From contig NZ_JAKFHA010000007.1 in NCBI RefSeq assembly GCF_021502675.1, forward strand, positions 178,351 through 242,350: a stretch of DNA of 64,000 nucleotides, written 5' to 3'. The notes below the pieces were generated by a model that had not been told where the DNA came from, searched no databases, and saw only the letters and a program-made list of their open reading frames with translations. Of this stretch, positions 1-64,000 are shown in pieces. A program made the position numbers and the translations under genes. Positions within the stretch are counted from its first letter, which is position 1, and each line of letters opens with the position of its first letter. This DNA comes from Yinghuangia soli. GTDB taxonomy: Bacteria > Actinomycetota > Actinomycetes > Streptomycetales > Streptomycetaceae.

Positions 1-1
1 C

Positions 2-1378
2 ACTTTCGTCTTCCGCATCGAGGACACCGACGCCGCGCGCGACTCGGAGGAGTCGTACGAGCAGCTGCTCGACGCGCTCAAGTGGCTCGGCTTCACGTGG
101 GACGAGGGCCCCGAGGTCGGCGGCCCGCACGCCCCCTACCGGCAGTCGCAGCGCATGGACATCTACGCGGACGTCGCCAAGCGCCTGCACGAGGCCGGCC
201 ACGCGTACGAGTGCTTCTGCACCGCCGAGGAGCTGGAGGCGCGCCGCGAGGCCGCCCGCGCGGCCGGCAAGCCGTCCGGGTACGACGGCGCGTGCCGCGA
301 CCTGAGCGCCGAGCAGGTGGCCGCCTACCGCGCCGAGGGGCGCGAGGCGATCCTGCGCTTCCGGATGCCGGACCGCACCATCACGTTCACCGACCTGGTG
401 CGCGGCGAGCTGTCCTTCGAGCCGGAGCACGTGCCGGACTACGGCATCGTGCGCGCGAACGGCAAGCCGCTCTACACGCTGGTGAACCCGGTCGACGACG
501 CGCTCATGGAGATCACCCACGTGCTGCGCGGCGAGGACCTGCTGTCCTCGACGCCGCGGCAGATCGCGCTGTACGCGGCGCTCGCCGACATCGGCGTGGG
601 CAACGGCACGACGCCGCAGTTCGGGCACCTGCCGTACGTCATGGGCGAGGGCAACAAGAAGCTCTCCAAGCGCGACCCGCAGTCGTCGCTGAACCTGTAC
701 CGCGAGCGCGGGTTCATCCCCGAGGGCCTGCTCAACTACCTGTCGCTGCTGGGCTGGTCGCTGTCCGCGGACCGCGACATCTTCTCCATCGAGGAGATGG
801 TGGCGGCGTTCGACATCAAGGACGTCAACGCCAACCCGGCGCGCTTCGACCTCAAGAAGTGCGAGGCGGTCAACGCCGACCACGTGCGCGCGCTGGACCC
901 GGCGGACTTCCGGGACCGCCTGGTGCCGTTCCTGCAGGGCGCCGGGCTGCTGCCCGCGCAGCCGTCCGCCGAGCAGCTCGAACTCCTCGGCAGCGCAGCG
1001 CCGCTCACCCAGGAGCGCATGGTCGTGCTGCGCGAGGCGGTCGGGATGCTCGGCTTCCTGTTCGTCGCGGACGCCGACTTCACGCGCGACGAGGCCGACG
1101 TGGCCAAGGTGCTGACCGCGGACGCCGCGCCGGTGCTGGAGGCCTCCGTCACCGCGCTCGAGTCCGTCGAGTGGGCCACCGACCCGATCCAGGCCGTGCT
1201 GCGCGAGGCGCTCGTGGACGGGCTCGGTATCAAGCCGAAGAACGCCTTCACGCCGCTGCGCGTCGCGGTGACCGGCCGGCGCGTGTCGCCGCCGCTCTTC
1301 GAGTCGATGGAACTCCTGGGCCGCGAGAAGACGTTGGCCCGGCTGCGCAGCGCGCTCGCGGTGACCGCCGCGGGCTGA
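2..1378 (+). CDS. gltX: Glutamyl-tRNA synthetase, 5' end missing
   Basis: Class I aminoacyl-tRNA synthetase that charges tRNA-Glu with glutamate in the cytosol. The reading frame is open from the window edge and begins inside the Rossmann fold with [15 protein letters not shown], so roughly 30 N-terminal residues with the HIGH motif lie outside. About 459 residues are visible. The KMSKS-like ATP loop [10 protein letters not shown] (about nt 650-680) is clear, and the C-terminal helical anticodon-binding part ends at a TGA at 1376-1378. The gene is followed directly by tRNA-Gln and tRNA-Glu genes. GatCAB is also encoded in the window, so this enzyme is probably the non-discriminating type that also misacylates tRNA-Gln; that part is inference. 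Confidence 0.97.
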
Positions 1379-1392
1379 CGCCCGAGCAGCAT

Positions 1393-1436
1393 CCCGGGAA
1401 CACCCCGGGAACACCCCGGGAACACCCGAGGAACAC
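1393..1436. repeat. 11-bp tandem repeat, 4 units, just after gltX
   Basis: Three exact copies of CCCGGGAACAC and one variant (CCGAGGAACAC) lie head to tail 14 bp after the gltX stop. The 11-bp period is about one helical turn. It is in non-coding DNA between gltX and the tRNA promoter, and its function is unknown. Similar short arrays occur at 9331-9388 and 36351-36394. Confidence 0.9.
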
Positions 1437-1647
1437 CCCTGCAGGCCGGCGGGGCCGCGGCACGACCGCGGCGCCGCCGGCCTGCGGCGTTCTCCGGGAC
1501 CGGCGGCCGGTGCGGACGTACGGGCGGACGCGCGCGGCACCGCTGCGGCGCACGCCTGCACCAGCCCCGCACACCTCGGTGTACGACCGTTCTGTCCGCT
1601 TAGATCCCGGTGTGCGGGCACCCTTGAGGGGCCTTCCGGAACCCGTT

Positions 1648-1676
1648 TTGGTCCGGCCCGCCTGATCGGGTAAAGT
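1648..1676 (+). promoter_or_regulatory. Probable housekeeping promoter of the tRNA-Gln/Glu cluster
   Basis: A TTGGTC box (1648-1653) is followed after exactly 17 bp by TAAAGT (1671-1676), a good match to a primary-sigma promoter. It lies 67 bp upstream of the mature tRNA-Gln 5' end, which leaves a leader for processing. No other promoter is obvious before the two tRNA-Glu genes, so the three tRNAs may be co-transcribed. Confidence 0.7.
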
Positions 1677-1742
1677 TCTACTCGTTCCGCCCCGCAGGGG
1701 GCCGGGACAAGCCAGCAAGATCCCCCGCAAGGGGTTCTGCAT

Positions 1743-1814
1743 TGGGGTATGGGGTAATTGGCAGCCCGACTGGTTCTGGCCCAGTTAGTCTAGGTTCGAG
1801 TCCTGGTACCCCAG
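1743..1814 (+). tRNA. tRNA-Gln (CTG)
   Basis: 72-nt cloverleaf. The acceptor stem TGGGGTA pairs with TACCCCA (1807-1813), with discriminator G1814. The anticodon arm is ACTGG-TTCTGGC-CCAGT with anticodon CTG, and the T-arm carries GGTTCGAGTCC. No CCA is encoded. In actinomycetes this tRNA is normally charged with Glu and then amidated by GatCAB, whose genes are at 32.7-36.3 kb. Confidence 0.97.
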
Positions 1815-1878
1815 CTGTGTCACCGCAAGGACGACACGGCTGACGATCACCGCCAAGTGATCATCAGTTTCCGAGTAT

Positions 1879-1951
1879 GGCCCCGTTGTGTAGCGGCCTA
1901 GCACGCCGCCCTCTCAAGGCGGTAGCGCGGGTTCGAATCCCGTCGGGGCTA
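1879..1951 (+). tRNA. tRNA-Glu (CTC), copy 1
   Basis: 73-nt cloverleaf. The acceptor GGCCCCG pairs with CGGGGCT (first pair G-U), with discriminator A1951. The anticodon arm CCGCC-CTCTCAA-GGCGG reads CTC, and the T-loop is GGTTCGAATCC. No CCA is encoded. It is identical to the second copy exactly 120 bp downstream. Confidence 0.97.
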
Positions 1952-1973
1952 CTCAGGAAATACGTAGCAGTAC

Positions 1974-1992
1974 CCGTCCCCCTCGGGGACGG
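1974..1992 (+). other. Hairpin in the spacer between the two tRNA-Glu genes
   Basis: CCGTCCCC (1974-1981) pairs perfectly with GGGGACGG (1985-1992) around a CTC loop. It has no T-tract, so it is more likely a processing or spacer hairpin than a terminator. Confidence 0.6.
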
Positions 1993-1998
1993 CGCTAG

Positions 1999-2071
1999 GG
2001 CCCCGTTGTGTAGCGGCCTAGCACGCCGCCCTCTCAAGGCGGTAGCGCGGGTTCGAATCCCGTCGGGGCTA
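1999..2071 (+). tRNA. tRNA-Glu (CTC), copy 2
   Basis: Same 73 nucleotides as the copy at 1879-1951, with acceptor, CTC anticodon and T-arm all intact. It is followed 5 nt later by a terminator hairpin. Confidence 0.97.
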
Positions 2072-2076
2072 CAGAG

Positions 2077-2109
2077 AAATCCCTTCACCATCAGGTGCGG
2101 GGATTTTTT
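2077..2109 (+). terminator. Rho-independent terminator of the tRNA cluster
   Basis: AAATCCC...CACC-ATCA-GGTG...GGGATTT hairpin running into a six-T run (2104-2109), immediately after the second tRNA-Glu. Confidence 0.85.
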
Positions 2110-2201
2110 GGTTTCCGGGTGTTCTCGGGGTACCGGGCCTGGAACGGCGCGGGGCCGCCCCGTTCGCACGGGACGGCCCCAGGGGGCTTGCTGCGGGTTT
2201 C

Positions 2202-3797
2202 TCAGGCCTCCGGGGAGGGCGTGAGTCCGGCCTTGAGGAGTCCGTAGGTGTAGGCGTCCTCCAGGGCCTGCCAGGAGGCTCCGATGACGTTCTCGGCGAC
2301 GCCGACGGTGCTCCACTCGGTCTTGCCGTCGCTGGTCTCCACGAGGACGCGCGTGATGGCGTCGGTGCCGTGCCGGCCTTCGAGGAGGCGGACCTTGTAG
2401 TCGGTCAGCTCGAAGCCGGCCAGTTCGGGGAAGATCCGCTCCAGCGCGGTGCGCAGCGCGCGGTCGAGCGCGTTGACGGGGCCGTTGCCCTCGCCGGTGG
2501 CGACGATGCGCTCGCCCTTGGCGTGCAGCTTCACGGTCGCCTCGTTGACCTGCTCTCCGCCGCCGCGCTGCTCGCTGATCGCGCGCCACGACTCGAGCGT
2601 GAAGAACCGCTCGCGGGCGCCCACGACCTCGTCGCGCAGCAGGAGTTCGAAGGACGCGTCGGCGGCCTCGTAGGTGTAGCCGTTGGCCTCGCGGGCCTTG
2701 ACCTGGTCCACCACGCGGCCGACCAGGTCGCGGTCGCCGGACAGGTCGTAGCCCAGTTCCTTGCCCTTGAGTTCGATCGAGGCGCGGCCGGCCATGTCGG
2801 AGACCAGCATGCGCATGCTGTTGCCGACCAGCTCGGGGTCGATGTGCTGGTACAGGTCCGGGTCCACCTTGATGGCGGAGGCGTGCAGGCCGGCCTTGTG
2901 CGCGAAGGCGGAGACGCCGACGTACGGCAGGTGCGTGGACGGGGCCAGGTTCACGACCTCGGCGATGGCGTGCGAGATGCGCGTCATCTCGCGCAGCTTG
3001 CCCTCGGGCAGGACCTGCATGCCCTTCTTGAGTTCGAGGGCCGCGACGACCGGGAACAGGTTGGCGTTGCCGACGCGTTCGCCGTAGCCGTTCGCGGTGC
3101 ACTGCACGTGCGTGGCGCCGCCCTCGACCGCGGCGAGGGAGTTGGCCACCGCGCAGCCGGTGTCGTCCTGCGCGTGGATGCCGAGCCGGGCCCCGGTCTC
3201 GGCCTTGACGCGCGCCACGGTCCACTGGACCTGGCTGGGCAGCATGCCGCCGTTGGTGTCGCACAGCACGACCACCTCGGCACCCGCCTCGTGCGCGGTG
3301 CGTACGACCTGGGCGGCGTACTTGGGGTTGGCCTTGTAGCCGTCGAAGAAGTGCTCGCAGTCGACGAACACGCGGCGGCCCTGGGCGCGCAGGTGCTCGA
3401 CGGTGTCCCGGACCATGGCCAGGTTCTCGTCGAGCGTGGTGCGCAGCGCGAGGTCGACGTGCTTGTCGTGCGACTTGGCGACCAGGCAGACCACCGGGGC
3501 CCCGCTGTCGAGGAGGGCCTGCACCTGCGGGTCCTCGGCGGCGGTGGTGCCGGCCTTGCGGGTCGCGCCGAAGGCGACCAGGACGGCGTTCTGCAGGTCG
3601 AGTTCGGTGCGGGCGCGGCGGAAGAACTCGGTGTCCCGCGGCACCGCGCCGGGCCAGCCGCCCTCGATGAAGCCGACGCCGAACTCGTCCAGATACCGCG
3701 CGATGGCGAGCTTGTCCGCAACCGTGAGGTTGATGCCCTCACGCTGGGATCCGTCGCGCAGGGTGGTGTCGAAGACGTGGAAACTGTCGTCGGTCAT
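2202..3797 (-). CDS. cimA: (R)-citramalate synthase
   Basis: 531 residues. The HMGL-like/2-isopropylmalate-synthase-family enzyme condenses pyruvate with acetyl-CoA to (R)-citramalate, a threonine-independent entry to 2-oxobutyrate for isoleucine. The family signature is at the N-terminus ([14 protein letters not shown], residues 8-21). The barrel contains [14 protein letters not shown] (about 212-225), and a LeuA-type allosteric domain ends near 530. The N-terminus and length fit the CimA subfamily better than LeuA. The ATG is preceded by AGGAGA at 9 nt. It is downstream of ilvE but separated from it by a terminator, its own leader peptide (3970-4017) and an attenuator (3892-3925), so its expression is probably controlled by branched-chain amino acid supply. 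Confidence 0.95.
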
Positions 3798-3891
3798 GTC
3801 CGTGGGTCTCCTGATGCGTTTTCAGGGCGGCTTGCAAGTGGTGGAACGTCGGCGGGGCCCGCGCGCGCTGCCTGGCCGAGGGGTGTCCGGC

Positions 3892-3925
3892 CAAAACAAA
3901 AGACCCCTCGCGGTCGCGAGAGGTC
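3892..3925 (-). terminator. Attenuator hairpin upstream of cimA
   Basis: On the minus strand an AGACC(T)CTCGCG / CGCGAG(G)GGTCT stem (3901-3925) is followed by TTTTGTTTT (3892-3900). It lies 44 bp after the stop of a 15-codon leader peptide and 94 bp before the cimA start, the arrangement of a transcription attenuator. Confidence 0.8.
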
Positions 3926-3969
3926 TGCGTGCGGGCGGTGGGCTGTTAACGCTTGCCCCTTGTAGGGGT

Positions 3970-4017
3970 TCAGCCCGATGCCGGCACGCCGCGGCTAATA
4001 ATGAGCCACTGCTGCAT
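3970..4017 (-). CDS. Putative cimA leader peptide (MQQWLIISRGVPASG)
   Basis: A 15-codon ORF starts at ATG 4015-4017 and stops with TGA at 3970-3972. It has consecutive Leu-Ile-Ile codons (CTC ATT ATT); ATT is a rare choice in this GC-rich DNA. It sits between the ilvE terminator and a terminator hairpin in front of cimA. Ribosome stalling at the Ile codons when Ile-tRNA is low would let RNA polymerase read through into cimA. No good Shine-Dalgarno is visible upstream, and a TATGGC element ends about 14 nt before the ATG, so the transcript could be leaderless or nearly so. The attenuation mechanism is inferred from the layout. Confidence 0.65.
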   Translation of the reverse strand: MQQWLIISRGVPASG

Positions 4018-4131
4018 AGTGGGCAGTCTGCCATACGATCCGGCGGCTGGTACGCAGGTCTCACCATTTGGGCGGGCGCACGCCCCTACGAGTGCGCACG
4101 CCCCCGCCGGGCGACCGCCCGCGCCGGGCCG

Positions 4132-4180
4132 GAAAAGAACCGCCCGTACCGCCCCCCACCTGGGGGAACGGTACGGGCGG
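4132..4180 (-). terminator. Terminator after ilvE
   Basis: A 12-bp stem, CCGCCCGTACCG (4140-4151) with CGGTACGGGCGG (4169-4180), encloses an inner CCCCCA/TGGGGG pairing. On the minus strand it runs into GTTCTTTTCC (4131-4140). It separates ilvE from the cimA leader, so cimA needs a promoter of its own at about 4020-4130. Confidence 0.8.
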
Positions 4181-4199
4181 AGGACCCTCGGCGGCGGGG

Positions 4200-5300
4200 T
4201 CAGACGATCTTGTGCAGCCAGTCGTGGGTGTCCGCGGCGTTGCCGGTCTGGATGTCGGTGAGCGCCTTGCGGAGCTCCATGGTGACCGGGCCGGCGCCGC
4301 CGTCGCCCACGGTCCAGGAGGCGTCGGTGGACTTCACCGAGCCGACCGGGGTGATGACCGCGGCGGTGCCGCACGCGAAGACCTCGGTGATCGAGCCGTC
4401 CGCGGTGCCGGCCTGCCAGTCCTCGACCGAGATCTTGCCTTCCTCGACGGCGTAGCCGCGGTCCTCGGCGAGCCGCAGCAGCGAGGCGCGCGTGATACCG
4501 GGCAGCAGCGAGCCGGTCAGCGACGGGGTGAGGATGCGCGCGCCGGGGCCCGAGCCCTGCACGAAGTACAGGTTCATGCCGCCCATCTCCTCGATCCAGC
4601 GGCGCTCGTTGGCGTCCAGCCAGACCACCTGGTCGCAGCCCTGCTCGGCGGCCTGGGCCTGGGCGACCAGCGAAGCGGCGTAGTTGCCCGCGCACTTGGC
4701 GGCGCCGGTGCCGCCGGGGGCGGCGCGCACGTACTCCTTGGACAGCCACACCGAGACCGGCTTGACGCCGCCCGCGAAGTAGGCGCCCGCGGGCGAGGCG
4801 ATGACCATGAAAAGGAACTCGTTCGAGGGACGCACGCCGAGGCCGACCTCGGTGGCGAACATGAACGGGCGCAGGTACAGGCTCTGCTCCTCGGCGCCCG
4901 GCACCCACGCGCGGTCCTGCTTCACCAGCGCGTCGCAGGCCTCGACGAACAGCTCGACCGGGATCTCGGGCATCGCCAGGCGGCGGGCCGAGGCCTGGAA
5001 GCGCTTGGCGTTCTCCTCGGGGCGGAAGGTGACGATCGAACCGTCCGCGTGCCGGTACGCCTTGAGCCCCTCGAAGATCGACTGCCCGTAGTGCAGCGTC
5101 ATGTTCGCGGGGTCGATGTCCAGCGACGCGTACGGGGTCAGCTGCGCGTCGTGCCAGCCGCGGCCCTCGCTCCAGCGGATCGTCACCATGTGCTCGGTGA
5201 ACACCCGGCCGAAGCCCGGGTTCGTCATGCGAGCGGCGCGCTCGTCGTCCGACAGCGGGGTCGCGGTCGGCTTGAGGTCGATCGTCATGGAGGTCGTCAT
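4200..5300 (-). CDS. ilvE: Branched-chain amino acid aminotransferase
   Basis: About 366 residues. PLP fold-type IV aminotransferase that interconverts Ile, Val and Leu with their 2-oxo acids. Visible motifs are the [15 protein letters not shown] segment near the N-terminus, the Schiff-base lysine region [13 protein letters not shown] and the C-terminal [14 protein letters not shown] phosphate-binding loop. The chosen start is ATG 5300 (MTTSMTIDL), with GAAGGA upstream; an in-frame ATG at 5342 would add 14 unlikely residues. It lies between leuB and cimA and ends at a strong terminator. Confidence 0.96.
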
Positions 5301-5488
5301 GGTTCCAGTGTCCTTCACCGAGGTTTTTGACGGGGGCATCAAGGCGCCGCCTATCGGTTGCAGACGTTAACGCAGTCCGACCGGGTACCGACAGCGCGGG
5401 CTCAGCCGGTGACAGCGAACTGAATCGCCGGTCCGGCTGGGGTCTCGCGCCGACGGTCCCGGTCGGCGTGCGGACTTCTACCGGCGAT

Positions 5489-6541
5489 TCAGCCGGCTAC
5501 TCGCTTGGCGAGGGCGTCGCCGATCTCGCTGGTGGAGCGGGCCCCGAGCGAGGCGCGCTCGGCCAGGTCCGCGTCCACCGCGGCCTCGACGGCGCGGGCC
5601 GCGTCGGTGTGGCCCAGGTGCTCCAGGAGCATCGCGACGGACAGCACGGTGGCGGTCGGGTCGGCCTTGCCCTGGCCGGCGATGTCGGGGGCCGAGCCGT
5701 GCACCGGCTCGAACATCGACGGGAATTCGCCGGACGGGTTGATGTTGCCGCTCGCGGCCAGGCCGATGCCGCCCGCGATCGCCGCGGCCAGGTCGGTGAT
5801 GATGTCGCCGAACAGGTTGTCGGTGACGATCACGTCGAAGCGCTCGGGCTGCGTGACCATGAAGATGGTCGCCGCGTCCACGTGCAGGTAGTCCGTGGTG
5901 ACCTCGGGGAACTCCGCGGCGACCTCGTTGAAGATCCGGGTCCACAGGTGGCCGGCGTACACCAGCACGTTGTTCTTGTGCACCAGCGTGAGCTTCTTGC
6001 GGGGGCGGGCCTGCGCGCGGGCGAAGGCGTCGCGGACCACGCGCTCGATGCCGAACGCGGTGTTGACGCTGACCTCGGTGGCGACCTCGTGCTGGGTGCC
6101 GGCGCGCAGCGTGCCGCCGTTGCCGACGTACGGGCCTTCGGTGCCCTCGCGGACCACCACGAAGTCGATCTGCGCGTCCTTGCCGAGCGGCGAGACGACG
6201 CCCGGGCCGAGCTTGGCCGGGCGCAGGTTCACGTGGTGGTCGAACGCGAAGCGCAGCTTCAGCAGCAGACCGCGCTCGAGGACGCCGGACGGCACCGACG
6301 GGTCGCCGATGGCGCCGAGCAGGATGGCGTCGGCTCCGCGCAGCTCGTCGAGGACGCTGTCCGGCAGCGTCTCGCCGGTGCGGTGGTACAGCCGGGCGCC
6401 GAGGTCGTACTCGGTGGTCTCCAGGGCGACGTCGGCGGGCAGCGCCGCGGCGAGGACCTTCAGGCCCTCGGCGACGACCTCTTGGCCGATCCCGTCGCCG
6501 GGAACCACTGCGAGACGGATGCTGTTGGCGTTGCGAGACAT
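5489..6541 (-). CDS. leuB: 3-isopropylmalate dehydrogenase
   Basis: 350 residues. NAD-dependent oxidative decarboxylation of 3-isopropylmalate in leucine synthesis. Family features are [17 protein letters not shown] at the N-terminus, the substrate-binding arginine region [16 protein letters not shown], and [11 protein letters not shown] with its metal-binding aspartates, followed by [16 protein letters not shown]. The length is typical of the short actinobacterial LeuB type. Start [10 protein letters not shown] at 6541 has AAGG upstream; the longer ATG at 6604 adds a 21-residue tail not seen in the family. A 31-residue ORF ends 108 bp upstream and may be co-transcribed. Confidence 0.96.
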
Positions 6542-6649
6542 GAGCCGGACCTTACTCCTCGTCCCAGTTGTCGACATACGCGTTCCGGATGCTGGGACGG
6601 GCACGGGATGCCGGCGGGGGCAGGCCCGCCTGCGGTCGGGGGGCGGGGG

Positions 6650-6745
6650 TCAGCGGCGGTCGCCGTCGACGTCCCCGCCGTTGTCGCGGCGGTCCAGTGC
6701 GCGCTGCAGCGCCTGGGCGGCGTTCTTGCGGGTGGTCTCGTCCAT
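6650..6745 (-). CDS. Small hydrophilic protein of unknown function (31 aa)
   Basis: A 31-residue ORF begins MDETTRKNAAQALQRALDRR and ends in an acidic/basic tail. The ATG at 6745 has GTGGAG about 7 nt upstream. The predicted product is a charged amphipathic helix with no membrane segment. It precedes leuB on the same strand. Short proteins of this kind are easy to miss; the Shine-Dalgarno and helix-like composition support it, but I cannot assign a function. Confidence 0.5.
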   Translation of the reverse strand: MDETTRKNAAQALQRALDRRDNGGDVDGDRR

Positions 6746-6961
6746 GGTGCACTCCACGAGGTCTGGCCGGGGGCGGCCGGGGTTTCCGGGGGCGGCACGA
6801 CGCGGGCCGCACGGATACGGCGGCGTGACGGGTCGTGCATCGCGGACGGGGCCTCGTGGGCGCGAATGTCCAGACGTGCCTACCTGAACCGGGAGATTTC
6901 GGAAGGTAGGACGTGCTACTTGTTTCACGGTAAGCGACAGGGTGGGCCGCTGTCCGCAATT

Positions 6962-6979
6962 TAGTCGGAGTTCCTACTA
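6962..6979. promoter_or_regulatory. 18-bp inverted repeat upstream of the leuB unit
   Basis: TAGTCGGA-GT-TCCTACTA is a near-perfect palindrome (7 of 8 arm positions) about 220 bp upstream of the small ORF before leuB, in AT-richer non-coding DNA between the serA terminator and that ORF. It looks like an operator for a dimeric regulator. The regulator is unknown. Confidence 0.45.
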
Positions 6980-7022
6980 TCTGAGATGGCGGGTACGCCA
7001 ACGGAGTCGGATGAACACACGG

Positions 7023-7053
7023 ACGGCCCCGGAGGCGATGCCTCCGGGGCCGT
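7023..7053 (-). terminator. Terminator after serA
   Basis: Perfect 14-bp stem, ACGGCCCCGGAGGC (7023-7036) with its complement (7040-7053), and a GAT loop, 69 bp beyond the serA stop. No long T-run, which is usual for such GC-rich genomes. Confidence 0.75.
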
Positions 7054-7121
7054 TCGGTGAGCTGGATGAAGCGGTGTGCAGATGGATGGAGCCGTGCTGC
7101 CCCGGGGTGCGGGGCCGCGGA

Positions 7122-8711
7122 TCAGTCCGCGAGGTTGACCGGGCGGACGATGTCGGCACCGATCTCGGCGCCGATCTCGGCCAGCACCGCGGCCGGGATG
7201 ACCGAGTCGACGGTCAGCGCGACCAGCGCCTCGCCGCCCTTGGCGGCCCGGCTGACCTGCATGCCGGCGATGTTGACGCCCGCCTCGCCGAGCAGCCGGC
7301 CGATCACGCCGACCACGCCCGGGCGGTCGCCGTAGCGCAGGAAGACCATGTGCTCGGTGAGCTGCAGGTCGACGTCGAAGCCGTGCACCTCGACGATCTT
7401 CTCGATGCGCTTCGGGCCGGCCAGCGTGCCGGACACCGAGATGGCGCTGCCGTCGTTGAGGGTGCCGCGGACGGTGACCAGGTTGCGGTGGTCCGGGCTC
7501 TCCGAGCTGGTGGTCAGGCGCACCTCGACACCGCGCTCCTGGGCGAGCAGCGGGGCGTTGACGTACGAGACCGACTCCTCGACGACGTCCGCGAAGACGC
7601 CCTTGAGGGCGGCCAGCTCCAGGACCTTCACGTCGTGCTGGGTGATCTCGCCGCGCACCTCGACGTCGAGGCGCTGCGCGACGCCGCCGGCCAGCGAGGT
7701 GAAGATGCGGCCGAGCTTCTCGGCGAGCGGCAGGCCGGGGCGCACGTCCGCGGCGATCTCGCCGCCCTGCACGTTGACCGCGTCCGGGACCAGTTCGCCG
7801 GCCAGCGCCAGGCGCACCGACTTGGCGACCGCGATGCCGGCCTTCTCCTGCGCCTCGTCGGTGCTCGCGCCCAGGTGCGGGGTGGCCACCACGTTGTCGA
7901 ACTCGAACAGCGGGCTGTCCGTGCACGGCTCCTTGCTGAACACGTCCAGGCCGGCGCCCGCGACGCGGCCCTCCTTGAGGGCTGCGGCCAGCGCCTCCTC
8001 GTCCACGATCCCGCCGCGGGCGGCGTTGACGATGCGCACCGTCGGCTTGACCTTGTGCAGCGCCTCGTCGCCGATCAGGCCGATGGTCTCCGGCGTCTTG
8101 GGCAGGTGCACGGTGAGGAAGTCGGACTGCGCGAGGACCTCGTCCAGCGGCAGCACGCGGACGCCGACCTGGGCGGCGCGGGCCGGCTGCACGTAGGGGT
8201 CGTACGCGATGACGTTCATGCCGAACGCCGACATGCGCTGCGCGACCAGCACGCCGATGCGGCCGAAGCCGACCACGCCGAGGGTCTTCTCGGCCAGTTC
8301 GACGCCGGTGTACTTGGCGCGCTTCCACTCGCCGTTCTTGAGCGCGGCGTTGGCCGGCGCGATGTTGCGGGCCACCGAGATGATCAGACCGCAGGCGAGC
8401 TCGGCGGCCGTGACGATGTTGGAGGTCGGCGCGTTGACGACCATCACGCCGGCCTTGGTGGCGGCCGGCACGTCGACGTTGTCGAGGCCGACGCCGGCGC
8501 GCGCGATGACCTTCAGGCGCGAAGCTGCGGCGATCGCCTCGGCGTCCACCTTGGTCGCGCTGCGCACCAGGATGGCGTCGACGTCGGCGATCGCGGGCAG
8601 CAGCTCGGCGCGGTTCGCGCCGTCGCAGTGCCGGATCTCGAAGTCGGGACCGAGCGCGTCGACCGTGGCCGGCGACAGTTCTTCAGCGATGAGGACGACG
8701 GGCTTGCTCAC
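7122..8711 (-). CDS. serA: D-3-phosphoglycerate dehydrogenase
   Basis: 529 residues, long (type I, Mycobacterium-like) form. First committed step of serine synthesis: NAD-dependent oxidation of 3-phosphoglycerate. The NAD motif is GVVGFGRIGVLVAQ, the catalytic Arg is in VNAARGGIVDEEAL and the catalytic His is in ATPHLGASTDEAQ. These are followed by the intervening (ASB) domain and a C-terminal ACT domain starting near HMVFLRYGDRPGVVG, which usually binds serine for feedback control. ATG 8711. A 16-bp perfect inverted repeat lies about 100 bp upstream (8813-8828). In Streptomyces this gene normally follows ilvC directly; here six accessory genes lie between them. Confidence 0.97.
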   Translation of the reverse strand: MSKPVVLIAEELSPATVDALGPDFEIRHCDGANRAELLPAIADVDAILVRSATKVDAEAIAAASRLKVIARAGVGLDNVDVPAATKAGVMVVNAPTSNIVTAAELACGLIISVARNIAPANAALKNGEWKRAKYTGVELAEKTLGVVGFGRIGVLVAQRMSAFGMNVIAYDPYVQPARAAQVGVRVLPLDEVLAQSDFLTVHLPKTPETIGLIGDEALHKVKPTVRIVNAARGGIVDEEALAAALKEGRVAGAGLDVFSKEPCTDSPLFEFDNVVATPHLGASTDEAQEKAGIAVAKSVRLALAGELVPDAVNVQGGEIAADVRPGLPLAEKLGRIFTSLAGGVAQRLDVEVRGEITQHDVKVLELAALKGVFADVVEESVSYVNAPLLAQERGVEVRLTTSSESPDHRNLVTVRGTLNDGSAISVSGTLAGPKRIEKIVEVHGFDVDLQLTEHMVFLRYGDRPGVVGVIGRLLGEAGVNIAGMQVSRAAKGGEALVALTVDSVIPAAVLAEIGAEIGADIVRPVNLAD

Positions 8712-8812
8712 TGCGATCCTTTGCTTTGGCGGCGGCGGTGACGGCGCGCCCCGGTACGCGCAGACGCGCGGGGGCGGGTGGGTCTGACGCGTCGCCGAGT
8801 CTAGTGCCGGGT

Positions 8813-8828
8813 TGTGAATGCCTTCACA
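8813..8828. promoter_or_regulatory. Perfect inverted repeat TGTGAATGCCTTCACA upstream of serA
   Basis: 6-bp arms TGTGAA/TTCACA with a TGCC centre, about 100 bp before the serA start and 79 bp after the stop of the FHA gene. It is a plausible operator; an overlapping promoter is not clear. Confidence 0.45.
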
Positions 8829-8906
8829 GTCGTCCGGGGACTGGACGGGCGCGCGGCGGCTCCGCCCCGGCGCACGCCGGGCGCACCGCTGCTGCGGACC
8901 GGCTGC

Positions 8907-9299
8907 TCAGTCGGTGGCGAGGAACCAGCCGACGGTGACCCGGCGGGCCCCGCCGCGGTCCGCTATCACGACCTCGCCGGAACCGGGCCGGGGCAGCGGG
9001 AGCGTGCCGCCGTACGGCAGCGGGCGGCGCTCGCCGTCGTCCAGGAACACCTCGGCGACCGGGGCGTCCTGCGAGCCGCGCAGCCAGCCGACCTGCCAGC
9101 CGCCGGACTGGTCGCAGCGGAACTCCAGGTGCACGCGCGACACGAACAGCCAGTCGGCAGGGGTGACCAGGTGGCAGCGGGCCGCATCGCGGCCGACCGC
9201 GAGCACGGCGCCCGGGCGGCTCGGCGCACTCGCCATGAGCATGGCGACGGTCGCCGCGTCGTCGTCCCCCGAGGTGGAGGCCATATTCAGATCGAGCAC
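8907..9299 (-). CDS. Small FHA-domain protein
   Basis: 130 residues from GTG 9299, which is preceded by GGGAGGGGAAG at good spacing. The alternative ATG at 9284 has no ribosome site. The start is also supported by alignment with the upstream paralogue: MLDLNMASTS against MLELILTAAT. A forkhead-associated fold is indicated by VGRDAARCHL and FVSRVHLEF, which carry the Gly-Arg and Ser-Arg-x-His positions that contact phosphothreonine in this family. It lacks the C-terminal HTH of its neighbour. A 10-bp tandem array lies about 30 bp upstream. It sits with a PP2C phosphatase and an FHA-HTH gene, suggesting phospho-dependent signalling. Confidence 0.85.
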   Translation of the reverse strand: MLDLNMASTSGDDDAATVAMLMASAPSRPGAVLAVGRDAARCHLVTPADWLFVSRVHLEFRCDQSGGWQVGWLRGSQDAPVAEVFLDDGERRPLPYGGTLPLPRPGSGEVVIADRGGARRVTVGWFLATD

Positions 9300-9330
9300 C
9301 GGTTTCTTCCCCTCCCGGACAACCCCGAGC

Positions 9331-9388
9331 GATCCTGCGTGATCCCGAGTGATCTTGCGTGATCCTGCCTGATCCTGCGTGGTCCTGA
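9331..9388. repeat. 10-bp tandem repeat (GATCCTGCGT-like), about 6 units
   Basis: Exact 10-bp phasing of GATCCTGCGT, GATCCCGAGT, GATCTTGCGT, GATCCTGCCT, GATCCTGCGT and a partial GGTCCTGA. It lies wholly in the 101-bp spacer between two FHA genes, directly before the Shine-Dalgarno of the downstream one. Confidence 0.9.
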
Positions 9389-9400
9389 TGCCGCGGCGGG

Positions 9401-10228
9401 TCAGGACCCGTTGCTGCGGCGCGGCGGCTGCCCGCCGCAGGGGCAGCTCCCCTGCCCCGCTATGCCGTGCGTGACGGCGGTCTGCGCAATGAGGTCCCAG
9501 CCGCCGTGCACGTGGCGCACGGTGTCCAGGTAGTTCGGGCCGAGGAGTTCGTTGAGCTCGGGGCACAGGCCCGAGCTGTAGAACTCCCGGCGCAGCTTCG
9601 TCTTGCAGCGCTCCACGGTGGCCGCGGACAGGTGCAGCAGGTCGCACAGTTCGCGGGTGGACTTGGCGCGCTTGACCTGGCGGCCGTGGATCCAGTCGCA
9701 GGACATCGCGGTCAGCACCTCGACCTCGGTGTCGGACAACCGGTTCTGCAGGACGAACGGCGCGACGTCCTGGGTGGGCGGCACGCCGACGTCCGGCTCG
9801 GTGGGCTCGTCGCCGACCAGCCGCGGCAGCGACAGGCTCCAGGCCACGATCACCCGGCGCCGCCGGGCCAGGTCGCTGATCACGATGCGGCCGGCCCGCT
9901 GCCCGCCGAGCGGCAGCGTGGCGCCGTACGGCACCGGTTCCGAGACGCCCTCGCGGTCGATCTGCACGAGCGCGACCGGGCGCGTGTGCGAGCCCTGCAG
10001 CCACTCGACGGTCCAGCGCCGCTCGTCGGTGAACACGAATTCCAGGTGGATGCGCGAGACGAAACGCCAGTCCTTGGGGGTGGCCAGCGCGCAGCGCGAC
10101 GGGTCCCGGCCCACCCCGAGCCGTTGTCCCGGCTCGCTGGGCATCTTCACCGTGCGCGACCTGGGCAGGTCGACGTCGCGCTGGTCAGCGTCGTCCGACG
10201 TCGCCGCGGTGAGGATCAGTTCGAGCAT
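9401..10228 (-). CDS. FHA domain plus helix-turn-helix regulator
   Basis: About 275 residues. The N-terminal FHA domain (about 30-125) shows VGRDPSRCAL and FVSRIHLEF. The middle and C-terminal part contains a LuxR/sigma4-like HTH, roughly STRELCDLLHLSAATVERC, after LSDTEVEVLTAMSCDWIHG. The protein ends with a short Cys-containing tail (SCPCGG). It is probably a cytosolic DNA-binding protein whose activity depends on a phosphothreonine partner. Start MLELILTAATS at 10228 is preferred; ATG 10234 is 2 codons longer. Its N-terminal half is paralogous to the FHA gene downstream (8907-9299), so the pair likely arose by duplication. Confidence 0.85.
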   Translation of the reverse strand: MLELILTAATSDDADQRDVDLPRSRTVKMPSEPGQRLGVGRDPSRCALATPKDWRFVSRIHLEFVFTDERRWTVEWLQGSHTRPVALVQIDREGVSEPVPYGATLPLGGQRAGRIVISDLARRRRVIVAWSLSLPRLVGDEPTEPDVGVPPTQDVAPFVLQNRLSDTEVEVLTAMSCDWIHGRQVKRAKSTRELCDLLHLSAATVERCKTKLRREFYSSGLCPELNELLGPNYLDTVRHVHGGWDLIAQTAVTHGIAGQGSCPCGGQPPRRSNGS

Positions 10229-10297
10229 CGCCATCCGTCCGGTATCGGCCCCTTGTGGGGGCGCCTCGTGCGCAAGGTCGCGGTCCGACCGTACGAC

Positions 10298-11734
10298 CTA
10301 GTGGGTCGCGGGGGAATCCTCGGGTCCCTCGCCGGTCCTCGCGCGCGGTGGCGCGGCCGCCGCGTTGGCGACCGGCAGCGCCTCGCATTCGATGACCACC
10401 GCGGTGGCATCGTCGTCGCCGCTCTGGACCGCGGTGACGGTCAGCGTGGTGGCGGCGTGGAACGGGTCCCCGTGGATCAGGTCGGCGACGGTCTCGTCGG
10501 CGAGGTGCCCCACGCCGTCCGTCGCCAGGACCACCCGGTCGCCCGGGTGGAGTTCGATGCGCTGCAGTTCCGGGTCGGGCTGCTGCGAGCCGCCGAGCGG
10601 CGTCGAGGTGAGCAGCCATGGGCGGCCGAGGTCCGCGGCGTTGCCCTGCTCGGTGAGCCGGAACGCGGCACCGCCGCGGACCAGCCAGCACACGCTGTCG
10701 CCGCAGCCGGCCAGGTGCAGCCGGCCTTCCTGGACCACCGCGGCGACCACGGTGGTGCGCATGCCTTCGTACGTCTGGCCGTGGCCGTGCCGGCGGACCG
10801 CGAGGTCGGCGACCGCGATCGCGGCGCGCAGCCGGTCGCTCCAGCCCGCGGAGAGGTCCGCGGCGGCCAGGTCGGCGACCAGGGTGCGGCACGCGACGTC
10901 GGCGGCGTACCAGCCCGAGGGGTGGCCGCCGAGGCCGTCGGCGACCACGAAGACGCTGCCCGTGGCGGCGTACCGGTCGTCGTTGTCCCGGGCGGTCAAC
11001 TCGGTTCCGAGCCCCAGGCGTTCGCGGCGCACCGCGCGGCGGCGGCCGGGATGCGAGGCGGCCGACCAGGCGGACGCCTGGACTTCGACGTCCGCGCCGC
11101 CGGGGCGGGCGTCCTGGTCGCGGCGGCGCGCGACGCTGTCGGTGCGCGAGGTGGCCTCGATGTCGCCCTCCGGTTCGGCAGCAGGGGGTGCGGGTGGTGC
11201 GGCAGGCGGTGCGACGGGGGGCGCGGCGGGAGGTGCGGCCGCGGGCGGCGCGGGCGGCGCCGCGACGGGTTCGGGCGGCGGCGGGACGGCCGGCGGGTCC
11301 GCGGGCAGGGCCCGGACGGACGGCACCGTCGCGTCGTACTCGGGGGGCGGCGGCGGGGCGGGCGCCGCCGGGGTGGCGCGCGGTGCGGGCTCGTGCGCGT
11401 GCGCGGCGGCGGGTGCACCCGGCGCGTCGGCCAGGTCGTCGAAGTCGAGATACAGGTCGGCGAACATGTCGTCGCCCGCACCGGGTCCGGGATCGGCGGC
11501 CGCTGCCGCCGGCGGCCGGCGGTGCGGGTCGCCGGGCTGCGCGTCGTCCGGCGCGCCGCGGCCGTCGGCCCGCAACTCGTCCTGCCGGAGGGTGCGTTCG
11601 AACCCGGCGGGGGTGGGCGTGTCGTACCGCTCCCCCGGCAGGGACGCACGCCCGGGCGCACGGTCACCGGACGGTGATCCGCCGCGGGCCGACACGGCCC
11701 CCTCCCGGCGGATGGAGTCCCCTCTGCCCCTCAT
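10298..11734 (-). CDS. PP2C-type Ser/Thr protein phosphatase with Ala/Pro-rich N-terminus
   Basis: About 478 residues. The C-terminal 240 residues are a PPM/PP2C phosphatase: ARDNDDRY (equivalent of the NED motif), VVADGLGGHPSGWYAAD, a CGDSVCWLVRGG strand and LATDGVGHLAD hold the metal-binding aspartates. The first half is low complexity: a Pro/Ala tract with PPAPPAAPP-type repeats (about 11160-11300) after an acidic MFADLYLDFDDLAD segment. The start at ATG 11734 has GAGGCA close upstream but is uncertain; frames open to 11968 exist. It probably reverses Ser/Thr kinase signals read by the neighbouring FHA proteins. No kinase gene is in the window. Confidence 0.88.
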   Translation of the reverse strand: MRGRGDSIRREGAVSARGGSPSGDRAPGRASLPGERYDTPTPAGFERTLRQDELRADGRGAPDDAQPGDPHRRPPAAAAADPGPGAGDDMFADLYLDFDDLADAPGAPAAAHAHEPAPRATPAAPAPPPPPEYDATVPSVRALPADPPAVPPPPEPVAAPPAPPAAAPPAAPPVAPPAAPPAPPAAEPEGDIEATSRTDSVARRRDQDARPGGADVEVQASAWSAASHPGRRRAVRRERLGLGTELTARDNDDRYAATGSVFVVADGLGGHPSGWYAADVACRTLVADLAAADLSAGWSDRLRAAIAVADLAVRRHGHGQTYEGMRTTVVAAVVQEGRLHLAGCGDSVCWLVRGGAAFRLTEQGNAADLGRPWLLTSTPLGGSQQPDPELQRIELHPGDRVVLATDGVGHLADETVADLIHGDPFHAATTLTVTAVQSGDDDATAVVIECEALPVANAAAAPPRARTGEGPEDSPATH

Positions 11735-11942
11735 CTGCCTCACGCTCCACGAGGTCGGCCCGGAACGGCTTCCGGTGCGCCGGTCGAAACGGTGCCACCA
11801 GCATCGCGCCTGCGGGCGAAGCTTGGCACGGATCCACCCCTGCGAGTTCGATTGTTCCGCATGCGGCCGGTCTCCGGCACCGTGATCAAGTACTGCCGGT
11901 GGCAAACCCGTGAGCGGCGCCGGACCTTCCCGATTCGGGAAT

Positions 11943-12440
11943 TCACCCGAGAATGTCGCGGATGTCACCCCCGGGCTCGGGTCCGGGCTTTGGCTCCGGC
12001 GCCGGCGCCGGCTCTGGCGTGTAGACCGGCTCCGGGGCCGGCACGGCGGTCGGCGGCGTGTTGACCAGCACCGCGAACGCCGTGGGCGGCTTCGTCGAGT
12101 TGACCGCCAACTCGAATCCGGTCCGCGGGTCGACGCAGACCAAGGCCGCCGTACCGGTGTCCTGGTGCGCAGCGAAGTACGTAACGTCCCAATGCAGTTC
12201 GGCGACCCGGTCGTGCAGCCGGGTGAGCAGCCCGATGTGTTCGCGGACCGGGACGCCCATGACCTGGGCGCCCGCGGTGTAAGCCCGCACGTCCGGATCG
12301 CTGGTCCCGTCCGGCCGGGTACAGGGCGCGCCGACCATGCCGCGCCAGACCGGTTCGCGGCCCGGCCCGAGCACTTCGCCGACGAAGTCGACCAGGGGCC
12401 GCGCGTCGGCGGCTATTTCCTCCTCGCTCATGGTCCGCAT
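11943..12440 (-). CDS. Companion protein of the DUF1023 hydrolase, unknown function
   Basis: 165 residues from ATG 12440 (MRTMSEEEIAADARPLVDF), preceded by GAGGAGGG at 8 nt. A frame beginning at 12488 would overlap the upstream gene. It has no signal peptide or membrane span. A compact alpha/beta-looking body to about residue 125 is followed by a Pro-Glu-Pro tail (PAPEPVYTPEPAPAPEPKPG) and GGDIRDILG. It is the last gene of a three-gene unit after a WXG-like/LEA-like protein and a DUF1023 hydrolase. Its position and size would fit an immunity or chaperone role, but nothing in the sequence proves it. Confidence 0.8.
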   Translation of the reverse strand: MRTMSEEEIAADARPLVDFVGEVLGPGREPVWRGMVGAPCTRPDGTSDPDVRAYTAGAQVMGVPVREHIGLLTRLHDRVAELHWDVTYFAAHQDTGTAALVCVDPRTGFELAVNSTKPPTAFAVLVNTPPTAVPAPEPVYTPEPAPAPEPKPGPEPGGDIRDILG

Positions 12441-12477
12441 GGCGCAATCCCTCCTCGGTGTTCCGTCGGGCGGGGCC

Positions 12478-14187
12478 TCATCGTGCACCCGCGGGTGCCG
12501 TGCCGTGGTTCAAGGTGACGTCCTGGTAGTTTCCGACCGTGATGGCGCCGATGTTCCGGACGCTTTCGCTGCCCGGGTCCCAGTAGTTGCTGTGTCCGCT
12601 CGTGTCGACGTCGAACCGGTTGGCGCCGTAATCGACGTCCTGCGGGGCCGCACCCATCGGATACGCGCCCGGGATGGCCGGGGCGCCCGGGATGGGAGCG
12701 TAGGCGGCGGCCTCGGCGGCCTGCGGCAGGCGGGCCACGTAGTCGTCCGACGCGGCACCGGACCAGACATGCCCGTTCTGCATGTTCATCTGCGAGACGT
12801 GCGAGGTGTTGGTACCGGGCGAGCCGACCACCACGATGTCGTCGGCGTCCAGCGTGTGCTGCGAGGCGGCGCTGCCGACGACGGCCGAGCCGTAGCTGTG
12901 CCCGACCACGGTGAGCCGGTCCCGGTCGCCTTCGTGGGTGGTCCGGAGGGTGTCCACGAACTGGTCGAGTGCGGGGGCGCCGGCCTCGGCGCGGCCGGTG
13001 CCCATGACGCTGGTGTTGGGCTGCTCCAGGGCCAGTTCGGGCGCGTCGTAGCCGAGCCAGGTCACCACGGCCACGTCGTCCGCGGCCGGGGTCTGCATGT
13101 CGGCGGCGAACTGCAGGCGGCGGGCCTTGTCGATCTCGCCGCTGATCTCCTCGATGTCGGTGTTGAGGCCGGGGACTTGCACGGCGGTGTTCGCCGCGGT
13201 GTCCGGATTGCCCACGGCCACCGCCCACTTGCCGTCGCCGCTGGTGTCGATGTCGATCAGGTAGATGGGCTTCGCATCGCCTTCGCGGTCCGACGCCTGG
13301 TCCGTCAGTTGGGTATCCAGTTTCCGCAGCGCGGCGAGAGTCCGCCGCTCCTGCGGGTCGAGCGTGGCCTCCCGGCGCTGCAGGTCGGCGAGTTCGAGCG
13401 CCATGGTGGTCCGGTTGGCCTCGTCGCGGGCCACCACGGGGACGCCGTTGAGGCCGCCGACCCGGTCCGGGTACGCCTGGAGATAAGCGAGTTGGACGTT
13501 GGGCGACTGGGCCCGCCACCACGCGGAGACCGCTTTCGGGTCGCTGCCCGCGGGCGGGATGTCGCTCGCGTCCAGGCCGCCGGCCAGGTCGACGGCGAGT
13601 TTGCCGTCCGCCTGGATCCGGGCCAGCCGCGCGGCCCCGTCGGGTCCGCTGACGTCGAGCGCGGTGGCCTGCGCGAACACCCGCAGGGCCTGCGCCGCGG
13701 AGGTGTCCGCGTTGGTGGCCCGCACGAGTGCGCCGAGGATCTCGAAGCTGATCGCCGTGCCGCGGTCGGATTTGCGGGTCTCGGCGGCCTCGGCCTCGGC
13801 CGGGTCGGTGCCCGCCGGGGTTTGCTCCGGGGGCCAGCTGACCGATCCGTCGTCGCCGATGACGAAGCCCTCGGACTTGGCCGCGGTCAGCGTGGCGCGC
13901 AACTGGTTCTGGGCGGCCACGAACTCTTCGGTGGCCGAGTCGACCGCCACCACCATGTTGCGGACCTCGGCCGAGGCGACTTCCATCAGGCGTCCGGCGG
14001 TGTCGATGGCCGGCTTCGAGGCGGCGTTCGCGGTGCCTTCCCAGTACGACCGCGACGCCGTGGTCACGACGGTGGTCCGGTACTGGCCTTCCAGGGCTTC
14101 GAGTTTCTGCGCGAGGCGGCCGAGCGATGCCGACGCCTCACGCAGACCGCCGAAGGACGCATCGCGCAATTGCGGAACCGTGACCAT
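12478..14187 (-). CDS. DUF1023-type alpha/beta hydrolase with helical N-terminus
   Basis: 569 residues. The N-terminal about 120 residues are Ala-rich helices (VPQLRDASFGGLREASASL) that resemble WXG100/ESX-like four-helix segments. The C-terminal part is an alpha/beta hydrolase of the DUF1023 type: nucleophile elbow GHSYG with Ser431, a following VVVGSPGT strand, and a GHSNYW motif with His532. The gene starts 3 nt after the stop of the upstream repeat protein and is followed by a 165-residue gene, so the three are translationally linked. No Sec signal is present. DUF1023 proteins are widespread in actinomycetes with poorly known substrates. Lipase, esterase or peptidase activity is possible. 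Confidence 0.88.
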   Translation of the reverse strand: MVTVPQLRDASFGGLREASASLGRLAQKLEALEGQYRTTVVTTASRSYWEGTANAASKPAIDTAGRLMEVASAEVRNMVVAVDSATEEFVAAQNQLRATLTAAKSEGFVIGDDGSVSWPPEQTPAGTDPAEAEAAETRKSDRGTAISFEILGALVRATNADTSAAQALRVFAQATALDVSGPDGAARLARIQADGKLAVDLAGGLDASDIPPAGSDPKAVSAWWRAQSPNVQLAYLQAYPDRVGGLNGVPVVARDEANRTTMALELADLQRREATLDPQERRTLAALRKLDTQLTDQASDREGDAKPIYLIDIDTSGDGKWAVAVGNPDTAANTAVQVPGLNTDIEEISGEIDKARRLQFAADMQTPAADDVAVVTWLGYDAPELALEQPNTSVMGTGRAEAGAPALDQFVDTLRTTHEGDRDRLTVVGHSYGSAVVGSAASQHTLDADDIVVVGSPGTNTSHVSQMNMQNGHVWSGAASDDYVARLPQAAEAAAYAPIPGAPAIPGAYPMGAAPQDVDYGANRFDVDTSGHSNYWDPGSESVRNIGAITVGNYQDVTLNHGTAPAGAR

Positions 14188-14190
14188 GCG

Positions 14191-14961
14191 CTATCCCCCG
14201 AATTCCTCGGCTATCCGGATGTCCTGCTGCGCATATCCCGAGGAGTTGGCGGCCAAGGTGTCGGAGATCCGGCGGACTTCCGCGGTGACCTTGTCCAGCT
14301 GCGTGCCCCACGTCTCGGTGCAGCCGGTGAGCGCGCCGGCGACTTCCCAGCCGGGCAGGCCGGGGGCGGTGCCCGCTTCCCGCATCGTTCCTGCCGTGGG
14401 CCGCAGTTCCTCGGCGACGGTGCCCGCGGCTCCGGAGATCGCCCGCAGGTCCTCCGGGGACACCTTGAAGGAGTCCGAGGCCCCGCCCGGATTGGGCGCC
14501 GAGAGGTCCGGCTGCTTCTGGTACGACGGCGTCGAAGGCCCCGGCGTGACCGCTTCCTTGATCTCGTCGTACGGGTCGCGGATCGCGTCCCAGGTGTCGG
14601 CGGCCTTGTCCGCCAGGTATTCGCCGGCCTCGGTGGCCTTGTCGGCGATGTACTCCCCCGCGTCCGTGGCTTTGTCGGCGATGTACTCGCCGGCGTCGAC
14701 GGCCTTGTCGGCCAGGTACTCGCCGGCCTCCACGGTCTTGTCGGCGATGTACTCCCCCGCCTCGACGGCCTTGTCCGCGACGTACTCGCCGGCATCCGCG
14801 GCCTTGTCGGCCAGGTACTCCCCCGCGGCAACGGTCTGGTCGACCGCCTCGTCCACTTTTCCGGCGACGTATTCGCCGGCATCGGTGACCCCGTCGACCA
14901 CCGCGTCCCGCGCATCGCCCAATGCGTCCAACGGATTGGGCAGGTCGATATCGAATCCCAA
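14191..14961 (-). CDS. WXG-like protein with seven 11-residue LEA-type repeats
   Basis: 256 residues from a TTG start at 14961, with GGGGAG 5 nt upstream. Residues 46-122 are seven uninterrupted 11-mers of the form AGEY(L/I/V)ADKA(x)(D/E), with a diverged copy just before. This is the amphipathic 11-residue period typical of group-3 LEA proteins. Residues about 165-256 (VSPEDLRAISGAAG to AEEFGG) form a helical region with a central Trp-Gly (ETWGTQLDK), similar to the WXG100/EsxA class. No signal peptide or TM. It is first in a tight unit with the DUF1023 hydrolase, so it may be a secreted or chaperone-like partner. The export route is not shown by the sequence. Confidence 0.85.
   Translation of the reverse strand: MGFDIDLPNPLDALGDARDAVVDGVTDAGEYVAGKVDEAVDQTVAAGEYLADKAADAGEYVADKAVEAGEYIADKTVEAGEYLADKAVDAGEYIADKATDAGEYIADKATEAGEYLADKAADTWDAIRDPYDEIKEAVTPGPSTPSYQKQPDLSAPNPGGASDSFKVSPEDLRAISGAAGTVAEELRPTAGTMREAGTAPGLPGWEVAGALTGCTETWGTQLDKVTAEVRRISDTLAANSSGYAQQDIRIAEEFGG
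14596..14826 (-). repeat. 33-bp tandem repeat, 7 units, inside the LEA-like gene
   Basis: Seven 33-bp units (231 bp) encode the 11-residue repeats. Units keep the GAGTAC (Glu-Tyr) and GACAAG (Asp-Lys) codons but vary at hydrophobic and linker positions, so the repeat is under protein-level constraint and not a recent perfect slippage product. Confidence 0.9.
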
Positions 14962-15041
14962 GGCTGCTCCCCGTGGCGCCGATCGGATTTCGCGTCACCG
15001 TAGCAGCGCATTTCCGGCGCCGGAAAGAGCCGGAAAACACA

Positions 15042-15074
15042 AAGCGCCCCGGACCGGTGAGGTCCGGGGCGCTT
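15042..15074 (-). terminator. Terminator after ilvC
   Basis: Perfect 13-bp stem, AAGCGCCCCGGAC with GTCCGGGGCGCTT, and a 7-nt loop, 33 bp beyond the ilvC stop. It separates the ilv operon from the TTG-initiated repeat protein downstream. Confidence 0.85.
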
Positions 15075-15107
15075 CGGGGAAGCTGCGGCGCGGGGCCGGC
15101 GGGCGGC

Positions 15108-16265
<1,158 letters not shown>

Positions 16266-16790
16266 TCAGGCGCTGCGCTCGACCGGGCGCAGCGAGCGGT
16301 CCGTGATGGACCGTGCGCCGCGGCCGATCGCGACCACGCCGGACTGCACGAGCTCCTTGATGCCGAACGGCTCCAGCATGCGCAGCATGGCGTCCAGCTT
16401 GTCGGCGCCGCCGGTGGCCTCGATGGTCACCGCGTCCGGCGAGACGTCGACCGTCTTCGCGCGGAACAGCTGGACGATCTCGACGATCTGCGAGCGGGTC
16501 TCGTGGTCCGCGCGGACCTTGACCAGCAGGAGTTCGCGCTGCACCGACTGGGACGGGTCGAGCTCGACGATCTTGAGCACGTTGACCAGCTTGTTGAGCT
16601 GCTTGGTCACCTGCTCGAGCGGCAGGTCCTCGACCGCCACGACGATCGTGATGCGCGAGATGTCCGGGTGCTCGGTGGTCCCGACCGCAAGCGAGTCGAT
16701 GTTGAAACCGCGGCGCGAGAACAGCGCGGTGATGCGCGCCAGGACACCGGGCTTGTTCTCGACGAGGACCGAGAGAGTGTGCTTCGACAT
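16266..16790 (-). CDS. ilvN: Acetolactate synthase small (regulatory) subunit
   Basis: 174 residues. Two ACT-like halves: MSKHTLSVLVENKPGVLARITALFSRRG opens the valine-binding domain, followed by a ferredoxin-like C-terminal half (ELLLVKVRADHETRSQIVEI). It binds IlvB, raises its activity and gives valine feedback. It starts 28 nt after the ilvB stop, consistent with one transcript under the ilvB attenuator. Confidence 0.97.
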   Translation of the reverse strand: MSKHTLSVLVENKPGVLARITALFSRRGFNIDSLAVGTTEHPDISRITIVVAVEDLPLEQVTKQLNKLVNVLKIVELDPSQSVQRELLLVKVRADHETRSQIVEIVQLFRAKTVDVSPDAVTIEATGGADKLDAMLRMLEPFGIKELVQSGVVAIGRGARSITDRSLRPVERSA

Positions 16791-16818
16791 GGTGGTTACG
16801 CCTTCCCTTGGTCCTCGG

Positions 16819-18564
16819 TCACTCTTCGCCGTCGCCGAAGTCCGGGCGCTGGTCCCGGGCGGCCAGGATCTCGTCGTTGGACGTACCGGCCGCGACCATC
16901 GGCCAGACCATCGCGTCCTGGTGCACGACGAAGTCGACGACGACCGGGCGGTCGTTGATCTCCATCGCCTGCTTGATGGTGGCGTCCAGGTCGTCCGGGT
17001 TGTCGCAGCGCAGGCCGACGCAGCCCATCGCGTCCGCGAGCTTGACGAAGTCCGGGATGTGCTTGCTGTGCAGGTCGGTGTTGGAGTAGCGCTGGTTGTA
17101 GAACAGCGTCTGCCACTGCCGGACCATGCCCAGGCTGCCGTTGTTGATGATGGCGACCTTGATCGGGATGTTGTTCAGCGCGCAGGTGACCAGCTCCTGG
17201 TTGGTCATCTGGAAGCAGCCGTCGCCGTCGATCGCCCAGACCGTGGTCTCCGGCATGCCGACCTTGGCGCCCATCGCGGCCGGGACCGAGTAGCCCATGG
17301 TGCCCGCGCCGCCCGAGTTGAGCCAGGTGTACGGGCGCTCGTGCTTGATGAAGTGCGCGGCCCACATCTGGTGCTGGCCGACGCCCGCCGCGAAGATCGT
17401 CTCCGGGCCGCTGATCGCGCTGAGGCGCTCGATGACCAGCTGCGGGGACAGCGTGCCGTCGTCCGGCAGGTCGTAGCCCAGCGGGTAGCGGTCGCGCCAG
17501 TCGTTCAGCTGCGTCCACCAGCCGGTGTAGTCGCCGCGGCGGCCGGCTTCCTGCTCGGCCTGGACCGCGACCACCAGGTCCGCGATGACCTCGCGGGCGT
17601 CGCCGACGATCGGGACGTCCGCGGTGCGGTTCTTGGAGATCTCGGCCGGGTCGATGTCCGCGTGCACGATGGTGGCGTGCGGCGCGAAGGTGTCCAGCTT
17701 GCCGGTGACGCGGTCGTCGAAGCGGGCACCCAGCGAGACGATCAGGTCGGCGCGCTGCAGTGCGGTGACCGCGGCGACGGTGCCGTGCATGCCGGGCATG
17801 CCCAGGTGCTGCGGGTGGCTGTCCGGGAACGCGCCGCGGGCCATCAGCGTGGTGACGACGGGGGCACCGGTCAGCTCGGCGAGCACCTTCAGCTCGGCGG
17901 ACGCGTGCGCCTTGAGGACGCCGCCGCCGACGTACAGGACCGGCTGCTTGGCCTCGGTCAGCAGGCGCGCGGCCTCGCGGATCTGCTTGGCGTGCGGGCG
18001 CGTGACGGGCCGGTAGCCGGGCAGCTCGGGGGTGCCGCTCCAGACGAACTCGACCTGGGCCTGCAGCGCGTCCTTGGAGATGTCGACCAGGACCGGGCCG
18101 GGGCGGCCGGTCGAGGCGATGTGGAACGCCGCGGCGATCGTCGGGGCGATGTCCGCCGGGTCGGTGACCAGGAAGTTGTGCTTGGTGATCGGCATCGTGA
18201 TGCCGCAGATGTCCGCCTCCTGGAAGGCGTCCGTGCCGATCGCCGCGCTGGGCACCTGGCCGGTGATCGCGACCATCGGGACGGAGTCCATGTGGGCGTC
18301 CGCGATGGGGGTCACCAGGTTGGTCGCGCCCGGGCCCGAGGTGGCCATGCAGACGCCGACCTTGCCGGTGGCCTGGGCGTAGCCCTCGGCGGCGTGCCCG
18401 GCGCCCTGCTCGTGGCGGACGAGGATGTGCCGGACCTTGGTCGAGTCGAGCAGCGGGTCGTACGCGGGGAGGATCGCCCCTCCCGGGATGCCGAAGACGG
18501 TGTCTACACCGGCGGCCTCCAGGGAGCGGATCAGCGCCTGTGCTCCGGTCACCTGCTCAGTCAT
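16819..18564 (-). CDS. ilvB: Acetolactate synthase large (catalytic) subunit
   Basis: 581 residues. ThDP-, Mg- and FAD-dependent condensation of pyruvate with pyruvate or 2-oxobutyrate, first common step of Val/Leu/Ile synthesis. The catalytic Glu is in [19 protein letters not shown]. The ThDP motif runs from [14 protein letters not shown] to NN about 27 residues on. It contains the central FAD-binding region with [13 protein letters not shown]. The N-terminus [19 protein letters not shown] is typical. Expression is probably controlled by the leader peptide (18716-18757) and attenuator (18659-18693) upstream. Confidence 0.97.
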
Positions 18565-18658
18565 GGCATTTCTCTTCTCGATCGCGGTCGGCAGCCGGGC
18601 CTGACGGCCCTCCTCGTGGCAAGGGTTGCGGGTGCGGCTTCCGCCGGTTCCGCTGCAA

Positions 18659-18693
18659 CAAAAAACCCCTCGTGCCGTCAGGCATGCGAGGGG
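18659..18693 (-). terminator. ilvB attenuator
   Basis: On the minus strand CCCCTCG...CGAGGGG with inner TGCC/GGCA pairing (18666-18693) is followed by a seven-T run (18659-18665). It lies between the leader-peptide stop and ilvB, about 95 bp before the ilvB start. Confidence 0.9.
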
Positions 18694-18715
18694 AGGCGCG
18701 TGGGCTGTCGGGTGC

Positions 18716-18757
18716 TCAGCTCACGCGCGCCGTTACTACGAGAATGCGGGTCTGCAT
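18716..18757 (-). CDS. ilvB leader peptide ([13 protein letters not shown])
   Basis: A 13-residue ORF with an excellent GGAGGAAAGG Shine-Dalgarno 7 nt before ATG 18757. It contains consecutive Ile-Leu-Val-Val codons (ATT CTC GTA GTA), covering all three branched-chain amino acids and using codons that are uncommon in this genome. Followed by the attenuator hairpin. This is the known actinobacterial ilvB attenuation arrangement. Confidence 0.92.
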
Positions 18758-18862
18758 GCGTCGACCTTTCCTCCGACCCAGGGTACGTGTCAAGCAGCGA
18801 CCATTCGGGTCTCAACATTCGGACAATCTGTCCGGCAATGCTCCGGGACTGCGTCGTGCGGG

Positions 18863-21598
18863 TCACATCTGCGGCCGTTGCACGGGCACCGCGGGCGGGC
18901 GCTCTTCGACCGGCTCGGCGGGGCCGAGGGCCGGCTGCTCGGGCTCGCCGCCCAGTCTGCCGCGGTCCAGGACCTGCAGGACACCGTCCTCCTCCAGCGG
19001 GCCGGAGTAGAGGAAGCCCTGGCCGCGCTGGCAGCCCATGTCGCGCAGGATCACCGCCTGGTTCGGGGTCTCCACGCCGGCCGCGACCAGGGTCAGGCCG
19101 AGGTCGAGGCCGAGGCGCACGATGGTCGAGGTGAGCGCGGTCAGGTGCGGGCACGAGCCGACCTCGGCGACGAACGAGCGGTCGATCTTGAGGGTGTCGA
19201 TCGGCATGCGCCGCAGGTAAGCCAGCGACGACTGGCCGGTGCCGAAGTCGTCGACGGACAGCCGCACGCCGAGGCGCTTGAGCGCCACGATGGAGTCGAT
19301 CAGCGCGTCCGCGTTCTCGCCGCGCACGTTCTCGGTGATCTCCAGGGTGAGCGCCTGCGGGGGCAGCGCGGAGCGGCGCAGCACCGAGTCGACGACGTCC
19401 ACGAAGCCCGGCCCGGTCACCTGCCGGGCGGGCAGGCTGAGGCCCGCGCCGATCTCGTGCCCGGCGGCCCGCCAGCGGACCGCCTGGTCGACGACCTCTT
19501 CGAGCACCCAGCGGCCGAGCGGCGGCATGGGGGCGTCGGCGCCGCCGGACAGCCGGATGAACTCGGCCGCGCCGACCAGGGCCCCGCGGTCGTCGCGGCG
19601 CCGCAGCAGCGCCTCGACCTCGCGGACCCGACCGGTGGCCAGGTCGACGACCGGCTGGTAGAGCACGGTGAGGCGCTTCTCGTGCAGCGCGCGGCGCTGC
19701 CGGGCGGCGCGCTCGACGCGGCGGACCGCGTCCACGTGCATCTGCGGCGCGTACACCTCGACGCGGCCCTTGCCGCCGGACTTCGCGCGGTACATCGCGA
19801 GGTCGGCGTTGCGCATCAGGTCGGCCGGCTCGATGTCGGGGGCGGAGAACGCGATGCCGATCGAGGCGGCGACCCGCACCTCCTGCCCGTTGATCCGGTA
19901 CGGCGCGGACAGCGTGGCCAGCAGGCGCTCGGCGACCTCCCGGATGGCCCGCGGCGAGGCGTCGCCGACCAGCAGCGCGGCGAACTCGTCGCCACCGAAC
20001 CGCGCCACCGTGTCGCCGACCCGGACCGCGTTCTCCAGCCGGCGGGCGGCCTGCACGAGGAGTTCGTCGCCGACCGCGTGGCCGCCCGCGTCGTTGACCG
20101 CCTTGAAGCCGTCCAGGTCGAGGAAGAGCACCGCGATGGTGGGGGTGACGCCGCGGCGCTGCGCCAGCGCGTGCTGGATGCGGTCCTCGAACAGCGCCCG
20201 GTTGGGCAGGTCGGTCAACCGGTCGTGGAACGCGTCGTGTTCGAGCTGGGTCTGCAGCTTGACCCGGTCGGTGACGTCCCGGCTGTTGAGGATGATGCCG
20301 TCGCCGTAGCGGTTGACCGCGGACTCGGTGTGCAGCCACGCGCCGGCCGCGGAGCGGATCCGGCATTCGATCCGGGTCATCGCCGGGCTGCCCGCCTCGT
20401 CCAGGAAGCGGCGCAGGTCGCGCTGCACGCGCGAGCCGTCCTCGGGGTGGATGAGCAGGTCGAGCCGGGTGCCGACGAGCTCCTCGGGCTCGAAGCCGTA
20501 GACCCGGCGGACGGCATGGCTGACGTACTGCAGCACGCCGTCCTTGGCGGCGATCATGATGACGTCGCTGGAGCCCTGCACGACGGACCGGAAGTGGCTC
20601 TCCTTGACCGCCAGTTCCTGGGCCATGAAGACGTTGTCGACGAGCGTGATGCCCTGCCGCAGGACGAGGACCACCAGCACCGAGCCGCCCGCCACCAGGA
20701 CCACCGGGTCGACCGCGCGCCCGGCGACCGCGTCGCCGAGCACGCCCGCGGTGCACACCGCGGCGGCGATGTACGGGGTGAGCGCGGACAGCATCGAGAA
20801 GGTGCGGTGCCCGCCGCCGGGCTGCGCGGGCGGGGTGCCGTCCGCATCGCCCATCCAGGGCGCGGCGGCGAGCAGGATGCTGCCCGCGAACCAGCCGGCG
20901 TCCAGGAGTTCACCGGAGCGGTAGCCGCCGTGCAGGCCGGGGGTGGTCCACAGCGCGTCGCTGACCACCGTGACGGCGAGCGCGACCAGCGCGACGTTGA
21001 GCGCCGCGCGGTCCGCGCTGCCGGCCCGGAAGCGCAGGCCGAGGACCATGCTGACCAGCAGGATGTCCATGACCGGGTAGGCCAGTGTGAGGGCGATCTT
21101 CAGGGCGTCCGAGCGGTCCCCGGTGGCCGAGCGGGCCAGCGCCATGCTCCAGCCGAGGGTGAACAGCGAGCCGGCGATGAGCCAGCCGTCCAGCACCATG
21201 CAGGCCCAGGCCGCGGCGTTCTTCGGGCGCTGTGCGATGAGCAGCAGGCCGATGATCGCGGGCGGCGCGAAGAAGAGGAAGAACCAGTCGGCGGGGCCGG
21301 GGGTGGGCACGTCCTGGCCGAGGACGACCTCGTACCAGCCCCAGATGCCGTTGCCGACCGCGACCATGCAGGCGGAAAGGCCGAGCAGCGCCCAGGACAG
21401 CCCGGCGCGGCCGCGCAGTTGCGCGGCCCGGACGAGGCAGGACACCGCCGCGGCCGCGGCCGCCGCGGCCAGCCCGAAGTCGCCCATCGTGAGCGACACC
21501 GTGGGACTGCCCCACCCCAGGAGCGCGCCGATGGTGTAGGCGACGCACAGCGGGACGGCGGCGGACAGGACACGCCGCCTGGTACGGAATCCGGACAA
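18863..21598 (-). CDS. Membrane PAS-GGDEF-EAL protein with degenerate EAL domain
   Basis: About 911 residues. The N-terminal third is a membrane region with roughly eight to ten hydrophobic spans, then a PAS domain (about 350-460: HFRSVVQGSSDVIMIAAKDG), GGDEF (RFGGDEFAALL; GGDEF at 535-539) and EAL. The GGDEF signature is intact, so c-di-GMP synthesis is plausible. In the EAL domain EALLR, DDFGTG and KIDRSF are kept. The usual metal-binding Asn is Ser721 (LSLPARQ) and the usual VAEGVET Glu is Ala840 (VAAGVET), so phosphodiesterase activity is doubtful. The start is TTG 21598 without a clear Shine-Dalgarno. Its position next to ilvB matches the Streptomyces gene order. Confidence 0.9.
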   Translation of the reverse strand: MSGFRTRRRVLSAAVPLCVAYTIGALLGWGSPTVSLTMGDFGLAAAAAAAAVSCLVRAAQLRGRAGLSWALLGLSACMVAVGNGIWGWYEVVLGQDVPTPGPADWFFLFFAPPAIIGLLLIAQRPKNAAAWACMVLDGWLIAGSLFTLGWSMALARSATGDRSDALKIALTLAYPVMDILLVSMVLGLRFRAGSADRAALNVALVALAVTVVSDALWTTPGLHGGYRSGELLDAGWFAGSILLAAAPWMGDADGTPPAQPGGGHRTFSMLSALTPYIAAAVCTAGVLGDAVAGRAVDPVVLVAGGSVLVVLVLRQGITLVDNVFMAQELAVKESHFRSVVQGSSDVIMIAAKDGVLQYVSHAVRRVYGFEPEELVGTRLDLLIHPEDGSRVQRDLRRFLDEAGSPAMTRIECRIRSAAGAWLHTESAVNRYGDGIILNSRDVTDRVKLQTQLEHDAFHDRLTDLPNRALFEDRIQHALAQRRGVTPTIAVLFLDLDGFKAVNDAGGHAVGDELLVQAARRLENAVRVGDTVARFGGDEFAALLVGDASPRAIREVAERLLATLSAPYRINGQEVRVAASIGIAFSAPDIEPADLMRNADLAMYRAKSGGKGRVEVYAPQMHVDAVRRVERAARQRRALHEKRLTVLYQPVVDLATGRVREVEALLRRRDDRGALVGAAEFIRLSGGADAPMPPLGRWVLEEVVDQAVRWRAAGHEIGAGLSLPARQVTGPGFVDVVDSVLRRSALPPQALTLEITENVRGENADALIDSIVALKRLGVRLSVDDFGTGQSSLAYLRRMPIDTLKIDRSFVAEVGSCPHLTALTSTIVRLGLDLGLTLVAAGVETPNQAVILRDMGCQRGQGFLYSGPLEEDGVLQVLDRGRLGGEPEQPALGPAEPVEERPPAVPVQRPQM

Positions 21599-21998
21599 GA
21601 TCAGCGGTCACGCCCGCTCGGAGCGCCCGCCAGGGGCCGCTCTCTTCGGGTGGGTCCAGCGGGCATCGGCGCGGTAGTCCCCCGGCATTGACGACTCCCC
21701 TCCTCGCCGGGACCGGTGAACGGCCGGCCCCCGGCGCAGAACTGACGGCCTGCCCCACCCGGGCCCCGATCGCGCACGCCTCAGGCGTTCCACGATTCGG
21801 ACGATACACCAGTTCCGTCACTGTGCGCTCGCTTCTCAGAACCCAGAGTAACCAACTTTCCCCATGTGCACGTCCCGTTCCAGGGAACTTGTGCCGAAGT
21901 GCGCAGGAAATGCGCGGCAATTACCCGCCCGGGACGTACCGGGGTGGCGAATGCACCGCCCCGGCCGAGGTGGTCGGGGTGGCGCGGAAAAGCGGGGG
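21599..21998. other. 400-bp intergenic region, no gene seen
   Basis: Lies between the 3' end of the DUF2079 gene and the TTG start of the GGDEF/EAL gene, both on the minus strand. Open frames here lack ribosome sites and have no recognisable domain. It is less GC-rich around 21790-21860, where a promoter for the GGDEF/EAL gene is likely, but I cannot place its boxes with confidence. Confidence 0.5.
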
Positions 21999-23600
21999 TT
22001 ATCCGATCATCGCCGTGCGCTGCAAAATGACCACGCCCTTGCCGGAGGCCACGCGGGTGAATCCCTGGCCTTCCAAGTGGGCGATCCAGGTGCGCGCCCA
22101 CTCTTCCTTGCCGTCCCAATCGTCGATCGCGATCCAGCCGGGACCGGGCAGCACGGTCGGGAAGTTCGTGACCCGGGCCCGCGAGGTGAGCCGGGGCGCG
22201 AGCCGCTCGGTGCTGCTCACGTTGGCGTCGTCCGGGATCTTGCCGACCAGTTGCTCGGCCCGCTTCACCTTCTCGTCGACCGTCCAGGTCGGCTTGTGCA
22301 GCAGGTCCATGAGCGGGAAGTCGCGGCACAGCGCGAGCGAGACGGCGAGCGGCACGATCACCGCCTTGGCGGCGTACCGGCGCAGCCAGTCCACCTTGGA
22401 CGTGCGCAACTTGACCACCGCGTCCACGAAAGCCGCGAAGACGATGGGCATCAGCACCGCGCTGTAGTGGAAGAAGACGCCCCAGTAGAACTCGTTGCTC
22501 GACGTGAACCGCCACAGCAGCGTGGGCAGCACCATGATCAGGATCGGCGAGCGCAGGGCGAGGAACCCGGTCGGCACCAGGAGCGTGAACAGCGTCATCC
22601 ACTTCACGCTCGGGAAGAGCATGTCGGCGGGCAGGCCGAGGACCAGCTTGGTGAGCGGCACCTTGTCCGCTCCGGTGCCGGGCACCGCGTTGCCCGCGCG
22701 CGTGGTGCCGTCCAGGTTGCCCCAGAAGGGGTACGTGCCGGTCGGGTTGATGGCCGGCAGGATCACGAACACCACGACCACGAAGGCGACGATGCCGACT
22801 CCGACGGCGATCGCGGCCCACTTCCACTGCCGCCGGACGGCCAGGTACACGCCGGCCGCCGCGATGGTCAGCGACAGGTCCTCCTTGACCAGGACCAGCG
22901 GCAGCAGCCACAGCAGACCGGTGCCGTACTTGCCGAGCAGGAAGCGCTCCAGGCCGAAGGCGATCATCGGCACCGCGAAGCAGATCTCGTGGAACTCGAA
23001 GGCCACCGCGCTCTGCAGGCCCCAGGCCAGGCCGTACGCGATGCCGAACGCGGCGCCGCCCAGGTTGCCGAACGCCCGCATGCCGATGCGCGTCATCGGG
23101 ATCACCGACAGCGCGATCAGCAGCGATTGCGCGACGAGCAGCGTGCCCGGCCCCGGGAAGACCCGGTAGACCGGGCCGAGCAGCGCGAGGATCGGGTGGA
23201 AGTGCTCGCCAAGCACGTTGAAGCCGGGGTCGCGGATGTCCGAGACCGGCGCCTGGAAGTGCGCGTAGTTGCGGACCACCTGCTCGAACAGGCCCAGGTC
23301 GTACGCGTGCGTCTCCATGCGCCGGTGCTTGAGCAGCGCGTATGTGGCGTAGACGGCGAAGAACGCCGCGGCGAACAGGTACGGCACCGCGGCCGGGCCG
23401 AGCCGGACCTCGCGCCAGGAGCGCCACTCGCGCCACCGGGGTTCCGCCCGCCGGCCGGCCTTCCCCGGCTCCGCCGCACCGACGGCCGCGCGGCCGTCCT
23501 GCGCGGGGATCTCCGTGTGCCGGGCCGACTCGACTGCGCCGGGGGTGTCGGCACCGGCGGCAGCCTCGGTGTCCTCGACCCGGCTCACCGGATTGTTCAT
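21999..23600 (-). CDS. DUF2079 polytopic membrane protein
   Basis: 533 residues from ATG 23600 (MNNPVSRVED), with GGAGAA upstream. A cytoplasmic Ala/Pro/Glu-rich N-terminus of about 70 residues is followed by about nine to ten membrane spans and a soluble C-terminal domain (from about 415: KPTWTVDEKVKRAEQLVGKIPDDANVS). The first loop carries YDLGLFEQVVRNYAHFQAP and LGEHFHPILALLGP, which is characteristic of DUF2079 and resembles the acidic loop of GT-C glycosyltransferases. It may be a lipid-linked sugar transferase; the substrate is unknown. Confidence 0.88.
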   Translation of the reverse strand: MNNPVSRVEDTEAAAGADTPGAVESARHTEIPAQDGRAAVGAAEPGKAGRRAEPRWREWRSWREVRLGPAAVPYLFAAAFFAVYATYALLKHRRMETHAYDLGLFEQVVRNYAHFQAPVSDIRDPGFNVLGEHFHPILALLGPVYRVFPGPGTLLVAQSLLIALSVIPMTRIGMRAFGNLGGAAFGIAYGLAWGLQSAVAFEFHEICFAVPMIAFGLERFLLGKYGTGLLWLLPLVLVKEDLSLTIAAAGVYLAVRRQWKWAAIAVGVGIVAFVVVVFVILPAINPTGTYPFWGNLDGTTRAGNAVPGTGADKVPLTKLVLGLPADMLFPSVKWMTLFTLLVPTGFLALRSPILIMVLPTLLWRFTSSNEFYWGVFFHYSAVLMPIVFAAFVDAVVKLRTSKVDWLRRYAAKAVIVPLAVSLALCRDFPLMDLLHKPTWTVDEKVKRAEQLVGKIPDDANVSSTERLAPRLTSRARVTNFPTVLPGPGWIAIDDWDGKEEWARTWIAHLEGQGFTRVASGKGVVILQRTAMIG

Positions 23601-23719
23601 GGTTCTCCGCTTCACCCACCGGCCGCGAGGCCGCCGGGGCGGCCCCCGGAACGTCGGCCCCAGACCCTACCAATCTGATACGTGCGGGCCTGCCCTGCCG
23701 GTTGCGTGGAAAAGCGGAT

Positions 23720-24715
23720 TCACTCTCCCGAAGCGGCCGCCCCGGTCGCGCCCGGTCCGGCCACGATGTTCGCGAGCGGTTCGCCGGCCGCCCACGCGGT
23801 CACCTGACGGCGGATCAATTGCAGTGCCCGGGGCAGGAATGCCGACGAGCTGCCGCCCACGTGCGGGCTGATGAGCACCCCGGGCGCGTATCGCAGCGGG
23901 TGGTCGGCGGGCAGCGGCTCCGGGTCGGTGACGTCCAGCGCCGCGGTGATCCGGCCGCTCGCCAGCTCGGCGAGCAGGGCCTTGGTGTCGACGACCGGTC
24001 CGCGCGAGACGTTGACCAGCAGCGCGCCGTCCCTCATGCGGGCCAGGAACGCGGCGTCCACCAGGCCGCGGGTGTCGTCGGTGAGCGGCGTGGTCAGGAT
24101 GACGACGTCGGCGGCGGGCAGCAGCCCGGGCAGCTCGGCGAGACCCCGGACCGGAGCGCCGTCCGCGGTGGTGCGCGCGGTGCGGGCGACGCGCACGACC
24201 TCGGCCTCGAAGCCGGCCAGGCGCCGGTCGACGGCCTCGCCGATCGCGCCGTACCCCAGGATCAGCACGGTCTTGTCGGCGAGCGCCGGATAGAAGCCGG
24301 CGAGCCACTCCCCGGAGTCCTGGCCGCGCACGAAGGCGGGGACGCCGCGCAGCGACGCCAGGGTGAGCGCTATCGCCAGCTCTGCGGTGCTCGCCTCGTG
24401 GATCCCGCGGCCGTTGGCCAGCACCGCACCCGGCGGCAGGTACGGCAGCACGTGCTCGAAGCCCGCGGTCAGCGTCTGCACCACGCGCACCTGCGGCATC
24501 TCGGCGAGCACCCGCAGCGGGGTGGGGTCGAAGGTGTACGGCAGCACGTAGAAGTCGACGCCGTCGTGCTCGGTCGGCGGTGCGCCGACCCCGTCGTACA
24601 CCTCGATGCCGAGGCCGCCGGGCAGGCCGCCGACCTGGTCGGGCGGGTACGGGATGCGCACGCGGCCGCGCTTCGTGGGCGCGGAGGCGGCGGGCGAGGG
24701 AGTGGAGGTGGCCAT
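23720..24715 (-). CDS. D-isomer-specific 2-hydroxyacid dehydrogenase family protein
   Basis: 331 residues. The NAD(P)-binding motif is VLILGYGAIGEAVDRRLAGF. The catalytic Arg is in LLVNVSRGPVVDT, the Glu is near DVTDPEPLPADHPL, and the His is in ISPHVGGSSSAFLPRA. Substrate is not predictable from sequence; glyoxylate/hydroxypyruvate reductase-like or phosphonate-like relatives are possible. ATG 24715 lies 96 bp from the divergent lipoprotein gene, so a shared divergent promoter region is likely. Confidence 0.9.
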   Translation of the reverse strand: MATSTPSPAASAPTKRGRVRIPYPPDQVGGLPGGLGIEVYDGVGAPPTEHDGVDFYVLPYTFDPTPLRVLAEMPQVRVVQTLTAGFEHVLPYLPPGAVLANGRGIHEASTAELAIALTLASLRGVPAFVRGQDSGEWLAGFYPALADKTVLILGYGAIGEAVDRRLAGFEAEVVRVARTARTTADGAPVRGLAELPGLLPAADVVILTTPLTDDTRGLVDAAFLARMRDGALLVNVSRGPVVDTKALLAELASGRITAALDVTDPEPLPADHPLRYAPGVLISPHVGGSSSAFLPRALQLIRRQVTAWAAGEPLANIVAGPGATGAAASGE

Positions 24716-24811
24716 GCGGGGAACTCTATTTGCGCTGCGGACGTCCTCGGGGCAGGTGGGCTGCGCGTACCGCGGAACACCGCGACTGTGCGGCGGATTT
24801 ACGGCGGATCA

Positions 24812-25996
24812 GTGAGGCGGTGGACCGTGGTCCCGAGAGGACGCAGGCGTGGCAGCGGGCGCAGACCCGGACAGGCCGCGGCGCTCGTGGTGGTGGCCGC
24901 CGTGCTGGCGGCCGCGGGATGCTCGTCGGACGACGGCGGCGGTGGCGGTGGCGGTGGCGGCACGCCGGCTCCGGTCGGCAGTGCGCCCACGGCGCTTCCG
25001 CCCGGCCCGACCGCGACCGGAGTGCCCGCCGCCGCGGTGACCGGCGACGTCGCGACCGGCCTCGACAGCCCGTGGGGCGTGGCGCCGCTGCCGGAGGGCG
25101 GGGCGCTGGTGGCCTCGCGCGACACCGGCAAGGTCTTCCAGATCCCGCCGGGCGGCGGGCCGGCCGTCGCCGTCGGCCAGGTGCCCGGTTCGGTGCACCG
25201 CGGCGAGGGCGGCCTCCTCGGGCTGGCCCTGTCGCCCGACTTCGCGAACGACAGCTGGGTGTACCTCTACACCACGACGGCCGAGGACAACCGCATCCTG
25301 CGCATGAAGTACGGCCGGGACGTCGGCCTGACCGCGGCGGAGACGGTCTTCACCGGCATCCCCAAGGGCGGGAACCACAACGGCGGCCGGATCGCCTTCG
25401 GCCCGGACGGCATGCTGTACGCCGGGACCGGCGAGGCGGGCGACAAGCCGCTGTCCCAGGACCTGTCCTCGACGGGCGGCAAGATCCTGCGCATGACGCC
25501 GGACGGCAAGCCGGCCCCCGGCAACCCGTTCCCCGGTTCGGTGGTCTACAGCCTCGGGCACCGCAACGTGCAGGGCCTGGCCTGGGATTCGGCCGGGCGG
25601 CTGTGGGCGGCGGAGTTCGGCCAGAACACCTGGGACGAGCTCAACCTCGTGGTGCCCGGGGCCAACTACGGCTGGCCGGCGGTCGAGGGCAAGTCCGAGG
25701 ACCCGCGGTTCGTGCCGCCGCTGGCGCAGTGGCAGACCTCCGAGGCGTCGCCGAGCGGCATCGCGATCGTGGACGACGTGGTCTACATGGCCGGCCTGCG
25801 CGGCGAGCGCCTGTGGCAGGTGCCGCTGCGCGGCGACGCGGTCGGCACGCCGGTCGCGCTGTTCACCGAGAAGTACGGCCGGCTGCGCACGGTGCTGGCC
25901 GCGCCGGGCGGCCTGTGGGTGACCACGAGCAACACCGACGGCCGCGGGGACGTGCGGGGCGGCGACGACCGGATCCTGGCGGTCAAGCTGGGCTGA
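24812..25996 (+). CDS. Secreted lipoprotein, glucose/sorbosone dehydrogenase (PQQ-type beta-propeller) family
   Basis: About 394 residues. An Arg-rich N-region, a hydrophobic core and the lipobox VLAAAGCSS (Cys about residue 37) indicate a lipoprotein. A Gly/Pro-rich linker precedes a six-bladed propeller. Family motifs are GLLGLALSPDF, NGGRIAFGPDGMLYAGTGEAGD, YSLGHRNVQGLAWD, and AEFGQNTWDELNLV with GANYGWP. It probably oxidises a sugar or related alcohol outside the membrane; cofactor use is not certain. In-frame GTG codons at 24788, 24812 and 24827 are all possible starts; 24812 is chosen for a GGCGGA upstream and a normal signal length. Confidence 0.88.
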   Translation: MRRWTVVPRGRRRGSGRRPGQAAALVVVAAVLAAAGCSSDDGGGGGGGGGTPAPVGSAPTALPPGPTATGVPAAAVTGDVATGLDSPWGVAPLPEGGALVASRDTGKVFQIPPGGGPAVAVGQVPGSVHRGEGGLLGLALSPDFANDSWVYLYTTTAEDNRILRMKYGRDVGLTAAETVFTGIPKGGNHNGGRIAFGPDGMLYAGTGEAGDKPLSQDLSSTGGKILRMTPDGKPAPGNPFPGSVVYSLGHRNVQGLAWDSAGRLWAAEFGQNTWDELNLVVPGANYGWPAVEGKSEDPRFVPPLAQWQTSEASPSGIAIVDDVVYMAGLRGERLWQVPLRGDAVGTPVALFTEKYGRLRTVLAAPGGLWVTTSNTDGRGDVRGGDDRILAVKLG

Positions 25997-26026
25997 ACCG
26001 CGGTCGGGCTGCCGCCCGGCCGCAGC

Positions 26027-26055
26027 CGCCTGACGCCTGCCGCAGGCGTCAGGCG
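26027..26055. terminator. Shared terminator between convergent genes
   Basis: Perfect 13-bp stem, CGCCTGACGCCTG (26027-26039) with its complement (26043-26055), and a 3-nt loop. It lies between the sugar-dehydrogenase-like gene and the LuxR gene, and the right arm overlaps the LuxR stop codon. It can act in both directions. Confidence 0.8.
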
Positions 26056-29000
26056 GAGTCCACCAGTTGCAGGCGGTGGGCGAGCGCCGCCGCCTCGCCG
26101 CGGCTGGACACCTCGAGCTTCCCGAGGATGTTCGAGACGTGCACGCTCGCCGTCTTGACGCTGATGAACAGCTCCTCGGCGATCTGCCGGTTGCTGCGCC
26201 CGTCCACGACCAGCCGCAGCACGTCGCGCTCGCGCGGGGTGAGCGCCGGACCGTCCTGCGGCTCCCCGGTCGGCACCGCCTCGGCACGCCCGGCGGCGGC
26301 CGGAGCACCGGAACCGCCGGGTGCCGGCGTCCCCCCGTCGATCACCAGGCGGGCGCGCCGGGCCAGGAGTTCGGTCTCCTCGGTGAGCGGCCGCGCGCCG
26401 AGCGCGACCGCGGCGGCGTGCGCGAGCGACAGCTGCTCGGCGGCCCGGGGGCGGTCGCCGGCCGCGATGAGCGCGGTGGCGAGCCTGCTGCGGACCCGGG
26501 CCAGGGCGTACGGCTTGCTGGTCAGCTCCCAGGCGGCCACCGCCTCTTCCCAGTGCTCGACGGTCGCTTCGCCCTCGGCGCGGGCCAGTTCGGCGCGCAG
26601 GTTCACGGCGTGCGCGGTGTCCAGGTCGCAGTCCTGGGCCAGGGCGAGCGCCGCGGTGCGCATGCGCTTGAGCACTTCCTGGCGTGCCTTGAGCTCCGCG
26701 CCGCCGCGCGGGTAGCCGGCCAGTTCGGTGGCGTCGCCCTCGGCCCGGGCTGCCTCCAGGAGCAGCGGCCAGACGTACCGCTGGTGGCCGGCCGGGAAGG
26801 CCCCGCGCAGTTCGAGGCGGATCAGTTCGCGGACGTCCGCGAGGCGGCCGACGCGGCGCGCCACGGACACTTCGAGCATGCGCAGCGGGATGAGGAACTG
26901 CGGTTCGATGTACGTCGATCCGGCGATCTCGCGGGCCCGTTCCAGGGCCGCGTTGGCGGCCGCGATGTCGCCGCGGGCGAGGGCGATCTCGACGACCAGC
27001 CGGTAGGCGTGCCCGACCGTCTCGGGCTTGGGGTCGTAGTCGAAGACCTCGTCGAGGACGGCCGCGGCCTCGGTCCACTCGCCCAGCGAGACCAGGGCCT
27101 CGGCCAGGTTGCCGATGGAGAACGACCCGAGCCCGCGGACCAGTCCGCGCTCGCGGGCGATGGCCAGCGACTCGCGCCCGGCTTCGACCGCCTCGCGGTG
27201 CCGGCCGAGGCCTTCGAGCACCGAGGCCAGGTTGCTGAGCACCAGGCACATGATGTCCGGCTCGGACGCGCGGGCCGCGATCGCGCGGGCTTCCTCGAAG
27301 TAGGCCAGGCCCTCTTCGGGGCGCCCGAGCGAGACGACCAGGCAGCCGAGCGTCTTGAGGATGGTGGCCTCGTCGGCCGGGTGGCGGCCGACGCTCTTGG
27401 CGATCGCGAGGGCTTCGCGGGCGGTGGCGATGGACTGCTCGGTCGGGTGGTCGAGCATCTCGTCGCGGGCGATCTGGCCGAGCACGCGGGCGTGTTCGAT
27501 GGACGGCGGCAGGCCGACCAGCAGCGCCTCGGCCTTCTGCAGCTCGACCAGGCCGCTGGCCCGGTTGCTGTTGCGCAGCAGGCCGGCCCGGATCGCCCAC
27601 AGGCTCGCCGCGCGGCGCGGGTCCTGCTCGGGGTCCACCAGGTCGAGGGCCTGGCGGCAGAACGCCAGCGCGCGGTCGTACGCGGTGTCGAAACGGGCCG
27701 GGGCGATGGCCGCGGTGAGCAGGTCGAGCAGGGTCATACCGGTGAGGAGTTCCGGCTCGGGGACCTGCTCCCACAGTTCGAGGGCGCGTTCCAGGAGGCG
27801 GAACTGCTCGCCGAAGGCGTAGCGGGAGCGCGCGGTCTCGGCGGCGGCGAGCACCGCGGGAAGCGCCTCGGTGGCACGGCCCGCGTGGTACCAGTACATC
27901 GCCAGGCGGCTGGAGTACTCGTCGCAGGGCACGAGGTCGGGGCGCTTCTCCAGGCCCTCGGCGTACCGGACGTACATGCGCATGCGCTCGCCGGGCAGCA
28001 GGTCGTCGCGGACCGCCTCGCGGACCAGCGCGTGCCGGAACTGGTAGCCCTCGCCGTCCTTGGTGGGGACCAGGACGTGCATGGAGACCGCGCTGCGCAG
28101 CGCGTCGTCGAGTTGCGTGTTGTCCATGCCGGCCACTTCGGCGAGCAGCGGGTGCCCGACGGTGGAGCCGCCGACCGCGGCCACCCGGACCACGCTCTGC
28201 GTCGCGTCGGGCAGGTCCTCGACGCGGATCAGGAGCAGGTCGCGCAGGGTGTCGGAGAGCTCGGTGAGGCGGCCGCAGCGCACGCTGCAGGCCAGTTCCT
28301 CGACGAAGAAGGCGTTGCCCTCGGATTTCTGGAAGATCTGCCGGACCAGCCGGCGCGACGGCTCCTCGCCGAGGATGCCGCGCAGCTGGTCGCCGACCTG
28401 GGCGCGGGTGAGGCGGCCGAGGTCGAGGCGGCGGACCGTGCGTATGCGGTCCAGCTCGACGAGCAGCGGGCGGAGCGGATGGCGCCGGTCGATGGCGTCG
28501 GCGCGGTAGGTGCCGACGATGAGGATCCGGCCCCGGCGCATCGAGCGGATCAGGAAGGAGAGGAGTTCGCGGGTGGACGCGTCGGCCCAGTGCAGGTCCT
28601 CGAACGCGACCACCAGGGTGCGGTCCTCGCCGAGGCGTTCCAGCACGCGCAGCATGAGTTCGAAGAGCCGGGCCCGGTCGTAGTCGCCCGAGGCGCCGCC
28701 GGACGGTACGGGAGCCAGGTGCGGCATGACCCAGGCGAGATCCTGCTCGCGTCCCGCGACCGCCTCGGCCAGCTCGGGGCCGAGAACGTCGGTGAGGGCG
28801 CGCATGGCGGCCGAGACGGGGGCGAACGGCAGGCCTTCGGCACCCAGCTCCAGGCAGCCGCCGACCGCGGTGACCGCGCCGGTGCCCTCGGCCTGGTCGA
28901 AGAACTCCTGCAGCAGGCGGGTCTTGCCCACGCCGGCCTCGCCGGCGATCAGCACCACGCCCGGGGTGCCCGCGTCCGCGGCGCGGAGGGCGTCCGCGAG

Positions 29001-29087
29001 ATGCGACAACTCGGGGAGCCGGCCGACGAACACAGGACTGACCGCAGCAGTGGACACGAGGTCGAGCATGCCATGCGGAACCGGCAC
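26049..29087 (-). CDS. Large ATP-binding LuxR-family (LAL) transcriptional regulator
   Basis: 1012 residues from GTG 29087, with an AAGGAGG Shine-Dalgarno. The N-terminal AAA/STAND ATPase shows Walker A GEAGVGKT (49-56), Walker B LVVAFEDLHWAD (158-169) and a YRADAIDRRHPL sensor-like region. The long central part is TPR-like helices, and the C-terminal LuxR HTH (LTPRERDVLRLVVDGRSNRQIAEE, about 935-1000) completes the protein. LAL regulators are usually activators that respond to an inducer. Candidate targets are the neighbouring lipoprotein gene and the membrane operon at 30 kb, whose upstream region has CCTAGG-type repeats. This link is inference. Confidence 0.95.
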   Translation of the reverse strand: MPVPHGMLDLVSTAAVSPVFVGRLPELSHLADALRAADAGTPGVVLIAGEAGVGKTRLLQEFFDQAEGTGAVTAVGGCLELGAEGLPFAPVSAAMRALTDVLGPELAEAVAGREQDLAWVMPHLAPVPSGGASGDYDRARLFELMLRVLERLGEDRTLVVAFEDLHWADASTRELLSFLIRSMRRGRILIVGTYRADAIDRRHPLRPLLVELDRIRTVRRLDLGRLTRAQVGDQLRGILGEEPSRRLVRQIFQKSEGNAFFVEELACSVRCGRLTELSDTLRDLLLIRVEDLPDATQSVVRVAAVGGSTVGHPLLAEVAGMDNTQLDDALRSAVSMHVLVPTKDGEGYQFRHALVREAVRDDLLPGERMRMYVRYAEGLEKRPDLVPCDEYSSRLAMYWYHAGRATEALPAVLAAAETARSRYAFGEQFRLLERALELWEQVPEPELLTGMTLLDLLTAAIAPARFDTAYDRALAFCRQALDLVDPEQDPRRAASLWAIRAGLLRNSNRASGLVELQKAEALLVGLPPSIEHARVLGQIARDEMLDHPTEQSIATAREALAIAKSVGRHPADEATILKTLGCLVVSLGRPEEGLAYFEEARAIAARASEPDIMCLVLSNLASVLEGLGRHREAVEAGRESLAIARERGLVRGLGSFSIGNLAEALVSLGEWTEAAAVLDEVFDYDPKPETVGHAYRLVVEIALARGDIAAANAALERAREIAGSTYIEPQFLIPLRMLEVSVARRVGRLADVRELIRLELRGAFPAGHQRYVWPLLLEAARAEGDATELAGYPRGGAELKARQEVLKRMRTAALALAQDCDLDTAHAVNLRAELARAEGEATVEHWEEAVAAWELTSKPYALARVRSRLATALIAAGDRPRAAEQLSLAHAAAVALGARPLTEETELLARRARLVIDGGTPAPGGSGAPAAAGRAEAVPTGEPQDGPALTPRERDVLRLVVDGRSNRQIAEELFISVKTASVHVSNILGKLEVSSRGEAAALAHRLQLVDSA

Positions 29088-29308
29088 GAAGCGCCTCCTT
29101 TTCTCCCATGGCGAACGAGTTGCCGCAGGTCACAGCCGATTTGCCCGGCAGGCACACCGCCCGCGTGACGCGCGGCACGCCGCCCGGCGCGGCCCCGCGG
29201 CGCGAATCGGCTCACGCGGCGCGCCCTCCGGTCCCGCGGCGCGGACCGGGTCTGCGGATCCGGCGCCGCCGCCCCGCGGCTGCCCGGGTCGGGCCCGCCG
29301 GGGAACGC

Positions 29309-29350
29309 GGAAGGGTCCAGGGCACCCCCGACGGTGTCCTGGACCCTTCC
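29309..29350. terminator. Terminator between the 62-aa gene and the LAL regulator
   Basis: Stem GGAAGGGTCCAGG (29309-29321) with its complement CCTGGACCCTTCC (29338-29350), plus further inner pairing (CACC/GGTG). It is 140 bp beyond the stop of the minus-strand small gene. The rest of 29088-29492 holds no convincing gene. Confidence 0.75.
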
Positions 29351-29492
29351 GGGGCCGCGGCCGTTCCCTCTGTCCAGGGACCGCCCTCGGCCGGCCTTGC
29401 CTTGCGCGCCTGCCCGCTGTTCACCGTTGTGCGGTACGGGCCGGCGCGCCGCGTCGGGGCCGCCGGTGCGTCCGGCCGGCCTCGGCGCGCGC

Positions 29493-29681
29493 TCACATCG
29501 CGGGCCGGACGGATCCGGCGATGCCTCCGCTGCTGCTTACCCTGGAACTCGCCCCGGCGGCGGCGCGCTCCTGGCGCCGCGCCTCGCGGCGGTTCCGGAG
29601 GGCGAAGCGCACCCGGCGCTCCTGGGCGGCAGCCGCGTGGAGCTCCTGCGCACGGGCCTGGAACATTTCGTACTCGAGCAT
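29493..29681 (-). CDS. Small basic protein, unknown function (62 aa)
   Basis: ATG 29681 is preceded by ATAAGGAGAACGCA, a strong ribosome site. The product begins MLEYEMFQARAQELHAAAAQ, followed by Arg-rich helix (RRVRFALRNRREARRQER) and a Ser/Gly tail. It is probably a soluble amphipathic helix with a basic face that could bind nucleic acid or membrane; no domain is recognised. It is divergent from the three-paralogue membrane operon and upstream of the LAL regulator. Confidence 0.75.
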   Translation of the reverse strand: MLEYEMFQARAQELHAAAAQERRVRFALRNRREARRQERAAAGASSRVSSSGGIAGSVRPAM

Positions 29682-29820
29682 TGCGTTCTCCTTATGAGGA
29701 TCCCGTCGCGGACCTTTTCCGCTCCGGGGCCTCCCGGTCTCCCGGGGGCATGTCATAAGGTTCGCGTCCCAGTCGGGGGGCGGGCATCGGGCGGATGCCC
29801 GATCTTGATGCCCCGGACTG

Positions 29821-29902
29821 CCTTAGGCGCCGCCTAGGCACTGCCTAAGTACCTAGGGCCCTCCGGCCCGGCCGCCTTGTGAAGGACTCGGGGATACCTA
29901 GG
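29821..29902. promoter_or_regulatory. Cluster of five CCTAGG/CCTAAG motifs
   Basis: CCTTAGG (29821), CCTAGG (29833), CCTAAG (29844), CCTAGG (29852) and CCTAGG (29897) lie in the divergent promoter region between the 62-residue gene and the membrane operon, the first four spaced 8-12 bp. CTAG is rare in GC-rich actinomycete DNA, so five related sites in 82 bp suggest a multi-site operator, possibly for a LuxR/NarL-type regulator. Confidence 0.55.
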
Positions 29903-30024
29903 GCATGCCGAAAAGGCCGTAGCGGCTTGCGGACGCCCCTGTCATGATCGACTCCCGCACGCGGCCAACCATTTAGTGGTTTGTGGTCTGTTGCCGCGGC
30001 CATCCCCTTTTGTCCGGAGTAGAT

Positions 30025-30885
30025 GTGTCCTCGTTGTCCGGAAGACCGGCGGGCGAAAGCCCCCCGGCTCCCGAAGCTGTGCCCTCGGCGGCATCCGACG
30101 TCGTACTCGAAGCCTCCAGTCCTGGTGCGGGTGTCCCGGGCCCGGACGACGCGACCGGCGCTCCGCGCCCGCACCGCAAGGTGTTCACCGGCCCGCTGTT
30201 CGCCTGGGCTGTGCTGCTCGGCGTTCTGGCCGGCGCCGGAACCGGCTACGGGATCCAGGCGTCCCGCGCCGAGGCAGCCCTCCCGCCGCTGGTCGCCAAG
30301 GGGCCGGGCATCTCCTACGCCCCCGCCGGCACCGCCCCGCTCGTCCTGCCCGCCGAGCAGGACGACCAGGTCCGCCGCGCCGGCGACCTGCGCGACCTGC
30401 TCCTTCCGGCCCCGGACGGCAGCCGCCCATGGCCGCGGCCGGCCGGCGTCGACGAGTGGCTCTCGCTCAGCGAGCAGGCCTCCGCCTACGACAGCCCGGC
30501 GGATGCGCTCTCGTCCGCGCACAAATCGGGGTGGCGGCGCACCGCCATCCGGTGCTGGACCGAGAACGGCCGCACCGACGTGCAGATCCAGCTCATGCAG
30601 TTCACCAGCGCCAAGGCCGCGGCCCGCAAGGAACTGGAAGAGGACGGCTACTGGACGAGCTCCGGGGAGCACAGGCTCGGCGTCAACGTCGACATCCCCG
30701 GCACCGACACCGGCGTGGTGCGGATCTGGACGGACGAGGTGCGGAACGAGAGATCCGCGCCCTATCTCGCCCGGGCACTCGCCTGGCGCGGCGACATCTA
30801 CATGTTCATCTGGGTGATGTCGAAGGACCCCATCGACCAGGCCCACGTCGTGGACCTGGCCCGGCGCCAGGCGGCGAGGCTGTGA
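30025..30885 (+). CDS. Single-span membrane protein, first of three paralogues
   Basis: 286 residues from GTG 30025, with GGAG 5 nt upstream. A cytoplasmic Pro/Ser/Ala-rich N-terminus of about 50 residues is followed by one TM helix (FAWAVLLGVLAGAGTGYGI) and an extracytoplasmic domain of about 200 residues. The domain opens with DLRDLLLPAPDG and has a DVQIQLMQF strand, features repeated in the next two genes (DLPAGLLPPPSG/DVQIELTRM and DIRALLLPKPQG/RTEVYLLHF). The function is not known. It overlaps the next gene by GTGA. Confidence 0.85.
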   Translation: MSSLSGRPAGESPPAPEAVPSAASDVVLEASSPGAGVPGPDDATGAPRPHRKVFTGPLFAWAVLLGVLAGAGTGYGIQASRAEAALPPLVAKGPGISYAPAGTAPLVLPAEQDDQVRRAGDLRDLLLPAPDGSRPWPRPAGVDEWLSLSEQASAYDSPADALSSAHKSGWRRTAIRCWTENGRTDVQIQLMQFTSAKAAARKELEEDGYWTSSGEHRLGVNVDIPGTDTGVVRIWTDEVRNERSAPYLARALAWRGDIYMFIWVMSKDPIDQAHVVDLARRQAARL

Positions 30886-31679
30886 CGGAGACCAAGAGCT
30901 CGCGGACCTTCCAATGGGCCGCGGCGGGCACCGCCTGGGGCCTGCTCGTCCTGGCCGGCGGCCTCGGATACGTCGGCTACACGATCCTCCACGACGACGG
31001 CCCGGCCGCCGCGCGGCCGGGGGTGGCCGCGGCCGCACCCGGCGGCCGACCGAGCCCGCCGCCGCAACCCGGCCTGGCGGCCGCCGCGGACGGCACGCAC
31101 GAAGGTGATCTGCCGGCCGGCCTGCTGCCGCCGCCGTCCGGCTGGGTGCTCGGTGCGGACCGCGCCCAACACGGCCGGCAGGGCCTGCTGCCCCGCAACG
31201 TGGTCGAGGCCTCGCTGCAGAGGTCGCTGGACTTCGCCGCCATGGCCACCGGCAAGCGGGGCCGCAGCGCCGCCGAAGTCCTGGACGCACAGGGCTGGTC
31301 GGGCACAGCGTTCCGGACATACCGCTCGGTGACGAACTCGATGGACGTGCAGATCGAACTGACCCGGATGTCCCCCTCCGCGGTCCGCGAGAACGGCGAA
31401 TCGATGCGGCGGGTCGCCGAACTCGCCAAGGTCGAGCTGCTCGACCCCGGAGTCCTGGACGCCGACGCCTGGTGCATGGCCGGGCCGGGCAGCGTCCTGG
31501 CCGGAACCGGAACCGGTTCCGGCGAAGGCGGCCTGGGCGAACTCGCCTGCAATGCCTCGGTGGGCGACATCCAGGTCAAGGTGTACGCGACCGGCACCGA
31601 ACCGCTGCGCCAGAACGCCGTGTTCGACCTTCTCAAGGCGCAGGTCGACAGATTGCGGAAGGGAGGGCCGACCGCATGA
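30882..31679 (+). CDS. Single-span membrane protein, second paralogue
   Basis: 265 residues from GTG 30882, which overlaps the upstream stop (GTGA). A short N-terminus is followed by a TM helix (GTAWGLLVLAGGLGYVGYTI), a Pro/Ala linker and an outer domain with DLPAGLLPPPSG, DVQIELTRM and two Cys residues (CMAGPGS, LACNASVG) that could form a disulfide. Its stop overlaps the next ATG (ATGA), so the three products are probably made in fixed ratio and may form a complex. Confidence 0.85.
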   Translation: MTETKSSRTFQWAAAGTAWGLLVLAGGLGYVGYTILHDDGPAAARPGVAAAAPGGRPSPPPQPGLAAAADGTHEGDLPAGLLPPPSGWVLGADRAQHGRQGLLPRNVVEASLQRSLDFAAMATGKRGRSAAEVLDAQGWSGTAFRTYRSVTNSMDVQIELTRMSPSAVRENGESMRRVAELAKVELLDPGVLDADAWCMAGPGSVLAGTGTGSGEGGLGELACNASVGDIQVKVYATGTEPLRQNAVFDLLKAQVDRLRKGGPTA

Positions 31680-32575
31680 TCCCCGACGAGACCGTGCCGC
31701 CGCCCGCAGCGCCGGATGCCGCGGGATCCGTGGCGCCTTCGGCACGCGCGACACCCGAAGGGCCCGAGGCACCGTCCGCTGTGACTGCTGTGCAGGCAGC
31801 ACCCGCAGCCGATACACCGGATACGCCGGCCGCGCCCGGCGCCCGCGACCGCCGGAAGCTGCGCAACGCCCTGCGGTGGACAGCCGCCGTGGCCGTGTTC
31901 GCCGCGGTGGCCGGCGGCGTGACCGCCCTCACCACGCTGCCCGACCGCGAGAAGCTCCCCGGGCTGGGCACGTCGCCGGACGGTCGGCACTTGTATCCGG
32001 CCTTGGCGCTGCCGCCGATCCCGGACTCTCCGCCCGGCGCACCCGAAGACCCGGGACGGCGCGACTACGACATCCGGGCGCTGCTGCTGCCCAAGCCGCA
32101 GGGCGCCGTCCCCGACCCGGCCTTCCCCGGCCGCGGCGGGTGGCTGCCGACCGAGAAGTTCACCGCGCTGTACCAGGCTCGGACGACCGTGACGGCGCAG
32201 CTGCGCGACCACGGGCTGCGGCATATCGCGGCGAGCGCCTGGACGACGTCCGACGGCATGCGGACCGAGGTCTACCTGCTGCACTTCGACAACTCCGGCA
32301 TAGCCGAGGCGCTCTTCGACGAACTGTCGTCGTCGCGCCCTCAGGCCGTGGACGGCACACTCACCGACTACGAGCTGCCGCCGGAGACCGACCCGGCCGC
32401 CGACCTGGCGTTCGAAGGCCGAATGGCCGCACCGGATGCTGCGGGCCGCGCGAGCCGCTACGTCCTGATGCAGAACGGCGACGTCGTGGCCTTGGTGCTC
32501 TCCTCGGCGCCGGCCGGGGTCACGCGGGTGCCGTTCGACCAGGCCGTGGCGCTGCAGGGGCAGTTGCTGCGCTGA
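31676..32575 (+). CDS. Single-span membrane protein, third paralogue
   Basis: 299 residues from ATG 31676 (ATGA overlap). A longer acidic, Pro/Ala-rich cytoplasmic part of about 60 residues precedes a TM helix (AAVAVFAAVAGGVTALTTL) and an outer domain with DIRALLLPKPQG, a RTEVYLLHF strand and a final ARASRYVLMQNGDVVALVLSS hairpin. Same layout as the two genes before it; no catalytic motif is visible. A 15-bp terminator stem follows 30 bp after the stop. Confidence 0.85.
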   Translation: MIPDETVPPPAAPDAAGSVAPSARATPEGPEAPSAVTAVQAAPAADTPDTPAAPGARDRRKLRNALRWTAAVAVFAAVAGGVTALTTLPDREKLPGLGTSPDGRHLYPALALPPIPDSPPGAPEDPGRRDYDIRALLLPKPQGAVPDPAFPGRGGWLPTEKFTALYQARTTVTAQLRDHGLRHIAASAWTTSDGMRTEVYLLHFDNSGIAEALFDELSSSRPQAVDGTLTDYELPPETDPAADLAFEGRMAAPDAAGRASRYVLMQNGDVVALVLSSAPAGVTRVPFDQAVALQGQLLR

Positions 32576-32604
32576 GCGGCGGTCCGGACGGACGGAGAGA
32601 TGGC

Positions 32605-32638
32605 GAAGGGGCCCGCACCGTACGGTGCGGGCCCCTTC
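32605..32638. terminator. Shared terminator between the membrane operon and gatB
   Basis: Perfect 15-bp stem, GAAGGGGCCCGCACC (32605-32619) with its complement (32624-32638), and a GTAC loop, between convergent genes. Likely bidirectional. Confidence 0.85.
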
Positions 32639-32662
32639 GTGTCCGTGCACGGCGTGCCCGGG

Positions 32663-34168
32663 TCAGGAGACGCCGAGCTTCTCCAGGATCAGTTCGCGGA
32701 CGCGGGCTGCGTCCGCCTGGCCGCGGGTGGTCTTCATGACCGCGCCGATCAGGGCGCCGACCGGGCCGAGGTTGCCGGCCTGGATCTTGGCGACGGCGTC
32801 CGCCTGGGCGGCGATGGCCTGGTCGATCGCGGCGCCGAGGGCGCCCTCGTCGGAGACCACCTTGAGGCCGCGCTTCTCGACGACCTGGTCCGGGTCGCCC
32901 TCGCCGGCCAGGACGCCCTCGATGACCTGGCGGGCCAGCTTGTCGTTCAGCTCGCCGGCCTTGACCAGCGCGGCGACCCGGGCGACCTGGGCCGGGGTGA
33001 TGGGCAGTGCGGTGACCTCGACGCCGCGCTCGTTGGCGCTGCGGGCGAGCTCGCCCAGCCACCACTTGCGGGCCGCATCGGAGTCGGCGCCGGCCGCGAC
33101 GGTGTCCACGATCGCGTCCACCGCACCGGCGTTGACCAGCGACTGCATGTCGAAGTCGCTGATGCCCCACTCGGCCTGCAGGCGCTTGCGGCGCACCGAC
33201 GGGACCTCGGGCAGCGTGCCGCGCAGTTCCTCGACCCAGTCGCGGGACGGGGCCACCGGGACCAGGTCGGGCTCCGGGAAGTACCGGTAGTCCTCGGCCT
33301 CTTCCTTGACGCGGCCGGCGGTCGTGGTGCCGTCGTCCTCGTGGAAGTGCCGGGTCTCCTGCACGATCGTGCCGCCGTCGGTGAGGACCGTGGCGTGCCG
33401 CTGGATCTCGAAGCGGATGGCCCGCTCGACCGAGCGCAGCGAGTTGACGTTCTTCGTCTCCGAGCGGGTGCCGAACTTCTCCTGGCCGTGCGGGCGCAGC
33501 GAGAGGTTGGCGTCGCAGCGCATCTGGCCGAGCTCCATGCGGGCCTCGGAGACGCCGAGCGCCTTGATGAGGTCGCGCAGTTCGGCCACGTACGCCTTGG
33601 CGATCTCGGGGGCCAGCTCGCCGGCGCCCTCGATCGGCTTGGTGACGATCTCGATGAGCGGGATGCCGCACCGGTTGTAGTCGAGCAGCGAGTAGTCCGC
33701 GCCGTGGATGCGGCCGGTGGCGCCGCCCACGTGGGTCGACTTGCCGGTGTCCTCTTCCATGTGCGCGCGCTCGATGCCGACGCGGTACGTCTTGCCCTGG
33801 ACCTCGACGTCGAGGTACCCGTCGAAGGCGATGGGCTCGTCGTACTGCGAAGTCTGGAAGTTCTTCGGCATGTCCGGATAGAAGTAGTTCTTCCGGGCGA
33901 AGCGGCACCACTCGGCGATGTTGCAGTTGAGCGCGAGGCCGATGCGGATCGCCGACTCGACGGCGGTCCGGTTGACCACCGGCAGGGCGCCGGGCAGGCC
34001 CAGGCAGGTCGGGCAGACCTGGCTGTTGGGCTCGCCGCCGAACTCGGTGGCGCAGCCGCAGAACATCTTGGTCGCGGTGCCGAGCTCGACGTGTACCTCG
34101 AGGCCCATGACCGGGTCGAACGAGGACAGCGCGTCCTCGTACGACATCAGGTTGGCAGTGCTGGTCAC
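32663..34168 (-). CDS. gatB: Aspartyl/glutamyl-tRNA amidotransferase subunit B
   Basis: 501 residues. The GatB subunit of GatCAB phosphorylates Glu-tRNA(Gln) (or Asp-tRNA(Asn)) and receives ammonia from GatA. It shows [20 protein letters not shown], the Cys pairs CGC and [13 protein letters not shown] for zinc, and the YQ/tail domain ([23 protein letters not shown]) that binds tRNA. GTG 34168 overlaps the stop of the small upstream gene by GTGA and has GAGGGA upstream; [10 protein letters not shown] nine codons inside is not needed as a start. Confidence 0.97.
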
Positions 34169-34398
34169 AGTCCCTCGATCTCCGTCAGTTCGTCCTGCTC
34201 CTCGCGCAGCGAGCGGATCAGCAGGGCGAAGCCGGTGATCACGGCCGCGGCCGAGATGATCGCGTCGGTCATCTCCAGCTTGTCGTGCTTGCCCTTGGCT
34301 TCCTTGATCTGCTTCATGACGCCGATCGCGCCGAACACCTGCATGCCGAGGCCGATGAACTTGCCGGCCTTGCTCTTGGGGGCCTTCTTCTTGGCCAT
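34165..34398 (-). CDS. Small membrane protein between gatA and gatB (77 aa)
   Basis: ATG 34398 has CAGGAGA upstream. A Lys-rich N-terminus ([14 protein letters not shown]) is followed by two hydrophobic stretches ([15 protein letters not shown] and [20 protein letters not shown]) and an acidic C-terminus ([12 protein letters not shown]). It overlaps gatB by 4 nt, so it is co-translated with an essential tRNA-amidation enzyme, though no link in function is known. Confidence 0.85.
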
Positions 34399-34457
34399 CT
34401 GGATCCGTCTCCTGGGAAAGCGTCGGAAGGGCTACTCGGAAGGGCTGCTCGGACGGG

Positions 34458-35951
34458 CTACAGCGCCGGGGCCTGGTCGAGCAGCGGGGCGCCCCACCGG
34501 TCGAGGAACGCGGCCTCGACCGCGGCACCGACCTTGTAGAGGCGGTCGTCGGCCATGGTCGGGGCGATGATCTGCAGGCCGACCGGCAGGCCGTCCTCGG
34601 GCGCCAGCCCGCACGGCAGCGACATCGCGGCGTTCCCGGCCAGGTTCGACGGGATCGTGCACAGGTCGGCCAGGTACATCGCCATCGGGTCGTCGGCGCG
34701 CTCGCCGATCGGGAAGGCGGTGGTCGGCGTGGTGGGCGAGATCAGGACGTCGACCTGGGCGAACGCGGCGTCGAAGTCGCGGGCGATGAGGGTGCGCACC
34801 TTCTGCGCCTGCCCGTAGTAGGCGTCGTAGTAACCCGACGACAGGGCGTAGGTGCCGAGCATGATGCGGCGCTTCACCTCGGGGCCGAAGCCGGCCTCGC
34901 GGGTGAGCGACATGACCTCTTCGGCCGAGCGGTCGCCGTTGTCGCCGACCCGCAGGCCGTAGCGCATCGCGTCGAAGCGCGCGAGGTTGGACGACGCCTC
35001 GGAGGGGGCGATGAGGTAGTACGCGGGCATCGCGTAGTCGAAGTGCGGGCAGGAGATCTCGACGACCTCGGCACCGAGCTCGCGGAGCAGCTCGACCGAC
35101 TCGTTGAAGCGCTCCAGCACGCCGGCCTGGTAGCCGTCGCCGCCGAACTCCTTGACCACGCCGATGCGCATGCCGCGCACATCGCCGTTGCGGGCCGCGC
35201 CGACGACGTCCGGGACGGGCGCGTCGATCGAGGTGGAGTCGAGCGGGTCGTGCCCGGCGATGGCGGCGTGCAGCAGGGCCGCGTCCAGCACGGTCCGGGC
35301 GCACGGGCCGCCCTGGTCGAGCGACGAGGAGAACGCGACGAGGCCGTAGCGCGAGACGCTGCCGTAGGTCGGCTTGACGCCGACCGTGCCGGTGACCGCG
35401 CCGGGCTGGCGGATCGAGCCGCCGGTGTCGGTGCCGATCGCGAGCGGGGCCTCGAAGGCGGCGAGCGCGGCCGCGCTGCCGCCGCCGGAGCCGCCCGGGA
35501 TGCGGGTGAGGTCCCACGGGTTGCCGGTCGGGCCGTACGCGGAGTTCTCGGTGGAGGACCCCATGGCGAATTCGTCCATGTTGGTCTTGCCGAGGATGAC
35601 GACGCCGGCCTCCTTGAGGCGGCGCGTCACGGTGGCGTCGTACGGCGGGATCCAGCCTTCGAGGATCTTCGAGCCGCAGGTGGTCGGCACGCCCTGGGTG
35701 ACGAAGACGTCCTTGAGGGCGAGCGGCACGCCGGCCAGCGGGCCGAGCGCGTCGCCCTTGGCGCGGCGCTCGTCGACCGCCTTGGCGGCGTTCAGTGCGC
35801 CTTCGGTGTCGACGTGCAGGAAGGCGTGGACCTTCGCGTCCACTTCGGTGATCCGGTCGAGGTGCGCCTGCGCGACCTCGACGGCGGACACCTCGCCCGC
35901 GGCGATGCGCGCGGCGGTCTCGGCTGCGGTGAGCCGGGTCAGGTCGGCCAT
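34458..35951 (-). CDS. gatA: Aspartyl/glutamyl-tRNA amidotransferase subunit A
   Basis: 497 residues. Amidase-signature enzyme that releases ammonia from glutamine for GatB. The Ser-cisSer-Lys triad is seen as Lys in [20 protein letters not shown] and serines in [20 protein letters not shown] and [16 protein letters not shown] 35951 lies just after the gatC stop and shares its GGAGGAG ribosome site. Order gatC-gatA-small gene-gatB on one strand. Confidence 0.97.
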
Positions 35952-35953
35952 GT

Positions 35954-36253
35954 CTACTGCTCCTCCCCGAGGATCCGCGGGACGCGGAAACGCTGGTCCT
36001 CGGCGGCCGGCGCACCGGAGAGGGCCTGCTCGGGAGTCAGTCCCGGGCGGATCTCGTCGGGCCGCATGACGTTCGTCAGCGGCAGCGGGTGCGACGTCGG
36101 CGGAATGTCGTCGGCGGCGACCTCGCCGACGCGGGCTACCGCGCCGATGATGTCGTCGAGCTGGGTGGCGAGGTGGTCGAGCTCCTCGGCCCCGAGCTCC
36201 AGCCGCGACAGCCGGGCGAGGTGGGCGACCTCCTCGCGCGTGATGCCAGGCAT
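35954..36253 (-). CDS. gatC: Aspartyl/glutamyl-tRNA amidotransferase subunit C
   Basis: 99 residues. A belt-like subunit that stabilises GatA on GatB. Starts [20 protein letters not shown] and contains the conserved [18 protein letters not shown] helix and [16 protein letters not shown] stretch. ATG 36253 has AAGGAA upstream. First gene of the gat unit; the promoter is likely within 36255-36340. Confidence 0.97.
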
Positions 36254-36350
36254 GCAGCGTTCCTTCTAGGAGTGGCTGGGAAGGGATTCAGACTGTCGCC
36301 ATCCTAGTTGCCGCGGCTTGCCGGGCCGCTCGGATATGCCCCGGGCCTGT

Positions 36351-36394
36351 GGACAACCGCAGGACAACCGCAGGAGGACCGCGGGACGACCGCC
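36351..36394. repeat. 11-bp tandem repeat (GGACAACCGCA), 4 units
   Basis: Two exact GGACAACCGCA units (36351-36372) and two variants (GGAGGACCGCG, GGACGACCGCC) in the spacer between gatC and the RmdB-like gene. Same period and length as the array after gltX but a different sequence. Confidence 0.9.
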
Positions 36395-36417
36395 CGCACG
36401 GGTGGGGCCGTACGGGG

Positions 36418-38571
36418 TCAGCCGGTCACCCGGGTGGTCCGGTGCGGCGGCCGGGCTCGGTCCTGGCGGACCGCGGGCGGCGGTTCGGCGGCGCGGCGCT
36501 GCGGGGCCATCCGGGCGCCGACGCCGTGCCGGACCAGCCACGCGGTGGCCTCGTCGCGCGGCAGGGCGCGGGCGATGAGCCAGCCCTGCGCGCTGTCGCA
36601 GCCCAGGTCGCGCAGGCGCTCCCAGGTCGCGTCGTCCTCGACGCCTTCGGCGACCACCCGCAGGCCGAGCGAGTGGGCCAGGTCGACGGTGGAGCGGACG
36701 ATGGCGGCGTCCTCCTCGTCGACGGTCAGGCGGGCCACGAAGGACCGGTCGATCTTTATCTCGCTCACCGGTATGTGGCGCAGGTGCACGAAGGACGAGT
36801 AGCCGGTGCCGAAGTCGTCCAGCGAGAGCCGTACGCCGAGCTTGCGCAGCGCGTCGAGGCTGTCCGCGGCGCGCTGCGGCTCCTCCAGGAGGACGCGTTC
36901 GGTGATCTCCAGGTGCAGGGCGCCGGCCGGTACGCCGTAGCGCTGCAGTCCGGCCGCGACGGTGTCGGCGAAGGCCGGGGCGTGGATGTCGCGGGCCGAG
37001 ACGTTGACCGCGACCGGCACGTCGATGCCCTCGCGGTGCCAGCGGGCGACCTGGGAGAGCGCCTCGTCCACGACGTAGCGGGTGAGCCGGGGCATGAGCC
37101 CGGTCTCCTCGGCGAGCCGCACGAATTCCTCGGGCGAGACGTATCCGCGCTCCGGATGGCACCAGCGCACCAGGGCCTCGCAGCCGTCGACGCGGCCCGT
37201 GGTGAAGGAGACTTTCGGCTGGTAGTGCAGCTCGACCTGGTGCATGTCCAGCGCGCGGCGCAGGTCGCCGAGCAGCAGGAGCTTCTCGCGGGTGTTGACG
37301 TCGCGGGCCGGGTCGTAGAGCTCGACGCCGCTGCGCAGCCGCTTGGCGAGGTACATGGCGACGTCGGCGTACTGCAGCAGCCCGGCCATGTCGGCGGCGT
37401 GGTCGGGGAACACCGCGACGCCGACGCTGACCTCGATGTCCAGGGCCAAGTCGTCGAGTTCGAACGGCTCGCCGAGCACCTCGACGACCTGCCGGGCCAG
37501 CGACTGGGCGATCTTCTCGGGCGCGGGCGCGGCGGAGTCGTGGTCGGAGCGGTAGAGGTCGGGTACGAGGACCGCGAACTCGTCGCCGCCCAGCCGGGCC
37601 ACGGTGTCGTCCGGGCCGACCACGCTGAGCAGCCGGCGGCCGACCTGGTGCAGCAGCCGGTCGCCGGCAAGATGGCCGAGGGTGTCGTTGACTTCGTGGA
37701 AGCGGTGCAGGTCGAGCAGGAAGAGCGCGACTTTGCCGCAGTCCGCGGTGTCGCGCAGCGCGCGTTCGCCGCGTTCCAGGAGCAGGCGGCGGTTGGGCAG
37801 CCCGGTCAGGGCGTCGTGCCGGACCTCCTGCTCGCGGTCGAACGTCACGCGGGTGGTCTGGTAGAGGCTGTAGAGCGGCACCGCGAAGAGCGGCAGCACC
37901 CACGGGTTGGCGTAGGCGACCACCGCGATGAGCGGGGCCAGCCCGATGAGGGCGCCGTGCGCCACGAAGCGGGAGCGGACCTCCTCGCGGGCCAGGCTGC
38001 GGGCCCGGACGCCGCGCCAACTCGCCCGCAGCAGCCAGCCGATGCCCTGGGAGACGAGCACCAGGACGCAGCCCGCGGCCAGGACCGCGGGCACGTGCTG
38101 GGCGTCCAGGGCATGCGCCTGCGCGCGTTCCGGGAAGACGCCGCACATCTGCAGGAAGAGGTCGGCGGCGCCGAACGCTAGGACGTAATGCCCGACCGTG
38201 TATGCCACACGCCACAGCGAATCACGCCGCGCAAGGCTGGAGATGAGTACGGGCACCGCCTGCATGAGCGCGGCGAGCAGCCAGCCGTGCACGATGAGGA
38301 GGCCGTACGTGATGGCCACCGACGGCATGGCGCCCGGCACGTACAGGCCGCGGCGGGTCACTCCGGTGTGCACGCCGTCGGCGACGACCAGGGCCAGCAT
38401 GATCCAGACGGCCGGGTCGTCGGCCGGGAAGGGCGAGGCGCCGCCCGCGACCACGCGGACGGTGGCGACGATGAGGAGAAGGTTGCCGACGCCGCCGACG
38501 ATGAGCGTGTTCGCGACGAATTGGCCGGGGCGCGCGACTCGCGACAGATCCGTTCGGCCGATCCGACGCAT
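36418..38571 (-). CDS. rmdB: Membrane GGDEF-EAL protein with intact motifs (RmdB-like)
   Basis: About 717 residues from ATG 38571 (MRRIGRTDLSRV), with GGGAG 9 nt upstream. The first about 240 residues hold six or more membrane spans. They are followed by GGDEF (RLGGDEFAVLV) and EAL. All EAL signatures are kept: CEALVRW, VNVSARD, LEITERVL, DDFGTGYSS, KIDRSFV and VAEGVED. Both synthesis and hydrolysis of c-di-GMP are therefore possible; in Streptomyces the protein encoded next to ligA (RmdB) acts as a phosphodiesterase that affects aerial development. The symbol rests on motif content and on synteny with gatC and ligA. Confidence 0.88.
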   Translation of the reverse strand: MRRIGRTDLSRVARPGQFVANTLIVGGVGNLLLIVATVRVVAGGASPFPADDPAVWIMLALVVADGVHTGVTRRGLYVPGAMPSVAITYGLLIVHGWLLAALMQAVPVLISSLARRDSLWRVAYTVGHYVLAFGAADLFLQMCGVFPERAQAHALDAQHVPAVLAAGCVLVLVSQGIGWLLRASWRGVRARSLAREEVRSRFVAHGALIGLAPLIAVVAYANPWVLPLFAVPLYSLYQTTRVTFDREQEVRHDALTGLPNRRLLLERGERALRDTADCGKVALFLLDLHRFHEVNDTLGHLAGDRLLHQVGRRLLSVVGPDDTVARLGGDEFAVLVPDLYRSDHDSAAPAPEKIAQSLARQVVEVLGEPFELDDLALDIEVSVGVAVFPDHAADMAGLLQYADVAMYLAKRLRSGVELYDPARDVNTREKLLLLGDLRRALDMHQVELHYQPKVSFTTGRVDGCEALVRWCHPERGYVSPEEFVRLAEETGLMPRLTRYVVDEALSQVARWHREGIDVPVAVNVSARDIHAPAFADTVAAGLQRYGVPAGALHLEITERVLLEEPQRAADSLDALRKLGVRLSLDDFGTGYSSFVHLRHIPVSEIKIDRSFVARLTVDEEDAAIVRSTVDLAHSLGLRVVAEGVEDDATWERLRDLGCDSAQGWLIARALPRDEATAWLVRHGVGARMAPQRRAAEPPPAVRQDRARPPHRTTRVTG

Positions 38572-38779
38572 GCACATGCTCCCTGCGGCTCTTCCGGGCG
38601 GTTCCCCGTCCGGCGGGCCGGACTGCCCGGCCGCGGCAAGGGGTACGCAAGACGTTCCGCGACCGGGCGGCAAGCCCGGCGCGAACCGGGTTCCCGATCA
38701 GGGTAGGCCGCGGATCGGCGAGTAGGGAGCTTTATCGCCAAGGTCGAATCGGAAGTCGGGATTCCGTTCGCCTTGCCGC

Positions 38780-38812
38780 ACAAGGCGCCTGACGATGCGT
38801 CAGGCGCCTTGT
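38780..38812 (-). terminator. Terminator after ligA
   Basis: Perfect 15-bp stem, ACAAGGCGCCTGACG (38780-38794) with its complement (38798-38812), and an ATG loop, 67 bp beyond the ligA stop and 209 bp before the RmdB-like start. Confidence 0.85.
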
Positions 38813-38878
38813 GTGCACCGGTTCGGGACCTCTTGCGCATGCCTGGAGCACACGCGTTTCATGCCGGAATGGCGGGTA

Positions 38879-41197
<2,319 letters not shown>

Positions 41198-41209
41198 TTA
41201 CGTTCTATC

Positions 41210-42304
41210 TCATCCCTCGGGTGCCTCGTGCAGCACCCGGGCGGCCTCGACGCTGTGCTTCAACACCCGGCGCGCCCACACCGGATCCGCTCCGGCCAGA
41301 CCGCACGTCGGGGTGACGACCACGGCCCCGCCCAGGAGTTCCGGGCCGAAACCGAGCCGCCGCCACAGCGCCTTGACACCCCTGACGGTACCGCTCGGGT
41401 CCGACAGCGGACGAGCTCCCGCGCCGGTGTTTCCCCTGGTCGTGGCGCGGTTGGCCACCCGGTTGGACGGGGTGGGCGGGGGCAGCGCAGGAACCACTCC
41501 GAAGAGGAATCCGGTGCCCGCCTCGACCGCTTCGCCGAGGTCGTCCTCGGCGCGCGCGTCGAGCAGCGAGAAGTCCAGCGAGATGCCCCGCACTCCGGCC
41601 TCGCGCAGCAGCCGGATCGGCACCCCGGGCGCGCAGCTGTGCACCACGACCGGCGCGTCCGCGGCATCGACGACCGTACGCAGGTTCTCGCGTACCACCG
41701 CCTTGTCGACCGCGCGGAGCTTGCCGAACCCGCTCGCGGTCGGCACGTTCCCGGCCAGCACGCCCGGCAGCGCGGGCTCGTCGAACTGCACCACCAGCTC
41801 GGCCCCGGGGATCCGCCGGCGCAGCTCGGCGACATGGCCGCGCAGCCCTTCGGCAAGCGAACCCGCCAGGTCCCGGCAGGCCCCGGGGTCGGCCAACGCC
41901 TTGTCCCCGTGCGTGAGTTCGATGGTCGCGGCGAGCGTCCACGGCCCGGCGACCTGGATCTTGAGCGGCCCGGTGTAGCCCTGCGTGAACTCCTCCAGCG
42001 CATCGAGGTCCTCGCGCAGCCAGGACACCGCGCGCCGGTGGTCGCGTCCCGGCCGGTCGACGAACCGCCAGCCGGAGGGCTGCACGTCCGCGAACAGGTC
42101 GACGAGCAGTCCCGCCGACCGCCCGGTGAGGTCCGCCCCCACGCCGCGGCCCGGCAGCTCGGGCAGGTGCGGGAACTCGGGCAGCTCCCCCACCACCAGG
42201 CGCACCGCCTCCCGGATGTCCTCCCCGGGCAGCGAGCCGACACCGGTGGCGGTGCCGGGGGCCCAGGGGTACGTCTGCGCGGTGCTCGTCTCGGTGCTGG
42301 TCAC
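41210..42304 (-). CDS. Cobalamin-independent methionine synthase-like (MetE C-terminal/UROD fold) protein
   Basis: About 364 residues. A single TIM barrel related to the MetE catalytic half. Zinc ligands are suggested by VVHSCAPG (His and Cys) and VVTPTCGLAG (Cys), with QFDEPALPG as the family acidic motif. It lacks the N-terminal MetE half, so it is probably a core-MetE type methyltransferase or a paralogue with another thiol acceptor. The best start is GTG 42304 (VTSTETSTAQTYPW), but no good ribosome site is seen. It lies 57 bp downstream of a minus-strand terminator-separated region and 57 bp before ligA on the same strand. Confidence 0.85.
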   Translation of the reverse strand: MTSTETSTAQTYPWAPGTATGVGSLPGEDIREAVRLVVGELPEFPHLPELPGRGVGADLTGRSAGLLVDLFADVQPSGWRFVDRPGRDHRRAVSWLREDLDALEEFTQGYTGPLKIQVAGPWTLAATIELTHGDKALADPGACRDLAGSLAEGLRGHVAELRRRIPGAELVVQFDEPALPGVLAGNVPTASGFGKLRAVDKAVVRENLRTVVDAADAPVVVHSCAPGVPIRLLREAGVRGISLDFSLLDARAEDDLGEAVEAGTGFLFGVVPALPPPTPSNRVANRATTRGNTGAGARPLSDPSGTVRGVKALWRRLGFGPELLGGAVVVTPTCGLAGADPVWARRVLKHSVEAARVLHEAPEG

Positions 42305-42443
42305 GACGACGAGGGTACTGACCGCCGGCGGGCTTCCGGACAAACCGTTTGCCGTGGCATCCGTGGCGCGCGGTACGTGGCCGCGGCCGACCGGGCGGGG
42401 TGGCGGCGTCCGCGGATCGCGCCGATCGGCGAGAGTGGCCGAC

Positions 42444-42487
42444 ACACTGCGGGCCCGTACCGGAACTCCGGTACGGGCCCGCAGTGT
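42444..42487 (-). terminator. 20-bp perfect-stem terminator after the alpha/beta hydrolase
   Basis: ACACTGCGGGCCCGTACCGG (42444-42463) pairs without mismatch with 42468-42487 around an AACT loop; it is among the strongest hairpins in the window. It is 12 bp after the hydrolase stop. Confidence 0.9.
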
Positions 42488-42499
42488 TCGCATGTGCGG

Positions 42500-43426
42500 T
42501 CAGGCGGCGAACGCCTGCCCGACGCTCCGGCCGATCTCGCGGCGCATCAGGTAGAAGTCCGGATTGTGCGGCGCGGCGCCGTGCTCCAGCGTGTAGCCGC
42601 TGCGGAGTTCGGGACCGCCGTCCACATGGCGGCCGGGGAAGAGCCGGGCGAGGACGGGGTCCGCGGCGATGAGGTCGTCGCGGTCCGCGAGGTTGATCCA
42701 GCGTTCCACGTAGGACGGGGGCTGCGGCGGCTGGGGGCGGACCCAGTCGTCGATCACGGTGTCCGGGCCGAGCGGCGATCCGAGGGTGATCAGCAGCGGG
42801 AGCGGACGGCGCAGCCGGTGGGCGACCTCGTACGCGATCACCGCGCCGAGGGAGTGGCCGATGACCACGCGGGTGTCGAAGCCGATGTCCGCGGCGACCC
42901 GGTCCAGCACGCGGGCCCGGGTCTGGTCGTCGGTGAGGTAGCGGGTCAGCTGGGCGAGGGCCTTGGTGACGAATCCGCCCGCGGAACCGGGGCCGTCGGC
43001 GGCGAACCACTTGAGCCCGGAAAGGCCGCAGGTCGGGGACAGGACGACGGTGCGGCCGGTCTGGTCCGGACCGCCTTCCAGCCGGGCTATCTCACGCGCG
43101 GCCCGCTGCCGCTCGGGCGGAGCGGAACTGCGCGCGGCGGCCCGGTCGAGCCATTCGCGCCCTATGCGGTCGGCCATCTCGTGGCGCAGCTCGTCGACGT
43201 CGGGGGCGTCGGGCTGCGACGGGTGGCGGCGCATCACATCGCCGTAGAACGCCATCCGCGCATCGATCCCGCGGCGCGTCTGACGGTACTTCCACAGCCG
43301 GTCGGCGGTCTCCGGGTAGCCGGCGGCTTTCACACCGCGGGCCAGCCGGGGCAGCCACTCGTCCTCCAGGCTGCGGGCCGACCTGAACTCCTGTGCGATC
43401 CCGTGGACCAGCACGATTGCGGCCAT
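42500..43426 (-). CDS. Alpha/beta hydrolase, lipase-like
   Basis: 308 residues from ATG 43426 (MAAIVLVHGIAQEF), with GGGAGGGGAG upstream. The strand-turn VLVHGI supplies the oxyanion region and VVIGHSLGAVIAYEVAH holds the nucleophile Ser. SPLGPDTVIDDWV and DRDDLIA are candidate acid positions, and NPDFYLMR is near the C-terminus. No signal peptide, so it is cytosolic. The substrate is unknown. Confidence 0.88.
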   Translation of the reverse strand: MAAIVLVHGIAQEFRSARSLEDEWLPRLARGVKAAGYPETADRLWKYRQTRRGIDARMAFYGDVMRRHPSQPDAPDVDELRHEMADRIGREWLDRAAARSSAPPERQRAAREIARLEGGPDQTGRTVVLSPTCGLSGLKWFAADGPGSAGGFVTKALAQLTRYLTDDQTRARVLDRVAADIGFDTRVVIGHSLGAVIAYEVAHRLRRPLPLLITLGSPLGPDTVIDDWVRPQPPQPPSYVERWINLADRDDLIAADPVLARLFPGRHVDGGPELRSGYTLEHGAAPHNPDFYLMRREIGRSVGQAFAA

Positions 43427-44357
43427 CGCTCCCCTCCCAAGCCCCCGAGTCACGAAGAGTGCACGCTGCGAAAGACCCGGTCAGCGCGGGGACCGCGGGC
43501 CGGAAAGTCGTTTCGCTACCTACTCTTACCCAGCCAGTCACCGAAGTTGCCTTCTCGGTAACGGAAGATGTGCGGAGATCCTCGCCGGATCGAAACACCG
43601 TTCCGCACCCATCCCCTGCGGGGCGCGACGCACGAACGAAACGGCGGGCGAACGGACGCAGAGGCTGAGACCCCCGCCGGTCCCGCAGATCGCGTGGGGA
43701 TGGCCGACGCCGACCACAGCCGCTTCGCGGCGCCCGCGGAGAGGCACTTCAGGCTGCCCGCGACCTTGGCGCGCTCCGGTGTCGACTACGCACGCCCGGC
43801 GAGCGGGCGCCATGCGCCGGGTCGGGACGACGCCGCGCGACGCGCAGGTGGGCCCAGCACTCGGGTGCAGGGGTCCGCAGGCTTCGGTGCCCGCCGTACG
43901 TGGCGTGTGGGCGCGGCGGAGCCCGCGCCGCGCGCAGGCCCGCCAAGGACGCGCAGGAGCACGCCGCAGCCGATCGCCGGGCACCGCCTCAACCAGGCAC
44001 ACGCCCTGGCGACGTGCGGGGCGGAACCGGGCTGCGCGACGCGCAGGTGGGCGCGGCGTACGGGTGCAGGTCCGGCACGGACCTGAGGGGCTTGGGTGTC
44101 CGCCGTCCGCCGTGCGTGCCGTGGGGGCGTGGCTGAGCCCACGCCGCGCCGCGCAACCCCACGGGGGCGCTGGGTGGGTAAGCGGTCTGCCGCAGGGTGG
44201 CCGTGGCGCTGCAGCGCGGCAACGGGCGACCGCCGGACCGCACGCAGGTGCGAGTCCGTCACGGACCCGGCCTGCTCTGGAGCTCGCCCGGACATGCTGG
44301 GGGCGGACGCGGCGAAATCCACGCTGCGGCCCGCGCAGGCGGCGACCCTGTCAGAGG
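43427..44357. other. 0.93-kb spacer without a convincing gene
   Basis: Lies between mnmA and the hydrolase, both on the minus strand. Several overlapping frames are open on both strands, as expected from base composition, but none has a ribosome site, codon pattern or domain I recognise. It is dominated by diverged repeats with about 200-bp spacing (next entry). It may be a decayed gene, a non-coding RNA region or a structural spacer. Confidence 0.6.
43835..44270. repeat. Diverged tandem repeat, about 200-bp period, about 3 copies
   Basis: GCGCGACGCGCAGGTGGGC occurs exactly at 43835-43853 and again at 44034-44052 (offset 199). CGCAGGTG recurs a third time at 44243 (offset 201). The two main copies continue with similar blocks: CGGGTGCAGG, then GTCCGC/GTCCGGC, then GCCGT-CGTG-CGTG, and a GCGGAGCCCGCGCCGCGC / GGCTGAGCCCACGCCGCGCC end. 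Sequence between the blocks is diverged. Confidence 0.65.
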
Positions 44358-45569
44358 TCAGGTTGCGGCGGGGGCCTCGGTGCGTGCTGTGGCGTCGATG
44401 GTGGCGGAGCCGATGACCCGGGGGCCGTCGTACAGGACTACGGCCTGGCCTCGGGCTACGCCGCGCATGGGCTTGTGGAGGCGTACGTGCACGGTGTCGC
44501 CGGTGACCTCGGCCTCGGCGGGGTACTCGTCGCCGTGCGCGCGGACCTGGGCGGTGCAGGGGAAGGTGCCCGCCGGAGGCGCCCCGCACCAGCGGGGGCG
44601 GATGCCGGTGAGGGCGTCGACGTCGAGGGCCTCGGCGGGGCCGACGGTGACGGTGTTGGCGACCGGCGAGATGTCCAGGACGTAGCGCGGCTTGCCGTCC
44701 GGGGCCGGGGTGCCGATCCGCAGGCCCTTGCGCTGGCCGACGGTGTAGCCGTACGCGCCGTCGTGCTCGCCGAGCTTGGTGCCGTCGGCGTCGACGATGT
44801 CGCCGGGGATCCGGCCCAGCCGGGTGGCGAGGAACGCCTGGGTGTCGCCGTCCGCGATGAAGCAGATGTCGTGGCTGTCCGGCTTCCGGGCGACGGCGAG
44901 CCCGCGGCGCTCGGCCTCCAGGCGCACGTCGTCCTTGGTGTCCGCGCCGAGCGGGAACAGCGCGTGGGCAAGCTGGTCGGCGTCGAGCACGCCCAGCACG
45001 TACGACTGGTCCTTGGCCTGGTCGGACGACCGGTGCAGCTCGCGGCCCGCGGCGCCGTCGACGATCACCGCGTAGTGCCCGGTGCACACCGCGTCGAAGC
45101 CCAGCGCCAGCGCCCGGTCCAGCAGCGCCGCGAACTTGATCTTCTCGTTGCAGCGCAGGCACGGGTTGGGGGTGCGGCCCGCCTCGTACTCGGCGAAGAA
45201 GTCCTCGATGACGTCCTCGCGGAAGCGCTCGGCGAGGTCCCACACGTAGAACGGGATGCCGATGACGTCCGCGGCCCGGCGGGCGTCGCGCGCGTCCTCC
45301 AGCGTGCAGCAGCCGCGCGCGCCGGTGCGGAACGACTTGGGGTTCTCGGACAGCGCCAGGTGCACGCCGGTCACCTCGTGCCCCGCCTCGTGGGCGCGGG
45401 CCGCGGCGACCGCGGAGTCGACGCCGCCGGACATCGCGGCGAGCACCCGCAGCGGGCGCCCGGCCGCAGGCGCGGCAGGGCGGGCCTCGGCGGCGGTATC
45501 GGCCGGCTCGGGCAGGGCCGGGATGAGCTCGCACGCGTCGGACGGCAGGGGGGTGGCGTGATCAGTCAT
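44358..45569 (-). CDS. mnmA: tRNA-specific 2-thiouridylase
   Basis: 403 residues. ATP-dependent thiolation of U34 in tRNAs for Lys, Glu and Gln. It has PP-loop [15 protein letters not shown], catalytic Cys in [20 protein letters not shown], a second Cys in [10 protein letters not shown], and a C-terminal beta-barrel. ATG 45569 gives about 35 more residues before the PP-loop than usual (an Ala/Pro/Glu-rich stretch); there is no closer start. The cysteine desulfurase just upstream is the likely sulfur donor. Confidence 0.96.
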
Positions 45570-45607
45570 GGCCTGTCCAGGGTACGGGGTCGCGGGCCGC
45601 GTCCCTT

Positions 45608-45684
45608 CGGGATATCCGGGGATATCCACAGCGCACGGGACCAGGGAGCGCACGGGGCCCCCAGAGCGCACGGGACCCGGCGAC
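45608..45684. repeat. Short direct repeats between mnmA and the cysteine desulfurase
   Basis: GGGATATCC is repeated at 45609 and 45619 (10-bp step). Then AGCGCACGGG(A/G) recurs at 45630, 45647 and 45665 (17-18-bp step) within the 155-bp spacer. Non-coding, function unknown. Confidence 0.7.
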
Positions 45685-45725
45685 GGACGACGCCCGGCGA
45701 GCCCGGCGCGGGTCGCCGGCGCGGG

Positions 45726-46913
45726 TCAGCGGCGCTGGGCGGTGAGCCCGGCCATCCGGGCGCGGGCCACGACCGGGCCGATCGCCTCGACCAGCTCGTC
45801 CACCTCGGCCGCGGTCGAGGTGTGCCCGAGGCTGAAGCGCAGCGAGCCGCGGGCCCGGGCCGCGTCGGCGCCCATGGCGAGCAGCACGTGGCTGGGCTGC
45901 GCGACGCCGGCCGAGCAGGCCGAGCCGGTGGAGCACTCGATGCCGCGGGCGTCGAGGAGCAGCAGCAGCGAGTCGCCCTCGCAGCCGGGGAAGGAGAAGT
46001 GCGCGTTGCCGGGCAGCCGGTGCGCGACGTCGAGGCGCGGGTCGCCGTTCAGGGCGGCGTCCGGGATCTCCGCGAGGATGCGGCCGATCAGCTGGTCGCG
46101 CAGCGCGCCGACGCGCAGGGCGTACTCGGGCTGCTCGCGGACCGCGATCTCGGCGGCCGCGGCGAAGGCGGCGATCGAGGGGGTGTCCAGGGTGCCGGAG
46201 CGCACGTCGCGCTCCTGGCCGCCGCCGTGCAGCACGGGCACCGGGGTCATGTGCCGGGCCAGGAGCAGGGCGCCGCAGCCGAGCGGGCCGCCCAGTTTGT
46301 GGCCGCTGACTGTCATGGCGTCCAGCCCGGACGCGGCGAAGTCGACCGGCACCTGGCCGACCGCCTGGACCGCGTCGGAGTGGATCGGGATGCCGAACTC
46401 GTGGGCCGCGGCGACCAGCTCGGCGACCGGCTGCACGGTGCCCACTTCGTTGTTCGCCCACATGACGCTGACCAGCGCGACGCTGTCCGGGTCGCGGGCG
46501 ATCGCGGCGCGCAGCACGTCGGGGCGGACCCGGCCGTCGGCGTCCACGTCGAGCCACTCGACGTCGGCGCCCTCGTGCTCGGCGAGCCACACGATGGGGT
46601 CGACCACGGCATGGTGCTCGACCGGGGAGGCGAGGATGCGGCGGCGGCCCGGCTCGGCGCCGACCCGGGCCCAGTAGATGCCCTTGACCGCGAGGTTGTC
46701 GGCCTCGGTGCCGCCCGCGGTGTAGACGACCTCGCTGGGCCGCGCCCCGACCGCCTCGGCGAGGACCTCGCGGGACTCCTCGACCACGCGCCTTGCGCGG
46801 CGTCCGGACGCGTGCAGGGAGGACGGGTTGCCGAGGACGCTGAGCTGCCCGGTCATGGCCCGGACCGCCTCGGGGCGCATCGGTGTCGTCGCCGCATGAT
46901 CGAAGTAGGCCAT
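45726..46913 (-). CDS. Cysteine desulfurase (IscS/NifS family)
   Basis: 395 residues. PLP enzyme that takes sulfur from cysteine as a persulfide for tRNA thiolation and Fe-S work. It starts [25 protein letters not shown] holds the His over PLP, the PLP lysine is in [15 protein letters not shown], and the mobile catalytic Cys is in [12 protein letters not shown]. It is directly upstream of mnmA on the same strand, which suggests a dedicated sulfur source for MnmA. An ORF of about 62 codons may precede it by 13 bp. Confidence 0.95.
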
Positions 46914-46926
46914 CGCAAGGGGAATT

Positions 46927-47115
46927 CTAAGCGTCCTCCCCGTTGGTGCGGGGCCTGGGGATGCGGGGCCGGTGCGGCCTGCCGTAGCGGGGGCCGCCGG
47001 GCAGGGCCTTGTCGAGGGCCTCGCGCAGGGCCTGCCGGCAGGCCGCGAGGAAGCCGCGGGGCGGCGGGGGCGGGCCGGTGAGGTCGTACGTCAGAGGTTG
47101 CTGGATCTCCCACAC
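46927..47115 (-). CDS. Possible small Pro/Arg-rich protein (62 aa)
   Basis: In-frame GTG 47115 opens a short frame containing [20 protein letters not shown], a plausible helix, flanked by Pro-rich stretches and ending [10 protein letters not shown] just before the cysteine desulfurase. No clear ribosome site. It could be real or chance; included because of position and helix pattern. Confidence 0.3.
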
Positions 47116-47218
47116 ACCGCATGCAACGCCGGGCAGGCCGTTTGGGGTACGCCGAACGGGAACAGTCACCCTGCCCGGGCTGCATGGGCCTGTATGGGGC
47201 GGCATGGGGCGGCACCGC

Positions 47219-47239
47219 GCCGCACCCGGCGGGTGCGGC
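47219..47239 (-). terminator. Short hairpin at the end of the TRIC gene
   Basis: GCCGCACCC (47219-47227) and GGGTGCGGC (47231-47239) with a GGC loop, abutting the stop codon of the TRIC-family gene. No T-run, modest stem. Confidence 0.5.
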
Positions 47240-47914
47240 TCAGTCGAAGTCGCCGCGCACCTCGGAGTTGCGGCGCCAGGCGCGCGGCGCCCGCCAGCCC
47301 TTGTGCAAGGCCAGCACCCGGAAGGCGAACGCGAAGATTGCGGCGGCAGTCGCCGTATACGCATTGAACTGGCCCGTCTCCACCAGCACCGCGACCGCCG
47401 CGGCACCGACAAGCGCGGGCACCGTGTAGATCTCCCGGTCCCAGCGCAGCAGCACCGGCACCTCGCGGGCCAGCACGTCGCGGATGGCACCACCGCCGAC
47501 CGCGGTCGTGATGCCGAGCGCGGTGGCCTGCACCGGCCCGAGCCCGTACGCGAAGGCCTTGGCGGTGCCGGTCACGCAGAACAGGCCCAGCCCGGCCGCG
47601 TCGAAGATGTCGATCGTGCGGCTGATCCGCTCGACCTGGGGATGCAGGAAGAAGACCAGCCCGGCGGCGAACAGCGGGGTGCTGAAGTACCCGAGGTCGC
47701 GGAACGCGGCCGGCGGCACGTCGCCGATGATCAGGTCGCGGATCACACCGCCGCCGAGTGCGGTGACCTCGGCGAGCAGCACGATCCCGATGACGTCGAA
47801 GTTCTTGCGCACCGCCATGAGCGCGCCCGCGACGGCGAAGACGAAGATGCCGGTCAGGTCGAGCACCTGCTGGACGTTGTGGTTGTAGATCTCCTGGATC
47901 TCCTGAGGCGGCAT
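47240..47914 (-). CDS. TRIC-family (UPF0126) cation channel
   Basis: 224 residues from ATG 47914 (MPPQEIQEIY). About seven membrane spans formed by two inverted repeats: GIFVFAVAGALMAVRKNFDVIG...LGGGVIRDLIIGDVPP in the first and GTAKAFAYGLGPVQATALGI...VGGGAIRDVLAREVP in the second. The paired GGG(V/A)IRD motifs line the pore in prokaryotic TRIC homologues that conduct K+. It diverges from the DUF885 gene across 49 bp. Confidence 0.92.
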   Translation of the reverse strand: MPPQEIQEIYNHNVQQVLDLTGIFVFAVAGALMAVRKNFDVIGIVLLAEVTALGGGVIRDLIIGDVPPAAFRDLGYFSTPLFAAGLVFFLHPQVERISRTIDIFDAAGLGLFCVTGTAKAFAYGLGPVQATALGITTAVGGGAIRDVLAREVPVLLRWDREIYTVPALVGAAAVAVLVETGQFNAYTATAAAIFAFAFRVLALHKGWRAPRAWRRNSEVRGDFD

Positions 47915-47963
47915 GGCCGAAATTGTGCCCTGTCCCGGCAAACCGCCCCGGTAGCCTCACGGC

Positions 47964-49481
47964 ATGGATGCCCGACTGCGTGCTCTTTGCGATCTGTCCG
48001 TGGCCGCCTCCCGGGAAGGGGCCGGCCTCCACGAGTACGACGGGAGAATCCAGGACCTCTCCCCCGACGGCGTGCGCGGCGGGCTCGCGCGGCTCGGCGG
48101 CGGATCCGAGGGGGAGCCTCTGGAGGACGCGCACGACGAGGCGCATCTCGCGGCGTTCGAGGAGCACACCCGGGTCGTCTACGGCGAGCTGGAGATGCAC
48201 CGCCGCGACCCCCGGCCGCACCTGGACAACCTCGAACTCGCCTTCTACGACAAGGGATACGCCCCCGCCGAGGAGCGCGCCGCGGCCCGCACCGCGCATC
48301 TCGCGCTTTGGCCGGACGCGGTCGACATGGCCATCGCCTCGCTCGACCGGGTGACCGCGCCGGTAGCCGCCGCGCTGCTCGGCGCCGCACGCGGGCAGCG
48401 GGCCGCCGTGAAGCCGTCCGACGGCGAGGTCGGCGAACGCGGGCTGGCCGCACTGGAGCGCCTGGTCGCGCACCTCGAGGACGCCGCGGCGAACGGCGAC
48501 CCCGACCCGGCGCTCGGCGCCGCCGCGCTCACCCGGCTGGTCGGGTCGAGCGAGGCGCTGGACGTGGACCTGGGCCGGCTCGCGACGCGCGCGGACGCCG
48601 AACGCGACCGGCTGCGCGGCATGTTGGCCGAGGCCTGCAAGGCGTACGACCCGGCACGCACGCCCGCCGAACTGGTCCCGGAACTGCTCGCCGACCACCC
48701 GGACGCGGACGGCGTGCTCGCCGAGGCCCGGGCGCAGACCGCCGAGGTCATCGCGTTCAGCAAGGCCAAGAAGCTCGCCCCGTACCTGGACGGGGTCTGC
48801 GAGGTGGGCCCGGCGCCCGAGTCGATGCGCTGGGCGATGGCGATGATGTCGTGGAACGCACCGTACGAAGCCGAGGCGCCGTCCTGGTACTTCGTGACCC
48901 CGCCGGAGCCGACGTGGCCGGCCGAGGAGATCGAGGAGTGGCTCTCGATCTTCAGCCGTACGACACTTCCGGCCATCACGGTGCACGAGGTGGCGCCCGG
49001 CCACTTCGCGCACGGGCGCGCGCTCCGGCGTGCTCCCTCGGAGGTGCGCCGGGTGCTGCACTCCTCGTCGTTCGCCGAGGGCTGGGCGCACTACATCGAA
49101 GAGGTCTGCCTGGAGGAGGGCTTCCGGGCCGGCGACCCGCGGTACGCCATCGGCATGTGCCTGGAAGCGCTGATCCGGGTCACCCGGCTGGCGTCCGCGA
49201 TCGGCCTGCACACCGGGGCGATGGACGTCGAGGAGTCGACCCGGCGCTTCATGGCCGACGCGCACCTGGCGCGCGCGGGCGCGGCGAGCGAGGCCAGGCG
49301 CGGCACCTTCGATGCGAACTACGGCTGCTACACGTGGGGCAAGCTCGCGCTGATGGACCTGCGCGAGGAGGCCAAGGCGGCGTGGGGAACGGGCTTCACC
49401 CTGGAGCGCTTCCACACCGCACTGCTGGACCTCGGCAGCCCGCCGCTGGGCCTGGTCGGCACCGCGGTCGAACGCGGCTGA
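47964..49481 (+). CDS. DUF885 family protein, putative zinc metallopeptidase
   Basis: 505 residues from ATG 47964. Mostly helical, with the DUF885 hallmarks HEVAPGHFAHG (two His and Glu as in HExxPGH) and, about 40 residues later, FAEGWAHYIEEV, which supplies a further Glu. C-terminal region ANYGCYTWGKLALMDLREEAK is typical. No signal peptide, so probably cytosolic. The substrate is unknown. Ends in a 17-bp terminator stem. Confidence 0.9.
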   Translation: MDARLRALCDLSVAASREGAGLHEYDGRIQDLSPDGVRGGLARLGGGSEGEPLEDAHDEAHLAAFEEHTRVVYGELEMHRRDPRPHLDNLELAFYDKGYAPAEERAAARTAHLALWPDAVDMAIASLDRVTAPVAAALLGAARGQRAAVKPSDGEVGERGLAALERLVAHLEDAAANGDPDPALGAAALTRLVGSSEALDVDLGRLATRADAERDRLRGMLAEACKAYDPARTPAELVPELLADHPDADGVLAEARAQTAEVIAFSKAKKLAPYLDGVCEVGPAPESMRWAMAMMSWNAPYEAEAPSWYFVTPPEPTWPAEEIEEWLSIFSRTTLPAITVHEVAPGHFAHGRALRRAPSEVRRVLHSSSFAEGWAHYIEEVCLEEGFRAGDPRYAIGMCLEALIRVTRLASAIGLHTGAMDVEESTRRFMADAHLARAGAASEARRGTFDANYGCYTWGKLALMDLREEAKAAWGTGFTLERFHTALLDLGSPPLGLVGTAVERG

Positions 49482-49497
49482 GCCAGGGACCGAAACG

Positions 49498-49535
49498 ACG
49501 TCGCCCCGACCGGTCCCTACCGGTCGGGGCGACGT
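49498..49535. terminator. Terminator shared by the DUF885 and PH-like genes
   Basis: ACGTCGCCCCGACCGGT (49498-49514) pairs perfectly with 49519-49535 around CCCT, between two convergent genes. Confidence 0.88.
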
Positions 49536-49548
49536 GTGCGTGCGTGGC

Positions 49549-50220
49549 TCAGTGTCCGTACGGCGGCTGACCGGCGCCCGGGTTCTGCGGCCATTGCGGA
49601 GCCGCGCCCTGCTGCGGGTAGGCCGGCGGATAGGGCTGCGCATACGGCTGGCCTTGGTGAGGCTGGCCCGGGTACGGCTGCGGCTGCACCTGTCCGGGGT
49701 ATTGCTGGGCCGGAGCCTGCTGCCCCTGCGGATAGGCGTACGGCTGCTGCACCGGCCAGCCCTGCTGCGGGACCTGCCCGTACGGCTGTCCGTGGCCGGT
49801 CATTTGGCCCTGGCCGGTGGCGCCTGCCCACCACTGCCAGATCGTGGCGACCTTGGCGTCGAACGCATGGTCGCGCTGCCACAGCCCGGTCACCGGCACC
49901 CGCAGCCGCTTCTTCTTGCCGCCTGCCAGCGTGAGCCGCACATAGCGGCTGCCCAGCATCTTCTTCGCCTCGATCTGCGCGATCTCCCCCCAGGCCCACT
50001 GCTGAGTGGTGAGGCCGACGGCGACAAGTCCCTGCGGGGTCAAAACCGTGGCGAAGCGGCCCGAGGTGAAGTACAACGCGATCAGCGCCGGGCCGGTGAC
50101 GATGCCTGCTTGGAAGTAGCCCAACGCGATGCTCACGACACCGAGGACGAACAAGACGGCGCCGGCCACCAGAAACAGCGCACGCTGGCGGGGTTCGAGC
50201 GTCAGCCTCACTTCATTCAT
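49549..50220 (-). CDS. Membrane protein with PH-like domain and Gln/Pro/Tyr-rich tail
   Basis: 223 residues from ATG 50220 (MNEVRLTLEPRQR). Two adjacent TM helices (ALFLVAGAVLFVLGVVSIAL and an AGIVTGPALIALYF segment) are followed by a compact beta-rich domain resembling bacterial PH domains (LTPQGLVAVGLTTQQWAWGEIAQIEAK). The last about 80 residues are low complexity with PYGQ/PYPGQ repeats (QQYPGQVQPQPYPGQ). The tail may mediate protein-protein contacts. It starts 28 bp after the SseB-like gene stop and is probably co-transcribed with it. Confidence 0.82.
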   Translation of the reverse strand: MNEVRLTLEPRQRALFLVAGAVLFVLGVVSIALGYFQAGIVTGPALIALYFTSGRFATVLTPQGLVAVGLTTQQWAWGEIAQIEAKKMLGSRYVRLTLAGGKKKRLRVPVTGLWQRDHAFDAKVATIWQWWAGATGQGQMTGHGQPYGQVPQQGWPVQQPYAYPQGQQAPAQQYPGQVQPQPYPGQPHQGQPYAQPYPPAYPQQGAAPQWPQNPGAGQPPYGH

Positions 50221-50248
50221 GCCGGGCACTCTCGCACGGCCCCCGTTC

Positions 50249-50947
50249 CTACAGGAAGGGCCGGGTCTGCTCCCGCATCCACTTGGCAACCGGATCGTAG
50301 GGATCGTCCAGCGCCACCGAGGACATGTCGATGCCTTGCAGCATCGCGGACGCCCGCGACATCGCGTGCTTCATGCGGTCCACGGTCGCCGGGTCGTTGT
50401 CCGCGAGGCGGGTGCCGATCACGAGCCGGGGCGGGCCGATGGCCGGCTCGACATATGCCCGGTGCGCGGCGCGGACGACGCCCGAGCCGCCCAGCTCGGC
50501 GGTGAGCACCGACCAGAACGCCGAGTCGTCCAGCAGCGGCTCGCCGACCCGGACCGGTCCGGGCATCAGCTTGTCCAGGCCGCCGACGATGCGGCGCAGG
50601 TCGAGGTACGGGACACCGACGCCGCCGCCCTGCATGTGCGGGTTGAGCCACAGGCCCCACTGGTCGGGGTAGAGGGTCGCGGCGATCTCGACGACCGCGT
50701 GGACCTCCCAGCCGCGGTCCCAGCGGCTCTCGCGCAGCTGGTCCTCGGAGGTGAAGGCGGGCGCGTAGCGCTGGCCGTGCACCTCCATGTTCCCGTACTG
50801 GGCCTCCGGGCTGCCCGGCTCGCCCTGCCACAGGAGCATCCACACGTGGCCGCGGGCCAGCGCCTCCAGCAGGCGCTCGTACGGCTCGTAGCCCTGCGGC
50901 CGTACCTGCCGCAGAGCGTGTTCGACCTCATTGGCCGGAAACGCCAC
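50249..50947 (-). CDS. SseB-family protein (SseB_C), copy 1
   Basis: 232 residues from GTG 50947, with AAGGAGGGGG upstream. It starts VAFPANEVEHALRQV and contains the N-terminal SseB-like region (GHVWMLLWQGE, PAFTSEDQLRESRW), followed by a C-terminal SseB half ending DPVAKWMREQTRPFL. In E. coli SseB is linked to serine sensitivity; in actinomycetes these proteins are common with unknown roles, sometimes near type VII secretion genes. A paralogue lies at 54616-55332. Confidence 0.85.
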   Translation of the reverse strand: MAFPANEVEHALRQVRPQGYEPYERLLEALARGHVWMLLWQGEPGSPEAQYGNMEVHGQRYAPAFTSEDQLRESRWDRGWEVHAVVEIAATLYPDQWGLWLNPHMQGGGVGVPYLDLRRIVGGLDKLMPGPVRVGEPLLDDSAFWSVLTAELGGSGVVRAAHRAYVEPAIGPPRLVIGTRLADNDPATVDRMKHAMSRASAMLQGIDMSSVALDDPYDPVAKWMREQTRPFL

Positions 50948-51089
50948 GGTATTTCCCCCTCCTTGCCGTCCCGGTGCGGAGAGTGACGACGTGCACATCG
51001 TAGAGGGGCGCTGTTCCGAACGGGTGATCGCCGATCGGCCCGGGGCGTGGCAACCGGACAATCTGCTAAAAGTGCCGGAGCCTGCAGGT

Positions 51090-52238
51090 ATGGCTAGGAG
51101 GATCCCGGCGGTGCTGGCGGCCGTCCTCCTCGGCGTCTTCATCCCGGCGGGTGACGCAGGCGCCGGAGACGGCGGACGTGATGTGCTCGCCTTCACCGTG
51201 ACCACCGACAATCGCGCGGACACCGGCACGCGAGTACGTGCGGGCAGCTCGGTCCGCCGCGTCTACACCGTCGTCAACAAAGCCGAATACCCGGTCGCGG
51301 ACTTGCTGCTGACCGACCCTCAGGTGCCCGGCGGGGCGATCCGCTGCCCGGACGGCGGGGCGCGGACCGCGTCGCTGGCCGGCCGCGGCCGGGTGGTGTG
51401 CACCGCCGAGTTCCCCGCCGAGCCGGGGCCTCGGATCGGCCCGGTGACCGCATCGGGGCGGACGCTGCCGCGCGGCTCGGATCCCAGCAGCACAGTGAGC
51501 GCGGGGTACCACGGCATCGCGTCCGGACTCGCGCTGGCCCGGACGGCAGGCGGCGACGGCGGCCCGGTGCCGGTCGGCGGCCCGCTCGAACTGGGCTACA
51601 CCGTGACCGTGTCGGGCGATGTGCCGGTCGACGTGGCCCGGCTCGCCGACCCGCTGCTCGGCGGCGGGACTCCGCGCTGCGCGCGGTCCCTTCCGGTCCG
51701 GCTGGCCCCGGGGACGTCGCTGGCCTGCACGGGCCGCGCGAAGGCCGCGGCCGGTCCGCGCAGCGGCACGGCGCGCGTGACCGGGTCGGCAGCAGACGGA
51801 ACGGTGGACGCGGAGGGGCGCGCGGTGCCTCCCCTGGCCCTGACCGCGGAGGCGCCAGGTGCATACACCGGAGTGGTGGCAGGCGCTTCAGGTGCGCCCG
51901 GCGGCGCGGCCGGGTCCGCCCCCGGCGGTGACGCAGCCGGGCCGGGCCCAGGCGGCGCGGTCGGTTCGGTGCCGGGCGGGGTCGCCAGGCGCTTTCTGCC
52001 CCCTCCCCCGGTGCCGCCCCTCGGGGCGACCGGGAGGCCCGGCGGCACCGCCGCGCCCGGCAGCCCGGGCAGCGCCGCCGAAGTCCCGGACAAGCAGCCC
52101 GGGTTGCCCGCCGGCCACGACGAAGCGTCGGTGTCCCTGGGTGCCTGGGAATGGGGCGGGCTCCTCTTCCTGGTCGCCTTGGTGCCGGTCGCGGTCGCCG
52201 CGGCGACCCGTGCGGGGCGCGACAAGAAGACCGGCTGA
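51090..52238 (+). CDS. Secreted, C-terminally anchored surface protein with DUF11-like domains
   Basis: 382 residues from ATG 51090. Signal peptide MARRIPAVLAAVLLGVFIP, then two Ig-like domains of the DUF11/DUF7507 kind (first VRAGSSVRRVYTVVNKAEYPVADLLLTDP, second VGGPLELGYTVTVSGDVPVDVARLADP), each with a Cys pair. These are followed by a 110-residue Gly/Ala/Pro linker, a TM helix (WGGLLFLVALVPVAVAAAT) and a basic tail RAGRDKKTG. There is no LPXTG motif, so anchoring is by the TM helix. It probably spans the cell wall; ligand unknown. Confidence 0.85.
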   Translation: MARRIPAVLAAVLLGVFIPAGDAGAGDGGRDVLAFTVTTDNRADTGTRVRAGSSVRRVYTVVNKAEYPVADLLLTDPQVPGGAIRCPDGGARTASLAGRGRVVCTAEFPAEPGPRIGPVTASGRTLPRGSDPSSTVSAGYHGIASGLALARTAGGDGGPVPVGGPLELGYTVTVSGDVPVDVARLADPLLGGGTPRCARSLPVRLAPGTSLACTGRAKAAAGPRSGTARVTGSAADGTVDAEGRAVPPLALTAEAPGAYTGVVAGASGAPGGAAGSAPGGDAAGPGPGGAVGSVPGGVARRFLPPPPVPPLGATGRPGGTAAPGSPGSAAEVPDKQPGLPAGHDEASVSLGAWEWGGLLFLVALVPVAVAAATRAGRDKKTG

Positions 52239-52250
52239 CCGTACGCGTCG

Positions 52251-52292
52251 GCCGCGGCCCGGCCGGATGGCAAGACCCGGCCGGGCCGCGGC
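52251..52292. terminator. Terminator between convergent surface-protein and oxidase genes
   Basis: 16-bp perfect stem, GCCGCGGCCCGGCCGG (52251-52266) with 52277-52292, and a 10-nt loop. Confidence 0.85.
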
Positions 52293-52325
52293 GGCAGTCA
52301 GGCGCAGTCGGCCCCGCGGCGGCGG

Positions 52326-54509
<2,184 letters not shown>

Positions 54510-54615
54510 GCGCACACGATGATGGGCCGACCGGGTGTCATCCGAATGGCCGGGCCGTACCAACGGCCAAGTTCATCCGAAGGCTCGAACTGCACCAACG
54601 GAACGTTACTTTGGC

Positions 54616-55332
54616 TCAGATCGGCCGTTCGTAGAACGGCTGCACGGACGCCAACATCCAGTCCGCCACCGGGTCTTGCGCCAGGTCGATGAGCACGAGG
54701 CTGACCGGCCACGGCGAACCCGCCCGGCCCACCGCGCGTTCGAGGGCGCCGATGGCGTCGCGGCGGTCCTCCTCCTGCCAGCGGTCGAGTTCGAGCCCGA
54801 TGAACAGGCATGGGGCGTCCGACTCGACGACGCCGAGTCCGCGACGCGCGGTCAGCACCACGGGAGTCCGTGCGAACTCCTCGGCAGCCGCGGCGAGCAG
54901 CACGTACGGCTCCTCGGCCGGGGTCGGCTCGGCGAGCGTGACGCGGGCGCCCATCGAGCCGGCGCCCGGCACGCGGGCCACCTCCAGGACGCCCTGCGGC
55001 GGGATCGGGATGCCCACTTCGCCGCCCGGGTTGACCGCGATGCCGATGTGCGGCGGCAGGCCGCGGGCGAACTCCCGGACCGGGGCGACGGTGAACGCCA
55101 TCGGGCCGGCGATGCGGCGGAACTGCTCCTCGGAACTGAACACCGGGACGTACGGCAGGCCGCCTATCTCCGTGGTGGGCAGCGTCAGTTCGTCGTCCTG
55201 CGGACCGCCGCCCTCGGGCAGCGGCACCCAGATCTCGGCGTCCGCGAGGGCGTCGATGAGCTCGCCGGTGCGCGCGGGGTCCTGCATCGCGGCCACGAGG
55301 CAGCGTTCGACGTGGTTCGCCGGGAACGGCAC
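54616..55332 (-). CDS. SseB-family protein, copy 2
   Basis: 238 residues from GTG 55332, with AGGAGG 5 nt upstream. It starts VPFPANHVERCLVAA, like VAFPANEVEHAL in copy 1, and ends DPVADWMLASVQPFYERP, like DPVAKWMREQTRPFL. The middle contains the SseB-like VPVFSSEEQFRRIAG. The two copies are separated by the surface protein and the oxidase, and diverged enough to suggest separate roles. Confidence 0.85.
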   Translation of the reverse strand: MPFPANHVERCLVAAMQDPARTGELIDALADAEIWVPLPEGGGPQDDELTLPTTEIGGLPYVPVFSSEEQFRRIAGPMAFTVAPVREFARGLPPHIGIAVNPGGEVGIPIPPQGVLEVARVPGAGSMGARVTLAEPTPAEEPYVLLAAAAEEFARTPVVLTARRGLGVVESDAPCLFIGLELDRWQEEDRRDAIGALERAVGRAGSPWPVSLVLIDLAQDPVADWMLASVQPFYERPI

Positions 55333-55411
55333 GGCCGCCTCCTGTCTCGTTGCGCGGTCGCCTTGCATGATCCAGGTTCCAGCCTAGGCGGTGCCGCGCC
55401 CGGACATGCGG

Positions 55412-55444
55412 GCGGCGGGGACCCCGGTCCGGGATCCCCGCCGC
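55412..55444 (-). terminator. Hairpin after the OsmC gene
   Basis: GCGGCGGGGA (55412-55421) pairs with TCCCCGCCGC (55435-55444), with a further CCCG/CGGG inner stem, 16 bp beyond the OsmC stop. Confidence 0.75.
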
Positions 55445-55460
55445 GTGCCGCTTGCGCGGG

Positions 55461-55892
55461 TCAGACCAGCAGCTCGGCGACGAGCGTGATGCTCGGCACG
55501 CTCGCGAGCGCCTTGCTCACCGGGCAGTTCTCCTTGGCGGTCTGCGCGGCCGCGGCGAAGTCCTCCGCGGAGATGCCCGGCACGCGCGCCTTGACGGTCA
55601 GCACGATGCCGGTGATGCCCTCGCCCGGCTGGAAGGTGACGTCCGCCTGGGTCTCCACCGACTCCGGCGGCGTGCCCGCGCCGGCCAGGCCGTGCGACAG
55701 GGCCATCGAGAAGCAGGACGAGTGCGCGGCCGCGATCAGCTCCTCCGGGCTGGTCTTGCCGTTCGCCGCCTCGGCGCGCGACGGCCACGACACGTCGTAC
55801 GTGCCCACGCCGGACGAGTCCAGCGACACGGTCCCGGCGCCGCCGATGAGCGCGCCCTTCCAGTAGGTCGTGGCAGTGCGCGTGGTCGCCAT
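55461..55892 (-). CDS. OsmC/Ohr-family peroxiredoxin
   Basis: 143 residues from ATG 55892 (MATTRTATTYWKG), with GGGAGG at 8 nt. The two redox Cys residues are in AAHSSCFSMALSHGL and KENCPVSKALAS, as in OsmC enzymes that reduce organic hydroperoxides with thiol or lipoyl donors. It is divergent from the glycine riboswitch and gcvT. The lipoylated GcvH nearby is of interest because OsmC/Ohr proteins can use dihydrolipoyl reductants, but a link is speculative. Confidence 0.93.
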   Translation of the reverse strand: MATTRTATTYWKGALIGGAGTVSLDSSGVGTYDVSWPSRAEAANGKTSPEELIAAAHSSCFSMALSHGLAGAGTPPESVETQADVTFQPGEGITGIVLTVKARVPGISAEDFAAAAQTAKENCPVSKALASVPSITLVAELLV

Positions 55893-56041
55893 GGGCGAAC
55901 CTCCCGGTACGTACGGTTGTTGGTCGCCGCCCACGCTAGCAACGAGGCGGTATCGGCGGGCATGGGAGATTCCTCCGACACGCCCGACACAATGCGCGCC
56001 GGGACCGGTAGCATGCGCCCACAACTTCACACCGGCCCTCG

Positions 56042-56272
56042 ACCCCATGCGGGAGAGTCCCGGACGGCCCGCCCCCGCGGCGCGCCCGGCGGGACGCCGA
56101 AGGAGCAATTCCTCCCCGGAAACTCTCAGGCCCACGTACCGCATGGGTGAGGCGACTCTGGAAAGCAGTCCCGTGCCGTTCCGGCGGGGCTCACCCACGG
56201 TGCAAGCCGCCGCACCCGCATATGCCGGTGCCGGCGCGTGAAGCTCTCAGGTCCATGACAGAGGGGGAGGCG
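56042..56272 (+). ncRNA. Tandem glycine riboswitch
   Basis: Two aptamers in series. The first runs from CATGCGGGAGAGTCC through GCCGAAGGAGCAA and AACTCTCAGGCCC to GGTGAGGCGACTCTGG (about 56046-56162). The second has GGTGCAAGCC, then GTGAAGCTCTCAGGTCC and GACAGAGGGGGAGG (about 56183-56270). These are the conserved glycine-riboswitch cores. Glycine binding should switch on the downstream gcvT-gcvH-glyA genes. A candidate -10 (TAGCAT, about 56010) precedes it. Confidence 0.95.
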
Positions 56273-56285
56273 ACCCACCCGCCGG

Positions 56286-56312
56286 TGCGGGCTGCACGCA
56301 TGCGTGCCCGCA
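56286..56312 (+). promoter_or_regulatory. Hairpin after the glycine riboswitch, possible expression platform
   Basis: TGCGGGC (56286-56292) pairs with GCCCGCA (56306-56312) around a self-complementary ACGCATGCGT core. It is 14 nt after the second aptamer. No T-run follows, and the gcvT start is 184 nt further on. It could be part of the switch or a Rho-linked element. Confidence 0.4.
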
Positions 56313-56495
56313 CACCGCCCAGGGAGCCCCCCAGTTGGACCGCCTGTTCCATCCCGCGACCCCGTCGCGTCCTGCCGTGCGCCCGGCGCCGCGCCCGTAC
56401 CCGGGCGCGGTATGCCCGCGCGTGCGGACGCTGCCGGACGAACCGGTACGAAATCATGGGGACCGGGACCATCACACCCGCGAGGAGTCCAGCCG

Positions 56496-57605
56496 ATGAC
56501 GTCCACTGAAGAACGCCGTACTCCGCTCGACGCGGTCCACGATGCGCTCGGCGCGACGATGACCGACTTCGCGGGGTGGCGCATGCCGCTGCGCTACGGC
56601 AGCGAGACCGCCGAGCACCGCGCGGTGCGCGAGGCGGCCGGGCTGTTCGACCTGACCCACATGGGCGAGATCACCGTGACCGGCCCGGAGGCCGCACGGG
56701 CGCTGGACCACGCACTGGTCGGCTTCGTCTCCAAGATCGGCGTGGACCGGGCCCGGTACTCGATGATCTGCGATGCGGACGGCGGCATCCTGGACGACCT
56801 GATCGTCTACCGGCTCGGCGAGGACGACTTCCTGGTCGTCGCGAACGCCTCGAACGCCGCCGTGGTGGCCGGCGAACTCCTGGCCCGTGCGGCCGGGTTC
56901 GACGCGGTCGTGACGGACCGCTCGGAGGAGTACGCGCTGCTCGCGGTGCAGGGCCCGCACGCGGTGGCGATCCTGGCCCCGCTCGCGGACCTGGACCTGG
57001 ACAAGGTGAAGTACTACGCGGCGGACCGCGCCACGGTGGCCGGCGTCGACGTGCTGCTGGCCCGTACCGGCTACACCGGCGAGGACGGCTTCGAGCTGTT
57101 CTGCGCCCCCGCGGACGCGGTGCGCCTGTGGACCTCGCTCGCCGAGGCCGGCGCCGGGCACGGGCTGATCCCGGCCGGGCTGTCCTGCCGCGACACGCTG
57201 CGCCTGGAGGCCGGCATGCCGCTGTACGGGCACGAGCTGACCACCTCGGTCACCCCGTACGAGGCGAACCTGGGCCGCGTGGTCCGGCTGGACAAGCCGG
57301 AGGACTTCGTGGGCCGCGACGCGCTGGCCGCGCGCGAGAAGGAGGGCCCGCGCGCGACGCTGGTCGGCCTGCGCTCGCCGGGCCGCCGCGTACCGCGGGC
57401 CGGGTACGCGGTGCTCGACCCGGAGACCAAGGCGCCGATCGGCGAGATCACCTCGGGCGCCCCCTCCCCCACGCTGGGCGCACCCATCGCGATGGCATAC
57501 GTACCGCTGGACCGGGCCGAGCCGGGCACGGTGCTCGCGGTCGACATCCGGGGCGCGGCCGAGCCGGTCGAGGTCGTCGCGCTGCCGTTCTACAAGCGCG
57601 CATGA
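56496..57605 (+). CDS. gcvT: Glycine cleavage system aminomethyltransferase (T protein)
   Basis: 369 residues. Transfers the methylene group from aminomethyl-lipoyl GcvH to tetrahydrofolate, releasing ammonia. It contains DFAGWRMPLRYGSETAEHRAVREAAGLFDLTHMGEI, with the catalytic Asp region near GYTGEDGFELFC, and folate-binding motifs. ATG 56496 with GAGGAG at 8 nt. Long riboswitch-containing leader of more than 400 nt. The P protein (gcvP) is not in the window. Confidence 0.97.
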   Translation: MTSTEERRTPLDAVHDALGATMTDFAGWRMPLRYGSETAEHRAVREAAGLFDLTHMGEITVTGPEAARALDHALVGFVSKIGVDRARYSMICDADGGILDDLIVYRLGEDDFLVVANASNAAVVAGELLARAAGFDAVVTDRSEEYALLAVQGPHAVAILAPLADLDLDKVKYYAADRATVAGVDVLLARTGYTGEDGFELFCAPADAVRLWTSLAEAGAGHGLIPAGLSCRDTLRLEAGMPLYGHELTTSVTPYEANLGRVVRLDKPEDFVGRDALAAREKEGPRATLVGLRSPGRRVPRAGYAVLDPETKAPIGEITSGAPSPTLGAPIAMAYVPLDRAEPGTVLAVDIRGAAEPVEVVALPFYKRA

Positions 57606-57609
57606 CCCC

Positions 57610-57628
57610 CGACGTACTTCGTACGTCG
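57610..57628 (+). other. Small inverted repeat between gcvT and gcvH
   Basis: CGACGTAC-TTC-GTACGTCG, a perfect 8-bp stem right after the gcvT stop. No T-run, so more likely an mRNA processing or stability hairpin inside the operon than a terminator. Confidence 0.55.
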
Positions 57629-57698
57629 CAAACTGCTACAAACCCCAGCAAAATCCCCTGAGGATCAGGGACCCCGCACCGAATAGGAGAATGGACCT

Positions 57699-58082
57699 GT
57701 GAGCGCACCCCAGAACCTGCTCTACAGCAAGGACCACGAGTGGCTGACGACGGACGGGAACCCGGCCGTCATCGGCATCTCGCAGCATGCTGCCGACGCC
57801 CTCGGCGACGTGGTCTTCGTCCAGCTTCCCGAGGTCGGCGCGCGGGTCACCGCCGGTGAGCCGTGCGGCGAGCTGGAGTCGACGAAGTCCGTGAGCGACA
57901 TCTTCGCCCCCGCCGACGGCGAGGTCGTCGAGGTCAACACCGCGGTGGTCGACGACCCGAGCCTGGTCAACTCCGACCCGTTCGGCGAGGGCTGGCTGAT
58001 CAAGGTGCAACTCGACACCCCGGCCGCCGACGTGGACGGCCTGATGTCCGAAGCCGAGTACAACGCCTTCACCGGCGCCTGA
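57699..58082 (+). CDS. gcvH: Glycine cleavage system H protein
   Basis: 127 residues from GTG 57699, with AGGAGAA upstream. Small lipoyl carrier that shuttles the aminomethyl group. The lipoylated Lys is in [15 protein letters not shown] (about residue 64). N-terminus [23 protein letters not shown] is typical. It follows gcvT by 93 bp and precedes glyA by 25 bp. Confidence 0.97.
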
Positions 58083-58107
58083 GCCCCGATCGAGGAGCTG
58101 ACCGAAC

Positions 58108-59373
58108 GTGACGATCCTGGACCGTCCGCTGGCCGAGGTGGACCCTGAGGTCGCCGCGGCCGTCGCCGACGAGCTGCACCGCCAGCAGTCGACCCTGGAG
58201 ATGATCGCCTCCGAGAACTTCGCGCCCGTCGCGGTCCTCGAGGCCCAGGGCTCGGTGCTGACCAACAAGTACGCCGAGGGCTACCCGGGCCGCCGCTACT
58301 ACGGCGGCTGCGAGTACGTCGACGTGGTCGAGAACCTCGCCATCGAGCGCCTCAAGGCGCTCTTCGGCGCGGAGGCCGCGAACGTGCAGCCGCACTCCGG
58401 CGCGCAGGCCAACGCCGCCGTCTACTTCGGTCTGCTCCAGACCGGCGACACCGTCCTCGGCCTCGACCTGGCCAACGGCGGGCACCTGACGCACGGCATG
58501 AAGCTCAACTTCTCCGGCAAGCAGTACAACGTCGTCTCCTACAAGGTCGACGCCGCCGGACTGGTCGACATGACCGAGGTCGAGCGCCTGGCCAAGGAGC
58601 ACCGGCCGAAGATGATCGTCGCGGGCTGGTCGGCGTACCCGCGCCAGCTGGACTTCGCCGCGTTCCGCCGGATCGCGGACGAGGTCGGCGCGTACCTCTG
58701 GGTCGACATGGCGCACTTCGCCGGCCTGGTGGCCGCGGGGCTGCACCCCAACCCGGTGCCGCACGCGCACATCGTGACCACCACCACCCACAAGACCCTG
58801 GGCGGGCCGCGCGGCGGCGCGATCATGGCCACCGAGGACCTGATCAAGAAGATCAACTCGGCGGTCTTCCCGGGTCTGCAGGGCGGCCCCCTCGAGCACG
58901 TCATCGCCGCGAAGGCGGTGGCCTTCAAGGTCGCCGCGGGCGACGAGTTCAAGGACCGCCAGACCCGCACCCTCGCCGGTGCGAAGCTCCTCGCCGCGCG
59001 CCTCCTCCAGCAGGACGCCGCGGACGCGGGCATCAAGGTCCTCTCCGGCGGCACCGACGTCCACCTGGTCCTCGTCGACCTGGTCGACAACCACCTCAAC
59101 GGCCGCGAGGCCGAGGACCGCCTCCACGAGGTCGGCATCACCGTCAACCGCAACGCGGTCCCCAACGACCCGCTGCCCCCGATGAAGACCTCGGGCCTGC
59201 GCATCGGCACCCCCGCGCTGGCCACCCGCGGCTTCACCGACGCCGACTTCACCGAGGTCGCGGACGTCATCGTCGAGGCCCTCAAGCCCGACTACGACGA
59301 GGCCAAGCGCGACGCGCTCCGCGCCCGCACCGCCACGCTGGCCGCGAAGCACCCGCTGTACCCGAACCTCTGA
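58108..59373 (+). CDS. glyA: Serine hydroxymethyltransferase
   Basis: 421 residues from GTG 58108, with GAGGAG upstream. PLP enzyme that interconverts serine and glycine with THF one-carbon transfer. Motifs are [36 protein letters not shown] and the PLP lysine in [15 protein letters not shown]. Last gene of the riboswitch-controlled unit; together with the cleavage system it balances glycine, serine and methylene-THF. Confidence 0.97.
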
Positions 59374-59384
59374 CCGGTTCACCC

Positions 59385-59419
59385 CGATGGGCCCTGCCGC
59401 ACCGCGGCAGGGCCCATCG
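59385..59419 (+). terminator. Terminator of the gcvT-gcvH-glyA unit
   Basis: Perfect 16-bp stem, CGATGGGCCCTGCCGC (59385-59400) with 59404-59419, and an ACC loop, 11 bp after the glyA stop. Confidence 0.9.
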
Positions 59420-59601
59420 GCCGTTTCCGGCCCAGGCGGCAGCGCGTGCGCTCCGGACTGCCCCGATCGTATGAAGATCGCAGCGTGTCACGGCCGAGCG
59501 CGTCCGCCCGCCGCCGGTCTGGGATTTGCTGAGGTCCGGAGCCTCCCGTCCCCCGGCGGCAGCCGGACGGTACGGGTCCGCACTGCACCCTAGGAGCCCC
59601 G

Positions 59602-60513
59602 GTGTCCGCTGACCTGCCCCCGGCCGTGAAGGCCCGCGGCCGCGCATTCTCGCTCTGGTTCCGCAGGGGCGCGGCGGTGGCCGCGGCGCTGGCGGTGGGC
59701 ACCGCCGCCCTCCCCGCGGAAGCCGCTGTGCCCGCCGCCGCACCCGGCGGCGCACTCACCTTCGCGGGCGCCGCCGACTGGGACGGCGACGGCCGCACCG
59801 ACCTGATCGCCCGCCGCGACGCGACCGGCGACCTGCTGCTGTTCCCCGGCGACGGCAAGAGCACCCCGGGCGCGGCATCCGGAACCGTGATCGGCACCGG
59901 CTGGAACGGCTACACGTTCGCCGGCGTCGCCGACTGGGCCGCCGCCGGGCACCCCGGCATCATCGCCCGCAACGACGGCACCGGCGATCTGTGGCTCTAC
60001 CCCGGCGAGGGCACCCGCGCGCCCAGTTCCCTGCCGCCGGTGCTGATCGGCTCGGGCTGGAACGGCTACACCTTCGCCGGCGTCGCCGACGGCACCGGCG
60101 ACCGCCTCCCCGACATCACCGCGCGCGAGGACAGCGGCGCCCGCACCCTGTGGCTGTATCCGGGCGAGGGCAAGCCCGCCCCCAGCAGCAAACCGCGCCT
60201 CAGCCTGGGCACCGGCTACGGCGACACCACGCTCGCCGGGGTCGCCGACTGGGGCCGGTTCGGCCACGCCAGCCCCATCGTCCGCGACGACCTCTCCGGC
60301 GACCTGCGCTACGACCCGGGCCGAGGCGGGCCCTCCGTGATCGGCACCGGCTGGGGCGGCTACACCTTCGCCGACACCGCCGACTGGGACGGCGACGGCA
60401 ACGCCGACCTGATCGCCCGCGCCGACGACACCACCGAGCTGTGGGTATACCCGGGCGAAGGCAAGCCCGCCCCCAGCACCAAACCGCGCATCAGCCTGGG
60501 CACCGGCTGGTGA
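59602..60513 (+). CDS. Secreted FG-GAP/VCBS-type repeat protein
   Basis: 303 residues from GTG 59602, with AGGAG 6 nt upstream. A signal peptide (FRRGAAVAAALAVGTAALPAEA) leads into five propeller-like repeats of about 50 residues built on F-AG-ADWDGDG-DLIARxD...LWLYPGEG...IGTGW. Calcium-type DWDGDGR and DWDGDGN loops are complete only in the first and last repeats; the middle three (DWAAAGH, DGTGDRL, DWGRFGH) are degenerate. Five repeats is short for a closed seven-bladed propeller, so it may oligomerise. Probably an extracellular binding protein; the ligand is unknown. Confidence 0.85.
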   Translation: MSADLPPAVKARGRAFSLWFRRGAAVAAALAVGTAALPAEAAVPAAAPGGALTFAGAADWDGDGRTDLIARRDATGDLLLFPGDGKSTPGAASGTVIGTGWNGYTFAGVADWAAAGHPGIIARNDGTGDLWLYPGEGTRAPSSLPPVLIGSGWNGYTFAGVADGTGDRLPDITAREDSGARTLWLYPGEGKPAPSSKPRLSLGTGYGDTTLAGVADWGRFGHASPIVRDDLSGDLRYDPGRGGPSVIGTGWGGYTFADTADWDGDGNADLIARADDTTELWVYPGEGKPAPSTKPRISLGTGW

Positions 60514-60589
60514 GTACGACGTAGCGCGCCTCCTCGGGTGGCGTAACCATGGCGCTACTCACTCGTTTGGCTCAGCATGAAGACGATTA

Positions 60590-60618
60590 GTACAGAACCC
60601 AGAGTTGTTCCGTACAAT
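60590..60618 (+). promoter_or_regulatory. Operator overlapping the -10 of the phd-doc operon
   Basis: Inverted repeat GTACAGAAC (60590-60598) and GTTCCGTAC (60607-60615), 8 of 9 pairs with an 8-bp spacer. The right arm overlaps a TACAAT -10 box (60613-60618) only 7 bp before the antitoxin ATG. Binding of the Phd-like antitoxin here would block the promoter, the usual autoregulation of such operons. The promoter position implies a leaderless mRNA. Confidence 0.65.
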
Positions 60619-60624
60619 TTGGAT

Positions 60625-60870
60625 ATGACTCACGAGCCGCTGCCCACGCCCCACGAGGTTCCCGTCAGTGAAGCGCGCCCGAGGCTCGCCGAGCTGGTCG
60701 ACGAAGCAGCCGGCGGCTCCGTCGTCTACCTGACCAAGCACGGCCGCCGGGTCGCCGCCATCGTGCCGGCCGACCTGCCGGAGAAGGCCGGAGACGTGCA
60801 GGTGCGCGCGCTCGCACGCCAATTCGCGGAGCGCCACCCGGCGCTGCTGGAACGGCTGCGTGACGCATGA
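60625..60870 (+). CDS. Phd/YefM-family antitoxin
   Basis: 81 residues from ATG 60625 (MTHEPLPTPHEVPVSEAR). The N-terminal Phd fold (VSEARPRLAELVDEAAGGSVVYLTKHGRRVAAIVP) binds DNA as a dimer. The C-terminal helix (VRALARQFAERHPALLERLRDA) is the likely toxin-neutralising part. No Shine-Dalgarno, matching a leaderless start. Overlaps the toxin gene by ATGA. An upstream ATG at 60577 lies before the promoter and is unlikely. Confidence 0.9.
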   Translation: MTHEPLPTPHEVPVSEARPRLAELVDEAAGGSVVYLTKHGRRVAAIVPADLPEKAGDVQVRALARQFAERHPALLERLRDA

Positions 60871-61256
60871 GCGAGTCGCTCTACCTGCTGACCGCGGCCG
60901 ATGTCATCGCGGTTGCCGAGGAGATCACCGGGAATCCGGGGGTGCGCGACATCGGGCTCATCGAGTCCGCTGTGGCGCGTCCGGGCGCGTCGGCTTTCGG
61001 GCAGGACGCCTACCCCGACCTGTGGACGAAGGCTGCGGCGCTGCTGCATTCGCTGGTCGGGAACCACGCGTTCATCGACGGCAACAAGCGCACGGGGCTG
61101 GTGTGCGCGGTCGTCTTCCTCGCCCGCAACGGTGTCGATGTCGAGCGGTTGGACGAGAACGCAGCGTTCGATCTGGTGGTGAGCGTGGCGAAGGGGCTCC
61201 TCGACGAGGTCGACGCCATCGCCGCAGCGCTGCGTGAAGCCCTGGGACACGACTGA
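60867..61256 (+). CDS. Doc/Fic-family toxin
   Basis: 129 residues. The Fic-core HAFIDGNKRTG (Doc-type H-x-F-x-x-G-N-K-R) holds the catalytic His, with preceding ALLHSLVGN. Doc enzymes phosphorylate elongation factor Tu and stop translation. The extra ATGA-coupled antitoxin upstream and size (Doc proteins are about 125 residues) support a phd-doc module. Terminated by a strong hairpin. Confidence 0.93.
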   Translation: MSESLYLLTAADVIAVAEEITGNPGVRDIGLIESAVARPGASAFGQDAYPDLWTKAAALLHSLVGNHAFIDGNKRTGLVCAVVFLARNGVDVERLDENAAFDLVVSVAKGLLDEVDAIAAALREALGHD

Positions 61257-61273
61257 GCACTGGTACACAAACA

Positions 61274-61314
61274 CCTCCGCCCCGGTCCGCAGTAATTGCG
61301 GGCCGGGGCGGAGG
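61274..61314. terminator. Terminator between doc and enoyl-CoA hydratase
   Basis: CCTCCGCCCCGG (61274-61285) with CCGGGGCGGAGG (61303-61314), extended inward by TCCGCA/TGCGGG for about 18 pairs, with a GTAAT loop. Shared by convergent genes. Confidence 0.88.
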
Positions 61315-61330
61315 CGCGTTCAGGGGTGGG

Positions 61331-62110
61331 TCAGCGGGCCACGAACTTGGCCTTGCCCGGGCCGCTCTCCACGAAGCTCTTCATGCCGATCGCCCGGTCC
61401 TCGGTGGCGAAGAGGCCGGTGAACTGCATGCGTTCGATCTCCAGGCCGGAGTCGAGGTCGGTCTCCAGGCCGCGGTCGATCGCCTCCTTGGCGGCGCGCA
61501 GGGCGTACGCCGGGCCGTTGGCGAACTGCGCGGCCCAGGCCAGGGCCGCCTCGTAGACCTCGCCCGGGGCGACGACGCGGTCGACCAGGCCGATGGCCGC
61601 GGCTTCCTGGGCGTCGACGAAGCGGCCGGAGTAGATGAGGTCCTTGGCCTTGGCCGGACCGATGAGGCGCGGCAGGCGCTGCGAGCCGCCCGCGCCCGGG
61701 ATGACGCCGAGGAGGATCTCCGGCTGGCCGAGCTTGGCGTTCTCGCCGCACACCCGGAAGTCCGCGCAGAGCGCCAGCTCGCAGCCGCCGCCGAGGGCGT
61801 AGCCGGTGATGGCGGCGATGACCGGCTTGGGGATGCGGGCCACGGCGGTGAACGCCGACTGGAGGGCGGCGCCGCGGTCGACCATGTCGGTGTACGTCAT
61901 GGCCTCCATCTCCTTGATGTCGGCGCCGGCCGCGAAGACCTTCTCGCCGCCGTAGATGACCACCGCGCGGACGTCGGCGCGCTCGGTGGCCTCCGCGGCG
62001 GCGGCCCGCAGCTCCTCCTGGAGCTGGACGCTCAGCGCGTTCATCGGCGGCCGCGCCAGCCGGATGGTGCCGATCCCGTCGGCCACCTCAAGGTTCACGA
62101 ACTCGCCCAC
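61331..62110 (-). CDS. Enoyl-CoA hydratase/isomerase family protein
   Basis: 259 residues from GTG 62110 (VGEFVNLEVADGIGTI), with AAGGAG at 6 nt. Crotonase fold: KVFAAGADIKEM supplies the oxyanion Ala-Gly, ALGGGCELALCADFRV carries one catalytic Glu and GQPEILLGVIPGAGGSQRLPRLIG the other, so hydratase activity is expected. Role in fatty-acid or branched-chain catabolism is not defined by context. Confidence 0.93.
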   Translation of the reverse strand: MGEFVNLEVADGIGTIRLARPPMNALSVQLQEELRAAAAEATERADVRAVVIYGGEKVFAAGADIKEMEAMTYTDMVDRGAALQSAFTAVARIPKPVIAAITGYALGGGCELALCADFRVCGENAKLGQPEILLGVIPGAGGSQRLPRLIGPAKAKDLIYSGRFVDAQEAAAIGLVDRVVAPGEVYEAALAWAAQFANGPAYALRAAKEAIDRGLETDLDSGLEIERMQFTGLFATEDRAIGMKSFVESGPGKAKFVAR

Positions 62111-62191
62111 GTCTGGCTCCTTCTTCGTCGCACGGCTCGACACGGCTGCTGGGATGTTGCCTGCCAGGAGCCGACAATACGGCCACCGACG

Positions 62192-62241
62192 CGGAAGGGC
62201 GGGGCCGGGCCGCCCCGGCGGCCGCCGACCCCGCCCTTCCG
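62192..62241 (-). terminator. Terminator after the L,D-transpeptidase gene
   Basis: 13-bp perfect outer stem, CGGAAGGGCGGGG (62192-62204) with 62229-62241, and further GC pairing inside, 22 bp beyond the stop. Confidence 0.82.
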
Positions 62242-62263
62242 GCGGATCGTCCGTGGTGCCCGG

Positions 62264-63538
62264 TCAGCCCTTGGCGGCGCTGCCCGCGACCCAGGCCTCC
62301 CAGGTGAGGTTCCAGTCGCCGTAGCCGTTGTCCGCCGAGACGGTGCGCTCCTTGGCGTTCTTGACCTCGACGACGTCGCCCGGCATGGCGGCGTTGTCGT
62401 AGAACCACTTGGCGTTGTCGGGCGTCATGCTGACGCAGCCGTGGCTGGTGTTCTGGCTGCCGAAGACGGACGGCGCGGCCCAGTAGTTGCCGTGCACGAA
62501 GGTGCCCGAGGTGGTGATGCGGACCGCCCACGGCACGTCGTCGATGTCGTACTCGGCGCCGTAGCCGACGGTCTGCGAGTTCATCCGGGTCTTGGTGTAC
62601 TTCTCCTGGACGACCATCTTGCCGCCCCAGGTGGCGTACTTGGGCAGCTCGCCGGTGGTGACCGGGATGGTCTTGACCAGCGCGTCGTTCTTGTAGACCT
62701 TCATGGTCTTGGTGTCGACGTCGACGACGCTGACCGTCTTCGACGAGCTGATCTTGAACTCGAAGCTCTTGAACTGCTCGAACTTCGCGCCGTTCCCTGC
62801 GTCTATTCCGCGCAGGTTCAGGTCGACCTTCACCGTGGTGCCGGTCGCCCAGTAGTCCTTGGGCCGGTAGTCGACGCGCTGGTTGCCGAACCAGTGCCAG
62901 GAGCCCTCGACCGCGGGGCTGGCGGTGACGGTGAGCGCCTTCTCGACCTCGGCGCGGTTCTTGACCGGGGCGGTGAAGGTGACCGAGACCGGCTGGCCGA
63001 CGCCGACCGTCGAGCCGTTCTCGGGCGTGAAGTTGGCGGTGACCTTCTTGTCGTTGGTCACCGTGGTGAAGGAGGCCTTGGCGGTGGTCTCCTTGCCTTC
63101 CTTGTTGGTGGCGATCGCGGTGACGGTGTACTTGGAGCCGAAGGTGAAGGGCACCTTGGGCTTCCAGGTCTTGCCGTCGGCGTCGAGCGCGCCGTCGACG
63201 TTCTCGTTGCGCGCGTTGGTGACCTTGACGGTGCCGAGCTTGTCCTCGGCGCCGACCGCGATGGTCACGTTGCCGGTGACGTCGACGCCGACCGCGTTGT
63301 CGACGGGCGTGATGGTGACCTGGGCCGGGTCGGCCGCGGCCGGCGCGCTGCTGCCGCCGGTGCCGCCCCCGGTGCCGCCGCCCGCGGAACTGCCGCTGCT
63401 GGAGCCGCCGGACGAGCCGCCGCTGCCGGACTTCTTGCCGCCGCCGGAGCAGGCGCTGACCAGGAGAAGCGCTCCGAGTATCAGCGCCGCGATCCGGCGC
63501 CAGTGGGGGGCTGGGCGCGACTGTGGTACTCGGGACAT
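62264..63538 (-). CDS. L,D-transpeptidase lipoprotein (YkuD, Ldt type with Ig-like domains)
   Basis: 424 residues from ATG 63538 (MSRVPQSRPAPHWRR). The lipobox is LLLVSACSG (Cys about 30), followed by a 45-residue Gly/Ser linker and two Ig-like domains (ITPVDNAVGVDVTGNVTI and NFTPENGSTVGVGQPVSV). The YkuD catalytic domain shows FVHGNYWAAPSVFGSQNTSHGCVSM with the SHGC catalytic Cys, and a C-terminal extension with GDWNLTWEAWV. Forms 3-3 peptidoglycan cross-links outside the membrane, as in mycobacterial LdtMt enzymes. Confidence 0.95.
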   Translation of the reverse strand: MSRVPQSRPAPHWRRIAALILGALLLVSACSGGGKKSGSGGSSGGSSSGSSAGGGTGGGTGGSSAPAAADPAQVTITPVDNAVGVDVTGNVTIAVGAEDKLGTVKVTNARNENVDGALDADGKTWKPKVPFTFGSKYTVTAIATNKEGKETTAKASFTTVTNDKKVTANFTPENGSTVGVGQPVSVTFTAPVKNRAEVEKALTVTASPAVEGSWHWFGNQRVDYRPKDYWATGTTVKVDLNLRGIDAGNGAKFEQFKSFEFKISSSKTVSVVDVDTKTMKVYKNDALVKTIPVTTGELPKYATWGGKMVVQEKYTKTRMNSQTVGYGAEYDIDDVPWAVRITTSGTFVHGNYWAAPSVFGSQNTSHGCVSMTPDNAKWFYDNAAMPGDVVEVKNAKERTVSADNGYGDWNLTWEAWVAGSAAKG

Positions 63539-63709
63539 GTTTCGCGGTTCCCTTCGAACAAGTGCTGCCGGGCGGGGAGTGCCAGGCAGGTGCAGAGGCG
63601 GGGGAGCACCGTCCTGCGGCCGTACGTTTCTTAGACGCGGCGAACACACCTTCGGTTGCTGTCCACGGGAGGACGTGATCGACCCGCAACACTGGGCGGC
63701 GTGCGCGGG

Positions 63710-64000
63710 CTAGCGCCGCCCGTCCGCGGCGACCAGTCGGGCGACCAGCGCGGCATCGGGCGTACCGGTCGCCCCGCGGATCTCCCCGGGCAGGAAAACC
63801 GTGTCGTACAGGGAGATTTCGGGCACCAGAGCTCCGTACGGAACGACCGTGACGATGCGGCGCAGCCCGGTGTCCTCGGCCGCATCCAGCAGCCACTCCC
63901 AGGTGTCGAGCGGACTGCCCGCACCGTCCGGGCCGGTATCGAGGTGCACGACGGTGTACGCGCCTTCCAGCACCGCACCCAGGCGCAGCGGATCGGACAG
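63710..64000 (-). CDS. NAD(P)-binding Rossmann-fold (atypical SDR-like) protein, 5' end missing
   Basis: C-terminal 96 codons of a gene that continues past the window edge. The visible part, LSDPLRLGAVLEGAYTVVHL, then LDTWEWLLDAAEDTGLRRIVTVVPYGAL, resembles an SDR/epimerase strand after the cofactor motif, where a damage or reductase family reads 'V-G...V-H'. It ends early (about 96 residues after that strand), so the whole protein is small or this is only the C-terminal half. The Tyr-x-x-x-Lys catalytic pair is not visible here. Confidence 0.55.
   Translation of the reverse strand: MSDPLRLGAVLEGAYTVVHLDTGPDGAGSPLDTWEWLLDAAEDTGLRRIVTVVPYGALVPEISLYDTVFLPGEIRGATGTPDAALVARLVAADGRR

What the first reader, a model, noticed from the sequence alone, without database searches (positions are those of the whole stretch)
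8907..14961. Six-gene accessory block (LEA-like/WXG protein, DUF1023 hydrolase, companion, PP2C, two FHA proteins) inserted between ilvC and serA
In Streptomyces ilvC and serA are normally adjacent, but here six same-strand genes separate them. Three are tightly linked: a protein with seven 11-residue AGEYxADKAxD repeats plus a WXG-like domain, a DUF1023 alpha/beta hydrolase and a 165-residue partner. The other three are phosphothreonine-signalling parts: a PP2C phosphatase, an FHA-HTH regulator and a small FHA protein. A secreted or contact-dependent enzyme with a partner protein under phosphorylation control would be a new combination. The unit has no kinase, so an outside kinase must act on it. 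It is the best candidate for an undescribed system in this window.
Basis: partly seen in the sequence, partly recalled or inferred. Interest (0 to 1): 0.75.

Follow-up and report, generated by a model that had tools for sequence, protein, structure and literature searches.

The report
Type VII secreted hydrolase-partner cassette
Between two amino-acid biosynthesis genes, this soil actinomycete carries a fast-changing three-gene cassette that looks like a secreted, possibly fat-splitting enzyme with a helper for export and a protective partner, next to a separate, slow-changing set of three phosphate-signalling genes.

Summary
The six genes are real and separate ilvC from serA. They are two trios with different histories. 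Trio 1 (11943-14961) is a type VII (ESX) secretion-type cassette: an EspC/WXG100-like protein with an 11-residue amphipathic-helix extension, a hydrolase with a WXG100-like N-terminal domain and an Abhydrolase_8 (DUF1023) domain with intact triad, and a partner. The "companion" belongs to a lipoprotein family without a Pfam model; a member lies within 0.9 kb downstream of the hydrolase in 71 of 80 named loci. Its fold resembles mycobacterial LppA and a DUF4853 protein. In Yinghuangia the ilvC-locus copy lost its signal peptide and a family cysteine and has a Pro-rich tail ending IRxxLG. Trio 2 (PP2C, FHA-HTH, FHA): the FHA-HTH gene was found in 7 of 394 family genomes, in two genera, always beside serA. 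Each trio also occurs here without the other, and trio 1 evolves faster. I judge trio 1 most likely a lipase-type T7SS effector with immunity partner, analogous to (not a member of) S. aureus TslA-TilA. Phosphothreonine control is possible but unshown. DUF1023 was already recognised as an alpha/beta hydrolase; I found no paper on the T7SS-lipoprotein pairing. New variant of a known kind.

The parts
14191..14961 (-). EspC/WXG100-like T7SS co-secretion protein (256 aa, TTG start) with N-terminal 11-mer amphipathic helix
   Evidence: profile of 15 such proteins matches solved ESAT-6-like chains (best E 9.3e-7); 11 of 15 match Pfam EspC at E 0.01
14596..14826 (-). seven tandem 11-residue AGEYxADKAxD repeats
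14221..14235 (-). YAQQD, a YxxxD/E-type T7SS export motif (motif's role recalled) at the end of the WXG-like domain
   Evidence: alignment: such a motif at this place in 11 of 15 rows
12478..14187 (-). T7SS-type substrate: WXG100-like N-terminal domain (about 8-102) plus Abhydrolase_8 (DUF1023) domain; 569 aa
   Evidence: starts 3 bp after the WXG gene
12895..12897 (-). catalytic Ser431 codon (GHSYGS); with Asp482 and His532
   Evidence: all three invariant in 45 of 45 sequences and 12 of 12
11943..12440 (-). companion: signal-less member of the LppA-fold lipoprotein partner family, 165 aa
11946..11963 (-). C-terminal IRDILG motif after a Pro-rich linker
10298..11695 (-). PP2C-type Ser/Thr phosphatase with Pro-rich, poorly conserved N-terminal part (465 aa)
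11567..11599 (-). ERTLRQDELRA motif in the PP2C N-terminal part, identical in 6 of 6 PP2C sequences aligned from both genera
9401..10228 (-). FHA domain plus C-terminal HTH-like region (275 aa)
8907..9299 (-). small FHA protein (130 aa), paralogue of the FHA part of the preceding gene
15040..15076 (-). terminator-like hairpin (16 pairs) after ilvC; suggests the block has its own transcription
   Evidence: one site found; shuffles average 1.8, so not above chance by count

Best explanation
Trio 1 is a type VII secretion effector cassette. The WXG/EspC-like protein pairs with the WXG-like N-terminal domain of the hydrolase and both leave through the ESX system encoded elsewhere in the genome (shown: domains, gene order, machinery genes; inferred: pairing and export). 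The C-terminal domain is a serine hydrolase of lipase/cutinase-like fold that probably attacks membrane or envelope lipids or esters of rival or kin cells; the 11-mer amphipathic helix would help it reach membranes (inferred). The companion derives from the lipoprotein family that accompanies these hydrolases and most likely neutralises them. In this genus the ilvC-locus copy is predicted cytoplasmic and probably holds the hydrolase inactive, or escorts it, before export (inferred). The PP2C/FHA/FHA trio is a separate, conserved phosphothreonine-signalling neighbour that may or may not regulate the cassette.
For: T7SS type: hydrolase-family profile residues 7-102 match solved EsxA (E 4.5e-5) and EsxB (0.002); members match, weakly, PPE (13 of 45), WXG100 (4), WXG100_2 (4), T7SS_signal (3), EspB_PPE (2) and LXG (1) models at E 0.01; W49-x-G51 (12 of 12; W in 35 and G in 44 of 45) lies at the turn between two long predicted helices; small-partner profile matches ESAT-6-like chains. 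Machinery: EccB, EccE, mycosin and two WXG100 proteins in the own genome. In G005 and G030 a DUF1023 gene lies about 3.2 kb from eccB, in G005 between eccB and eccC with a partner-family lipoprotein gene beside it. Enzyme: triad invariant 45 of 45; model pLDDT 89.3; VIA-align's 50 rows are mostly cutinases/lipases, Z about 14 over about 200 residues, e.g. Streptomyces lipase 1jfr. Partner: homologue within 0.9 kb downstream in 71 of 80 named loci; 94 of 107 scored members have a hydrophobic N-terminal segment, 92 with a Cys. Arms-race signs: 50-61% identity of the hydrolase where neighbours are 83-99%; G001 has a second module whose hydrolase is a 96-aa remnant while its lipoprotein (201-aa ORF with lipobox) and companion are full length; three tandem partner-family lipoproteins after one hydrolase in G073. 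TslA-TilA is a proven precedent for a T7SS lipase with immunity lipoprotein (PMC10730906, abstract and passages).
Against: No activity, toxicity, secretion or binding is shown. The window strain has no match (E 0.001; assembly 96% complete) to the separate lipoprotein that G001 and G002 carry between hydrolase and companion, so its only partner found at the site is signal-less, odd for an enzyme acting outside. Ten of 91 genomes with a DUF1023 match had no EccB match, and within the own family presence of the two is not associated (66/5/2/0, p = 1; over all 120 genomes 81/10/7/22, p = 8e-11, confounded by kinship). Of 14 control genomes DUF1023 rang in Corynebacterium glutamicum and EccB in none. 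Helical profiles attract unrelated helical chains: a designed coiled coil is second (4.1e-6), dynein appears (0.005). The hydrolase domain is not more variable than the export domain (55-69% against 43-54% identity), unlike toxins that swap their C-terminal part. Foldseek's best E-values go to FrsA-type chains, not lipases, and a fold match does not give the substrate.
Confidence: 0.55

Rival explanations
1. The cassette is an exported envelope esterase/lipase for the cell's own lipid or cell-wall remodelling or for feeding; the lipoprotein family anchors, folds or activates it and is not an immunity protein.
For: Triad, lipase/cutinase-like fold; the family is very widespread (526 relatives confirmed in one capped scan); the window strain lacks a match to the surface lipoprotein of its congeners.
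Against: Fast divergence at a fixed locus, tandem lipoproteins and partner genes kept after hydrolase decay fit a toxin-immunity pair better.
Confidence: 0.3
2. One reading: one contact-dependent system in which an outside kinase, PP2C and the FHA proteins control the effector.
For: All 7 FHA-HTH carriers (of 394 family genomes) have it at this site, and 6 of the 7 also hold a T7SS-type pair next to ilvC. [quoted passage not shown] FHA residues GRD and VSRxHL kept in 7 of 7 sequences from three genomes; ERTLRQDELRA kept in 6 of 6 PP2Cs.
Against: Trio 1 without trio 2 in G073; trio 2 without trio 1 in G037; the T7SS-type pair in front of trio 2 is of another family in the second genus; different rates; gap of about 250 bp between the trios. 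Seven related genomes may be one inheritance event.
Confidence: 0.12
3. ilvC-serA is merely a tolerated insertion site in these lineages, and the two trios are unrelated passengers there.
For: Other genomes of the order hold unrelated genes there (five genes in G081; reversed order in g19); the second genus has a different T7SS-type pair and a sigma-70-family gene at the site.
Against: The ilvC-locus hydrolases of Yinghuangia and of another family (G073) form one clade (100/97), so the cassette has stayed at, or repeatedly come to, this site.
Confidence: 0.35

Closest known systems
TslA-TilA of Staphylococcus aureus (T7SSb lipase toxin and immunity lipoprotein; PMC10730906)
   Same: Serine lipase-type enzyme with Ser-Asp-His triad, a helical T7SS domain, small helical partners, a lipoprotein gene next to the enzyme part, lipoprotein copies in tandem
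   Different: Domain order is the reverse (here export domain first); lipoprotein is not DUF576; Actinomycetota; here the companion has lost its signal peptide; no toxicity shown
DUF1023 / Abhydrolase_8 (PF06259), recognised as an alpha/beta hydrolase by Zheng et al. 2005 (known to me only from reference lists)
   Same: Member of this family; Pfam match and triad
   Different: That work's content was not seen; a 2024 review mentions the family only for a lid insertion at strand beta-4 (PMC11878206, passage)
LppA of Mycobacterium tuberculosis (PDB 2v7s; PF16708) and DUF4853 protein 4mjg
   Same: Best VIA-align matches of the companion, tied: Z 9.8, rmsd 5.1 over 130 residues; Z 9.5, rmsd 3.8 over 125
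   Different: 11-12% identity; no Foldseek match at E 0.001 (best 2.7e-3, to 4mjg); no significant sequence match. That lppA/lppV lie beside DUF1023 genes in that species is recalled, not tested
Tox-ABhydrolase-1/2/3 of polymorphic toxin systems (PMC3482391, passages)
   Same: Alpha/beta hydrolases proposed as toxins, two of them lipid-acting
   Different: DUF1023 does not occur in the part of the text held; whether it belongs to one of them was not tested
T7SSc-j gene clusters with PPM phosphatases and FHA proteins (PMC11217815)
   Same: T7SS parts encoded with PP2C/PPM phosphatase and FHA proteins
   Different: There they sit with the secretion ATPase; here beside a substrate-type cassette, on another contig than eccB

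Membership tests
T7SS (ESX) substrate | N-terminal WXG/LXG-type helical hairpin | tested here: met
   Profile 7-102 to EsxA E 4.5e-5; W49-x-G51 at a helix turn; T7SS Pfam models in some members. The window protein alone scores only E 0.44
T7SS (ESX) substrate | Small WXG/EspC-like partner encoded alongside, with YxxxD/E motif (recalled) | tested here: met
   motif in 11 of 15 rows, the window's included
T7SS (ESX) substrate | Secretion machinery in the same genome | tested here: met
   EccB, EccE, mycosin, WXG100 pair; EccC and EccD of the own genome not checked
T7SS (ESX) substrate | Exported in a T7SS-dependent way | not testable with these tools
   Needs an eccC mutant
Abhydrolase_8 (PF06259, DUF1023) | Family score and catalytic Ser-Asp-His | tested here: met
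   131 bits, cut-off 20.5; triad 45 of 45
TslA-TilA | Lipase domain N-terminal, T7SS domain C-terminal | tested here: not met
   Order is the opposite
TslA-TilA | DUF576 lipoprotein as immunity protein | tested here: not met
   No DUF576 match among the families listed for 49 members at E 0.1
Toxin-immunity pair | Enzyme toxic, partner neutralises it | not testable with these tools
   Only indirect signs
LppA (PF16708) | Family sequence match or fold | tested here: inconclusive
   Fold Z 9.8, rmsd 5.1; sequence: one of 49 members at E 0.033, window protein none; the genome search rang nowhere and shows nothing
Partner lipoprotein family seen here | Homology to the downstream partner of DUF1023 genes | tested here: met
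Partner lipoprotein family seen here | Lipobox signal peptide and two conserved Cys | tested here: not met
   Window protein: no signal; first Cys kept, second (C in 46 of 49) replaced by Pro; G001a, G001b and G002 also lack signal and second Cys

The most novel reading that the evidence does not exclude
A phosphothreonine-licensed ESX lipase weapon. The companion is a lipoprotein-type inhibitor recalled to the cytoplasm, keeping the enzyme silent until export, with its IRxxLG tail as a docking tag; the PP2C/FHA trio, through the conserved ERTLRQDELRA motif and the FHA proteins, decides when the cassette (or whichever T7SS substrate occupies the site) is made or released. More widely, DUF1023 plus LppA-fold lipoprotein would be a large, unnamed antibacterial effector-immunity family across Actinomycetota.
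Probability: 0.12. Interest if true: 0.78.

Novelty: new variant of a known kind. Interest (0 to 1): 0.5.

Why it matters
Enzyme effectors of the actinobacterial (T7SSa) secretion system with a clear partner are, to my knowledge, little described. The evidence gives a simple, testable rule: WXG/EspC-like protein, Abhydrolase_8 enzyme and LppA-fold lipoprotein occur together in Streptomycetaceae, Micromonosporaceae, Pseudonocardiaceae, Thermomonosporaceae and others. It would offer a role for a large lipoprotein family without a Pfam model and a natural example of a surface partner turned cytoplasmic.

Tried and rejected
One six-gene system: rejected as the main reading because each trio stands without the other and they evolve at different rates.

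Recent acquisition by base composition: no sign of it (trio 1 genes 69.5-72.1% GC, window 72.3%; small FHA 75.3%, PP2C 78.9%).

IRDxLG as a genome-wide tag: my DNA pattern was too narrow (it misses the window's own copy); it gave two hits in seven genomes, both beside DUF1023 genes, and none for the reversed control. The looser C-terminal pattern was made after seeing the tails: 19 of 117 family proteins against 0.5% of shuffled tails and 1.9% of internal stretches; post hoc.

A general T7SS link by co-occurrence: significant over 120 genomes, absent within the family, so not used; genomes that the tool did not list were taken as negatives by elimination. FHA-part-only matches (E 1e-17 to 1e-23) to the FHA-HTH protein in eight genomes of genus g9 were not followed. 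Weak fold similarity of the companion to Eag effector chaperones (EagT6, SciW; Z 4.9-6.4) is kept only as an idea. LppA by sequence: nothing firm. A reciprocal swap between loci (second genus: DUF1023 in the ESX locus, DUF6571-type at ilvC; Yinghuangia the reverse) was looked at: the 718-aa and 720-aa proteins are 26% identical over 734 columns (E 5e-30), so related, not a recent swap. Promoter scan: none found, method unsuited.

Limits of counts: the 80 named loci were fetched because they hold DUF1023, so they show partner given hydrolase, not the reverse. My gene caller missed real genes (e.g. the DUF1023 gene in L066 and L084, found by tblastn), so neighbour counts are lower bounds: a small same-strand gene within 60 bp upstream in 48 of 74 called loci. 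One search counted 55 of 71 with a strict lipobox pattern; several of its 'no-lipobox' rows show one by eye. Ten of 117 partner hits could not be scored, and some of its 13 'without' rows are fragments, second ORFs or masked stretches. The 15 rows were chosen by me near DUF1023 or DUF6571-type genes, many because they already matched the window's WXG protein.

Papers: PMC10730906 and PMC11217815 seen as abstract and passages; PMC3482391, PMC8467076, PMC11878206, PMC9966272 and PMC8986115 as passages found by terms (and the start of their abstracts in listings); PMC13152386 only as a search listing; Zheng et al. 2005 only as a reference in two lists. Not-in-print statements rest on searches, 89 of an open-access library only; one DUF1023 paper (PMC3828140) and several were not opened.
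Full report
What is there. The window lies in a 9.7-Mb actinomycete genome (G000). Its genus is Yinghuangia: the congener G001 has contigs of the same lengths as named Yinghuangia seranimata records. Between ilvC and serA lie six minus-strand genes at the coordinates given. Spacing splits them in two: the first three are separated by 3 and 37 bp; then come about 250 bp without a gene; then PP2C, FHA-HTH and FHA with 69 and 101 bp between them. A long hairpin follows ilvC at 15076-15040, although the number of terminator-like sites is not above chance.

The insertion. Two other g4 genomes have the genes on different contigs.

Two trios, two histories. In G001 and G002 the order is ilvC, WXG protein, hydrolase, lipoprotein, companion, PP2C, FHA-HTH, FHA, serA. 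In g4 the WXG-hydrolase-companion part is replaced by a different T7SS-type pair (126 aa, and 718 aa matching DUF6571) and a small sigma-70-family factor, followed by the same PP2C, FHA-HTH (two copies) and FHA. G037 lacks the T7SS-type pair there: no match to either protein on its ilvC contig, which runs from ilvC through the sigma gene into PP2C. G073, of another family, has WXG, hydrolase, a partner lipoprotein and an unassigned 149-aa ORF between ilvC and serA but no PP2C/FHA. FHA-HTH occurs at E 1e-30 in 7 of 394 family genomes, all in these two genera. Identities in the genus: hydrolase 50-61%, companion 55-63%; FHA-HTH 90-92%, FHA 83-86%, PP2C catalytic part 91-92%; ilvE, leuB, serA, ilvC, ilvN and ilvB 89-99%. 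The ilvC-locus hydrolases of Yinghuangia and G073 form one clade (100/97) apart from the other copies in the same genomes that were in the tree.

The hydrolase. PF06259 131 bits. Ser431, Asp482 and His532 are invariant in 45 of 45 aligned relatives. The AlphaFold2 model has mean pLDDT 89.3, with helices 13-46 and 52-105 and a C-terminal alpha/beta fold. Foldseek's best E-values go to FrsA-type chains (5.8e-6) followed by cutinases and esterases; the VIA-align second look puts residues 303-568 mostly with cutinases and lipases, Z about 14 over about 200 residues at 11-16% identity. This is a superfamily resemblance and does not name the substrate. The family profile matches EsxA and EsxB chains at residues 7-102 (E 4.5e-5 and 0.002; dynein, a coiled-coil chain, comes next at 0.005), and some members match T7SS substrate models. 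W49 is kept in 35 and G51 in 44 of 45.

The WXG protein. Its C-terminal part aligns with 14 small proteins encoded near DUF1023 or DUF6571-type genes; 11 of 15 match EspC and 7 of 15 WXG100 at E 0.01; the profile matches ESAT-6-like chains down to 9.3e-7, with a designed coiled coil second at 4.1e-6. 11 of 15 carry YxxxD/E near the end (the motif's meaning is recalled). The N-terminal 11-mer repeats form an 11/3 amphipathic helix, as in apolipoproteins and synuclein, which appear among weak Pfam matches. The G001 and G002 orthologues have quite different N-terminal repeats, so this part changes fast. Membrane binding is inferred.

The companion. An HMM from five ilvC-locus companions finds 44 ORFs (its own five included) at E 1e-3 among 8148 ORFs of the loci held at that point, most of them just downstream of DUF1023 genes; iterating gives 117. 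In 71 of 80 named loci a member lies within 0.9 kb downstream of the hydrolase. 94 of 107 scored members have an N-terminal hydrophobic segment, 92 of these with a cysteine. No Pfam model matches them meaningfully (49 scanned). The companion's model (pLDDT 88.9) has no Foldseek match at E 0.001, but the VIA-align second look places it with LppA of M. tuberculosis (Z 9.8, rmsd 5.1) and a DUF4853 protein (Z 9.5, rmsd 3.8). The four Yinghuangia ilvC-locus companions lack a signal peptide, have lost the second family cysteine (two also the first) and end in a Pro-rich stretch and IRxxLG. The same tail, IRDxLG or VRDVLG, ends four other small proteins downstream of DUF1023 genes in the genus, of which three show a hydrophobic segment upstream by eye, so the tail itself is not tied to the cytoplasm. 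G001 and G002 carry an extra lipoprotein between hydrolase and companion; the window genome has no match to it.

T7SS setting. EccB, EccE, mycosin and a WXG100 pair are in the own genome. In G005 and G030 a DUF1023 gene is about 3.2 kb from eccB. Against a strict link: 10 of 91 genomes with DUF1023 had no EccB match, within the family there is no association, and of 14 control genomes DUF1023 rang in C. glutamicum but EccB in none.

Mechanism. Shown: domains, order, triad, loss of the signal peptide, rates. Inferred: pairing and export with the WXG protein, lipid or ester substrate, inhibition by the companion. For toxin-immunity: speed of divergence; in G001 a second module in which the hydrolase is a 96-aa remnant and the WXG protein is damaged at its end while a 201-aa lipoprotein ORF with lipobox and a full companion remain; three tandem lipoproteins after one hydrolase in G073; the TslA-TilA precedent. 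Against: no experiment, and a cytoplasmic-type partner only in this strain. I put toxin-immunity at 0.55 and an envelope-remodelling enzyme at 0.3.

PP2C/FHA. Six of six PP2Cs aligned share ERTLRQDELRA and a DLYLDF-containing motif inside an otherwise poorly alignable N-terminal region. FHA residues GRD and VSRxHL are kept in seven of seven FHA sequences from three genomes; the usual Asn-Gly (recalled) is not seen. A phosphothreonine switch is plausible, but nothing ties it to the cassette except position in two genera. T7SSc-j clusters often encode kinases, phosphatases and FHA proteins (PMC11217815), which keeps the idea alive.

Novelty. That DUF1023 is an alpha/beta hydrolase is known (Zheng et al. 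2005, seen only as a reference). The library holds four papers with DUF1023 and six with Abhydrolase_8 or PF06259. In the four that I opened the mentions are a table entry for a hydrolase of unknown function, a lid-insertion remark, an introductory citation and a figure legend. Searches aimed at a link with T7SS or the lipoproteins listed no paper whose title or abstract start describes it. I call it a new variant of a known kind: a T7SS enzyme effector with partner.

Noticed in passing
L044:13288-15331 (G001): Second copy of the hydrolase module between ilvC and serA: hydrolase reduced to a 96-aa remnant, WXG protein damaged at its end, lipoprotein and companion full length.
   Followed up: partly
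L083:8491-10342 (G000 contig 11): A further DUF1023 gene of the window's genome is in pieces, followed by a partner-like protein with lipobox-like start ending IRDALG.
   Followed up: no
L054:11224-13063 (G073): Three tandem lipoproteins of the partner family follow one hydrolase, like an immunity array.
   Followed up: partly
L057:5355-8881 (G030) and L056 (G005): In genus g4 the ilvC-serA site holds a WXG-DUF6571-type pair and a small sigma-70-family factor instead of the hydrolase cassette.
   Followed up: partly
L082:1262-3870 (G000 contig 51): A WXG-like gene and a 720-aa protein related to the g4 718-aa protein lie in the window genome's own ESX locus.
   Followed up: partly
window:11567-11599: ERTLRQDELRA and a DLYLDF motif are strictly conserved in the otherwise variable N-terminal part of PP2C; candidate phosphothreonine or docking motif.
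   Followed up: partly
Streptomyces partner proteins, e.g. L133, L154, L162 (C-terminal end): Another recurrent C-terminal tail, RPN[IV]R-S-[PD]-FWS or DPYWS, after a linker, reminiscent of the IRDILG tail.
   Followed up: no
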